Assembly: GCA_031278715.1 (NCBI GenBank)
Contig: JAITJW010000027.1
Span: 1 to 42,350 of the forward strand
Length of the DNA: 42,350 nt
Direction: 5' to 3'
Source: Treponema sp.
GTDB lineage: Bacteria; Spirochaetota; Spirochaetia; Treponematales; Breznakiellaceae
Shown: piece after piece, positions 1 through 42,350 of the stretch
Numbering within the stretch: position 1 is the stretch's first letter
How the letters are laid out: the number at the start of each line of letters is the position of its first letter
The notes under the pieces: model-generated
Told to the model about the DNA's origin: nothing
Databases searched by the model: none
Seen by the model: only the letters and a program-made list of their open reading frames with translations
Position numbers and translations under genes: made by a program

Positions 1-1
1 C

Positions 2-85
2 GGACGGACCTACCGGGAAGACCAGTTAGCGGAGTACACCGCGCTGACAGGATATGATACGGCAGGCTGTTTTTTGCTTGGCTAA
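2..85 (+). CDS. Possible 3' end of an unidentified gene
   Basis: An open frame enters from the left edge and runs 27 codons to a TAA at 83-85. Its codon choice (GCG, CTG, ACC, CGG) resembles the rest of the window. The other two forward frames stop within the first 60 bases. The fragment is too short to assign to a family; the residues end in GYDTAGCFLLG. It could equally be a chance open frame. Confidence 0.3.
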   Translation, partial: GRTYREDQLAEYTALTGYDTAGCFLLG

Positions 86-150
86 CTGGCTGATTGACAG
101 GGCCGGCGCGTTGATAAAACATTTGCCTACACCAAAAACGATTATACCGC

Positions 151-170
151 GCCGGGGGTCAAGCCCCGGC
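151..170. other. GC-rich hairpin, possible terminator remnant
   Basis: GCCGGGG (151-157) and CCCCGGC (164-170) form a perfect 7-bp stem around a 6-base loop. It lies between the possible upstream reading frame and the promoter of the aldo/keto reductase. There is no T-run on either side, so it is not a canonical intrinsic terminator; Rho-assisted termination is possible but unproven. Confidence 0.3.
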
Positions 171-193
171 GGGCGGGGGCCAGGGGCTCGACC

Positions 194-222
194 TTGACAT
201 CCGCTATCCCGATCCGGATAAT
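194..222 (+). promoter_or_regulatory. Sigma-70 promoter of the aldo/keto reductase
   Basis: TTGACA (194-199) and GATAAT (217-222) are separated by 17 bases, a near-consensus sigma-70 promoter. Transcription would start near 229, leaving a short 5' leader that holds the GGAGGT ribosome site at 236-241. Confidence 0.7.
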
Positions 223-245
223 GAAACAAATTTTTGGAGGTGTAT

Positions 246-1118
246 ATGCCCTTGACAATGAAATCCCTGACCGATTGTTACATCCTGAACAATGGAGTCA
301 AAATTCCCTGTATTGGATTTGGAACATGGCAGACGCCGGAAGGGGTAAAGGCGGAACAGGCGGTTCTGACGGCCCTGAAGGTGGGGTACCGCCATATCGA
401 CACCGCCTCGGCCTACGAGAATCAGGTGAGCATTGGAAAGGCGCTGAAGCAAAGCGGCCTTAAGCGGGAGGAGGTCTTTGTTACCAGCAAGCTCTTCAAC
501 CAGGATCACGGATACGAAAAAACACTCGCCGCTTTCAAAAAGACCATGAAAGAACTGCAATTGGACTACCTTGACCTCTACCTCATCCACTGGCCCAACC
601 CTGTCGCGTACCGGAATAACTGGGCCGAATTAAACGCCGAATCATGGCGGGCCTTTGAGGAATTCTACCGGGCCGGGCAGATCAGGGCCCTGGGGGTGAG
701 TAATTTTCACGCCCATCATCTGGAAGCGCTGGCAAAGACGGCGGAGATTCCTCCGGCGGTCAACCAGATCCGTCTGTGTCCGGGGGATCCGAAACAGGAA
801 GTGGTTACGTACAGCAGGGAGCAGAACATCCTTATCGAGGCCTACAGTCCCTTTGGCGGCAGCGGTGGCGGAAATCTCCTTAACGATCAGACTGTTGCGG
901 GTATCGCAAAAAAATACGGTAAGTCCCCGGCCCAGGTCTGCCTGCGCTGGAGCCTGCAGAATGAATACCTGCCCCTTCCAAAATCGGTTACTCCCGACAG
1001 GATCGCCTCCAACACCCAGGTTTTTGACTTTGAACTTGATCAGGGCGACGTGGATCTCCTGACCGGTTTGAAGGGGTATCCCGATCCCTTCCCCCATCCC
1101 GATCATATTACCTGGTAG
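246..1118 (+). CDS. Aldo/keto reductase family oxidoreductase
   Basis: A 290-residue NADPH-dependent carbonyl reductase of the aldo/keto reductase (TIM-barrel) family, presumably cytosolic. The family catalytic tetrad is visible: Asp52 and Tyr57 in HIDTASAYENQ, Lys82 in VTSKLF and His115 in LYLIHWPNP. The C-terminal cofactor loop reads PKSVTPDRIASN. ATG 246 is chosen because GGAGGT ends four bases before it; a TTG at 234 lies upstream of that ribosome site. Length fits the AKR5-like bacterial reductases (2,5-diketo-gluconate or methylglyoxal reductase type), but the substrate cannot be told from sequence. It stands alone, with its own promoter, and faces the ABC permease operon tail to tail. 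Confidence 0.9.
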   Translation: MPLTMKSLTDCYILNNGVKIPCIGFGTWQTPEGVKAEQAVLTALKVGYRHIDTASAYENQVSIGKALKQSGLKREEVFVTSKLFNQDHGYEKTLAAFKKTMKELQLDYLDLYLIHWPNPVAYRNNWAELNAESWRAFEEFYRAGQIRALGVSNFHAHHLEALAKTAEIPPAVNQIRLCPGDPKQEVVTYSREQNILIEAYSPFGGSGGGNLLNDQTVAGIAKKYGKSPAQVCLRWSLQNEYLPLPKSVTPDRIASNTQVFDFELDQGDVDLLTGLKGYPDPFPHPDHITW

Positions 1119-1157
1119 ATTTTCTACCACGCCTTCCAAAATGTAGACACATTATGG

Positions 1158-1193
1158 AGCTATTCCCAAAACTCGGTTAGTTTTGGGAAAGCT
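1158..1193. repeat. Dispersed palindrome, copy 1
   Basis: TTCCCAAAACT (1163-1173) and AGTTTTGGGAA (1179-1189) form an 11-bp perfect stem with a CGGTT loop, extended by AGC/GCT arms with one bulge. Almost the same sequence, including the loop, recurs at 42233-42269, and related forms lie at 31521-31548 and 42317-42346. Here it sits between two converging genes, so it may act as a bidirectional terminator, but no T-run follows. Confidence 0.8.
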
Positions 1194-1265
1194 TCTATGG
1201 ACAGACTCTAATTATTCACAACGTACATAAGGAACAGGGAAAACGGCTGATGGAGGCCGCCGGTT

Positions 1266-2069
1266 TTACCGGCGCAAACCGCCGGCCAGAAGGTTGATCC
1301 CAAGGATCGTCAGGGCCATGTAAAGACCGGGAAACAGGATCAGCCAGGGGGCGCTGAACATGACGGTCTGTCCTTCCTGGAGGATGTTCCCCCAGCTTGG
1401 CCGGGGCGCCTGAATTCCGGCCCCCAGAAAACTCAGGGCCGCCTCGATGAGCATGGTTTGGGTGCAGGTAAAGCAGAACTGAACGGTCAGGGGGGAAAGG
1501 ATGTTCGGCAGGATGTGGCAAAAGAGGAGCCGGCCCGGTCCTGCCCCCTGGAGCCGCGCCACCTGGATATAGGGCTGTTCCCGGACAACCAGGACGGCGG
1601 AACGGACCAGCCGCGCCATGACGGGGGTGGAACAGAGACCAAGGACGATGAACAGCCGGAAAGCGCCCCCTCCCAGGGCTGTTACCAGGGCAATGGCCAA
1701 GAGCAGGGCGGGGATGGATCGAAGGGCATCGCAAAAACCAAAGAGCAGGGCTTCCAGAATCCTGTTGACGCAGCCGTAAAGACCGATAAGCAGGGCAAGG
1801 ATGCTGGACAAGACGCCGACGGAGAACCCCAGGCCCAGGGACATGCGGCCCCCCGCCAGTACCCTGGCCAGAAGATCCCGCCCCAGGCTGTCCGTACCGA
1901 ACCAGTGTTCCGGTGACGGGGGCCGGAGCCGCTGGGCCATATCGATCCGGTAGGCGGCTTCCTCAAGGATCGGCGCGCCAATAAGCGAAAGGCCCAGCGA
2001 CAGGGCGACAACAATAAACCCGGCAAAACCGGGCCCCGCCCGGAACTTCTTAAAGGCTGTTTCGCTCAC
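1266..2069 (-). CDS. ABC transporter permease, DppC/OppC type
   Basis: A 267-residue inner-membrane permease of the peptide/nickel ABC importer family. One membrane segment lies near residues 14-32, followed by the N-terminal family region with HWFGTDSLGRDLLARVL. The second half carries the ATPase-coupling (EAA) region and the strongly conserved EAALSFLGAGIQ followed by PSWGNIL. The start ATG overlaps the stop of the upstream permease by four bases (ATGA), indicating translational coupling. It is the last gene of the operon: the next gene downstream is the converging reductase, so no ATP-binding subunits follow. Confidence 0.9.
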   Translation of the reverse strand: MSETAFKKFRAGPGFAGFIVVALSLGLSLIGAPILEEAAYRIDMAQRLRPPSPEHWFGTDSLGRDLLARVLAGGRMSLGLGFSVGVLSSILALLIGLYGCVNRILEALLFGFCDALRSIPALLLAIALVTALGGGAFRLFIVLGLCSTPVMARLVRSAVLVVREQPYIQVARLQGAGPGRLLFCHILPNILSPLTVQFCFTCTQTMLIEAALSFLGAGIQAPRPSWGNILQEGQTVMFSAPWLILFPGLYMALTILGINLLAGGLRR

Positions 2070-3052
2070 CGGACATCCGTCTCTTCCGCCGGCTGCGGCC
2101 CCGAACCGGGGAGAAGCCTGATCCGGGGATCGGCCAGGGCGCAGAGAAGATCGATGAGCAGGTTCAGACCCTGGTTCACAAGGACAAACAGCAAAACTAC
2201 AGCCTGAATTACCGGGAGGTCCCGCCGGCCAATGGAAGAAGCCGCCAGGGCCCCGATGCCGGGAATACCGAACAGGGACTCAAGCGCCGCGGCCCCCGTC
2301 AGGGCGCCGATAAAACCCTGCCCCAGGACGCTGAGTACCGGGGGCAGAACATTGGGAAGGGCGTGGCGCAGGGCCAGGACCCGTTCACCGGCCCCCTTGG
2401 ACCGGGCGGCGCGGATATAGTCGTCGTCAAGGACGCCGGCCACGCTTGAGCGGATTATCCGGGCGAGCAGGGCTGCGTACATAAGGGCCAGGGCGATCCC
2501 CGGCAGAGCGATAGAGTGAAGGTGCGCCGCCATGCCCGCCTGGGGGGGGACGTAAAGGGCCGCGGGAAACCAGCGCAGCTTAACGGCAAAGACCAGGATC
2601 AAAAAAAGCCCCACAAGAAAACCGGGAACAGATACCCCGGCCAGGGCGATAAGGGAACAGGCCAGGTCCGCGAAACGCCCCCGTCTGAAGGCCGCGACAA
2701 GTCCCAGGGGAACGGCGATAAGGACACTGAACAGCAGGGAGAACAGGGCCAGGGAAAACGTAGGCCCCACGCGGCTTGCCAGAAGTTCAGCTACCGGCAG
2801 GCCGTTGGCGGCGGAATTCCCCAGGTCAAAACGGAAAAGCCCCGCAAGCCAGCGGACGTAGCGTCTGAGGATACCCAGGTCCAGCCCCATCCGTTCCCGC
2901 AGGGCAAGGATATCTTCGGCGGCAGCTTCCGGCCCCAGGATCAGCGCGGGCAGATCGCCGGGAACAAGGCATCCAATTCCAAAGACAAACACCGACACGA
3001 AGAACAGGACGGGTACGCACACAAGAACCCTGTGGACAAGGTACTTTGCCAT
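2066..3052 (-). CDS. ABC transporter permease, DppB/OppB type
   Basis: A 328-residue inner-membrane permease, partner of the DppC-type gene downstream. The N-terminus is a membrane segment (residues about 8-30), followed by the periplasmic stretch with LRERMGLDLG and RYVRWLAGLFRFDLGNS, which is characteristic of DppB proteins. The coupling region reads YIRAARSKGAGERVL, and the end includes the family signature LFGIPGIGALAASSIGRRD. It starts six bases after the binding-protein stop. The family moves oligopeptides, dipeptides, nickel or sugars oligomers; the substrate cannot be read from the permease. Confidence 0.92.
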   Translation of the reverse strand: MAKYLVHRVLVCVPVLFFVSVFVFGIGCLVPGDLPALILGPEAAAEDILALRERMGLDLGILRRYVRWLAGLFRFDLGNSAANGLPVAELLASRVGPTFSLALFSLLFSVLIAVPLGLVAAFRRGRFADLACSLIALAGVSVPGFLVGLFLILVFAVKLRWFPAALYVPPQAGMAAHLHSIALPGIALALMYAALLARIIRSSVAGVLDDDYIRAARSKGAGERVLALRHALPNVLPPVLSVLGQGFIGALTGAAALESLFGIPGIGALAASSIGRRDLPVIQAVVLLFVLVNQGLNLLIDLLCALADPRIRLLPGSGPQPAEETDVR

Positions 3053-3058
3053 AGTACA

Positions 3059-4645
3059 TTACCTGATCGCGGCGTTCCAAAAATAAAGACCGTTAAACAC
3101 CGTAAGTCCCTCTACCCTGTCCCGCCAGGCGTGGGTTTGGGAGAAGTGCCCCAGATTCACGACGGGAAGGTACTCCCAGGAGTAGCCCTGAAGGGCATCC
3201 CAGTATTCCCGGGCCTCCTCCCGGTTTTGGGCCGAATTAAAACCGCTGAGCAGCCGGGCCAGATGCGGATCGTCGGACCACCCGGGAAACGAGGGGCTAA
3301 AAAACAGTTTTAGTGAGGGAACGGGAACGGAATAAAAGCTGGAAGTGTAGATATCGTAGCGGGAGGGATCGTTACGGTACTGCAGGAGGGTCGTCCAATC
3401 CACCACCTCCATCCGCGCCTTGACGCCGATTCGTTCAAGCTGGGACATCAGGGCCAGGACTCCCCGGTCGGTGGTCCCCGGAACCGAGGTGAGGATCCGT
3501 ATAGTCTGGCCTGAGTAGGCGCTTTTCTTTAACAGTTCCCGCGCCAGGTCAGGATCGGCCCGGTTGTAACGATCTTCCCCCGCGGAAGAATTCCAGTAGA
3601 TCTGGGTGTCCTCCATGTACGAGGAACCCAGCGCGTACTGTTCCCCAAAAACCGCCTGCATAATTTCTTCCGCATCGAGGGCGGCGTTCAGCGCCTGCCG
3701 GAAATTCAAATCCGCGCAGGGACCCTGTTTTTTGTTGAAGATCAGGGTAAGGCTTCCCGCCTGGTAAGCAGCGGACATTATATCGCTTCGTCCCCCGATG
3801 GCGGGAAGATCGTCGTTGTCCACATTGTAATCCACATCAAACTGCCCCGTGAGGAGTCCGGCCACCCTCGTGGCGGCCTGGGGAACAACGTGGTAGTAGA
3901 TCTCATCAACACGCGGATTCTTGTAGCCGGCCCAGCCGTCAACAGGTTCCCCCGGCGTACCGTAGGGAAGGTAGGCGGCGAATTTTTCCAGACGCAGGTA
4001 CCGGCCCTCTTGCCACTCGGAAAAGCGGAAAGGACCGGTGCCGATGCAGGAACGCATAAAACCGCGGCTATCCTCATCGGCGCAGGCCGCGGCGCTGGTG
4101 ATCACCGCGCTCTGGGGGGAACCGGCCATCATGTCGGGAAAGGTAACGGCGGGGGAAGAAAAACGAATCCGTACCAGATCGCCTGAAATTTCCTCAAAGC
4201 GGGAATCGCCGGCCAGTTCACGCGCGGGGGCGTAGGAATCGATCCAGCGGTTCATCGAGGCCACCACATCGGCGGCGCTCATGATCGACCCGTCGTGAAA
4301 GGGCACCCCCTTCCGCAAATGAAAACTCAGGGTTTTTCCATCCGGGGTAATTTCAAAACTCTCCGCCAGTTCGGGGACTACTTCCGATTGACTGTTCAGT
4401 GTAACAAGTTTTTCCCATACCTGCCCGGCCCCTATCTGCCGCGCGATAAGGGTACTGTTTTTGTGCAAATCAAGGGAGGGGGATTCCTGCATCACCGCTA
4501 CATGGAGGACTTTTGGGGCGGGCTCCTGAGTACGCTCCCCCCTACCCAGGGCGAAAACCCGAAAGGTCAGGGCAAGGCCAAGGACAAGCGGCAGAGGGCG
4601 GCAGGAATAACGAAACCGGTAGAAACGGCCAAAACGGTGAACCAT
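3059..4645 (-). CDS. ABC transporter substrate-binding protein, family 5 (peptide type)
   Basis: A 528-residue periplasmic binding protein, first gene of the importer operon. Residues about 15-34 form a hydrophobic signal segment ending FRVFALG. There is a Cys at position 15 but no lipobox at a sensible place, so this looks secreted rather than a typical lipoprotein. Family 5 hallmarks follow: LAESFEITPDGKTLSFHLRK, GVPFHDGSIMSAADVVAS and, later, NFRQALNAALDAEEI. The family binds peptides, nickel or oligosaccharides. A promoter-like pair upstream would place the transcript start at or beside this ATG, so the message could be nearly leaderless, or the true start could lie a few codons inside. 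Confidence 0.92.
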   Translation of the reverse strand: MVHRFGRFYRFRYSCRPLPLVLGLALTFRVFALGRGERTQEPAPKVLHVAVMQESPSLDLHKNSTLIARQIGAGQVWEKLVTLNSQSEVVPELAESFEITPDGKTLSFHLRKGVPFHDGSIMSAADVVASMNRWIDSYAPARELAGDSRFEEISGDLVRIRFSSPAVTFPDMMAGSPQSAVITSAAACADEDSRGFMRSCIGTGPFRFSEWQEGRYLRLEKFAAYLPYGTPGEPVDGWAGYKNPRVDEIYYHVVPQAATRVAGLLTGQFDVDYNVDNDDLPAIGGRSDIMSAAYQAGSLTLIFNKKQGPCADLNFRQALNAALDAEEIMQAVFGEQYALGSSYMEDTQIYWNSSAGEDRYNRADPDLARELLKKSAYSGQTIRILTSVPGTTDRGVLALMSQLERIGVKARMEVVDWTTLLQYRNDPSRYDIYTSSFYSVPVPSLKLFFSPSFPGWSDDPHLARLLSGFNSAQNREEAREYWDALQGYSWEYLPVVNLGHFSQTHAWRDRVEGLTVFNGLYFWNAAIR

Positions 4646-4650
4646 AGGGT

Positions 4651-4678
4651 ATCATACAGGAAAAGCGGCGGTTGACAA
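4651..4678 (-). promoter_or_regulatory. Candidate promoter of the ABC importer operon
   Basis: On the minus strand TTGTCA (4678-4673) and TATGAT (4656-4651) are 16 bases apart. The expected start of transcription falls at about 4645, which is the ATG of the binding protein. It occupies most of the 62-base divergent gap before the fumarase genes. Confidence 0.45.
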
Positions 4679-4707
4679 AGGGGAGCCGGGGCACGGAAAA
4701 TGTCTGC

Positions 4708-5547
4708 ATGCGAATCATAGAGGCGGAAACGTTAAGTGAAACTGTAAAAAGACTGTTCATCAAGGCCAACCGGGAACTTCCCGCGGATGTACGGGAACGT
4801 ATCCGCGCCTGCCGGGACCGGGAGACCTGGCCGGCGGCGCGGGAAAGCCTGGACCGAATCATTGAAAATTTTGAGATTGCGGAACAAGATCGCATCCCCA
4901 TTTGCCAGGACACGGGGATGGCCTGTGTGTTTCTGGAACTTGGCGTCGGCGCCCTTGTTAACGGCGACATCAGCGAGGCCGTCAACGAAGGGGTCCGCCG
5001 GGCCTGCCGGGAAGGGTACTTAAGGGCTTCGGTGATCGCCGACCCGCTGCGGCGCAGCAATACCGGCGACAACAGCCCCGCGGTGCTTTACCTTGATCTT
5101 GTAAAAGGGGAAGGTCTTGGAGTTACCGTAGTGCCAAAGGGTTTCGGCAGCGAGAACATGAGCCAAATCAGGATGCTCTCCCCTTCGGACGGTATCGAGG
5201 GGCTTAAGGCCTTTGTCGTCTCCGCGGTGGAACAGGCGGGGCCCAACCCCTGCCCCCCGGTGGTGGTGGGGGTCGGCATTGGAGGCACATTTGACCGGGT
5301 CGCGCTGCTGGCAAAGAAGGCCCTGCTGCGGCCCCTGGGGAAAGCCCACGGCGATCCGTTTTACGCGGAACTTGAAGCGGAACTGCTGGAAAAAATAAAC
5401 GCCCTGGGCATAGGGCCCCAGGGTTTTGGCGGCCGTACCACGGCCCTCTCTCTGGCCATCGAGTTTATGCCCACCCACATCGCGGCCCTGCCCTGCGCGG
5501 TGAACATCAACTGCCACGTAAGCCGTCACGCTCAGGAGGAACTGTAA
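4708..5547 (+). CDS. Fumarate hydratase class I, alpha subunit
   Basis: A 279-residue alpha subunit of the two-subunit, iron-sulfur class I fumarase (also the L-tartrate dehydratase alpha family). It interconverts fumarate and malate with the beta subunit encoded next. Cluster-binding Cys candidates are in CQDTGMACVF and NINCHVSRHA; other family motifs are LRRSNTGDNSPAV, GIGGTFDRVALLAKKALL and GFGGRTTALSLAIE. ATG 4708 is preferred over a TTG at 4672 because homologues begin close to the RIIEAETL helix, though the ribosome site is weak. The stop overlaps the beta start by one base (TAATG). Fumarase versus tartrate dehydratase cannot be separated by eye. Confidence 0.9.
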   Translation: MRIIEAETLSETVKRLFIKANRELPADVRERIRACRDRETWPAARESLDRIIENFEIAEQDRIPICQDTGMACVFLELGVGALVNGDISEAVNEGVRRACREGYLRASVIADPLRRSNTGDNSPAVLYLDLVKGEGLGVTVVPKGFGSENMSQIRMLSPSDGIEGLKAFVVSAVEQAGPNPCPPVVVGVGIGGTFDRVALLAKKALLRPLGKAHGDPFYAELEAELLEKINALGIGPQGFGGRTTALSLAIEFMPTHIAALPCAVNINCHVSRHAQEEL

Positions 5548-6122
5548 TGCCCGCGGATCCCGTGCCGCTTTACCGGATTGATCTTCCCCTTACCAGGAAA
5601 ATAACCGCCCCCCTTAAGGCGGGGGACCGGCTTCTCCTTTCCGGCCTTCTCTACACCGCCAGGGACGCTGCCCACAAACGGCTGGACACCCTGCTTGACC
5701 AGGGGAAACCCCTCCCCTTCCCCCTTGAGGACGCCTGCATCTACTACACCGGCCCCAGCCCGGCAGCTCCGGGGAGACCCATCGGATCGGCGGGCCCCAC
5801 CACAAGTTACCGTATGGACGCCTGGGCGCCCCGGCTTTTGATGCTGGGCCTGCGGGGGATGATCGGCAAGGGGGAACGTTCCGCCGAGGTGATACGGGCC
5901 ATTAAATGGGCGGGGGCGGTTTACCTGGGGGCCATTGGCGGCGCCGGGGCCCTCCTTTCCGCGTGTATCACCAGTTCCGAAACAATCGCGTTTGAGGACC
6001 TGGGAACTGAGGCAATCCGGCGCCTTACCGTAAAGGACTTCCCCGTTACCGTGGTCATCGACAGCCGGGGGGAAAACCTCTACCGTAACGGGCGGCATGG
6101 CTACCTTCAATACCGGCCCTAA
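5547..6122 (+). CDS. Fumarate hydratase class I, beta subunit
   Basis: A 191-residue beta subunit that completes the iron-sulfur hydro-lyase with the preceding alpha subunit. The swivelling domain motifs are visible: GDRLLLSGLLYTARDAAHKR near residue 30, YYTGPSPA, GPTTSYRMDAW with the conserved Thr-Thr-Ser, and KDFPVTVVIDSRG near the end. Translational coupling to the alpha gene is indicated by the one-base overlap. The gene converges with fliJ; the 69 bases between them hold no hairpin I can support. Confidence 0.9.
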   Translation: MPADPVPLYRIDLPLTRKITAPLKAGDRLLLSGLLYTARDAAHKRLDTLLDQGKPLPFPLEDACIYYTGPSPAAPGRPIGSAGPTTSYRMDAWAPRLLMLGLRGMIGKGERSAEVIRAIKWAGAVYLGAIGGAGALLSACITSSETIAFEDLGTEAIRRLTVKDFPVTVVIDSRGENLYRNGRHGYLQYRP

Positions 6123-6191
6123 TTCTGAATTACCAGCATTAAAAAACGCATACTTTCAAGACTGGAACCGTAATAACGTAAGCCGCAGGTA

Positions 6192-6644
6192 CTATGCCAG
6201 GGTGGAGGGGGAAAACTTTACCATATCGTCCAGAATCCTGGTCTCCGCGGCGAGCAGGGTCTTGCGGTACTCCCCCGCCCGTTTTTCCTTTAGTTTGTCC
6301 AGGACTTTGCGTTCCCGCGAGGCTTCCAGAAACACCGCCCGCGCTTGTTCCACCCTGGCCTGGGCCTGGGCGGCCTCTTGTAACAGTTCTTCTTTTGTTT
6401 GATCAAGGCGCCGGATATAGAGATCGCAGCTCCGGTAATAATCGGCCAGGTTTCCCGACGCGGCGGGGGCTTGGGGATTCCGGTACTCGTCCCAGGCCCT
6501 GCGGCTGAGGAGGGCCAGTTCTTTAAGCCGGTTCTCGATGGCGCTTAGTTCCCCAACGGCCCTGCCCAGGGCCAGTTCAGTTTCCTGTTCCCGGTAAGCC
6601 TTGAGTTCCAGAATTTTTTCCAGTGAGAACTGAAAACGCCTCAT
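6192..6644 (-). CDS. fliJ: Flagellar export chaperone FliJ
   Basis: A 150-residue, almost wholly helical coiled-coil protein beginning MRRFQFSLEKILELK, the usual FliJ opening. FliJ is the soluble stalk-like component of the flagellar type III export apparatus that sits within the FliI ATPase ring and contacts FlhA. The sequence is rich in Glu, Lys, Arg and Ala with heptad spacing. The start ATG overlaps the fliI stop by four bases. It is the last gene of the long minus-strand block and is followed by the converging fumarase. Confidence 0.85.
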   Translation of the reverse strand: MRRFQFSLEKILELKAYREQETELALGRAVGELSAIENRLKELALLSRRAWDEYRNPQAPAASGNLADYYRSCDLYIRRLDQTKEELLQEAAQAQARVEQARAVFLEASRERKVLDKLKEKRAGEYRKTLLAAETRILDDMVKFSPSTLA

Positions 6645-7987
6645 ACCATCCCCTTTGTCTCATGAGCCGGAATTGGCATTTCCGCAATATTCCCCAGGGC
6701 ATCAAGGGTCGAAGAGAGGGAACAGCTCTCCTCAATACCCTGGACAAGAAAATCCCGGATGGCCGGATGTTTTTCAATGGCCGCGTCAATGTCTGCGTTA
6801 GAACCTTTGTGATAGGCCCCCACGTTAATAAGGTCCTCCGCCTCCGCGTAGACGGCCATAGAGCGACGGACGGCCAGGGCCGCGGCGGCGCTTTCCTTTC
6901 CTGAGACCTTCATGGCCTTACGGGAGATGCTTTGCAGTACATCAATGGCAGGATAATGACCGGCCTGGGCCAGGTTCCGGGAAAGAACGATGTGGCCATC
7001 CAGGATCCCCCTGACCGTATCGGCTACCGGTTCGTCCATGTCGTCCCCTTCCACCAGAATGGTATAAAAACCGGTAATGGTTCCCCGCTCCGAGGTACCG
7101 CAGCGTTCCAGGAGTTTGGGCATCGTGTCAAACATACTGGGCGGGTAACCCCTGGTGACGGGAGGCTCCCCGCTGGAACGCCCTATCTCCCGCTGGGCAC
7201 GGGCCACACGGGTAATTGAGTCGAACAGGAGCATCACGTTAAGTCCCTGATCCCTAAAGTACTCCGCCACCGCGGTAGCCGTATAGGCGCCCCGCAACCG
7301 CGCCAGGGGCGGTGAGTCGGAGGTACTAACCACGATCACCGAGCGGGCAAACCCCTCCTTCCCCAGATCGTTTTCAATAAATTCGATAACTTCCCGGCCG
7401 CGTTCCCCGATAAGGGCGACAACATTAACATCGGCGCTGGTGTTCCGGGCGATCATCCCCAGCAGCGTGGATTTTCCGACACCGGAACCGGCGAAGATAC
7501 CCATGCGCTGTCCCCGGCCCACGGCAAGAAGTCCGTCTATGGCCCGGACCCCGGTAACAATCCTGTCGCTTACCTGGGGCCGGCTAAGTGAGTCCGGGGG
7601 TTTTGCCATAACCGGATAACGGACGGTTCCCTCAATGCTTTCTTTGCCGTCCATCGGGTTTCCCATATAGTCCAGCACCCGGCCCGTAAGTTTCCGGGAA
7701 ACCGGCACTTCCAGCGCGGCGCCGCTGGCAATAACCCGGTCCCCAATTTCAATACCGGCGGTTTCCCCGTAGAGCATAAGCTGGACAGTGTGATCACGAA
7801 GGCCCACAACTTCCGCAGCGATAAGGTTCTGCCCTCCCTCCGCGGAGATTTGGCAAATTTCCCCAACCGTAGCCTGGGGGCCCCGGCTTTCCACAAGGAT
7901 ATCCTGTACCCTGGAGACCCTGCCCACGCATTTGATAGGATCGGTACGCTCGGCGGTCTTCCGGTATTTGGCGAACAGGGCTTCCAT
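6641..7987 (-). CDS. fliI: Flagellum-specific export ATPase FliI
   Basis: A 448-residue ATPase of the F1-beta/type III secretion family that energises export of flagellar axial proteins. The P-loop AGSGVGKST lies at residues 166-174, followed by VVALIGERGREV, the Walker B region VMLLFDSITRVARAQ and the GSYTxG-region equivalent ERGTITGFYTILVEGDD. The frame is open further upstream, inside fliH, but the ATG at 7987 (MEALFAKYRK) fits the family length. It has a GAGGT ribosome site and lies four bases after the fliH stop. The fliH-fliI-fliJ order is the conserved export-ATPase module. Confidence 0.95.
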   Translation of the reverse strand: MEALFAKYRKTAERTDPIKCVGRVSRVQDILVESRGPQATVGEICQISAEGGQNLIAAEVVGLRDHTVQLMLYGETAGIEIGDRVIASGAALEVPVSRKLTGRVLDYMGNPMDGKESIEGTVRYPVMAKPPDSLSRPQVSDRIVTGVRAIDGLLAVGRGQRMGIFAGSGVGKSTLLGMIARNTSADVNVVALIGERGREVIEFIENDLGKEGFARSVIVVSTSDSPPLARLRGAYTATAVAEYFRDQGLNVMLLFDSITRVARAQREIGRSSGEPPVTRGYPPSMFDTMPKLLERCGTSERGTITGFYTILVEGDDMDEPVADTVRGILDGHIVLSRNLAQAGHYPAIDVLQSISRKAMKVSGKESAAAALAVRRSMAVYAEAEDLINVGAYHKGSNADIDAAIEKHPAIRDFLVQGIEESCSLSSTLDALGNIAEMPIPAHETKGMV

Positions 7988-7991
7988 GCTG

Positions 7992-9020
7992 CTAGACCTC
8001 TTCGCCGGACGCGGTTTTTTCCGTTGCCGGAGAAACCGGCCCCGATTTTTCCGGCAACGGTCTCTCCGGGCCGGGACTTCCGGCCGCGGGTTTCGGCCTG
8101 GCCTTGATGGGGGAGATCTCCAGAATCCTGGACTCCAGTTCCGCAAGCTGGCTGCTTATACGGGCGTCGATCTCCCCAAAATCGGTCTCAATTATACAAC
8201 CCCCGCTGTCCACGGTGGAATCTTCCTGTACCTGTATGCCCTTCACCCCTTCCATCATCTGGATAAAATTCTTGGTATGGGCGGTGGTCAGGCTGAGATC
8301 CGCCATGTTCACGCGGATAATCACGTTCCCGCGGGTCTTTACTTTACGCAGGGCCTGGACCACATTCTGGAGGATCACAGTCCGTTGATTCTCGGTGATC
8401 GTCTTTACCACCTTGCGGGCAAGGAGAAGTACCAGATCGACAATCTCCTGCTCGGTCTCTGCAAGGATCTCTCCCCGCTTGTCCTGGGCCCGCTCAAGGA
8501 CCGTCTGGGTACGCCGGATAAGCCTTTCGACCTCCGCCTTACCCTGGGCAAAACCCTCTTCCATGCCCGCGCTCCGGGCCGCGTCAAGGGCCTCTTTTTT
8601 TTCACCCTCCAGGCTAAGCCGGGATTCCTCTTCCCGCTTGCCGATGCTCTCCTCAGCTTCGGCGATGATCCTCCGGGCCTCCGCTTCCGCCGCCTCTTTT
8701 GCCGCCTCCGCTTCGATCTTTCCGGATTCCGTCCGGCGGGCGGCCTCCTGCCCGGCATCGGCCAGGATCCGCTCCGCCTCGGCACGGGAAGCGCTGATCA
8801 GGGCCTCCCGTTCCAGAGCCCACTGGGACTTAAACTCTTCCGCCTCCCGCCTTAGATCATCCGCTCTGGGACCGGAATAAATTTCCTGGGGGCTGGTAAC
8901 TTCCACCACCTCTTCCTTGGGGGCAAGATGGGCAAGTTCCGCAAAAGAGGTAGGAGAGGGCAGAACAATCCGGGGGCCGTTACTTGTTATCTCAGTTGAT
9001 CTAAAAACTGTCTTTGCCAC
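7992..9020 (-). CDS. fliH: Flagellar assembly protein FliH
   Basis: A 342-residue regulator of FliI, longer than the enterobacterial protein of about 235 residues, as in other spirochaetes. The middle is a long Ala/Glu-rich coiled coil (roughly residues 70-190); the C-terminal FliH/V-ATPase E-like domain includes EIVDLVLLLARKVVKTI and VNMADLSLTTAHTKNF. GTG 9020 is chosen because GGGGGAG lies just upstream; another GTG at 9038 precedes that site. In spirochaetes FliH forms linkers between the export ATPase and the C-ring. The C-terminus has a Pro-rich tail of about 40 residues that looks disordered. Confidence 0.88.
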   Translation of the reverse strand: MAKTVFRSTEITSNGPRIVLPSPTSFAELAHLAPKEEVVEVTSPQEIYSGPRADDLRREAEEFKSQWALEREALISASRAEAERILADAGQEAARRTESGKIEAEAAKEAAEAEARRIIAEAEESIGKREEESRLSLEGEKKEALDAARSAGMEEGFAQGKAEVERLIRRTQTVLERAQDKRGEILAETEQEIVDLVLLLARKVVKTITENQRTVILQNVVQALRKVKTRGNVIIRVNMADLSLTTAHTKNFIQMMEGVKGIQVQEDSTVDSGGCIIETDFGEIDARISSQLAELESRILEISPIKARPKPAAGSPGPERPLPEKSGPVSPATEKTASGEEV

Positions 9021-9064
9021 AATCGACTCCCCCGGCACTCTGCTGCGCTTCGCACATAAACTTC

Positions 9065-10141
9065 TTAAACAACCAGCTCATCTTCGCCTGAACGGGCGAC
9101 CACGATTTCCCCGGTATCCTCCAAATGGCGGATAATCGAAACGATCTTTTGCTGGGATTCCTCAACGTCTTTAAGGCGAAGCGGGCCCATATACTCCATG
9201 TCTTCCTTAAGCATACCGGCGGCCCGCTTACTCATGTTGCGGAATATTTTATCCTGCACCTCGGTGTCCACCGACCTAAGGGCCTTGGCAAGTTCCTGGG
9301 AATCCACTTCCCGCAGTACCTTCTGAATGGCCCGGTCGTCCAGCATGACAATATCCTCGAAGACGAACATCCGTTTCTTGATATCTTCCGCCAGTTCCGG
9401 GTCTTCATCTTCCAGAGCCTCGATGATCTGTTTTTCCGATGCCCGGTCAACCAGGTTGAGGATCTCCACGATGCTGTCAACACCGCCGGCGGTGGTGTAG
9501 TCTTCGCTGGACAGGGTTGAAAGCTTTTTCTCCAGTACCCGTTCAACTTCCCGCAGAACTTCCGGACTGGTACGGTCCATCGTGGCAATACGGCGGGATA
9601 CGTCGCTCTGCACTTCGTTGGGAAGATTCTGCAGAATTACCGAGGCCTTGTTCGGTTCCAGATAGGCCAGGATAAGGGCAATGGTTTGGGGATGTTCCTG
9701 CTGAATGAAGTTCAAGAGGTGCGCCGGATCGGTACGGCGGATAAAGTCGAAGGGCCGTACCTGCAGGCTGGAGGTAAGGCGGTTGATAATGTCGATGGCC
9801 TTCTGGCTTCCCAGGGACTTTTCCAGGAGTTCCCTGGCATAGTCGATGCCCCCGGTGGTGATGAACTGGTTGGCCATCATCAGTTCCTGGAACTCCTGAA
9901 GGATGGCATCCTTCTGTTCAGGCTCGATGGTCTCCATCCGGGCAATTTCGAAAGTCAGGGTTTCAATCTCATCTTCCCGCAGGTATTTGAAAATCTCGGC
10001 GGAAATTTCCGATCCGATGGAAACAAGAAAAATGGCCGCTTTTTGCCGCCCGTTAAATTCCTTGGCGCCTTTCTTTTTGCCCGCCGCCGGAGCCGGCGCC
10101 CCTGGCCCACCCGCCGCTGCCGCTGCTGCTGCTTTCGCCAT
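9065..10141 (-). CDS. fliG: Flagellar motor switch protein FliG
   Basis: A 358-residue rotor protein that joins the MS ring (FliF) to the C-ring and generates torque with MotA. After an Ala/Gly/Pro-rich leader of about 30 residues come FliG-N (QKAAIFLVSIGSEISAEIF), FliG-M with the EHPQ motif (QQEHPQTIALILAYL) and FliG-C with charged torque-helix residues (MFVFEDIVMLDDRAIQKVLREVD). The Ala-rich leader is unusual for the family. It starts three bases after fliF with GGAGG as the ribosome site. Spirochaetes often carry two FliG proteins; this is the one linked to fliF. Confidence 0.95.
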   Translation of the reverse strand: MAKAAAAAAAGGPGAPAPAAGKKKGAKEFNGRQKAAIFLVSIGSEISAEIFKYLREDEIETLTFEIARMETIEPEQKDAILQEFQELMMANQFITTGGIDYARELLEKSLGSQKAIDIINRLTSSLQVRPFDFIRRTDPAHLLNFIQQEHPQTIALILAYLEPNKASVILQNLPNEVQSDVSRRIATMDRTSPEVLREVERVLEKKLSTLSSEDYTTAGGVDSIVEILNLVDRASEKQIIEALEDEDPELAEDIKKRMFVFEDIVMLDDRAIQKVLREVDSQELAKALRSVDTEVQDKIFRNMSKRAAGMLKEDMEYMGPLRLKDVEESQQKIVSIIRHLEDTGEIVVARSGEDELVV

Positions 10142-10144
10142 GTT

Positions 10145-11848
10145 TTATTCCTCCAGAAGCCATGTTCTGATAAGCTGAGCCACGTCTTCCGGATGCTCCT
10201 TGGCCATGTTGGCCACATTTTCCTGAAGATCCAGCCGCGCCCGCTCCTCAACGGAGATGGACACGTCAACTCCCTCTTCTTCCGCCTGGGCTATGGCGCT
10301 TTCCCGTATTGCCTGTTCCCGCCTGGCCCGCTCATCCTCGGCAAGCCGCCGCCGGCGTTCCATCTCCCGGCTGATCGCCCGGAAAACGATGAACGAAATC
10401 AAAAGGACGGCCACACCGATGAGGAATATCAACAGGGTGGTTTGGAACTGCTTCTGCCGGAAATACGCGGCGTCTTCGGCCTGGAACTGGACGGTCCTGT
10501 CAAAGGGGATGTTCTGAACGGTTACCGAATCCCCCCGCGCGGCGTTGTAGCCTATCGCGTTCTGCACCAATAGCTGGGCGGAACGGATCTGTTCCGCGGG
10601 GACGGGAACATAATCCCGCTCGATGGAACCGTCCAGGGCAATGACGGGGTTCTTTTTGTCGTCGTACTTCCGCTTCCACTGTCCGTCAATGTTCACCGAA
10701 ACGGTAACCCGGTCTATTTGGGGACTCCGTTCCTCCTGCGATTTTTCACTGTTGACCACCTCGTTATGGACCCTGGTTTCCTGCGTCATGGAACCGTAGA
10801 GATTCGACATGTCTTTGAACGCGGGAGCGGTCTGGCCTTCTACACCCGCAGGTCCTTCGGGGTTAAAGCCGGTTCCCGTCCAGGTGGTATCGGAAGTACT
10901 TTCCGAAATAGTGATGGAATCCAGCAGTATCGAATCGTCATAGGCCAGGCCGGGGGTCTGCGCCTTCTTGATGATAGGGGAATACGTTTCCCGCGCAATA
11001 CTCTTCTGCGACATATCCATGTCAAGCTTGATATTCAGATCCCGGACCCGGTCAGAGCTAAACGTAACCTGTAAAGCGGCAAGTATCTGGGAACGGTACT
11101 TCGCCTCCAGGGTCTGGATAATTTTGGCCTCCCGCTCGATCAGCGTAAGCCGATCCGCGGCCGCCATGTTCTCAAAATCATTAAGAACATTCCCCCCCTG
11201 ATCGGTAATAACGATGTTGGTGTCCGTCAGCCCTTCAATGGCAAAGCGGAGCAGTTTTTGGATACCCTCGATCTTCTTGCGGTTGGTGATAATATCGCTT
11301 CCGGGCCGGGGCGTAATAATAACGCTTGCGGTAGTCGGGTTCTGCTCGGAACGGAACAGGGTCCGTTCAGGAAAGACTACCGTTACATCGGCATCGTCTA
11401 TTTCGTCAAGGGCTTTGATGTGATCGGTAACCATCTGGGTCTGGGCACGGCGAAAGTTGACATTCCGCTCAAAGTCCGTAATGGTCCAGCGTTCCTGGTC
11501 AAAGATCGCCCACGGATCCGTTCCTGTGGGAATGAGATCTTCCCGCACAAGAATGGATCTAAGCCGCCGGGCCGTCTGCTCGTCGGCAACCTGAATTACC
11601 CCCGCCGCCGTTACCTGTGCCCGCACTCCTTCCTGGTTGATCCTGGTTATGATCTGATCACGGACCGCCTCATCCTGAATAGGTACGTCAATAACGGCCA
11701 CCATCGTAGGAGACGAAGAGACCGAAAGCAGGGCGACAATGCCCCCTATGGCCACCAGTACTATTGCGCCCAGAATGATCCGCTGCGTTAACGTGAATTT
11801 CTTCCACAGGCCCTGGATTTGGGCCGCCAGTTTTTTTAACCACTCCAT
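10145..11848 (-). CDS. fliF: Flagellar MS-ring protein FliF
   Basis: A 567-residue protein that forms the membrane-embedded MS ring, the base on which the rotor is assembled. There are two membrane segments, about residues 23-43 and 460-485. Between them are the periplasmic ring-building domains with VRAQVTAAGVIQVADEQTARRL split over residues 70-95 and FRRAQTQMVTDHIKALDEID. The cytoplasmic tail after the second segment is charged and ends in the FliG-binding helix (VANMAKEHPEDVAQLIRTWL). It starts at ATG 11848 behind a run of G residues. Length is typical. Confidence 0.95.
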   Translation of the reverse strand: MEWLKKLAAQIQGLWKKFTLTQRIILGAIVLVAIGGIVALLSVSSSPTMVAVIDVPIQDEAVRDQIITRINQEGVRAQVTAAGVIQVADEQTARRLRSILVREDLIPTGTDPWAIFDQERWTITDFERNVNFRRAQTQMVTDHIKALDEIDDADVTVVFPERTLFRSEQNPTTASVIITPRPGSDIITNRKKIEGIQKLLRFAIEGLTDTNIVITDQGGNVLNDFENMAAADRLTLIEREAKIIQTLEAKYRSQILAALQVTFSSDRVRDLNIKLDMDMSQKSIARETYSPIIKKAQTPGLAYDDSILLDSITISESTSDTTWTGTGFNPEGPAGVEGQTAPAFKDMSNLYGSMTQETRVHNEVVNSEKSQEERSPQIDRVTVSVNIDGQWKRKYDDKKNPVIALDGSIERDYVPVPAEQIRSAQLLVQNAIGYNAARGDSVTVQNIPFDRTVQFQAEDAAYFRQKQFQTTLLIFLIGVAVLLISFIVFRAISREMERRRRLAEDERARREQAIRESAIAQAEEEGVDVSISVEERARLDLQENVANMAKEHPEDVAQLIRTWLLEE

Positions 11849-11904
11849 ATTCCCCCCCCGGATATGTACGGCTCTACCGTAAATTGTTTGCTATAAAATG
11901 TTTA

Positions 11905-12312
11905 TCACCGTGTATTGATGATATCTTTCCAGCCCTGCACAAGGCGACTCAAAATATTGCGGCTAATGTCCAGGGCCATACTTGCCTTGGCCTCCGCAAT
12001 GGTAATATCGTGAATATCCACCGAATCCGGTTCGGTAATGGCCTTTTGCGCCAGATCGGAGGCAAAAACATCCATTTCCGACACCTGATCCAAGGCCCGG
12101 AGCATAGTTTCCTCAAAGGAACCCGCCCGTGTTACCGCCCCCGCGCCGGTGATTTCTTCAAGTCCGATAATGCTTTCCCCGACCGCCCCGGTAAAACCAC
12201 CCGGCTTTGTAAAGGCATCCGCCGTCAGATGTTTTTCATTGGTCAGTTTCATGGCCAGATAGCCGGATTCCTGGGCGGCCAGGTAGCCTGAGTCAATACT
12301 GTTGATATTCAT
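11905..12312 (-). CDS. fliE: Flagellar hook-basal body complex protein FliE
   Basis: A 135-residue small helical protein that links the MS ring to the proximal rod. The C-terminal half carries the family pattern DVHDITIAEAKASMALDISRN-like (here DIHDITIAEAKASMALD) and QGWKDIINTR at the end. The N-terminal 35 residues are variable. A GGGAGGG ribosome site precedes ATG 12312. It lies between flgC and fliF, the universal position of fliE, which supports the call despite the short, variable sequence. Confidence 0.9.
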   Translation of the reverse strand: MNINSIDSGYLAAQESGYLAMKLTNEKHLTADAFTKPGGFTGAVGESIIGLEEITGAGAVTRAGSFEETMLRALDQVSEMDVFASDLAQKAITEPDSVDIHDITIAEAKASMALDISRNILSRLVQGWKDIINTR

Positions 12313-12367
12313 AGTTCCCTCCCGTTTACGTTTGCGTTACCATTTCCCCGGCAACGCGTTCCTCTTA

Positions 12368-12829
12368 TCAGCGGTTCCCTATTTCAAGGGCCCGCTGGAA
12401 CATGGACTTGGATCCGTCGATAATCGACGCGTTGGCCTCGTAGGCGCGGCCGGCGGCAATGAGGTCTACCATCTCGGTAACAATATCCACATTGGGCATT
12501 TCCACATAACCCGCCCTGGGTCCCGACTTGATCGCGTCCGGATGGGTAGGATCGTAGACCAGCTTGTTTTCCGATGTGGTATCTTTCTGAATCTCCAAAA
12601 CCCTTACGCCCTTTCCCTTGCCGTTATCCAGGGAATCGGGCAGGAAGGGGGACCGCCAGTAGGGACCTTCGGTAATGGGCCGCATGATCACGCGGCTGCG
12701 GCGGTAGGGCCCCCCTTCACTGGTACGGGTGGTGGATACATTGGCGATATTATCCGCAATTACATCATGCCGGAGCCGTTCGGCGCTCATCCCCGTGGCG
12801 GCGATACTGATTGAGCTGAAAATTCCCAT
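12368..12829 (-). CDS. flgC: Flagellar basal-body rod protein FlgC
   Basis: A 153-residue proximal rod protein. The N-terminal rod motif MGIFSSISIAATGMSAERLR followed by HDVIADNIANVSTTRT and the C-terminal VDIVTEMVDLIAAGRAYEAN are diagnostic of FlgC. The protein is exported by the flagellar type III machinery, so no signal peptide is expected. AAGGAGG lies ahead of the ATG. Gap to flgB is about 20 bases. Confidence 0.95.
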   Translation of the reverse strand: MGIFSSISIAATGMSAERLRHDVIADNIANVSTTRTSEGGPYRRSRVIMRPITEGPYWRSPFLPDSLDNGKGKGVRVLEIQKDTTSENKLVYDPTHPDAIKSGPRAGYVEMPNVDIVTEMVDLIAAGRAYEANASIIDGSKSMFQRALEIGNR

Positions 12830-12849
12830 AAACGATCCTCCTTATACGC

Positions 12850-13266
12850 CTACCGCAAGGCCCGGCTTATCTGATCAAATTCAAAGGCCGTGGCCTGGGT
12901 GAGGAGCGTATAACTCATCTCATTCTCCAGGGCAGCGGTCAATTCCTGTTCGGGGTCTACGTTGTTCCCGTTGTTGTTGTAGGTGCTGGTATAGTCCAAA
13001 ACCCGCCGGGGCTCCACGTCCCGGTAATCCCGTTCCCGCCAATTGGGAATGTGCCGCGGATCGGTCAGGTTAAGTTCCAGGGCCGGCCTGTCCTGTTCGG
13101 TGTCCAGCGCCCTCTTCAACTCGGATTCAAAATTTACAATCTGCCGCTTGTAGTTAGGAACCTGGGAATTACTCATGTTGTGGGCAATCACATCCCGGCG
13201 AATCAGACTGGCATCCATAGCCCGGTGCAGCAGATCTACCGTCTTTTCAAAATTGTTCGTTGTCAT
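12850..13266 (-). CDS. flgB: Flagellar basal-body rod protein FlgB
   Basis: A 138-residue proximal rod protein with the family opening LLHRAMDASLIRRDVIAHNM followed by SNSQVPNYKRQIVNFESEL, and a C-terminal helix with TQATAFEFDQISRAL. It is the first gene of the flagellar part of the long block, 46 bases after hslU, with a GGGGAGGG ribosome site. In Bacillus and in Borrelia flgB likewise follows hslVU-linked genes. Confidence 0.95.
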   Translation of the reverse strand: MTTNNFEKTVDLLHRAMDASLIRRDVIAHNMSNSQVPNYKRQIVNFESELKRALDTEQDRPALELNLTDPRHIPNWRERDYRDVEPRRVLDYTSTYNNNGNNVDPEQELTAALENEMSYTLLTQATAFEFDQISRALR

Positions 13267-13312
13267 GGTTCTGACCCTCCCCTTTGATCATCGGTTTTTT
13301 TTCCGTCCGGAT

Positions 13313-14872
13313 TTAGAGTATATACTTACCCAAATCCTGATCTTTCACTACCCCGGCAAGTTTCTCATCGACATACTCCGGGGTAATGGATATTACCGCC
13401 GGGGCAACATCCGGCGCCTCAAAAGAAATTTCCTCCAACAGGGTTTCCATAATCGTATGGAGCCTCCGGGCCCCGATGTTCTCCAGCCTGGAATTTACAT
13501 CCGCCGCCAGGGCTGCAAGCCGCTTTATGGCATCGGGAGTAAAGCTGACCTCAATACCCTCGGTGGAAAGGAGGGCGACGTACTGTTTGGTCAGGGCGTT
13601 CTTGGGTTCCGTAAGTATCCGTAAAAAGTCCTCCTCCCCCAGGGAATCCAGTTCCACCCTCAGGGGGAAGCGGCCCTGCAGTTCGGGGATAAGGTCCGAA
13701 GGCTTACTGATGTTAAAGGCCCCCGCGGCGATAAAGAGGATATGACTGGTATCGACGGGCCCCCACTTGGTATTCACCGTGGCCCCTTCCACAATGGGAA
13801 GAATATCCCGTTGCACTCCCTCGCGGCTTACATCAGGGCCGCCGCCCCGCTGACCCTTGACCGCTATTTTGTCGATCTCGTCAATAAAGACGATGCCCGT
13901 CTCTTCAACCCGCCGCCGGGCTTCATCTCCGGCCCGGTCCCAGTCGATAAGTTTCTCCGCCTCCTCGTTAATCAGAACCTCGCGGGCCCGTTTGACGCTG
14001 AGAACCTTGTTCTTCTGACTCCCCCCCAGGACATTTACCAGTTCGGAAATACCGGTCCCAAATTCACCCAGGCCGGTCATCACGTCCATGCCGGGGAACT
14101 GGGGGGTCTGGTTTACCGAAATTTCCACGGTACGATCCTCAAGCTTTCCTTCCCGAAGCATGCCCCTGAGTTTTTCCCGCGTGGCATTGTCCTTTACGCC
14201 GGATTCATGTCCGGCTTCTCCGGCTTCCGGCGATTCGGCTTCCCCCTGCGCGGGGTCTTCGTTGTCCGGGGATTGTTTCACAATGGGAAAACCTACCTGA
14301 ATGGCGGCCCCCATGATCCCCGGCTGCCCGTGGTTGCTGATGGAAAAGGGACGAACCATCGAAGAGGCTTTGGACTTAGACTCCCGGGCTCTCCTGCCCG
14401 GCAGCGGCAGCAGCAGATCCAACAGGGCCTCTTCCGCCCTTTTCTCCGCCTCCACCTTTACCTTCTCCTGCATCTCCTGTTTCACCATTTGGAAACTCAC
14501 CGCCGCAAGATCCCGGATCATGGACTCCACATCCCGCCCCACATACCCCACTTCGGTATATTTGGTGGCCTCCACCTTGATGAAGGGGGAGAGGACCAGC
14601 TTGGCAAGCCGGCGGGCAATCTCAGTCTTCCCCACACCCGTAGGGCCGATCATGAGAATGTTCTTGGGGGTAATATCTTCCCGCATATCCGGATCCAGTT
14701 TTAAGCGCCTGACCCGGTTCCTCAGGGCTACCGCTACGGCCCGCTTGGCCTTCTTCTGCCCCACAATGTACTTGTCCAGTTCCACCACTATTTCCCGTGG
14801 CGAAAACTCCTCCCCGCGCAAGAGCGACTTATCCACCCCGGTCTGATCTTCCTTCATGATCTGATCTCCCAT
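13313..14872 (-). CDS. hslU: ATP-dependent protease ATPase subunit HslU
   Basis: A 519-residue AAA+ unfoldase that feeds substrates into the HslV peptidase. Walker A GPTGVGKT is at residues 76-83, the pore motif TEVGYVGRDVES follows, and Walker B is IVFIDEIDKIA. The C-terminus ends KYIL, the tail that docks into HslV. It is longer than the roughly 440-residue enterobacterial protein: the I domain (about residues 158-230) holds about 50 additional residues, rich in Ser, Pro, Glu and Gly. ATG 14872 overlaps the hslV stop (TAATG); ATG 14857 behind GGGAG is an equally good start. Confidence 0.95.
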   Translation of the reverse strand: MGDQIMKEDQTGVDKSLLRGEEFSPREIVVELDKYIVGQKKAKRAVAVALRNRVRRLKLDPDMREDITPKNILMIGPTGVGKTEIARRLAKLVLSPFIKVEATKYTEVGYVGRDVESMIRDLAAVSFQMVKQEMQEKVKVEAEKRAEEALLDLLLPLPGRRARESKSKASSMVRPFSISNHGQPGIMGAAIQVGFPIVKQSPDNEDPAQGEAESPEAGEAGHESGVKDNATREKLRGMLREGKLEDRTVEISVNQTPQFPGMDVMTGLGEFGTGISELVNVLGGSQKNKVLSVKRAREVLINEEAEKLIDWDRAGDEARRRVEETGIVFIDEIDKIAVKGQRGGGPDVSREGVQRDILPIVEGATVNTKWGPVDTSHILFIAAGAFNISKPSDLIPELQGRFPLRVELDSLGEEDFLRILTEPKNALTKQYVALLSTEGIEVSFTPDAIKRLAALAADVNSRLENIGARRLHTIMETLLEEISFEAPDVAPAVISITPEYVDEKLAGVVKDQDLGKYIL

Positions 14873-15423
14873 TATGATAATTCCTCAACTACGATCCGGT
14901 TATTGGTGTAGATGCAGATGCTTCCTGCAATACTAAGGCTTTTTTCCGCAATTTCCAGGGCGGAAAAATTACTCCCCGCAAGAAAGGCCAGGGCCGCGGC
15001 GTAGGCGTAGTTCCCCCCCGATCCGATGGCAAGGGCATCTGCCTCCGGTTCGATTACATCCCCCGTCCCCGATATAAGAAGGGTAACGCTCAGATCCGCC
15101 GCCAAAAGCAGGGCTTCCAGACGCCGCAGGGTCCGGTCGGTCCGCCATTCCTTGGCCAGTTCCACCGCCGCCCTGCGGAGGTCGCCGGAGTACTCCTTAA
15201 GTTTTTCCTCAAAGCGGTCGAACAGCGTAAAAGCGTCGGCGGTGGCTCCGGCGAAACCGCAGAGGACTTTACCCTCCGCCAGACGGCGTACCTTACGGGC
15301 ATTGTGCTTCATCACCGTCTCCCCCAGTGTTACCTGCCCGTCTCCGGCCATAGCAACCTTGCCGTTACGGCGCACCGCCAATACCGTTGTGGACCGTATC
15401 TCCACGTTCCTGTTATGTTTCAC
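14872..15423 (-). CDS. hslV: ATP-dependent protease peptidase subunit HslV
   Basis: A 183-residue N-terminal-threonine peptidase that forms the double-hexamer core of the HslVU protease. Family motifs are [60 protein letters not shown] and ICIYTNN. GTG 15423 is chosen because AAGGAG lies six bases upstream and the resulting length fits. An in-frame ATG at 15456 would add residues overlapping xerC. With GTG 15423 the catalytic Thr would be preceded by about 11 residues ([10 protein letters not shown]), so propeptide removal would be needed. Confidence 0.93.
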
Positions 15424-15448
15424 TCCCTGCTCCTTGTCCAACAGGCTG

Positions 15449-16390
15449 CTAGCCATGAGGATGCGCCTTCGCGTAAACCTTCTTGAGCCGTTCAATATCC
15501 ACATGGGTATAACGCTGGGTAGTGGAAAGGCTGGCATGGCCCAGCAGTTCCTGTACCACCCTTACATCGCAGCCCGAATTTACCAAATGGGTGGCAAAAC
15601 TGTGGCGCAGGCTGTGCGGATGAATACGCTTTCCCAAACCGGAACGCTCCGCATATTTGGTGATGATCCACCGCACGCCGGGAACCGAAATGGCCCCGCC
15701 GTTACGGTTAACAAAGACCCGGTCTGCCGGCTGTTTCCCGTCCGCCTTAATTCGATTTTGCCGTTCCGGCAGGTAGATTGCCAGAGCCTCCCGTGCTTCA
15801 TCGGAAAAAAACACAAACCGCTCCTTGTTTCCCTTGCCGATAACGCGTCCGCCTCCAAAGTCAGGTTCAAGTCTGGACAGGGAAAGGGAAACCAGCTCGG
15901 AGATACGCAAGCCCGCAGAGTACATGGTCAGGATCAGGGCCTTGTCGCGGGAGGGCCACAGGATCCCCGCGGTTTCCGGAAGCACGGCAAAACGGGCCAT
16001 TTCCGGTTCCCAGAGAAAACTGGGCAGGTTCTGGGGACTTTTCATGTTCCGCAGGGTATCGCAGGGATTATCCTGGCGGCGGCCAAAACGGATCATCCAG
16101 CGGTAGAAACCCCGGATAGAAGACAGGGCCCGGTTCACGCTTACCGCGGCGGTCCCTTCCGCGCTCTGATCGGCAATAAAACCCCGCAGCTCTCTAATAT
16201 CCAGTTTCTCCAGATTCAGATCAAGGTTGACGCAATAGGCGGAAAAATGGGCAAGATCTTTCCCGTATGCTTCAATAGTCCGGTCAGAAACGCCCCGTAC
16301 CGCCTTCAAATAGGAAAGGTACTCCTGGATTACAGCGGGACAGTCCTCTGCAGAGGAAAAACCTGTACCCTGAGCCGCTTTATTCTTCAT
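15449..16390 (-). CDS. xerC: Tyrosine recombinase XerC
   Basis: A 313-residue tyrosine recombinase that, with XerD, resolves chromosome dimers at dif. The N-terminal SAM-like DNA-binding domain includes [20 protein letters not shown]; the catalytic domain shows Arg in [12 protein letters not shown], Lys in GKGNKERFV, His-x-x-Arg in [11 protein letters not shown], His in [11 protein letters not shown] and the nucleophile Tyr in RYTHVD. ATG 16390 overlaps the topA stop by 11 bases (ATGAAGAATAA); the open frame extends further upstream inside topA. The position between topA and hslV matches the codV (xerC) locus of Bacillus. Confidence 0.92.
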
Positions 16391-18590
16391 GTTCACCGCC
16401 TTCCCCGGGATCAACGCCCCCCACTTCCTCATCATCACTGTGGAGGTAATCACAATCCGGGTTAATACACGCTTTATGGTAACCGTTCTTTTTGTCGTAC
16501 TTCTCTACCAGGAACTGACCGCACTTGGGACAATCCTGGTTGATGGGTTTGTAATGGCTGATAAAATCGCAGGCCGGATAATTCACACAGCCGTAGAATT
16601 CCTTGCCCCTGCCCCGGTTTTTCCGGGCTACAACGTCTCCGCCGCACTTGGGACATTTTGCCAGCGGAATGGATTTGGTATTCCTGCACTCCGGGAAACC
16701 GGAACAGGCAAGAAAAAACCCAAAGCGGCCCAGTTTCTTCAGCATGGGCTTGCCGCATTTTTCACAGACATAATCGGTAGGCTCATCCAGCGAACCTTTA
16801 TAGGATTCCAGAGTCTTCCCTACCCGATCCAGACGGTCCTTAAAGGGATCCCAGAATTCCCGGATCATGTCCGGCCACTTAATGGCGTTATCTTCCACCT
16901 TGTCAAGCTTGTTTTCCATGTCGGCGGTAAAGGCGGCGTCAACATAGCGGGGAAAGTACTCCACCAGCATGTCGTTTATCAGTCTGCCCAACACCGTGGG
17001 AACCAGCTGCTTATTGGACCGGGTTACGTAGTAGCGGTCCAGAAGCACCGAAATAATCGGCGCGTAGGTGGAGGGCCGGCCAATACCTTTTTCCTCCAGA
17101 ACCCGCACGATGGACGCATCGGTATAGCGAGGTGGCCCCTGGGTAAAGTGCTGGTCGGGGTAGAACTTGTCCACATTCACCTTGTCCCCGGTTTTAAGGG
17201 AGGGGTAGGGATCGCCTTTTTCCTCCTTGCTGGAGAGCAGCTTAATAACCTTGTAGAATCCCTTTTCGATAAGTTTAGTCCCCGTGATCCTGAACAGGGC
17301 CTCTCCCGCGGCAATATCGGCGTTTAGGGACCGGTTTTTGGCGTTGTTCATCTGGCTGGAAACAAAACGTTCCCAGATAATCGTGTAGAGCCGCAGCTGA
17401 TCCCGGCTCAGGTACTCCTTTACCGAGTCGGGGGTATAGTCTACAAACGTGGGCCGGATCGCCTCGTGGGCGTCCTGGGCCTTTTTTCCGACCGAGTATT
17501 CGTTTGGTTTCTGGGGAAGCTCTTCGGGGTAATTTTTGCCCAGCCAGTCCCGCAGTTCGTCAAGGGCGGTTTGGGAGATCCGCACCGAGTCGGTACGCAT
17601 GTAGGTGATAAGCCCAACACGGGAGGCGCCGATATTGATCCCTTCGTACAACTGCTGGGCCACCTGCATGGTCCTGCGGGCCGTAAAGTTCAGGCGGTTG
17701 GCCGCGGTCTGCTGCATCTGGCTGGTGGTAAAAGGGGGCCGGGGCCGCACGATCCTGTCGGTCTCCCGGATTTCCCCGACCACGCAGTCGGCGTTTTTAA
17801 TCTCGTCAATAATTTTATTAACCGATTCTTCGGTTTTAAGTTCCGGCTTGGCCCCGCGCCAGCTTACCAGCTGGGCGGTAAACGCGGAACGCCCAAGCTT
17901 AAAGTCCGCGTCCAGGGTCCAGTACTCTTCCGGGGTAAAGGATTCCACCTCCTTCTCCCGTTCGCAGATTATCCGCAGGGCCACGGACTGCACCCTTCCC
18001 GCGGAAAGACCGTTTTTCACTTTCTTCCACAAGAGCGGCGAAAGGTTGTACCCCACCAGGCGATCCAAAACCCGCCGGGCTTTTTGGGCGTTTACAAGGT
18101 CTTCGTTGATCTCCTGGGGTTTTACCACCGCTTCCCGGACAACCTGGGGGGTAATCTCGTTGATGCTGATCCGCCGGACCGGAACCTTGTCGGTTTTCGC
18201 GGCAATGGCGTTTTTAAGGTGCCAGGCAATGGCCTCCCCCTCCCGGTCCGGGTCGCTGGCCAGGAGAACCATGCCGGATTTTTTTGCATCCCCCTGCAGT
18301 TCCTTCAAAAGTTTTGAACGCCCCCTGACGGTAATATACTCAGGCTCAAAATTGTGATCCACGTCGATGGCAAGCCGGGACTTAGGTAAATCGATCAGAT
18401 GGCCTATACAGGCCTTTACGGTATACCCTGAACCCAGTATCTTCTGAACCGTCTCCGCCTTGTGGGGAGATTCCATGATGATAAGGGTCTTTTTCTCCGG
18501 CTTTTTGGCGGATTTTTTGCGGATGCCGCGCGGTACAGCCTTCCTGGGCTTGGGGTTTTCTGTTTTATTCGTCTCTGTTTTTACTGCCAT
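16380..18590 (-). CDS. topA: DNA topoisomerase I
   Basis: A 736-residue type IA topoisomerase that relaxes negative supercoils. A Lys-rich leader of about 34 residues precedes the Toprim domain (LIIMESPHKAETVQKILG; the acidic ASDPDREGEAIAWHL). The active-site Tyr is in VGLITYMRTDSVRIS. Three C-terminal four-Cys zinc ribbons follow: CEKCGKP...CSGFPEC, CPKCGGD...CVNYPAC and CPKCGQF...CINPDC. It lies 35 bases after dprA with GAAGGA as the ribosome site. The tail ends with a Gly/Glu/Asp-rich stretch. Confidence 0.97.
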   Translation of the reverse strand: MAVKTETNKTENPKPRKAVPRGIRKKSAKKPEKKTLIIMESPHKAETVQKILGSGYTVKACIGHLIDLPKSRLAIDVDHNFEPEYITVRGRSKLLKELQGDAKKSGMVLLASDPDREGEAIAWHLKNAIAAKTDKVPVRRISINEITPQVVREAVVKPQEINEDLVNAQKARRVLDRLVGYNLSPLLWKKVKNGLSAGRVQSVALRIICEREKEVESFTPEEYWTLDADFKLGRSAFTAQLVSWRGAKPELKTEESVNKIIDEIKNADCVVGEIRETDRIVRPRPPFTTSQMQQTAANRLNFTARRTMQVAQQLYEGINIGASRVGLITYMRTDSVRISQTALDELRDWLGKNYPEELPQKPNEYSVGKKAQDAHEAIRPTFVDYTPDSVKEYLSRDQLRLYTIIWERFVSSQMNNAKNRSLNADIAAGEALFRITGTKLIEKGFYKVIKLLSSKEEKGDPYPSLKTGDKVNVDKFYPDQHFTQGPPRYTDASIVRVLEEKGIGRPSTYAPIISVLLDRYYVTRSNKQLVPTVLGRLINDMLVEYFPRYVDAAFTADMENKLDKVEDNAIKWPDMIREFWDPFKDRLDRVGKTLESYKGSLDEPTDYVCEKCGKPMLKKLGRFGFFLACSGFPECRNTKSIPLAKCPKCGGDVVARKNRGRGKEFYGCVNYPACDFISHYKPINQDCPKCGQFLVEKYDKKNGYHKACINPDCDYLHSDDEEVGGVDPGEGGEHEE

Positions 18591-18625
18591 TCGTTTTTTC
18601 CTTCAAAACACTACACGCAGGGCCT

Positions 18626-19573
18626 TTAGGTTATCGCCAACTGCCGGGCCAGGGAATCGGCAAGGGCCCTGCCGGTGGAAGCGCCGCAGGCTTCTGCTTG
18701 TTCCACTTTTTCCTCAATACCCCATTCCCGTAATATATCAGAAGCAAAGGAGATGATCTTAGCCCCCTCTCCCGCCAAACGGGCGGTCCCTTCGGCCCCC
18801 AGGCCCGCGGACGAAACCCAAAGATCCCGGCCGTGTTCCAGGGCAAAGCGGGCGGTTATCAGGGCCCCCGACGCGGCGGGGGCTTCCACAATCAGGGTCC
18901 CCCTGACCATAGCGGAGATGATCCGGTTGCGGGCGGGGAAGTGCCACTTCCGCGGTTCCGTACCGGGGGGATACTCCGAAAGAATACCCCCGCCGCCTTC
19001 CAGAATCCTCCGCGCCAGCGGACGGTTCGATGAAGGGTATATCTCATCCACCCCGGAACCCAGGACCGCGTAGGTTTTGGCCCCTCCTTCCAGGTTTCCC
19101 CGGTGGGCTGTGGCGTCAATACCCAGGGCAAGGCCCGAAACAACGGAAATACCCTGAAGTCCAAGGCCACGGCCTATATCAAAGGCCGCTTTAAGGGCCG
19201 CGGCCCCGGGTTTCCGGGTTCCCACGATGGCCGCCGCCGGTTTATCCGCATCGGGCAGGGCGCCCCGGTAAAAAAGCAGGGCCGGCGGATCGTAGATCTC
19301 CCGGAGCAACGGCGGATAGGAGGCGGATACCAGGGACACCCAGCGGATGCCCCGCTTTGCCGCATTCGCGGCGTCCCGTTCCGCATCCCGGCGGACCTCA
19401 TCCATAGCGGTATACCGCTTAAGGGGGCGGCCCAGCAGGGCTTCCAGATCGGGGCCGGACATGCGGACCAGATCATCTTCCCCCATGAGTTTCCTGCAAA
19501 GTTTCCCCCGTTCGGCCGGCTTTATGTCCGGTATACGGATTATCATCAGATCAAGCAAACCGCGGTCCATCAT
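18626..19573 (-). CDS. dprA: DNA-processing protein DprA
   Basis: A 315-residue Rossmann-fold single-strand DNA-binding protein that loads RecA on incoming DNA in transformable bacteria. Motifs: PPALLFYRGALPDADKPAAA, VGTRKPG, SGLALGIDATAHRG, GSGVDEIYPSSN and SEYPPGTEPRKWHFPARNRI, then GTLIVEAPAASGALITA. The protein ends soon after the Rossmann domain, without a clear C-terminal winged helix. The start overlaps the TPR gene by four bases (ATGA). Its presence does not prove competence, because dprA is widespread in non-competent bacteria and is habitually linked to topA. Confidence 0.95.
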   Translation of the reverse strand: MMDRGLLDLMIIRIPDIKPAERGKLCRKLMGEDDLVRMSGPDLEALLGRPLKRYTAMDEVRRDAERDAANAAKRGIRWVSLVSASYPPLLREIYDPPALLFYRGALPDADKPAAAIVGTRKPGAAALKAAFDIGRGLGLQGISVVSGLALGIDATAHRGNLEGGAKTYAVLGSGVDEIYPSSNRPLARRILEGGGGILSEYPPGTEPRKWHFPARNRIISAMVRGTLIVEAPAASGALITARFALEHGRDLWVSSAGLGAEGTARLAGEGAKIISFASDILREWGIEEKVEQAEACGASTGRALADSLARQLAIT

Positions 19574-20325
19574 CGTATCTGCCCTAAAATATAATCCCGG
19601 TTGTTCCGGGCCTCGGCCTGTTTCGCGGTATCCTTCGTCGATACCACAATACGGTCGTACAGATCCACCGCCTTTTCATAATTGGCAATCATATAATACG
19701 CACGGGCCAGGGCAAACATGGCGTCCGCATCCCGGCTCATAAGTTCCAGATACCTTTCCAAGTGGGGGACAGCCTCCGCCGGCCGTTCCAACTCAAACGT
19801 ATAGAGTATCCCCAGGCCATAACGGGGCTTGGCATACTCGGTGTCAAGTTCAATGGCCCGCAGATAGGCCCGTTCCGCCATAGTAAAATAATGATTCTGC
19901 TCGGCCTGAAAACTCATCTGAGACGGGGAAAACCCAAGGGCGTTCTTCGCCACAATTGCGGCGGAAACCCCGGTAAGATAAAAAATAGTCGGATCCTCCC
20001 CGTTGTAGCGGATCGACATATCCAGCGCGTCCAGCGCGTCCCGGTGCATCCCCTTGTCGGCCAGCCGTACCGCCAGTATTTTCCAGTAGGTGCCGGTCTG
20101 GGCGGCATCCCGTACATGATCTTCAAGCGCCTCTTCATAGATGGCGATGGCCTTGCGCAGTCCATCAATCGTAACAGGTATCCCTCCACGGGGGCTCAAT
20201 TCCGCGATACGCCGCGCCAGTTCGTAACGGTTTTTTTGCCGCCCGGCAAAGTACAGCCCCAGGATCATGCCGGCAATCACAAGGACTACCGCCAGGCCCA
20301 ATACATTTCCCCGTTTCCACTTCAC
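19570..20325 (-). CDS. Membrane-anchored tetratricopeptide-repeat protein
   Basis: A 251-residue protein with one N-terminal membrane segment (about residues 8-27, LGLAVVLVIAGMILGLYF) and a soluble region of TPR-like helix pairs. Recognisable repeats are DALDALDMSIRYNGEDPTIF, YLRAIELDTEYAKPRYGLG, AVPHLERYLELMSRDADAMF and YYMIANYEKAVDLYDRI. TPR domains mediate protein-protein contacts. It starts at a GTG that overlaps the xerD stop (GTGA), and its own stop overlaps dprA, so it is firmly inside the operon. A role in division or envelope assembly is suggested only by position. No enzymatic motif is visible. Confidence 0.75.
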   Translation of the reverse strand: MKWKRGNVLGLAVVLVIAGMILGLYFAGRQKNRYELARRIAELSPRGGIPVTIDGLRKAIAIYEEALEDHVRDAAQTGTYWKILAVRLADKGMHRDALDALDMSIRYNGEDPTIFYLTGVSAAIVAKNALGFSPSQMSFQAEQNHYFTMAERAYLRAIELDTEYAKPRYGLGILYTFELERPAEAVPHLERYLELMSRDADAMFALARAYYMIANYEKAVDLYDRIVVSTKDTAKQAEARNNRDYILGQIR

Positions 20326-21269
20326 GTCTTCGTCTCCCGCAGGGCCGTGTCTTTTCCCAGTCTGGGCAGGAATTTCCGGTGGTTTTCCCTGAGCAGAGAA
20401 ACATCCACATGGGTGTATATCTGGGTGGTGGCAAGATCGCTGTGCCCCAACAGCGCCTGCACGGAGCGGAGATCCGCCCCGCCGGAAAGTAATTCGGTAG
20501 CAAAACTGTGCCGCAGCGCGTGCAGATGGGAACTGGTCCCTGCCAGGGACGTAAACCGGGCATAATTTTTCCATATTCCCTTTCGGGACAGACGTTTTCC
20601 GGAACGGCCGACAAACAGGGCCCGGCTGTGGCGGTGCTTCACAAGGCTGGGCCGGGATTCCTTCAAATAACGCCGCAGCCAGGAAGCGGCTACATCCCCA
20701 AAAACCACAAGCCGTTCCTTGTTCCCCTTGCCTTTTACCCGGGCAATTCCGCCGCCTTCTGCAGTACCGGAATGGGGATCGGGCAGTTCAAGATCCCGCA
20801 GGTCAAGGGACACCGCCTCGGAAACCCTTAACCCCGCGGAATAAATAAGCTCAAAAATCGTCCGGTCCCGCAAACCCAGGGGAGTCTCGCTGTTCACCAC
20901 GTTCAGGAGACGTTCCACCGTTTCCCGGGAAAGTACTTCCGGCAGGCGAAGGGGCCGCCGGGGCATTTCCAGGATGGCGGCCGGATTATCGGCCCTGATC
21001 GACTCATCTATCGTAAACCGGAAGAAAGACCTAAGTGCGGAGATCGCCTTGGCAGTGGACCGGGAGTCGATCCGGTCTATCCTCCGGCGCATGTCCAGAT
21101 ACCTGGACATACCCGAAGAATCCACCAGCTCCAGCTTCAGCCCCTCCGTGTCAAGCCATTCCAGGAAACGCCGTGCCTCCATCCGGTAGGTTTCCGCCGT
21201 CAGCGGGGAACGGCGTTCCTGGGCAATCAGCCGCGAGTAAAACTGATCGTACAGCGTTGTACCCGCCAC
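20322..21269 (-). CDS. xerD: Tyrosine recombinase, XerD-like
   Basis: A 315-residue tyrosine recombinase, the second Xer-type enzyme of the window. The catalytic residues are present: Arg in SAGLRVSEAVSLDL, Lys in VKGKGNKERLVVF, His-x-x-Arg in HALRHSFATELL, His in LLGHSDLATTQ and Tyr in IYTHVD. It starts with GTG three bases after the ftsZ stop. Together with XerC 4 kb downstream it could form the heterotetramer that acts at dif. Assignment as XerD rather than XerC is inferred from context: the other copy sits at the conserved codV/xerC locus. Confidence 0.85.
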   Translation of the reverse strand: MAGTTLYDQFYSRLIAQERRSPLTAETYRMEARRFLEWLDTEGLKLELVDSSGMSRYLDMRRRIDRIDSRSTAKAISALRSFFRFTIDESIRADNPAAILEMPRRPLRLPEVLSRETVERLLNVVNSETPLGLRDRTIFELIYSAGLRVSEAVSLDLRDLELPDPHSGTAEGGGIARVKGKGNKERLVVFGDVAASWLRRYLKESRPSLVKHRHSRALFVGRSGKRLSRKGIWKNYARFTSLAGTSSHLHALRHSFATELLSGGADLRSVQALLGHSDLATTQIYTHVDVSLLRENHRKFLPRLGKDTALRETKT

Positions 21270-21272
21270 TCC

Positions 21273-22493
21273 TTACAGACCTTTTATACCGGATACACCG
21301 GGTAAACCGGGTAAACTGGGATCCGACGGCGGGGGTTTCGGTGTTTTACGCATAATGGCGGGAACATCCAGATCCTCCTCGGTATAGACCTCCCCCCTGC
21401 GGGAAAGAAAATCGACCGGTTTCGTAGCACCGCGAATTTTCTGCCATTCGGTAATGTCGATAAAATCCGTTTCCCTGGGCTTTACAGGTTCACCGGCGAC
21501 GCCCGAATTGTTCAATGCCTGATTCTTGCCCTGAAAGCCGGTGGCAATAACAGTAACCCGTACGCTGTCCCCCAGCTCTTCGGCAAGGGTAACCCCGTGG
21601 ATAATGGACACATTGGGATCTGCATTGCTGCGGATAATGTTGATTATCTCATCAAGTTCCGTCAGGGCCAGTTCGTTATTGGCCGACACGTTTACCAGAA
21701 TACGGGTAGCCCCATCTATCTTTGTTGCCTCCAGCAGGGGATTATCAATAGCCTTTTGGGCGGCCGCGGCAGCCCGGTTTTCCCCGCTGCCAATACCAAT
21801 ACCCAGCAGGGCGTCCCCCTGGTTCTTCATCGTGGATTCAACATCCGCAAAATCAATATTAACAAGTCCCGGCCGTGTAATCAAATCCGATATACTCCGT
21901 ACTCCTTCACAAAGCACCTCGTCGGCCTTCTGGTAGGCCTGGATCAGGGAGGTCTTCTGCTCCACTATACTAAGCAATTGCTGATTCGGAATGGTAATCA
22001 GGGTGTCCACCACTCCCCGCAGCTTCCTGATCCCCTCCTCGGCCAAGGCCATTTTATAGGGCCCTTCAAAGCCAAAAGGCTTTGTTACCACAGCAACAGT
22101 CAACACTCCCTCTTCCTTGGCAATCTGGGCGATAACCGGAGCGGCTCCCGTTCCCGTACCACCGCCCATACCGGCAGTAATGACAACCATGTCCGCATCT
22201 TTCACCTGTTCCCGAATCAGATCATGATCCTCGTTGGCGGCTTTTTCACCTTTTTCAGGATTTCCCCCCGCCCCTCTGCCACCGGTCAATTTCTTGCCGA
22301 TCTGAATCTTGTTCGATGCTATGCTTTTCCGGACAAGATCCTGGAGATCCGTGTTGATCGTGATAAATTCCACACCCGCCAACATGCCCTCAATCATCCT
22401 GTTGATCGCGTTAGTACCGCCGCCGCCCACACCGATAACTTTGATTATTACCGGTATCGGACCACAAAAATTTTCATCAACCACGATAGTCAT
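21273..22493 (-). CDS. ftsZ: Cell division protein FtsZ
   Basis: A 406-residue tubulin-like GTPase that forms the division ring. [13 protein letters not shown] lies near residue 21, the tubulin signature GGGTGTG at 110-116 and FGFEGPYKM after it. The T7-loop region includes [14 protein letters not shown]. The C-terminal anchor motif resembles the FtsA-binding peptide ([10 protein letters not shown], residues 374-383) but is followed by another 23 residues rich in Pro, Gly and Leu. GGGGAGAAG precedes the ATG. An 85-base gap with a hairpin and a palindrome separates it from ftsA. Confidence 0.97.
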
Positions 22494-22515
22494 TTCTTCT
22501 CCCCAATCGTTCTAA

Positions 22516-22531
22516 TGTGATGTATATCACC
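22516..22531. promoter_or_regulatory. CRP/FNR-like palindrome upstream of ftsZ
   Basis: TGTGA-N6-TCACC (22516-22531) is centred on the palindrome GTGAT-GTAT-ATCAC. The spacing matches CRP-family half-sites. It lies 23-38 bases before the ftsZ start on the transcribed side, so a bound protein would hinder rather than recruit polymerase unless a promoter lies nearby. A single site of this size can arise by chance. Confidence 0.35.
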
Positions 22532-22546
22532 TCAAGGTAAGCTACA

Positions 22547-22576
22547 TTGCCGGATTCTGTTAAGCGTATCCGGCAA
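22547..22576. other. Hairpin between ftsA and ftsZ
   Basis: TTGCCGGAT (22547-22555) and ATCCGGCAA (22568-22576) form a perfect 9-bp stem with a 12-base loop, immediately after the ftsA stop. No T-run follows on the minus strand. It may protect or divide the ftsA-ftsZ message, which would let FtsZ be made in excess over FtsA. Confidence 0.5.
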
Positions 22577-22578
22577 CC

Positions 22579-23814
22579 CTAAAAAAACTCTTTTAACCAG
22601 TCAACAACTCTTCCAATACCCCACCTATTCCCTCCTTTTCCGCCAACCAGAATTTCTCCGCCCCGTTCCTCCATCCCGCGGCTTTTCCTGTCGTTTCCTT
22701 CCAGGGCAAGGCCTATGGCGGTGGCATACATCGGATTGCGGTACTCCTCCGAAAGTCCCGGCACAGGCAGGGGGTTTCCCACCCGGACGGGCATCCTAAA
22801 AATATGTGAAGCCAGCTCCGCCGCGCCGGAAAGCATGGCCCCGCCGCCGGTAAGAACGATCCCCGCTCCCAGGGGAAGGACCAGCTTATCCAGCTTTTCC
22901 TTAACCAGCCGGTAGATCTCATCTACCCGCGGACGGACAATTTCCAAAACTTGCTCCCGCGTTATGGATACGGTAGGACGGCCCCCAATACCGGGAATAA
23001 TCACCTCATCCCCTTCAAGAAGGCTGTCCCAACAACAGCCGGCCTCCAGTTTTACCTTCTCTGCGTTCTCAAACGAAATACTCCTGACAATCGAAATATC
23101 CCGGCTTATCAATTCCGAACCCGCGGGGATAGAACTGGTGGAACAGGGAGCGCCATCGGCATACACCAGTAGCTCCGTGGTTCCGCTTCCCAGATCGACA
23201 AGCGCCACTCCCATCTCTTTTTCTTCCTGGGTCAGCACCGAACGGCCGGCGGCCAGGGACTGAAGTATCAGATCGTCCACGCGGAAACCCGCACGGTTAA
23301 CACACTTGATAAGGTTCTGGGCGCTTGTACTTGAACAGGTAATAATATGTACCTCCGCCTCAAGCCGTACCCCCAGCATGTCCAGAGGGTTGCGGATCCC
23401 CTTTTGGCTGTCCACAATATAACTTTGGGGTATAACTTCCAGAACCTGACGGTCCATGGTAATTTTTACCTCCTGGGCCAGCTGGAGAACCCGGCTTAGA
23501 TCCTCCGGGCCAATTTCCCGGGTTTCCCGGTTCTTGCCCGATACGGTAACCACCCCGCGGGAATTAATACCGTCAATGTGGCTCCCGCCAATACCGGTCC
23601 AGCAACTGTGAATTTCCCGGCCACACATCATCTCCGCTTCCTCAACCGCGGCGATTACCGATCTGAACGTGGCTTCGATATTTACCACCACTCCCTTCTT
23701 TATGCCTGTCGAAGGGCAGAACCCAATACCGGTGATTTCAAGATTTCCACTTTCATTGCGTTCGCCTATGACAACGCATACCTTGGCCGTGCCAATATCA
23801 AGGCCGACCACCAT
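22579..23814 (-). CDS. ftsA: Cell division protein FtsA
   Basis: A 411-residue actin-like ATPase that tethers FtsZ to the membrane. It opens VVGLDIGTAKVCVVIGE, has the SHS2/1C region (HSCWTGIGGSHIDGINSRG), the phosphate-2 motif ALVDLGSGTTELLVY and the adenosine motif GIVLTGGGAMLSGAAEL. The C-terminus GIGRVVDWLKEFF is an amphipathic membrane-targeting helix. ATG 23814 has no ribosome site at a normal distance. A strong AAAGGAGG (23843-23836) instead lies six bases before an in-frame CTG at 23829, which would add five residues (see findings). Confidence 0.95.
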   Translation of the reverse strand: MVVGLDIGTAKVCVVIGERNESGNLEITGIGFCPSTGIKKGVVVNIEATFRSVIAAVEEAEMMCGREIHSCWTGIGGSHIDGINSRGVVTVSGKNRETREIGPEDLSRVLQLAQEVKITMDRQVLEVIPQSYIVDSQKGIRNPLDMLGVRLEAEVHIITCSSTSAQNLIKCVNRAGFRVDDLILQSLAAGRSVLTQEEKEMGVALVDLGSGTTELLVYADGAPCSTSSIPAGSELISRDISIVRSISFENAEKVKLEAGCCWDSLLEGDEVIIPGIGGRPTVSITREQVLEIVRPRVDEIYRLVKEKLDKLVLPLGAGIVLTGGGAMLSGAAELASHIFRMPVRVGNPLPVPGLSEEYRNPMYATAIGLALEGNDRKSRGMEERGGEILVGGKGGNRWGIGRVVDWLKEFF

Positions 23815-23818
23815 ATTA

Positions 23819-24802
23819 TCACTGGCCAGAGGGAACCTCCTTTAATCTGTACGAAGCAGTTCCAGTTCTAAAATCGATTTCTTCGATCCCCCGATTCTCC
23901 TGAGCAAACACGTCAAGCATAAGCATAACATAGCCCAGCGTCTCTTCGTTCAATGACGATTCCAGCCGGACCCGTATGGGACTGTGTACCGGGTAAAGTA
24001 CCAGATCAAAGCCGTCAAAGGGCTTTTTATTTATTTTAATCTCCGATACGGCCCCAAGCAACTCGGCGTTGGCATGGCGAATCCGGTCAAGACTGGCAAA
24101 CAGGGGCAAGTACAGGGCCGAAAGGGGCGTATCATCTTCCAGGGGTAAACCGGAAAGCACCGGCAGGGACTGGGTTCCATAGGGGACGCCGCCGGTCTTA
24201 AACGCAACCCCGTAGCGATCAAAGTAGACGGGGACCTGCCGGCCGTTCCGGACGGCAAAGGCAACGGCCACCGCCGTCCGGGGTAGCACCAGAATCTTTA
24301 CCGTTCCGGGAAAATGCTTCGTTACCCTGGCGGATTCCACCTCTTTTATCTGTTCAAGGTTTTTTTCTACGGCCCGCCGGTCAACCGAAATAAAAGAACT
24401 CCGTTCCCCAATGCCGCCCCGGAGCAGTATCTCCGTCCGTTCCAGTCCCGGAAACCCGGTTACTTCAATACGGGAAAGGGGCATACAGGGACTGATAATC
24501 AGAAGCCAGACAAGTTCAAGAACCAGTACGGCGGCGGCGGCGACAATGATTACCTTGATGCCCTTTTCCAGCCCCCCGCGGCCTTTCAACGGTTCCCTAT
24601 AGTCCGCTCCGGCAGAAAAATTCCCTTTCCCCGGAAACGGTTTTTCTACAAAAGCTTTTTCTGCAAATGGTTCTTCCGGGAAAGGTTCTTCCCGGCCGGA
24701 ATATGCCCCGGACCGGCTGCCCCCGCGGAGATTTGGGACATCCGGTGTTTTCCGCAATCCGGCTGGAGGCTGCCGTGATGATGGGACAAATTTATCCGGC
24801 AT
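23819..24802 (-). CDS. ftsQ: Cell division protein FtsQ/DivIB
   Basis: A 327-residue bitopic divisome protein. The first 80 residues are cytoplasmic and contain a Pro/Phe/Glu/Lys repeat (EEPFPEEPFAEKAFVEKPF, about 38-56). The membrane segment is about 82-104, followed by a POTRA domain (SRIEVTGFPGLERTEIL) and the FtsQ beta domain (RTAVAVAFAVRNGRQVPVYF; DRYGVAF). The start overlaps the ftsW stop by 11 bases. FtsQ bridges FtsL and FtsW/PBP3 in the divisome. The N-terminal extension is longer than in model species. Confidence 0.9.
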   Translation of the reverse strand: MPDKFVPSSRQPPAGLRKTPDVPNLRGGSRSGAYSGREEPFPEEPFAEKAFVEKPFPGKGNFSAGADYREPLKGRGGLEKGIKVIIVAAAAVLVLELVWLLIISPCMPLSRIEVTGFPGLERTEILLRGGIGERSSFISVDRRAVEKNLEQIKEVESARVTKHFPGTVKILVLPRTAVAVAFAVRNGRQVPVYFDRYGVAFKTGGVPYGTQSLPVLSGLPLEDDTPLSALYLPLFASLDRIRHANAELLGAVSEIKINKKPFDGFDLVLYPVHSPIRVRLESSLNEETLGYVMLMLDVFAQENRGIEEIDFRTGTASYRLKEVPSGQ

Positions 24803-25973
24803 GCACGTCCTCCCCTATCCCGGTGTAAAAAACATTATGGAACCGGTAACCGTTCTCAGGGCGACACACGTTCACGACCAGTCCCGCCATCAACAGGGTG
24901 ATTATCAGGGATGAACCCCCGGCGGAAAAAAACGGAAGCGGAAGTCCGGCGACCGGAAGGGAACCGGAAACCACCGCAATATTCAACATGACCTGGGAGA
25001 CAATCATGGTTACAAGACTACAGCCCAACAGCCGCCTGAACGTACTGCGGGCCCGCAGAGCGCCCCGGTAACCCAGGCAGGCGAATAGACCGAAAAGGGC
25101 AAAAACAACGATGACCCCCAGAAAACCTGCTTCTTCGGAAAAGGCCGAAAAAATAAAATCCGAGTGTACTTCAGGAATACTGACAATTTTTTTGGTTCCC
25201 CGTCCCAATCCTTTCCCCCAAATCCCCCCCGAAACAATGGCCTTAACACTTGAAGAAGCCTGGTACCCGGCGCCCCGTGGTTCCCAGTCCGGCTTGATAT
25301 AACTGATAAGGCGCCGCAGCCGGTGTTCTTTGGTAAGGATCAAAAGTCCCGAAAAGGGTAATAACATCATAATAGCAGAAAGGAAATAACGCAATCTGAA
25401 ACCGGCCAGAAAAAAAACAACAAGGGCGTTTACCGCAATGAACACGGCGGTGGAAAAATTGTTTTGCAGATAGATGATGATAAAAAAAAGGGCGGTAACC
25501 AACACCGGCGGCAATGTCCCGGCAAGAATTTTATCCATACCGTCCTGCCTTTTGTCAAAAAAATAGGCCAGGTACAGGGGAAGTACCAGTTTTACGATCT
25601 CCGAAGGCTGAAAAGTCCAGCCCCCGGGCAGTTTGATCCAGCGGCTTGCCCCGTTTCTGGTATCCCCGATGCCGGGAACAAACGTAAGGACACAGAGGAT
25701 GATGGCAAAAGCAGCCAAAAACTTTGCCGGTTTTTTCAAGCGCTCAAGGTTCACCCGTGAAGCAAGAAAAAACGCCACCAGCCCCAGGCCGGCTGCTATA
25801 AGCTGATGGGATACGAAATGCAATCCGCCGTCCTGGAAGAAACGGCTTGCGAAGGCATAGGATGAGGAATACAGGGTAACCAGCCCCAAGCCGGTAAGCA
25901 GAAACACCGTGGCGGTAAGAAAGTGATTTTCCCCGGCAATATGGGGTGATTTTTCCGCTTCAAACTGGTACAT
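24792..25973 (-). CDS. ftsW: Lipid II polymerase of the SEDS family, FtsW
   Basis: A 393-residue SEDS glycosyltransferase with about ten membrane segments that polymerises septal peptidoglycan with a class B penicillin-binding protein. Family motifs: GDTRNGASRWIKLPGG followed by FQPSEIVKLVLPLYLAY, the GAGYQASSSVKAIVSGGIWG region with GLGRGTKK, then PEVHSDFIFSAFSEEAGFLG and PLPFFSAGGSSLI at the end. It lies nine bases after mraY. FtsW rather than RodA is favoured because of its place in the dcw cluster between mraY and ftsQ. No ftsI or murG accompanies it here. Confidence 0.92.
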   Translation of the reverse strand: MYQFEAEKSPHIAGENHFLTATVFLLTGLGLVTLYSSSYAFASRFFQDGGLHFVSHQLIAAGLGLVAFFLASRVNLERLKKPAKFLAAFAIILCVLTFVPGIGDTRNGASRWIKLPGGWTFQPSEIVKLVLPLYLAYFFDKRQDGMDKILAGTLPPVLVTALFFIIIYLQNNFSTAVFIAVNALVVFFLAGFRLRYFLSAIMMLLPFSGLLILTKEHRLRRLISYIKPDWEPRGAGYQASSSVKAIVSGGIWGKGLGRGTKKIVSIPEVHSDFIFSAFSEEAGFLGVIVVFALFGLFACLGYRGALRARSTFRRLLGCSLVTMIVSQVMLNIAVVSGSLPVAGLPLPFFSAGGSSLIITLLMAGLVVNVCRPENGYRFHNVFYTGIGEDVHAG

Positions 25974-25981
25974 GATATTCC

Positions 25982-27061
25982 CTATTGTATTTTTAACGTA
26001 GAAAGAGCTATAATAGCAAATAGACCGCCTAAAATCCAGAAGCGGATTACGATTTTTGACTCCGCAATGCCGGATAACTCGTAGTGATGGTGTATAGGTG
26101 CCATGCGAAACACTCTCTTCTTGCGGATCTTATACGAAACAACCTGTATAACTACTGAGGCAATCTCCAGTACAAACACCCCGCCAATAATAAGAACCAA
26201 TATTTCTTTTTTGATGATAAGAGAAATTGTAGCAACTACTCCCCCCAGGGACAGACTTCCCACATCACCCATAAAGACCTCAGCAGGAGGTGCGTTGTAC
26301 CAAACAAACCCTATGCAGGCCCCCGCCGCGGCCAAACAGAAGATGGTAAGTTCACCTGAGCCCTGGATATAAGGTATTCCCAGATACGCAGCATAATCAG
26401 ACCTGCCGGACAAATAGCAGAGAATTGCCAGGGCGATGAACACCATGATTAAAAGGCCCGCCAAAAGCCCGTCCAGGCCATCGGAAAAATTAACCGCGTT
26501 GCTTTCCCCCACAATCAAAAGTATTCCAAAGGGTATCCACAAAAAACCCATATCCGCCACCGGATTTTTGAAAAACGGCAGGTAAAGGCGGGTAATTTCC
26601 TCCCCCCCGTTAACGTACAGAAACACCACCACCCCGCCGGCTATGACAAACTGTCCGGCAAGCTTTGCCCACGCCGGGAGTCCCGCGGAATTGTGCCTGG
26701 TAACTTTCAGGTAATCATCCAGGAAGCCGATAAATCCAAAGGCCACAAGGGTAACGGCTACAAGAATCACCTCAGCATTCCTGATATTCTGCCAGAGCAA
26801 CATGGAAAACAGTATTGAAATGATGATCATGACGCCGCCCATCGTGGGGGTCCCGTCTTTCACCAGGTGGGTGGCCGGACCGTCGGTTCTGACCGCCTGC
26901 CCTATCTTTAGTTTTCTCAGGGCCTCTATGATCAGGGGGCCAAAAACATAGGCTATAAGCAGGGTGGTAAGCGCCGCGTAGGCCGCCCTGAACGTCAGAT
27001 ACACGAATACGTTAAATCCGGTAACGTATTTTGTAAGGGGGTATATAAATTCTAGGAACAT
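25982..27061 (-). CDS. mraY: Phospho-N-acetylmuramoyl-pentapeptide transferase
   Basis: A 359-residue integral membrane enzyme that makes lipid I from UDP-MurNAc-pentapeptide and undecaprenyl phosphate. Visible motifs: DGPATHLVKDGTPTMGG, FIGFLDDYLKV (metal-binding Asp pair), NAVNFSDGLDGLLAG, FMGDVGSLSLGG and APIHHHYELSG with the HHH triad. About ten hydrophobic segments are spread along the protein. It starts inside the last codons of murF (ten-base overlap) behind GGGGGAGGAG. Confidence 0.96.
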   Translation of the reverse strand: MFLEFIYPLTKYVTGFNVFVYLTFRAAYAALTTLLIAYVFGPLIIEALRKLKIGQAVRTDGPATHLVKDGTPTMGGVMIIISILFSMLLWQNIRNAEVILVAVTLVAFGFIGFLDDYLKVTRHNSAGLPAWAKLAGQFVIAGGVVVFLYVNGGEEITRLYLPFFKNPVADMGFLWIPFGILLIVGESNAVNFSDGLDGLLAGLLIMVFIALAILCYLSGRSDYAAYLGIPYIQGSGELTIFCLAAAGACIGFVWYNAPPAEVFMGDVGSLSLGGVVATISLIIKKEILVLIIGGVFVLEIASVVIQVVSYKIRKKRVFRMAPIHHHYELSGIAESKIVIRFWILGGLFAIIALSTLKIQ

Positions 27062-28509
27062 TTTCTCTCCTCCCCCCCGTCCAGAAGCACCGGATCAAGC
27101 CGTTCCAGTTCACAACCCCGTGATCCCTTGAGTAAAACCAGATCCCCCGGTTCAACATAACCGCGCAGGGCGGAGCCAAGTTCATCCATGTTGTTGGTGT
27201 GGAAGAAACGGACCGGGTTTTTCCCCGCCTTCCCGCCTGAGTTTTCCGCCAGGACCGCGGCGGCCTGTTCCATTTCAGCGCCGTACAGAAACACCATGTC
27301 CGCAGCGGATCGGGCCAGGGCCAGGGCCAATTCCCGGTGGGCCGCGGCCGCGGCATCCCCCAGCTCCAGCATGGAACCCAGAATGTACACTTTCCGTCCC
27401 GGGTAGTTCAGATCGTTACAAAAATCTATGGCCGCGGCGGTGGATTCAGGATTGGCGTTGTAACAGTCCCGGATCACCGTCATGTTCCCGGTAAAAACCT
27501 CACTGCGTCCAAACAGGGGTTCCGCTGCTTCAAGGCCCCGCCTGATGGCGCTATCACTAATCCCAAGTTCTCGTGCTATGGCGATTGCCGCAACAGCGTC
27601 CGCCAGGTTGTGTTTTCCCGGAAGCCTGAAGCGGACCTTTTCCCCCGCCCACACGATCTCGGTACCCAAAAGTCCCAGGTCCCGTACCGGTCCCAGACCC
27701 CCGATGGTTTGCGGACCATAAAAACGCCGGATCCCCCGGATTCCCTGCGCAAGCAGATCCCGAAACCGGCAGTCCACGGGGATAAGGGCAATGTCATGTT
27801 CATGCTGGTACAGGAATATCTGTTTTTTTTCCAGGGCGATCCCCTCCGCGCTGCCGATCTTCCCGATGTGGGACAGCCCCACGTTTGTAATAAGCCCTAT
27901 ATGGGGCTTAAGGACGCGGGCCAGTTCGGCAATCTCGTTCTTCCGGTTCATCCCAAGTTCAAAGATTCCGACCCGGTGCCGATCCCGTACTTCAAAAACC
28001 GCCAGGGGAAGCCCCGTTTCCGAATTTAAATTCAGCGGATTCATTACGGTTTCCATTTCCCCGCCTGCAATCGCAGCGGCAATGGACTTTGTCGTTGTTT
28101 TTCCGCTGGAACCGGACAGACCTACTCGTATCAGGTTGGGAAACCCTTCCAGATACACCATCGCAGCGTCCTGCAGGGCCCGCAGACTATCCTCCGCAGC
28201 GACAAGGATCCTGCCGCAGCGTTTCGCCGTTTCCTCAAGGTCCAGGGCCGGATCTTCCAGCCTGGAACGTTCCACCAGGGCGCCGGAAGCGCCTGCCTTA
28301 AACGCGGCCTCCACGTAGCGGTGCCCGTCCTGAACGGAACCTGCCAGCGCGACAAACAGGGAACCGGGTTTCGCCTTCCGGGAATCCACACAGACCGAAC
28401 TGAAACCCGGCTGCCCGGAAGACGGACCAAGAACACGGCCCGAAACCGCCGCGGCCAGGCGGACAAAATCCATGAGAATTGGCGCGGACTGGTCAGCGGT
28501 ACGAATCAA
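27052..28509 (-). CDS. murF: UDP-MurNAc-tripeptide D-Ala-D-Ala ligase MurF
   Basis: A 485-residue cytosolic Mur ligase that adds D-Ala-D-Ala to make the UDP-MurNAc-pentapeptide used by MraY next in the operon. The N-terminal substrate domain has SVCVDSRKAKPGSLFVAL; the central ATPase has GLSGSSGKTTTKS; further motifs are NLNSETGLPLAVFE, GIFELGMNRKNEI and RDCYNANPEST. TTG 28509 overlaps the ftsL stop (TTGA) with GGGAG five bases before it; the first downstream ATG (28473) has no ribosome site and would trim the conserved N-terminus. Confidence 0.93.
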   Translation of the reverse strand: MIRTADQSAPILMDFVRLAAAVSGRVLGPSSGQPGFSSVCVDSRKAKPGSLFVALAGSVQDGHRYVEAAFKAGASGALVERSRLEDPALDLEETAKRCGRILVAAEDSLRALQDAAMVYLEGFPNLIRVGLSGSSGKTTTKSIAAAIAGGEMETVMNPLNLNSETGLPLAVFEVRDRHRVGIFELGMNRKNEIAELARVLKPHIGLITNVGLSHIGKIGSAEGIALEKKQIFLYQHEHDIALIPVDCRFRDLLAQGIRGIRRFYGPQTIGGLGPVRDLGLLGTEIVWAGEKVRFRLPGKHNLADAVAAIAIARELGISDSAIRRGLEAAEPLFGRSEVFTGNMTVIRDCYNANPESTAAAIDFCNDLNYPGRKVYILGSMLELGDAAAAAHRELALALARSAADMVFLYGAEMEQAAAVLAENSGGKAGKNPVRFFHTNNMDELGSALRGYVEPGDLVLLKGSRGCELERLDPVLLDGGEERKCS

Positions 28510-28793
28510 GGTTCTCCCTCTCCTGTAATTTTAATTTGCAGTACATCTTCCGGCCCGATACGGCTTAAGCCAAGCTGATCCCGGGCAATACGCTCAATCC
28601 GTTCCGACGATGAATGTATGGCAATGAACGCGATAAGCCGGTTGTTGCCTTCCACCCATTCCTCCTGTTCACTCTCAAGGGCGCTTGTTTTCTGCTCCAG
28701 GTCCATATACCGGCTGGATTGCCAGGAAACCAGGGCCAGCATGACCGGTACGGTCAAGGCTACAACATAAACTAGCAGATACCGTTTCATCAT
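28506..28793 (-). CDS. ftsL: Cell division protein FtsL-like
   Basis: A 95-residue bitopic protein: a membrane segment at about residues 5-24, a coiled-coil-like stretch (YMDLEQKTSALESEQEEW) and a C-terminal ERIARDQLGLSRIGPEDVL, the pattern typical of FtsL/DivIC. FtsL sits with FtsQ and FtsB in the divisome core. FtsL proteins diverge strongly in sequence; the call rests on topology and position between rsmH and murF. It overlaps both neighbours by four bases. Confidence 0.8.
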   Translation of the reverse strand: MMKRYLLVYVVALTVPVMLALVSWQSSRYMDLEQKTSALESEQEEWVEGNNRLIAFIAIHSSSERIERIARDQLGLSRIGPEDVLQIKITGEGEP

Positions 28794-29734
28794 GGTCCGT
28801 CCTTGGCAAGTATTTTTTCTACCACCCGTAACCGGGCGCTTCGGGATGGGGGATTGGCCCGTTTTTCCGTCTCTGTAGGGCTTACCCCCCTGGGGCTTAG
28901 AATAACAACAGCACAGTTACTCCTATGTATCGGCGCTTCCGGAGAACAGGTACAGTCCCTGCTTTTTTCCCGGAAAAATTCCTTCACTATGCGGTCTTCC
29001 AGGCTGTTGAAGCTGATCACAGCCAGTCTGCCTCCCGGTTCCAGAACCAGAAGGGCGGCCTCCAAAAGATCCTTAAGCCGGGACAGTTCTCCATTTACGG
29101 CTATGCGCAGAGCCAAAAATGTTTTTGTAGCCGCATGAACCGGACCATTCCGGCCGGACGGCGGTACCGCCTGTTCCACCAGCTCCCTCAGGGCCCAGGT
29201 TGAACGGAGGGCCCCCCGTTTTCTTGCTTCCACAATTGCCCCGGCAATACGGCGGGAATACCGTTCCCCCGCATTCTTGAACAACAGATCCGCCAATTCA
29301 CGTTCCCCAAGGGTGGCGATAAGCTCCGCCGCCCCCGGCCCCAGCAGGGGATCCAGCCGCATGTCCAGGGCTTCGTCCTTACGGAAACTGAAACCCCGGC
29401 CGGATTTTTCATAGTGAAAAAGACTTACCCCAAGGTCGATAAGAATGGTATCGGGCCGTTTGAATTCTTCAGGATAGGCCTTAAAAAAATCCTGCGCCCA
29501 TCCTGAATGAAAATGAATCCGCTCCCCAAATTCCTTTAATCGTTCCCTGGCGATTTCCTGAATGACGGGATCAATATCAATGCCGATAATTTTGAGATCC
29601 GGAAAACCAGAGAGAAAGGCATAACTATGTCCCCCTTCTCCCAGGGTAGCATCCACCATCAGTTCCCCCCCTTTACGGGGGGCAAGGTAATGGAGTACTT
29701 CCTCTAATAATACCGGAGTATGCAGTGCTTCCAT
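28790..29734 (-). CDS. rsmH: 16S rRNA m4C1402 methyltransferase RsmH (MraW)
   Basis: A 314-residue SAM-dependent methyltransferase that modifies N4 of C1402 in 16S rRNA. It opens HTPVLLEEVLHYLAP; the SAM motif is VDATLGEGGHSYAFL; later motifs include ILIDLGVSLFHYEKSGRGFS, ATKTFLALRIAVNGE and LAVISFNSLEDRIVKEFF. Length is typical. It is the second gene after mraZ, as in nearly all dcw clusters. Confidence 0.96.
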   Translation of the reverse strand: MEALHTPVLLEEVLHYLAPRKGGELMVDATLGEGGHSYAFLSGFPDLKIIGIDIDPVIQEIARERLKEFGERIHFHSGWAQDFFKAYPEEFKRPDTILIDLGVSLFHYEKSGRGFSFRKDEALDMRLDPLLGPGAAELIATLGERELADLLFKNAGERYSRRIAGAIVEARKRGALRSTWALRELVEQAVPPSGRNGPVHAATKTFLALRIAVNGELSRLKDLLEAALLVLEPGGRLAVISFNSLEDRIVKEFFREKSRDCTCSPEAPIHRSNCAVVILSPRGVSPTETEKRANPPSRSARLRVVEKILAKDGP

Positions 29735-29759
29735 GCTGGATAGTTCCCCTCCTAAATCC

Positions 29760-30218
29760 CTAGGTATCCAGATTAAAAAGCCTCAACGATCCCATCTTTT
29801 TTATAACCTCCTTTGTTGCGGTCCGATTTTCAACCAAATGAGTCAGCAAACGTTCTTCGTCCCACACTTCCAAACGGTTTTCCAGGTTAAGGATCATACA
29901 ATCCTTCTTCAAATCCGCATAACGCTGGACAATCGGCGGCATGGCGATACGGCCCGCCTTGTCAAACTCCGTTTCCACCATCGGAGCGACAAACTGAAGT
30001 TCCACCAGCTCCCGTTCGTCCTCTGTAAGCTCACTGGAACCGGTAAACTGCCGGTATATCCGGTTCCATATCTCATCCTTCATGATCCAGGCGCAGGTCC
30101 GCAGTCCCAGGGTAATTACCAGTTGCCCGGAGTACTTGTCCCGCAGCTTGATAGGAATTCCAAGCCGGCCCTTATCGTCCATCGTACTTGGAAATGTCCC
30201 ACCAAGCCTCATTTCCAT
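29760..30218 (-). CDS. mraZ: Transcriptional regulator MraZ
   Basis: A 152-residue DNA-binding protein with two AbrB-like half-domains, each ending in a D-x-x-x-R motif: STMDDKGRLGIPIKLRD near residue 12 and FDKAGRIAMPPIVQRYADL near 95. MraZ forms ring-shaped oligomers that bind repeated TGGG boxes ahead of its own operon and usually repress the dcw genes. Three starts are possible: GTG 30224, ATG 30218 and ATG 30212. ATG 30218 is preferred, preceded by GGGGAAACGTGGGA. It is the first gene of the 24-kb block. Confidence 0.94.
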   Translation of the reverse strand: MEMRLGGTFPSTMDDKGRLGIPIKLRDKYSGQLVITLGLRTCAWIMKDEIWNRIYRQFTGSSELTEDERELVELQFVAPMVETEFDKAGRIAMPPIVQRYADLKKDCMILNLENRLEVWDEERLLTHLVENRTATKEVIKKMGSLRLFNLDT

Positions 30219-30263
30219 TCCCACGTTTCCCCATCAAAAATATCAAAATAGCGGGATTCCCCA
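30219..30263 (-). promoter_or_regulatory. MraZ operator-like phased TGGG repeats
   Basis: On the minus strand TGGGG (30263-30259), TGGGG (30233-30229) and TGGGA (30223-30219) are spaced 30 and 10 bases apart, i.e. all on one face of the helix. MraZ of other bacteria binds TGGGN repeats with 10-base periodicity between promoter and start codon, exactly this position. The proximal two overlap the ribosome site of mraZ. Confidence 0.6.
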
Positions 30264-30273
30264 CCGTTTTTCC

Positions 30274-30302
30274 AGTATCACCTGTTTACTTTTTTTAGTC
30301 AA
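30274..30302 (-). promoter_or_regulatory. Sigma-70 promoter of the mraZ operon
   Basis: TTGACT (30302-30297) and GATACT (30279-30274) are 17 bases apart on the minus strand. Transcription would begin near 30267, so the three TGGG boxes lie just inside the transcribed leader, suited to autorepression. Confidence 0.65.
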
Positions 30303-30329
30303 CAATAATCGGCAAAAAAAACCAGATAA

Positions 30330-30358
30330 TTAATATATTTATTGGATTTTGCTACACT
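30330..30358 (+). promoter_or_regulatory. Candidate promoter of the nuclease-like gene pair
   Basis: TTAATA (30330-30335) and TACACT (30353-30358) are 17 bases apart on the plus strand in an AT-rich stretch, divergent from the mraZ promoter. The -35 match is only moderate. Confidence 0.35.
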
Positions 30359-30371
30359 AACGTAGGTGATT

Positions 30372-30485
30372 ATGTGGATAGTTGAAACTCCGGCTGGCTT
30401 CGGAAGAAAATTTGCAGTAAGAACGGGTTTGCTTGCCAAATTTGCCCAAAAATGCCTAATATTGGGCAGCTATGGTCATACATGA
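30372..30485 (+). CDS. Possible 37-residue leader peptide
   Basis: A short frame opens with ATG behind AGGTG, begins MWIVETPAGFGRK and stops at TGA 30483-30485, overlapping the start of the next gene by 14 bases in another frame. The arrangement would allow translational coupling. It could be a chance frame; no family is recognised. An inverted repeat GCCCAA/TTGGGC (30444-30449, 30462-30467) lies inside it and could mask the downstream start. Confidence 0.25.
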   Translation: MWIVETPAGFGRKFAVRTGLLAKFAQKCLILGSYGHT

Positions 30486-30717
30486 GTACTTCGTGGTCTT
30501 TCCCGAAGGAGACGTTCAGGAAATCCCTTCGCGGCTCCCGCTGAACGCCCTGGTAGATATTAACGGGCAGATCCTTGACCTGCCCCTTCCTACCAACCGG
30601 ATGATCGTCTTCCGGGTACACAAAATACGGGTAAACGAAGACCGGGGAACCAACGAAACGTTTCATTACCTGGAGCTTTTAAGCGCGGAAGAACTCCTCC
30701 CCTATGCGCAGCCCTGA
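30472..30717 (+). CDS. Conserved-looking hypothetical protein, 81 residues
   Basis: A small protein beginning MVIHEYFVVFPEGDVQEIPS, with no membrane segment, Cys motif or signal peptide. The sequence alternates hydrophobic and polar residues in strand-like blocks (IVFRVHKIRV, TFHYLELLSAEELL), suggesting a small beta-rich fold. I do not recognise the family. It overlaps the next gene by 14 bases, so the two are probably translated together. Codon use matches its neighbours. Confidence 0.6.
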   Translation: MVIHEYFVVFPEGDVQEIPSRLPLNALVDINGQILDLPLPTNRMIVFRVHKIRVNEDRGTNETFHYLELLSAEELLPYAQP

Positions 30718-31474
30718 CCCCGCTATCGGAACCCGGCGGGAAAGCAGCCTTCACCGGGCCCTGAAATTCCGTTACAGCGGACAAAACGGGCATATCGAAC
30801 AGGTTTGCGGGGAATATGTCTGCGATTGCGTTACCGAACGGGGGGAGATCGTCGAGATTCAAACCGGCAGCTTCGGCCCCCTGCGGGAAAAAGTAAAAAA
30901 CCTTCTGATCCGCCACCCGGTGAGGATTGTTCACCCGGTTATTGTTACCGCCTACATCGAAACCTACAATACGGAGGCCATACTGCTGAGAAAGCGGAAA
31001 AGCCCCCGCCGGGGCAGTCCCTGGGATCTGTTCAAAAGCCTCCTGTACGCCCCGGAGCTTCCCCTGCTTAAGGGGCTGTCCGTGGAATTGGCGCTTATTG
31101 ACGTGCTGGAACGGCGGGTCCAGGACGGCAAGGGGTCCTGGCGCCGGGGCGGGACCAGTATCACCGGCAGGGAACTTACGGGTTGGCACGAATCAATAGT
31201 CCTAAAAAAACCGGGGGACTACCGCCGCTTTATCCCCATAGCCCGGAACAGGGACGTTACCGTCTGTTCCCTGGCCGAAACTGCGGGAATCTCCGGGGCG
31301 CTGGCCCGAAAAACCCTCTACGTCCTTGCCAAAATGGGTGTTGTGGAACGAACCGGAAAATTGGGACGTTTTTACAGCTACCGGGCGGTGGAGGCGGCCC
31401 GAATTCCAAAGCCACAGTCCCATGCGCTCAATTCCGCACGGAAGACTGAGAACCGGCGCATGAAAAGGGTATAA
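30704..31474 (+). CDS. Putative PD-(D/E)XK nuclease-like protein with winged-helix-like C-terminus
   Basis: A 256-residue protein I cannot place in a named family. The N-terminal 90 residues show the spacing of a PD-(D/E)XK core: Glu14 in the first helix (RESSLHRALKFRY), Asp41 (EYVCDCV), Glu51-x-Gln53 (EIVEIQTG) and Lys63, then a helix and the strand VRIVHPVIV. Gln in place of the motif Lys is known in some members. Residues about 170-235 look like a winged helix (TVCSLAETAGISGALARKTL, LAKMGVVERTGKLGRFYSY). This suggests DNA binding with possible cleavage, but that is inference. It follows the 81-residue gene with a 14-base overlap. Confidence 0.6.
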   Translation: MRSPDPAIGTRRESSLHRALKFRYSGQNGHIEQVCGEYVCDCVTERGEIVEIQTGSFGPLREKVKNLLIRHPVRIVHPVIVTAYIETYNTEAILLRKRKSPRRGSPWDLFKSLLYAPELPLLKGLSVELALIDVLERRVQDGKGSWRRGGTSITGRELTGWHESIVLKKPGDYRRFIPIARNRDVTVCSLAETAGISGALARKTLYVLAKMGVVERTGKLGRFYSYRAVEAARIPKPQSHALNSARKTENRRMKRV

Positions 31475-31495
31475 AAAAGGCGGTAAGCTGCCGCC
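31473..31495 (-). terminator. Intrinsic terminator of the flaA operon
   Basis: On the minus strand GGCGG (31495-31491), a 7-base loop and CCGCC (31483-31479) are followed directly by six T residues (31478-31473). It lies about 85 bases after the last flaA stop and overlaps the final codon region of the converging nuclease-like gene. Confidence 0.7.
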
Positions 31496-31520
31496 ACCGC
31501 CCTTGTTTCCAAACCGGTCG

Positions 31521-31548
31521 GGCATTTCCCAATGGTTTTGGGAAAGCC
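31521..31548. repeat. Dispersed palindrome, degenerate copy
   Basis: TTTCCCAA (31525-31532) and TTGGGAAA (31538-31545) pair, extended by GGC/GCC with a one-base bulge. The core TTCCCAA...TTGGGAA matches the other copies, but the loop differs. It too lies between converging genes. Confidence 0.6.
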
Positions 31549-31578
31549 TGACGCTTATACCGGGAAAATCCGGCAATT

Positions 31579-32304
31579 TTACCAGGCGTCCGGCATGTCA
31601 TCGGCATCCCGGTTGCTTTCGGTAAACAGATCCGTTACCGCCCTCATGTCGTCAAAGTAGACATAGTAACTGCCGTAGGTCTCCCAGGGATCGGCCTTGA
31701 TCATGAGGCCGGTAACCATTATCCCCATATTGTTGAAATAGTGATAATCGCGCTGGACAACGCCGTTCTTGCCATCGTCCGCCGGTGGCGGGATCGCCAC
31801 GGTCAGCTTTTTCCAGCCCGGAAAGTCCAGCCTGCCGATGTACAGTTCAAAGTCGCGGCCAAGGAAATCCCTGATCTGCAGGTACAGTTCGTGCCTGAAA
31901 TTCCTGCCCGCCACCCACACGGACACGGTTTTGGTAATCCCCTCTATGGGGATGGGGTGCTGGGGACGGAAGTATATCGAGGTATAACCCCGGTGTATAA
32001 AATCGACCCGCGTACCAAGAACGTAACGTTCAGATATCTGGAACTGGTCCTCCTCCTGGAGGGGTTCCTTTCCGGCAGGGGCGCCGGTAAAAAGCCGGGT
32101 TGTGGTATACCCGTCATCCGGAGAAATATGGGAAGTCCAGTACCCCTCCATTTCAAATTTGTCAACTGAAATTTCTTTTAGTTCCAACCCCTGATTGGGG
32201 TTGCTTGCGCCAATTTCCATAGGATCAACCGCGCCGACCTCGTTCTGGGCAAACAGCGATACGACACAGAAAAAAACCAACACAGACAGAACAACACGTT
32301 TCAT
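31579..32304 (-). CDS. flaA: Periplasmic flagellar filament sheath protein FlaA, paralogue 1
   Basis: A 241-residue secreted protein of the spirochaete FlaA family, which forms the outer layer of periplasmic flagellar filaments. A signal peptide is clear (KRVVLSVLVFFCVVSLFAQ), cleaved after FAQ or nearby. FlaA features include SVWVAGRNFRHELYLQIRDF, LDFPGWKKLTVAIPP, and YYVYFDDMRAVTDLF near the end. It starts 12 bases after the second flaA with AAGGGGG upstream, so both are one transcript. Which of the two corresponds to FlaA1 or FlaA2 of other treponemes cannot be decided here. Confidence 0.88.
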   Translation of the reverse strand: MKRVVLSVLVFFCVVSLFAQNEVGAVDPMEIGASNPNQGLELKEISVDKFEMEGYWTSHISPDDGYTTTRLFTGAPAGKEPLQEEDQFQISERYVLGTRVDFIHRGYTSIYFRPQHPIPIEGITKTVSVWVAGRNFRHELYLQIRDFLGRDFELYIGRLDFPGWKKLTVAIPPPADDGKNGVVQRDYHYFNNMGIMVTGLMIKADPWETYGSYYVYFDDMRAVTDLFTESNRDADDMPDAW

Positions 32305-32316
32305 TTACGGACCCCC

Positions 32317-33084
32317 TTAGTTATTCCCCGACCAGAGTTCCTGCACATGCTCAGGATCCGCCAGATCATCGCCGTCATAGAAGGACTCAAAAGTATCGGT
32401 TAGTATCTTAAACTGGTCTAAATACACATAAAAGTCACCGACCGATTCGGTAGGACGGGTCCAGATACGGAATTTCACAAACTGAAGACCCGCGTAGTTA
32501 GGCAGGACCCGTTTGGACTGCCTGATATGCGACGGGATGGACACCCGCAGGTTCTTCCAGCCTTTGTAGGAAAGATCCCCCATCCTTAAGATATGGACGA
32601 CACCCTGATAATCCCGAACATAGGCGTCCAGGTAAAAATCGTGATTGGCGCCCCAGACCCAGAGATCCAGGTAGTGGACCCGGCCCGGAAGGGGAATTTC
32701 AAAGGCCGCTTCCTCCCCGTCCGCTCCGGCCGACACCGGATACACATCCACCCAGTTGTAACCCGGGCGGCTAAAGTTACCCAAAATACCCAGGGCCCGG
32801 TAATCATTACCCTGGCGGTTAAATCCGAACAGGGCCTGGGGCCACGCGGGGACGGAGTTTAGTCTGGGATAGCCTTCCATCGCGAATCTGTTCCCCATAG
32901 TTTGCCAGGAATACTCATACGTATTGGTCTTTCCCGCAATAAGCCACTCGTGGGTGGTACTTCCATCAAAAGTTTCTATGATAAACGATTCGGAATTAAG
33001 GGTAATCTCATCGGAAAACCCCGGAACGGCCACCGCACATACCAGAAGAACAAGACACACAACCTTGAAACAGCCCTGTTTCAT
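32317..33084 (-). CDS. flaA: Periplasmic flagellar filament sheath protein FlaA, paralogue 2
   Basis: A 255-residue secreted FlaA-family protein, first gene of the pair. The signal peptide runs to about residue 25 (VCLVLLVCAVAVPGFSD). The family pattern repeats that of its neighbour: VHYLDLWVWGANHDFYLDAY, MGDLSYKGWKNLRVSIPSHI and DFYVYLDQFKILTDTFE. The two proteins share layout but differ widely in sequence, indicating an old duplication. An AAGGAG site lies seven bases before ATG, and a near-perfect promoter lies upstream. Confidence 0.88.
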   Translation of the reverse strand: MKQGCFKVVCLVLLVCAVAVPGFSDEITLNSESFIIETFDGSTTHEWLIAGKTNTYEYSWQTMGNRFAMEGYPRLNSVPAWPQALFGFNRQGNDYRALGILGNFSRPGYNWVDVYPVSAGADGEEAAFEIPLPGRVHYLDLWVWGANHDFYLDAYVRDYQGVVHILRMGDLSYKGWKNLRVSIPSHIRQSKRVLPNYAGLQFVKFRIWTRPTESVGDFYVYLDQFKILTDTFESFYDGDDLADPEHVQELWSGNN

Positions 33085-33179
33085 CCAATTACTCCTTTTC
33101 TATTTTGTTCCATCCGGAAGACAGGAATCTTGGATAAACCCCTGTCCCGGGGATGATGAAACGGTAAACATCGAAGTTC

Positions 33180-33208
33180 ATTATAGTTCTTATCGGTAGT
33201 TTTGTCAA
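33180..33208 (-). promoter_or_regulatory. Consensus sigma-70 promoter of the flaA pair
   Basis: TTGACA (33208-33203) and TATAAT (33185-33180) with a 17-base spacer on the minus strand, an exact consensus. Transcription would start near 33173, giving an untranslated leader of about 88 bases. The strength suits abundant structural proteins. Confidence 0.85.
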
Positions 33209-33223
33209 ATTTGCCCGGATAAT

Positions 33224-34189
33224 CTACAGAAAATCTTGGGGAATTTGAGAGACAAGGGCCTTTTTCAGCCTGCCCCGCAATCCGGAATTCCCTACCCTGC
33301 CCCAGGGGATGCTGAAGGCCGCGGGAACGGTCCTGTACAGTGCGGCATCCCCGCCTGAAGGAACGCGGAGGGCCTGAAACGCCAGGGCCCACGGTGAATC
33401 GTCGGCAACGATCCTCACGGAAGAAGGGCTAAGCGCGGGATCCATCCAGGAATAGAGAAGGCAGGGAATCTCCTGCTCCCGGCGAAGGTACGATTCCGAA
33501 GGCCCCGCCAGAACGACACAGCGAACCTGCTCCCAGGACGAATAATCCACGGAGGGGTCCAGGTAGAGGGGAACAAGGTTTTCACGTTCTTCCCGCAGCC
33601 CCGCCAGAAAAGCTTCCTGCTCTACCGGAAAATTCTGCCGGTCCTGAAAAACCAGCACGGTTCCATCGGTTTCCCCCGCAAGCAAAGCCGCGCAGCGGCC
33701 CAGCCGCCAGGAATTGAGCCTGAGATCGGAAAACACAAGTTCCACATCCCCCCCGCCGGGGGAAGGATCGGAGCGGACCGGCTGCTCCAAAAGCGCGGAA
33801 TCTTCCCCAATGATAATGACCCTGACATCCGCCCGCTGCCGGGCATACTGGCTGAGTCCCCAGGAATAGCGGGAATGACCCAAAACCGCCCAGGGACGCT
33901 TCTCCTTTTCCTCAATGGCGAACACCATAGCTTCGGGGTTTGCATTCTCCGCTATAACAAGCCGTTTCACCCGCCGGAACAGCCGCAGGGAAAGCCCGAT
34001 CTGGCCGGTAAGGGTCCGCCTGAAGCCGTAAATAGCATCAAAACCGGCGTCGCTTACGAACAAGACCGGAGACCGGCAGAGAAACACCCCCGCCGCCAGG
34101 ATGAGGGGGAACAGTATAGCCGCCAACAGCCTAATCCGCCGCCGCCTGAGATGGGGTAAACGAAACTGATCGAAGCGGATAATGTTCAT
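33224..34189 (-). CDS. Membrane-anchored hypothetical protein upstream of flaA
   Basis: A 321-residue protein with a basic N-terminus (LPHLRRRRIRLL) and one membrane segment at about residues 19-38; the rest is probably periplasmic. The body alternates beta strands and helices (PVLFVSDAGFDAIYGFRRTL, DVRVIIIGEDSALLEQP, GTVLVFQDRQNF, VRCVVLAGPSESYLRREQ), resembling a type I periplasmic-binding fold, but this is inference from pattern only. I do not recognise a family. It has its own promoter-like pair and lies 139 bases before the flaA genes; the consensus flaA promoter lies in that gap. Confidence 0.75.
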   Translation of the reverse strand: MNIIRFDQFRLPHLRRRRIRLLAAILFPLILAAGVFLCRSPVLFVSDAGFDAIYGFRRTLTGQIGLSLRLFRRVKRLVIAENANPEAMVFAIEEKEKRPWAVLGHSRYSWGLSQYARQRADVRVIIIGEDSALLEQPVRSDPSPGGGDVELVFSDLRLNSWRLGRCAALLAGETDGTVLVFQDRQNFPVEQEAFLAGLREERENLVPLYLDPSVDYSSWEQVRCVVLAGPSESYLRREQEIPCLLYSWMDPALSPSSVRIVADDSPWALAFQALRVPSGGDAALYRTVPAAFSIPWGRVGNSGLRGRLKKALVSQIPQDFL

Positions 34190-34202
34190 AACCTTACGAT
34201 CC

Positions 34203-34231
34203 AGTGTAGCCTTCCCAGGCGATCTTGTAAA
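34203..34231 (-). promoter_or_regulatory. Candidate promoter of the membrane-anchored gene
   Basis: TTTACA (34231-34226) and TACACT (34208-34203) with a 17-base spacer on the minus strand, in the 91-base divergent gap. The start codon lies about 20 bases after the -10, leaving a short leader with AAGG. Confidence 0.5.
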
Positions 34232-34280
34232 TTTGCTTCCCTGTCTTTTGCCGGCCCCCTGTGGTATGGTAAGCGTACCG

Positions 34281-35378
34281 ATGAACGATACAACCGCATC
34301 CCAGGCCCTGATGCTGGAAAACCGGCTGCGAAAACGGTACCGGCACCTCTCAAAATGGGCCCGGCGTACCGGAACCGGCGCTTTCCGCCTTTACGACAGG
34401 GATATTCCTGAAATTCCGCTGGTCCTGGATCTCTACCGCGGGGAGGCCGGAGAAGCGGCGCCTGCGGGCGAAGGCGGGCCGCCCTCCCCCGCAGGAAAAT
34501 TTGTGGCCGGCTGGCTGTACCGGAGACCTTACGAAAAAGATCCGGCGGAGGAGGAAGCCTGGCTTGCCGCAATGGTGGGGGCCGCCGGAAGGGCCCTGGA
34601 GATCCCCGTTTCCGATTTTTTTATCCGGGAACGGCGGCGGCAGCGGGGCGGCCTGCAGCACGAACAGCCCCGGGACGGGAGGAGGCTCCGGCTCAGGATC
34701 AGCGAAGGGGGCCTGCAATTCTGGGTGAACCTGTCGGATCACCTGGACACGGGGCTTTTTCTTGACCGGCGGCTCCTGCGGGCCCGGCTCCGCGATATGG
34801 CCGCGGGTAAACGGGTACTGAACCTCTTTGCCCATACCTGTTCGTTTTCGGTTTACACAGCCGCGGGAGGCGCGGCCCTGGTAGATTCGGTGGATCTGTC
34901 CGCTACGTATCTGGACTGGGGCCGCCGGAATTTTACCCTGAACGGGCTGGGAGGCCGCCCGGAATTCCAGTTCATCCGCGCGGACGCCCGGCCCTTTCTT
35001 GCCGGCGCGGTCCTGGCCCGCCGCCGCTGGGATCTTATCATCCTGGATCCCCCCACCTTCTCCAATTCAAAAATGATGGAAGGCGTCCTGGACATCAAAC
35101 GGGACCACGGAACCCTCCTGGAACAGTGCCTGGCCCTTCTAAACCCCGGAGGAAGCCTGGTATTCAGCGTTAACATGAGGGGCTTTAAGCTAGAAAGCTT
35201 TAAGCTAGAAAGCTTTAAGCTAGAAAGCTTTAAGCTAGAAAGCTTTAAGCTAAAAAGCTTTAAGCCGAGCGGGGGGATGCCGCAGGGCCGGGCCCCCCTT
35301 GACCTGACGGAAAAACTACGGGACGAGGATTTTAAGGGGCGGAAAATACCCGCCTGCTACGTTTACGGACCCGGCTGA
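34281..35378 (+). CDS. 23S rRNA methyltransferase, RlmK-like (stand-alone)
   Basis: A 365-residue class I SAM methyltransferase resembling the C-terminal (RlmK, m7G2069) half of enterobacterial RlmKL. Matches include ENRLRKRYRHLSKWARRTG, FRLYDRDIPEIPLVLDLY, DFFIRERRRQRGG, the SAM motif VLNLFAHTCSFSVYTAAGG, the NPPY-like catalytic ILDPPTFSNSKMM and IKRDHGTLLEQCLALLNPGG. The start is taken at ATG 34281; the frame is open to 34182 but homologous sequence begins here, and the ribosome site is weak. After FSVNMRGFK the chain is interrupted by five FKLES repeats where family members have a short helix, then resumes with EDFKGRKIPACYV. Confidence 0.82.
   Translation: MNDTTASQALMLENRLRKRYRHLSKWARRTGTGAFRLYDRDIPEIPLVLDLYRGEAGEAAPAGEGGPPSPAGKFVAGWLYRRPYEKDPAEEEAWLAAMVGAAGRALEIPVSDFFIRERRRQRGGLQHEQPRDGRRLRLRISEGGLQFWVNLSDHLDTGLFLDRRLLRARLRDMAAGKRVLNLFAHTCSFSVYTAAGGAALVDSVDLSATYLDWGRRNFTLNGLGGRPEFQFIRADARPFLAGAVLARRRWDLIILDPPTFSNSKMMEGVLDIKRDHGTLLEQCLALLNPGGSLVFSVNMRGFKLESFKLESFKLESFKLESFKLKSFKPSGGMPQGRAPLDLTEKLRDEDFKGRKIPACYVYGPG
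35184..35265 (+). repeat. 15-bp minisatellite inside the RlmK-like gene
   Basis: TTTAAGCTAGAAAGC is repeated at 35184, 35199, 35214 and 35229 without change, at 35244 with one G-to-A change, and a partial TTTAAGC follows at 35259. Each unit encodes FKLES, so copy-number change keeps the frame. The unit appears to derive from the conserved GFKxxx motif of the enzyme itself. Confidence 0.95.
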
Positions 35379-35444
35379 ACGGCTCCGGTTGAGAACCCCG
35401 TCCGCTAGCAGCCTGTTGCGGGCCTGTAGTGCAGCGCCCCGCAG

Positions 35445-35496
35445 CCTAATTGGTACTGCTGTACTTCCGGCCTAATTGGTGATGTTGTACTTGCGG
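35445..35496. repeat. Tandem 26-bp duplication of the rpmE 3' end
   Basis: Copy 1 (35445-35470) and copy 2 (35471-35496) match at 22 of 26 bases. Copy 2 encodes the last residues and stop of L31 (RKYNITN); copy 1, just downstream of that stop, would read RKYSSTN and stop in the same way. Confidence 0.8.
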
Positions 35497-35675
35497 CGGA
35501 ATCGTTCAATCCGGCCGGCGGTATCTACCAGTTTCTGTTTTCCGGTAAAAAACGGATGACAGGCGGAACAAATTTCAACCTTGATGTTCTTTACGGTTGA
35601 GCGGGTCTCGATCACGTTCCCGCAGGCACAGGTGATCCTGGCAGGCTCATACCTGGGATGAGTATTCTCTTTCAT
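35472..35675 (-). CDS. rpmE: Ribosomal protein L31 (zinc-binding type)
   Basis: A 67-residue large-subunit ribosomal protein. The four zinc ligands of the C+ form are present: Cys16 and Cys18 in TCACGN, Cys36 and Cys39 in [11 protein letters not shown] 35675 follows GGAGGA at a good distance; an upstream in-frame ATG at 35702 lies before that site. It is the last gene of the rho cluster, 54 bases after the rho stop. Zinc-type L31 is usually the form used when zinc is plentiful. Confidence 0.95.
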
Positions 35676-35704
35676 GGCAAATAAATCCTCCACATTGTCC
35701 AACT

Positions 35705-35718
35705 CCCCCCTTGGGGGG
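35705..35718. other. Short C6/G6 inverted repeat between rho and rpmE
   Basis: CCCCCC (35705-35710) and GGGGGG (35713-35718) with flanking A/T could form a tight hairpin in the rho-rpmE message. There is no T-run on the minus strand, so I do not call it a terminator. It could be an RNA processing or stability element, or a chance homopolymer pair. Confidence 0.35.
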
Positions 35719-35729
35719 TTTAAGGACGC

Positions 35730-37634
35730 CTAATCGGCACCGGCGATTCCGGTATTCATGGATCGCAGGAAGGCCTCATTATTCTTGCTTTTCTTCATCC
35801 TGTCAACCAGGAGTTCGATGATCTCAATATCGTCCATGGGGTTGATAACTTTCCGGAGTATCCAGATTTTTTGGAGTTCTTCTTCGGTAAGGAGGAGCTC
35901 CTCTTTCCTGGTCCCGGATTTTTTGATGTTAATGGCCGGGAAGAGCCGGCGGTCGGAAATTCGCCGGTCCAGGTCGATTTCCATGTTACCTGTACCCTTG
36001 AATTCCTCAAAAATAACCTCGTCCATACGGCTGCCGGTCTCGATAAGGGCGGTGGAGATGATGGTCAGGCTTCCCCCTTCCTCAATGTTCCGGGCGGCGC
36101 CGAAAAACCGCTTGGGCTTGTGGAGGGCGTTGGAATCCACACCGCCTGAGAGTATCTTCCCGCTGGTGGGAACCGTCTGGTTGTAGGCGCGGGCAAGCCG
36201 CGTAATGGAGTCCAGCAGTATGACCACGTCTTTTTTATGTTCCACAAGGCGCTTGGCCTTTTCCAGTACCATTTCGGTTACCTGAACATGCCGGGTTGCC
36301 TGTTCGTCAAAAGTCGATGAGATCACCTCCGCCCGGACGGTCCGCTCCATATCGGTTACCTCCTCGGGCCGCTCGTCGATGAGAAGCACGATAAGGTACA
36401 CCTCCGGGTGGTTTCTGGTGATCGCGTTGGCGATCTTCTGCATCATGATGGTTTTACCGGTCCGGGGAGGCGCCACGATCAGGGCCCGCTGCCCTTTCCC
36501 GATGGGACAGAACAGGTTGATGATCCGTTCGGAAATACCGTCGGTACTTGTTTCAAGGTTCAGCTTTCGGTTTGGGTAGAGCGGGGTAAGGTTGTCAAAG
36601 GGAATACGGTTCTGGGCCACCGTAGGATCGTCGTAGTTCACCGTTTCCACCCGCAGCATGGCAAAGAAACGTTCCTGTTCCTTGGGGCTGCGGATCTGCC
36701 CGTACACGGTGTCCCCGGTCTTGAGGGCAAAAAGCCGTATCTGGCTTGGGCTGATGTAAATGTCGTCGGGGCCGGGGAGGTAGGAATTCTGCGGGCTCCT
36801 GAGAAAACCGTAACTGTCGGGGAGTATCTCAAGGGAACCGTAGGCGTAGATAACCCCGCCCCGCTCAGTATGGGCCTTGAGCAGGGAGAAGATGATCTCC
36901 TGTTTCTTCATGTTCACCATGTCTTCATGGGAAATGTTGTAGCAGGCAGCGAGATCCCGCAGGTCCATCATGTTGAGGCGGATAAGCTCGTTGATGCAAA
37001 GCCGGGGTTTCCCGTTGTCCTCCCCCCCCCGAGGTTCGGGTTTGCCGTAAATGTCCGGCATGGGGGGAAGCTCCTTGGGCAGGGCCATCGCTTCCTGCGG
37101 AACCGGAAGCCGCCCCTTATTAGGCGGGGAGGGCGTAAAATTCCCCTCAGCGGGGGTCCTGGCGGCCTGCCGGGGGTAGTCCCCATAGGAGCTGTCGTAG
37201 TTCTCACCGGAACCCTGCCGGGGCCGGGAATCCCGTTCACGTGGCTCCCGTTCGCGGCTATCCCGCTCACGGCTATCCCGCTCACGGCTATCCCGCTCAC
37301 GGCTATCCCGCTCACGGCTATCCCGTTCGCGGTTATCCCGCTCACGGCTATCCCGTTCACGGCTATCCCGTTCACGGCTATCCCGTGATGAAACGGCCTT
37401 CCGGGCCCGGACTACTACCTTGTTCCCCGGACGGTCATCCTGGTTATCGTCCCCTTCCCAGTCGTCTTCACCGGATTCCAGCCGGGTTTCCTCCGGTTCA
37501 GTACCGGGGCTGGAAAAATCCTCCTCATTTTGGGGGGGTTCCGGCGAAATTCTCTTTCTCCGGCTCACCGTTACCACTTCTTCCAAGGGAAGTTCCGCCG
37601 ATTGCGCCTTTGAGCTTCTCCGTGCAACTGCCAT
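35730..37634 (-). CDS. rho: Transcription termination factor Rho, with long N-terminal insertion
   Basis: A 634-residue hexameric RNA helicase, against about 420 in model species. The first 190 residues are low-complexity: acidic and Pro-rich, then an Arg/Asp/Ser/Glu tract of repeated RDSRE units. After this come the Rho N-terminal helical domain ([18 protein letters not shown]), the cold-shock RNA-binding domain ([19 protein letters not shown]), Walker [14 protein letters not shown], Walker [17 protein letters not shown] and the R-loop [13 protein letters not shown]. The helicase core is intact. Long, charged N-terminal insertions occur in Rho of several phyla and can alter RNA binding or drive phase separation. 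Confidence 0.96.
37231..37380 (-). repeat. 15-bp minisatellite inside rho
   Basis: Ten 15-base units run from 37231 to 37380, on the plus strand mostly TCCCGCTCACGGCTA with C/T and A/G variants. The four units from 37261 to 37320 are identical. Each encodes RDSRE (or RDNRE, REPRE) of Rho. Length changes would stay in frame. Confidence 0.95.
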
Positions 37635-37660
37635 AGATAAACCTGTTCTCCTATAAAAAG

Positions 37661-38275
37661 TTAAGCGGGAGAAGGAACTTCATGTCTATTACTTTCTCCC
37701 AATAAAATCCGCTTTAATAATGCTTCAAGCGATTCCCTGGCGGCGCGGTTACGAATCTCGTTCCGCTCCCCCTCAAAGTGAAATTCGCAGGCCTGTGGTG
37801 TCCGTTCCCGGTCTACGGTGGCTATCCATACGGTTCCCACCGGGATCACGGTTCCGAATCCGTTGGGTTCGCCCCCGCCGGGACCGGCCAGGCCGGTAAC
37901 GGCCACCGCATAATCGGCGCCGCTCCTGTCCAGGGCCCCCAAGGCCATAGCGCAGGCGGTTTCCCGGCTTACCGGGCCAAATTTTTCCAGTTCCCCGGCG
38001 TCAAGACCCAGGATCTTAACCTTTGCGTCCGCCATGTACGTAACAAACGAACCCCACAATACCTGCGAGGCGCCGGGGATCCGCGCGACCAGATCCGCCA
38101 CCATGCCGGCGGTACAGGATTCCGCCGCCACCATAGTCCGGGAACCGCGGCCCAGAACTTCCACCAGATGCCGGGCCAGAATTCCGGCTTCCACGGGGGG
38201 GGAATTTTCGGAATCCTCCCCGGTAAGGAAAACGGTCCCCGGTCCGGGGGGTTCATTATTCCCGGAGCGGTCCAT
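37661..38275 (-). CDS. Nicotinamide-nucleotide amidase (CinA C-terminal/PncC domain)
   Basis: A 204-residue protein that is essentially the PncC domain, which deamidates NMN to nicotinate mononucleotide in pyridine nucleotide salvage. Family motifs: [66 protein letters not shown] and [11 protein letters not shown]. The N-terminal MoCF-like domain of full CinA is absent; about 35 residues of poorly conserved leader take its place. The start lies 20 bases inside the bactofilin gene. In some bacteria the cinA name is linked to competence, but that link does not follow from this domain. Confidence 0.88.
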
Positions 38276-38690
38276 GAGGTCTCTGCAGTTCCGCTTTTAT
38301 TTCCCCGGTAGGACGGGAAAATATCTCCACTTCTTTATCCACCCCGGTCATGCTGCACTGGCCGTCAAATAACACCCCGTCGGCAATCCGCAGCCGCGCT
38401 GCGGTAACATCCCCGCGCAGTTCCGCGCCGCTTAACATGTCCACCTTGTCTATCGCGAAAACGGCGCCGATCACGGTACCGTAGAGCGTAAGGGATGTAA
38501 CGGAAATACGATCCGCCTCCACCACCGCGCCTTTGTCAACGATAAGGGCCCCGGTCGCCTCTATGGTACCCTTGAATTTCCCCCGGATTCGCAGGGTTTC
38601 CCTAAAACGGAGAAACCCGTCAAAACTGGTGCTTTCCCCCAGAACTACCTCGTCCGGGGTATCTTTCTTTTTACCTTCTGCCTTAACCAT
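38256..38690 (-). CDS. Bactofilin
   Basis: A 144-residue cytoskeletal protein of the bactofilin (DUF583) family, which polymerises into filaments of right-handed beta-helix subunits. The repetitive beta-helix core is seen as LRIRGKFKGTIEATGALIVD, KGAVVEADRISVTSLTLYG and GAELRGDVTAARLRIADG. Short unstructured tails flank it. Bactofilins organise cell shape and, in Leptospira, helical pitch, so a shape role is a fair inference in a spirochaete. It overlaps cinA by 20 bases and lies eight bases after the response regulator. Confidence 0.92.
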   Translation of the reverse strand: MVKAEGKKKDTPDEVVLGESTSFDGFLRFRETLRIRGKFKGTIEATGALIVDKGAVVEADRISVTSLTLYGTVIGAVFAIDKVDMLSGAELRGDVTAARLRIADGVLFDGQCSMTGVDKEVEIFSRPTGEIKAELQRPHGPLRE

Positions 38691-38698
38691 GCCCTGAT

Positions 38699-39406
38699 TT
38701 ATTCCTGAGGCCCGTAACTCCGGCCCTGATCTTCCAGTTCCCTAAGGTCCACTTCGTTTTTCTTTAGCTCTTCCCATTCCACCATTGTTTTTTCAATCCG
38801 CCCTTCCAGTTCCGCTATCCGCCTGCGCAGGGAACGGCTCTTCTCCGCGGCTTCCAGAAGAACCGGCGAAACTTCACCGGCCCCATCCCCCAAGTGTGAA
38901 CACTTTGCCAGAACCACATCCATCTCATCAAGCCCGCGGATAAAATCGCGAAGGCTGCTTTCGGTATCCTCATTCAGATTTTCCGCCAAACTCAGCCGTT
39001 CTTCCCGTACCGCAATCTGGGCAAAAAGTTCACGGTTCCGCAGAACCACCCGGATACGGGCAAGGACTTCGGAAAAATTAAAAGGTTTGGTGATGTAATC
39101 TTCAACCCCCAGTTCATAACCTTCCAGTTTGTCCTTTACATCGTCAAGCGCGGAGAACATAACAACCGGAATATCCCGGAATTTGGGATCCGCCTTGAGG
39201 GTTTTTGTTACTTCCCAACCCGACATGCGGGGCATGATATTATCCAGCAGAATAAGATCCGGTACAAAACGCTTGACTTTTTCCAGAGCTTCCAATCCAT
39301 CGTTAGCCTTCTCGACAATAAAGCCGAGTTTGGAGAGCATGACTTCGAAGAACTCAAGATTAAGCTGTTCATCATCAACTATGAGTATCTTCTTTCGGAT
39401 ATTCAT
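38699..39406 (-). CDS. Response regulator with coiled-coil C-terminus
   Basis: A 235-residue protein with an N-terminal receiver domain: acidic pair Asp11/Asp12, phosphoacceptor Asp55 in LILLDNIMPRMSGWEV, Ser85 and Lys107 in YITKPFNF. The rest (about 125-235) is charged and helical (SRSLRRRIAELEGRIEKTMV), with no DNA-binding domain or enzyme motif. It probably signals by protein contact, as do other stand-alone receivers. ATG 39406 follows AAGGGA. No histidine kinase is in the window. Its place beside bactofilin and cinA gives no firm clue to the pathway. Confidence 0.88.
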   Translation of the reverse strand: MNIRKKILIVDDEQLNLEFFEVMLSKLGFIVEKANDGLEALEKVKRFVPDLILLDNIMPRMSGWEVTKTLKADPKFRDIPVVMFSALDDVKDKLEGYELGVEDYITKPFNFSEVLARIRVVLRNRELFAQIAVREERLSLAENLNEDTESSLRDFIRGLDEMDVVLAKCSHLGDGAGEVSPVLLEAAEKSRSLRRRIAELEGRIEKTMVEWEELKKNEVDLRELEDQGRSYGPQE

Positions 39407-39511
39407 TGGTCCCTTCCTTGCCGCCACCGCCTGTATTTATCTGGAAACAAGGAACCACTGCCCGCTATGCCCCGGCCGTTTACATTAAACAAACAGCCCA
39501 ACAAAGCCGAA

Positions 39512-41182
39512 CTATCGGTTTCTTCCATGCGCAGCAGAATCATTTTTTAATGTTAAAAGTATACGGGATGCCGCGCCGAAAATCAACAGGGCCGCCGACA
39601 GTACTGCAAAAAACCTGCCCAGATAATCCCCATATACTGTATAGAGAGTCTTATCGGCAAGTACCGGAACTTCAACGGTAAGCCATGCTTCCGTAAAGGG
39701 GGAAGCCAGGGCAATGACGCGGCCGTCGGGGTTTATCCCGCAGGTCTGACCGGAGGCTGTAGAACGGACCATGGAACGGTGGTTCTCTACGGCCCGGAAC
39801 ACCGCCATTGTCAAGTGCTGATTCTGGGCGGAAAGGCTGTGGGACCAGGCGTCATTGCTAAGATTAACGATAAGCTCCGCCCCGTTCCGCACAAATTCCC
39901 GGCTTAAATAGCCGAAACTGTCCTCGAAACAAATAGGGGTGGAAAATTTCAGGGTGCCGGGACCGCCGGGGCGGGGAATATCGACGGAAAAAACCGTGGC
40001 CTCCTTCCCCTTTTTCCAGAAATGGGTATCCGCCTTGATCAGGGCGTCATAGATCCAGGGAAGCTGCCGCTGGTAGGGAAAGTACTCCGTAAAGGGCACA
40101 AGGTGGAGTTTACGGTACAGATCGCTGATCTCCCCCCCCTCAAAAAGCAAAACCGCGTTGTAGTCCACGCGTTCCCAGCCCCCGCTGCCGTTCCCCTCCA
40201 GGCGGGCGTCGTCGTTTCCCAGGACAAAGGGAAGATCCTGCCGGGACAGGTAGCTGAGGAGTTCCCGGACAAGGTCCCAGGATTCCTGGTCGTCCCGGTA
40301 GTTACTGTGCCAGTAGATCCGGGGGACGAAGGCGGTTTCCGACCAGACTACCATATCGGGCCTGGGGCTGGCCTGCAGAGACTCATCGGAAAGGCGGCTT
40401 AAAACCCGCAAATTCTGGCGGTATTCGTCCATGTCCCCCCGCCAGGGATCGGTGTTGTGCTGGATCAGGGCGATACGGACAAGGGAAGCGTCCCCATAGC
40501 CCCCCCGGACACGGATCCCGTAGCCAAGGGCAAGACAGAGGCAGACAAACCAGGAGAGGGCGCTTACCCATTCCCGGCGGAAAAATCCGGCAAGGGCCCC
40601 CGGTATCTCCCCCGGACCGCCTATCCCCCTCAACGCGGCGCCCAGCCAGGCGGAGGGGAAAACAACCAGGGCGCAGACCGCCCACACACCCCCCAGCCGG
40701 GCCACCTGGATAACGGGGGTAAGCTCCCACTGGGAGTAACCGGAAATTCCGTAAGAGTAGCCCAAAAAACCCAGGGTCCGCAGGTACTCGTAGGCCAGCC
40801 AGAGGACCCACTGGACCAGGTAAAAACGCCGGCGGAACAGGATCTGCGCCAGTTTAAGAAGGGGAAATGTCAGCCCCAGGTACACCGTATAGGTGGTAGT
40901 GATAATGAGCCCCGCCATAGGGTGAAACGCGCCCATCCAATAGTTAAACAGGCTATAGGCCCCGCAGCCGTAAAGGGCGCCCCAGAGGATTGATCCGGGA
41001 AGATTTACGCGGTTAACCAACAAAAAAACCGGGGCCCAGGCAAGCCAGGCCAACAGGGGAAGGCCCTTTTCCACCAGCGGGTTGGGAAACGAAAGGGTAA
41101 AAAGAACCATCCCCAGAACGGCAAGTCCCAGGTTGATGAAGAACCGCCGGGCCGGTGAATTAACAATCGGATTCATGATCAT
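39512..41182 (-). CDS. lnt: Apolipoprotein N-acyltransferase
   Basis: A 556-residue inner-membrane enzyme that adds the third acyl chain to lipoproteins. Several membrane segments occupy the first 210 residues; a C-terminal segment is at about 525-545. The nitrilase-like domain shows the triad: Glu in KLHLVPFTEYFPYQ, a Lys in the following stretch and Cys in STPICFEDSFGY; WSETAFVPRIYW and AELIVNLSNDAW are further family motifs. ATG 41182 overlaps the HU gene; ATG 41176, two codons in, is also possible. Spirochaetes are rich in lipoproteins, which fits. Confidence 0.94.
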   Translation of the reverse strand: MIMNPIVNSPARRFFINLGLAVLGMVLFTLSFPNPLVEKGLPLLAWLAWAPVFLLVNRVNLPGSILWGALYGCGAYSLFNYWMGAFHPMAGLIITTTYTVYLGLTFPLLKLAQILFRRRFYLVQWVLWLAYEYLRTLGFLGYSYGISGYSQWELTPVIQVARLGGVWAVCALVVFPSAWLGAALRGIGGPGEIPGALAGFFRREWVSALSWFVCLCLALGYGIRVRGGYGDASLVRIALIQHNTDPWRGDMDEYRQNLRVLSRLSDESLQASPRPDMVVWSETAFVPRIYWHSNYRDDQESWDLVRELLSYLSRQDLPFVLGNDDARLEGNGSGGWERVDYNAVLLFEGGEISDLYRKLHLVPFTEYFPYQRQLPWIYDALIKADTHFWKKGKEATVFSVDIPRPGGPGTLKFSTPICFEDSFGYLSREFVRNGAELIVNLSNDAWSHSLSAQNQHLTMAVFRAVENHRSMVRSTASGQTCGINPDGRVIALASPFTEAWLTVEVPVLADKTLYTVYGDYLGRFFAVLSAALLIFGAASRILLTLKNDSAAHGRNR

Positions 41183-41510
41183 CCGGCAGAACCTGAGTAC
41201 CGCCGGCTTCCGGCTGTCCCCGGTCCCACACGGCCTCTCTCAATTCCTGGCCCGGCCTGAAAACCGCGGTACCGTGGGAAATAACCGCCACTTCTTCTCC
41301 CGTTCTGGGATTCCGGGCCTTTGAACGGCCTTTACGGAGCTGAACCTTAAACGTACCAAAACCCCTCAACTCAATTGACGAATTCTGTGTCAAAGCTTTT
41401 TTTATCTCATCAATAAATAAATCGACAACGATCTGCACCTGCTTCCGGCTTATTCCGGTTTTTTCACACAGGGAATCGACAATGTCCGCCTTGGTATACT
41501 TACCGGCCAC
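41160..41510 (-). CDS. HU/IHF-family DNA-binding protein
   Basis: A 116-residue nucleoid protein. The helical dimer body is KADIVDSLCEKTGISRKQVQ and LFIDEIKKALTQNSSIELRG, then the beta arm FGTFKVQLRKGRSKARNPRTG with the arm-tip Arg-Asn-Pro, and FRPGQELREAV. About 23 residues follow the usual end (WDRGQPEAGGTQVLPDDHES), acidic and probably flexible. The start is GTG 41510 with no clear ribosome site. Its 3' end overlaps lnt by 23 bases. HU bends DNA and shapes the nucleoid; which subtype this is cannot be told. Confidence 0.92.
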   Translation of the reverse strand: MAGKYTKADIVDSLCEKTGISRKQVQIVVDLFIDEIKKALTQNSSIELRGFGTFKVQLRKGRSKARNPRTGEEVAVISHGTAVFRPGQELREAVWDRGQPEAGGTQVLPDDHESDC

Positions 41511-41597
41511 TATTATGTTCTACCGCGCCGTATCTACGGCCCGGGATCCTCGTTAGGGGGTTCTGCCCATAATGCCCGCATTACCGGCAGAAAGCGG

Positions 41598-41873
41598 CTA
41601 CTGGGCAGCCTTTAGCGAATTAAAGAGCCGCTGCATCCGGGACTTCTTGCGGGCGGCGCTGTTCTTTTTTATGATCCCCTTCCCTGCGGCGGTATCGATC
41701 TTCTTGATCATATCTTTCAGCGCCGCCTCCGCTTCCACCAGTTCTTTTTTCTGGGCCAGCGCAACAAACTTTTTAACGCTGGTTCTGACCGTGCTTCGTG
41801 CCGATTTGTTCCTGAGCCGGCGCTCCTCACTCTGCCGGTGACGCTTTTCAGCGGATCTGCTCTTAATTGCCAA
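41598..41873 (-). CDS. rpsT: Ribosomal protein S20
   Basis: A 91-residue small-subunit protein made almost entirely of helices, beginning AIKSRSAEKRHRQSEERRL. Further family pattern: RNKSARSTVRTSVKKFV and AAGKGIIKKNSAARKKSRM. The start is TTG 41873, with GGAGGG seven bases before it; GTG 41888 lies within the ribosome site region and is unlikely. A UUG start is also used by Escherichia coli rpsT, where it takes part in autoregulation. Confidence 0.95.
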   Translation of the reverse strand: MAIKSRSAEKRHRQSEERRLRNKSARSTVRTSVKKFVALAQKKELVEAEAALKDMIKKIDTAAGKGIIKKNSAARKKSRMQRLFNSLKAAQ

Positions 41874-41925
41874 AAGAAAACCCTCCACCTGTCGTAATGG
41901 CCCGCCAGGCAGACCGTTTACCGGA

Positions 41926-41931
41926 ATTATA
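41926..41931 (-). promoter_or_regulatory. Candidate -10 element of rpsT
   Basis: TATAAT (41931-41926) on the minus strand lies about 50 bases before the rpsT start. The -35 region at the expected distance is poor (GCGTGT), so this is only a partial promoter match. Confidence 0.35.
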
Positions 41932-41965
41932 ATAATGTTTTGAAGTTAACACGCCCCGACTCCGT

Positions 41966-42136
41966 TTATTTAAAATCCGAAGGGCGGCGCTCAAGACGCT
42001 TACACTTTTCACATTCGGCGATATTTTTTATTTTACCGTTCTCAAAAAGAGTCTTCATCCTGACTTCACCACCGCAGGAACAAAAAAATTTCTGGGTGGC
42101 GCTTCCCGTACGTGAGTTTTTACTGGCCTGGGCCAT
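41966..42136 (-). CDS. Small zinc-ribbon protein, 56 residues
   Basis: A 56-residue basic protein beginning MAQASKNSRTGSATQKFFCS. Four Cys are arranged as Cys19-x-Cys21 and Cys42-x-x-Cys45, a zinc-ribbon pattern seen in ribosomal proteins and small nucleic-acid-binding proteins. AAGGAG lies seven bases before ATG 42136. The coding density, ribosome site and paired Cys make it likely to be real, though short. The frame stays open about 29 codons upstream without a usual start codon. Its position just before rpsT hints at a ribosome-related role, but I do not recognise the family. Confidence 0.75.
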   Translation of the reverse strand: MAQASKNSRTGSATQKFFCSCGGEVRMKTLFENGKIKNIAECEKCKRLERRPSDFK

Positions 42137-42232
42137 ATCGTTCTCCTTGCCATCGACGAGGCCGCCGGCGAAACCATCGGCTATTCTGCCATCGGTGCTG
42201 TCGCCGGCTTTACCGTTTGGCGTTTAATTGTG

Positions 42233-42269
42233 AGCTATTCCCAAAACTCGGTTAGTTTTGGGAATAGCT
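42233..42269. repeat. Dispersed palindrome, perfect copy
   Basis: AGCTATTCCCAAAACT (42233-42248) and its exact complement (42254-42269) form a 16-bp perfect stem with the loop CGGTT. The loop and core are identical to the copy at 1158-1193, some 41 kb away. Confidence 0.85.
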
Positions 42270-42271
42270 TT

Positions 42272-42301
42272 GGAAAAAGCGGCCAAAAGTCCGCTTTTTC
42301 C
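42272..42301. terminator. Bidirectional intrinsic terminator-like hairpin
   Basis: GGAAAAAGCGG (42272-42282) and CCGCTTTTTCC (42291-42301) form an 11-bp stem with an 8-base loop. A-run and T-run are part of the stem, so transcription in either direction would produce a GC stem followed by five U residues. Confidence 0.6.
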
Positions 42302-42316
42302 TCTAAATCTAAGGTT

Positions 42317-42346
42317 GCTTTCCCAAAAACTGAAGTTTGGGAAAGC
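42317..42346. repeat. Dispersed palindrome, variant copy
   Basis: GCTTTCCCAAA (42317-42327) pairs with TTTGGGAAAGC (42336-42346); the inner ACT/AGT can also pair with one A bulged. It shares the TTTCCCAAA core with the other copies but has a different loop. Confidence 0.7.
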
Positions 42347-42350
42347 CTCG

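Follow-up and report, generated by a model that had tools for sequence, protein, structure and literature searches.

An in-frame 15-bp minisatellite in an RlmK-type methyltransferase gene of a Treponema genome

In the stretch of Treponema DNA analyzed here (the window, 42,350 nucleotides), a stand-alone RlmK-type 23S rRNA methyltransferase gene carries a tandem array of a 15-bp unit in its C-terminal coding region. We put a probability of about 85% on the reading that an in-frame minisatellite has expanded here, with almost no effect on fitness, in a lineage prone to repeats, such that the protein tolerates the added loop and the methyltransferase keeps working. The array is an ordinary kind of event, one among many alike in the same genome. 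The features discussed below are listed in Table 1.

The array and its host gene

Tandem Repeats Finder placed the array at a period of 15 with 5.6 copies, 98% matches, and a score of 161. Exact copies of the unit, GCTTTAAGCTAGAAA, begin at positions 35182, 35197, 35212, and 35227, the fifth unit, at 35242, reads GCTTTAAGCTAAAAA and differs by a single GAA-to-AAA change (Glu to Lys), and the partial sixth unit is GCTTTAAGC. The array therefore has the makeup described in an earlier note on this DNA (four identical units followed by a fifth that carries a single change and by an incomplete sixth), and the coordinates given there, 35184 to 35265, were correct within 2 bases. It encodes residues 301 to 329 of the protein in frame and has the properties of an in-frame minisatellite: its tandem units are no shorter than about 9 bp, its period is divisible by 3, and it lies in an open gene. 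Arrays scoring 80 or more were absent (0) from Markov-shuffled versions of 638 kb of the Treponema genome and of 397 to 400 kb of each of two relatives. The repeat in the methyltransferase gene is thus confirmed as real. The source assembly (2.74 Mb, 84% complete) is of the metagenome-assembled genome type and is divided into 213 contigs, which might suggest an assembly artefact, but an ordinary short read can contain 84 bp, the fifth unit carries a change of its own, and the reading frame is intact, and we regard an artefact as most improbable.

Table 1. Coordinates of the methyltransferase gene, its repeat array, and the neighboring array in rho
Feature	Position in window	Strand	Length or unit	Remarks
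Stand-alone RlmK-type 23S rRNA methyltransferase gene	34281..35378	+	365 aa	NF008748, PF10672, 3v97/3v8v
Native seed GGC TTT AAG CTA (GFKL)	35181..35192	+		Kept as GGT TTT AAG CTA in the sister species
15-bp minisatellite	35182..35265	+	15 bp, 5.6 copies	Encodes GFKLE(SFKLE)3SFKLKSFK; predicted disordered surface loop
Codons after the array	35266..35375	+		In frame; conserved DEDF segment and C-terminal strand
Second, independent in-frame minisatellite (RERDS)	37246..37385	-	15 bp	N-terminal region of rho (35730-37634, -)

An upstream start of the open reading frame is possible at 34182; the starts of homologues cluster near 34281, and, the array aside, the length of the protein is ordinary compared with its relatives. 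The protein matched the RlmK part of NCBIfam model NF008748 (model positions 391 to 679, E = 7e-87) with 292 bits, which falls short of the 466-bit cutoff set for the full-length family, a value that a protein without the RlmL half is not expected to reach. It also matched Pfam family PF10672 (Methyltrans_SAM), and its predicted model has the fold of RlmK, the 23S rRNA G2069-N7 methyltransferase, with the S-adenosylmethionine (SAM)-binding core (Foldseek top match 3v97, E = 1e-27). Profile, sequence, and predicted fold thus all bear out the earlier description of the enzyme as RlmK-like. The closest characterized counterpart in these comparisons was the RlmK half of Escherichia coli RlmKL (YcbY; PDB 3V97 and 3V8V), which was matched in both sequence and predicted fold; the Treponema protein differs from RlmKL in standing alone, without the RlmL half, and in having a 27-residue repeat insertion near its C terminus. 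Metagenome-assembled genomes of Treponema and Spirochaetaceae make up most of the named relatives, and, given the names of the isolates and what is known of these bacteria, we take the nearest of them to come from termite guts.

Origin from the gene's own codons

The gene order of the nearest relative is identical, with ~80% protein identity. Because this relative, the sister species, covers most of window positions 25 to 42 kb at 81 to 91% identity, the methyltransferase locus is orthologous between the two. At the site of the array, the sister species (G002; L036 is identical here) reads ATG AGG GGT TTT AAG CTA AGC GCG, whereas the Treponema window reads ATG AGG GGC TTT AAG CTA GAA AGC TTT AAG CTA. 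The seed GGT TTT AAG CTA is therefore present once in the sister species, compared with 5.6 copies in the Treponema array, a net gain of 81 bp, or 27 codons. No Leu codon is used less often in the Treponema genome than CTA (2.2%), and the fact that both species use it here indicates that the seed is native.

None of the methyltransferase orthologues that we examined contains repeats. Searched for with up to 3 mismatches, the 15-bp unit had no second, dispersed location in the Treponema genome, and it was absent from all 99 other family genomes searched. A two-unit, 30-base pattern had no match in GTDB r220, a collection from which the source genome itself may be left out. Relatives were thus checked for the same repeats in fixed form, as the earlier note had proposed, and the array was in no other genome searched. 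Its absence from relatives, together with the single-copy native seed in the sister species, indicates that the array was born within this one species lineage, when DNA of the gene itself was duplicated locally. Both a recent expansion and a derivation from the GFK segment of the gene itself, as previously suggested, accord with the unrepeated seed found at that very place in the sister species.

The steps involved can be outlined as follows. A 15-bp stretch from the gene's own GGC-TTT-AAG-CTA codons would have been duplicated and then expanded in one species lineage, probably through replication slippage or unequal exchange. Because the unit amounts to five codons, changes in copy number keep the reading frame.

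That the array might instead be an acquired mobile or palindromic repeat element, similar to PARCELs, is suggested by the partial self-complementarity of the unit and by the folding of the array as DNA at -23 kcal/mol, but such folding is unexceptional, being matched by 8 of 100 shuffled units and by 8 of 200 shuffles, and the single genome location, the native seed, and a unit of 15 bp rather than 75 bp make this explanation extremely improbable. We also considered a DNA hairpin as a special driver of expansion. The array forms one long imperfect hairpin, but 8% of shuffled units do equally well and most other arrays of the Treponema genome show no such folding, and this candidate was rejected.

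Effect on the protein

The spacing between the SNS and DEDF motifs is 87 residues in the Treponema protein, compared with 58 to 73 in its relatives (a range from which L008 was left out because its value was mis-measured). Since the length of this loop already varies among relatives, the protein would be expected to tolerate the array. The structure modeling that the earlier note had called for predicted a disordered repeat alongside an intact core and C-terminal strand: residues 310 to 333 mostly had pLDDT values below 50, with most of the array at about 45, and most of the core and the C-terminal strand were above 90. The model of the sister species has a short unstructured loop at the array site, with coil and no helix. 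The suggestion that the repeat replaces a helix was therefore not upheld in the nearest relative; 27 residues have instead been added to a variable surface loop, and most of the repeat is predicted to be disordered.

An impaired or dead enzyme, encoded by an early pseudogene, would fit the place of the insertion, which directly precedes the final strand, and the dN/dS ratio of 0.63 relative to the sister species in the segment after the array, a small sample of only 28 codons. A slight relaxation of this segment is possible on these sequence data. However, the gene contains no stop or frameshift, the motif residues are kept, and the core and C-terminal strand are confidently predicted. The Treponema methyltransferase retains the residues that do not vary across 20 homologues, and dN/dS relative to the sister species is 0.29 for the whole gene and 0.24 for the catalytic domain, values that are averages for the entire period since the two species diverged and are compatible with a recent loss of function. 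The conserved residues and the purifying selection (dN/dS of about 0.24 to 0.29) argue against a dead enzyme, and we consider a pseudogene improbable. With family-conserved residues kept, purifying selection evident, and the predicted core intact, the earlier proposal that the repeat may alter, abolish, or tune the activity is without support. The expansion is more likely to have added a flexible surface loop and left the methyltransferase working, and the array is probably nearly neutral.

Similar arrays and comparison with known systems

In-frame protein repeats are plentiful in the sampled genome (L064, L095, L070, L069, L058, and others); L095, for example, has an open frame of 888 residues in which 6.0 copies of a 36-bp unit follow one another, and its counterpart in the sister species is about 177 bp shorter. 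Arrays scoring 80 or more numbered 38 in 638 kb (59.5 per Mb), whereas the sample from the sister yielded 37.7 per Mb and a complete distant relative yielded 7.5 per Mb; the density in the sampled stretches of the Treponema genome (about 640 kb) is therefore about 1.6 times that of the sister and 8 times that of the distant relative. Thirty of these arrays lie in long open frames, and 28 of the 30 have periods divisible by 3, a count that is partly circular in that other periods tend to close frames.

The RERDS array in rho, 2 kb from the methyltransferase, has about 9 to 10 copies, compared with one or two in the sister species. Beyond these two genes, both flanks were found in the sister for three more arrays, all of them longer in the Treponema genome, in a comparison that was seeded from arrays of that genome, and is thereby biased toward longer arrays in it, and in which one locus, L089, could also be matched ambiguously to a second place in the sister. 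Apart from an intergenic array, the size differences for arrays with both flanks found were 177, 129, 81, 81, and 105 bp, each a multiple of 3. The intergenic array, a 26-bp repeat of 2.1 copies at 35444 to 35497 of the window, falls in the spacer separating the methyltransferase gene from its neighbor and differs in length from its sister counterpart by 70 bp, which is not divisible by 3. Two further arrays were noted elsewhere in the genome: a perfect 7-bp repeat, TGAGCTG, of 15.9 copies at a contig end (L057, 19594 to 19704, G000:C21) and 10.4 copies of a 14-bp unit without an open frame (L110, 12602 to 12746). Repeats such as these may break the assembly.

That in-frame minisatellites arise repeatedly in core information-processing genes of a repeat-prone spirochete lineage (the rRNA methyltransferase and Rho) and that their copy number adjusts the enzymes is a broader proposal that we find very doubtful. 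For the methyltransferase itself, a contingency or tuning locus, at which copy number varies within a population and adjusts activity, would fit the perfect units, which imply recent change, and has a precedent in the strain-variable in-frame repeats of other bacteria (PMC2639597). A 15-bp unit preserves the frame, though, and so could not switch the gene on and off, the enzyme affected is an rRNA-modifying one with a housekeeping role, and the many other arrays in the Treponema genome need no such explanation. Copy-number tuning is accordingly unlikely, and we give it little credence beside a nearly neutral expansion. In Legionella pneumophila, highly alike units tend to belong to the polymorphic intragenic repeats, and yet 0 of the repeats studied changed over three months of passage (PMC2639597), so perfect units alone are not proof of rapid switching.

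Our search of the literature on tandem repeats in termite Treponema found nothing relevant. The array is a clean example of a young minisatellite whose ancestral, unrepeated form can still be seen in the sister species, and taken alone it is of little import. More useful is the richness of in-frame arrays, which raises a question of replication or repair in this Treponema lineage.

PARCELs are dispersed and horizontally spread repeats of a 25-residue (75-bp) motif (PMC2996958). The Treponema array resembles them in that it is repeated in tandem within coding sequence and shows a degree of dyad symmetry, and it differs from them in its 5-residue unit, its one location, and its native origin. 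The intragenic variable-number tandem repeats (VNTRs) of L. pneumophila, in which 26 of 26 repeats studied, including those in housekeeping genes, have units divisible by 3 (PMC2639597), share with the Treponema array a unit divisible by 3, a small number of copies, and a place inside coding genes; here, by comparison, the host gene encodes an RlmK-type methyltransferase, and copy number was compared between species, with one genome for each. The array is thus of a known kind, an in-frame bacterial minisatellite, with an RlmK-type methyltransferase as its host.
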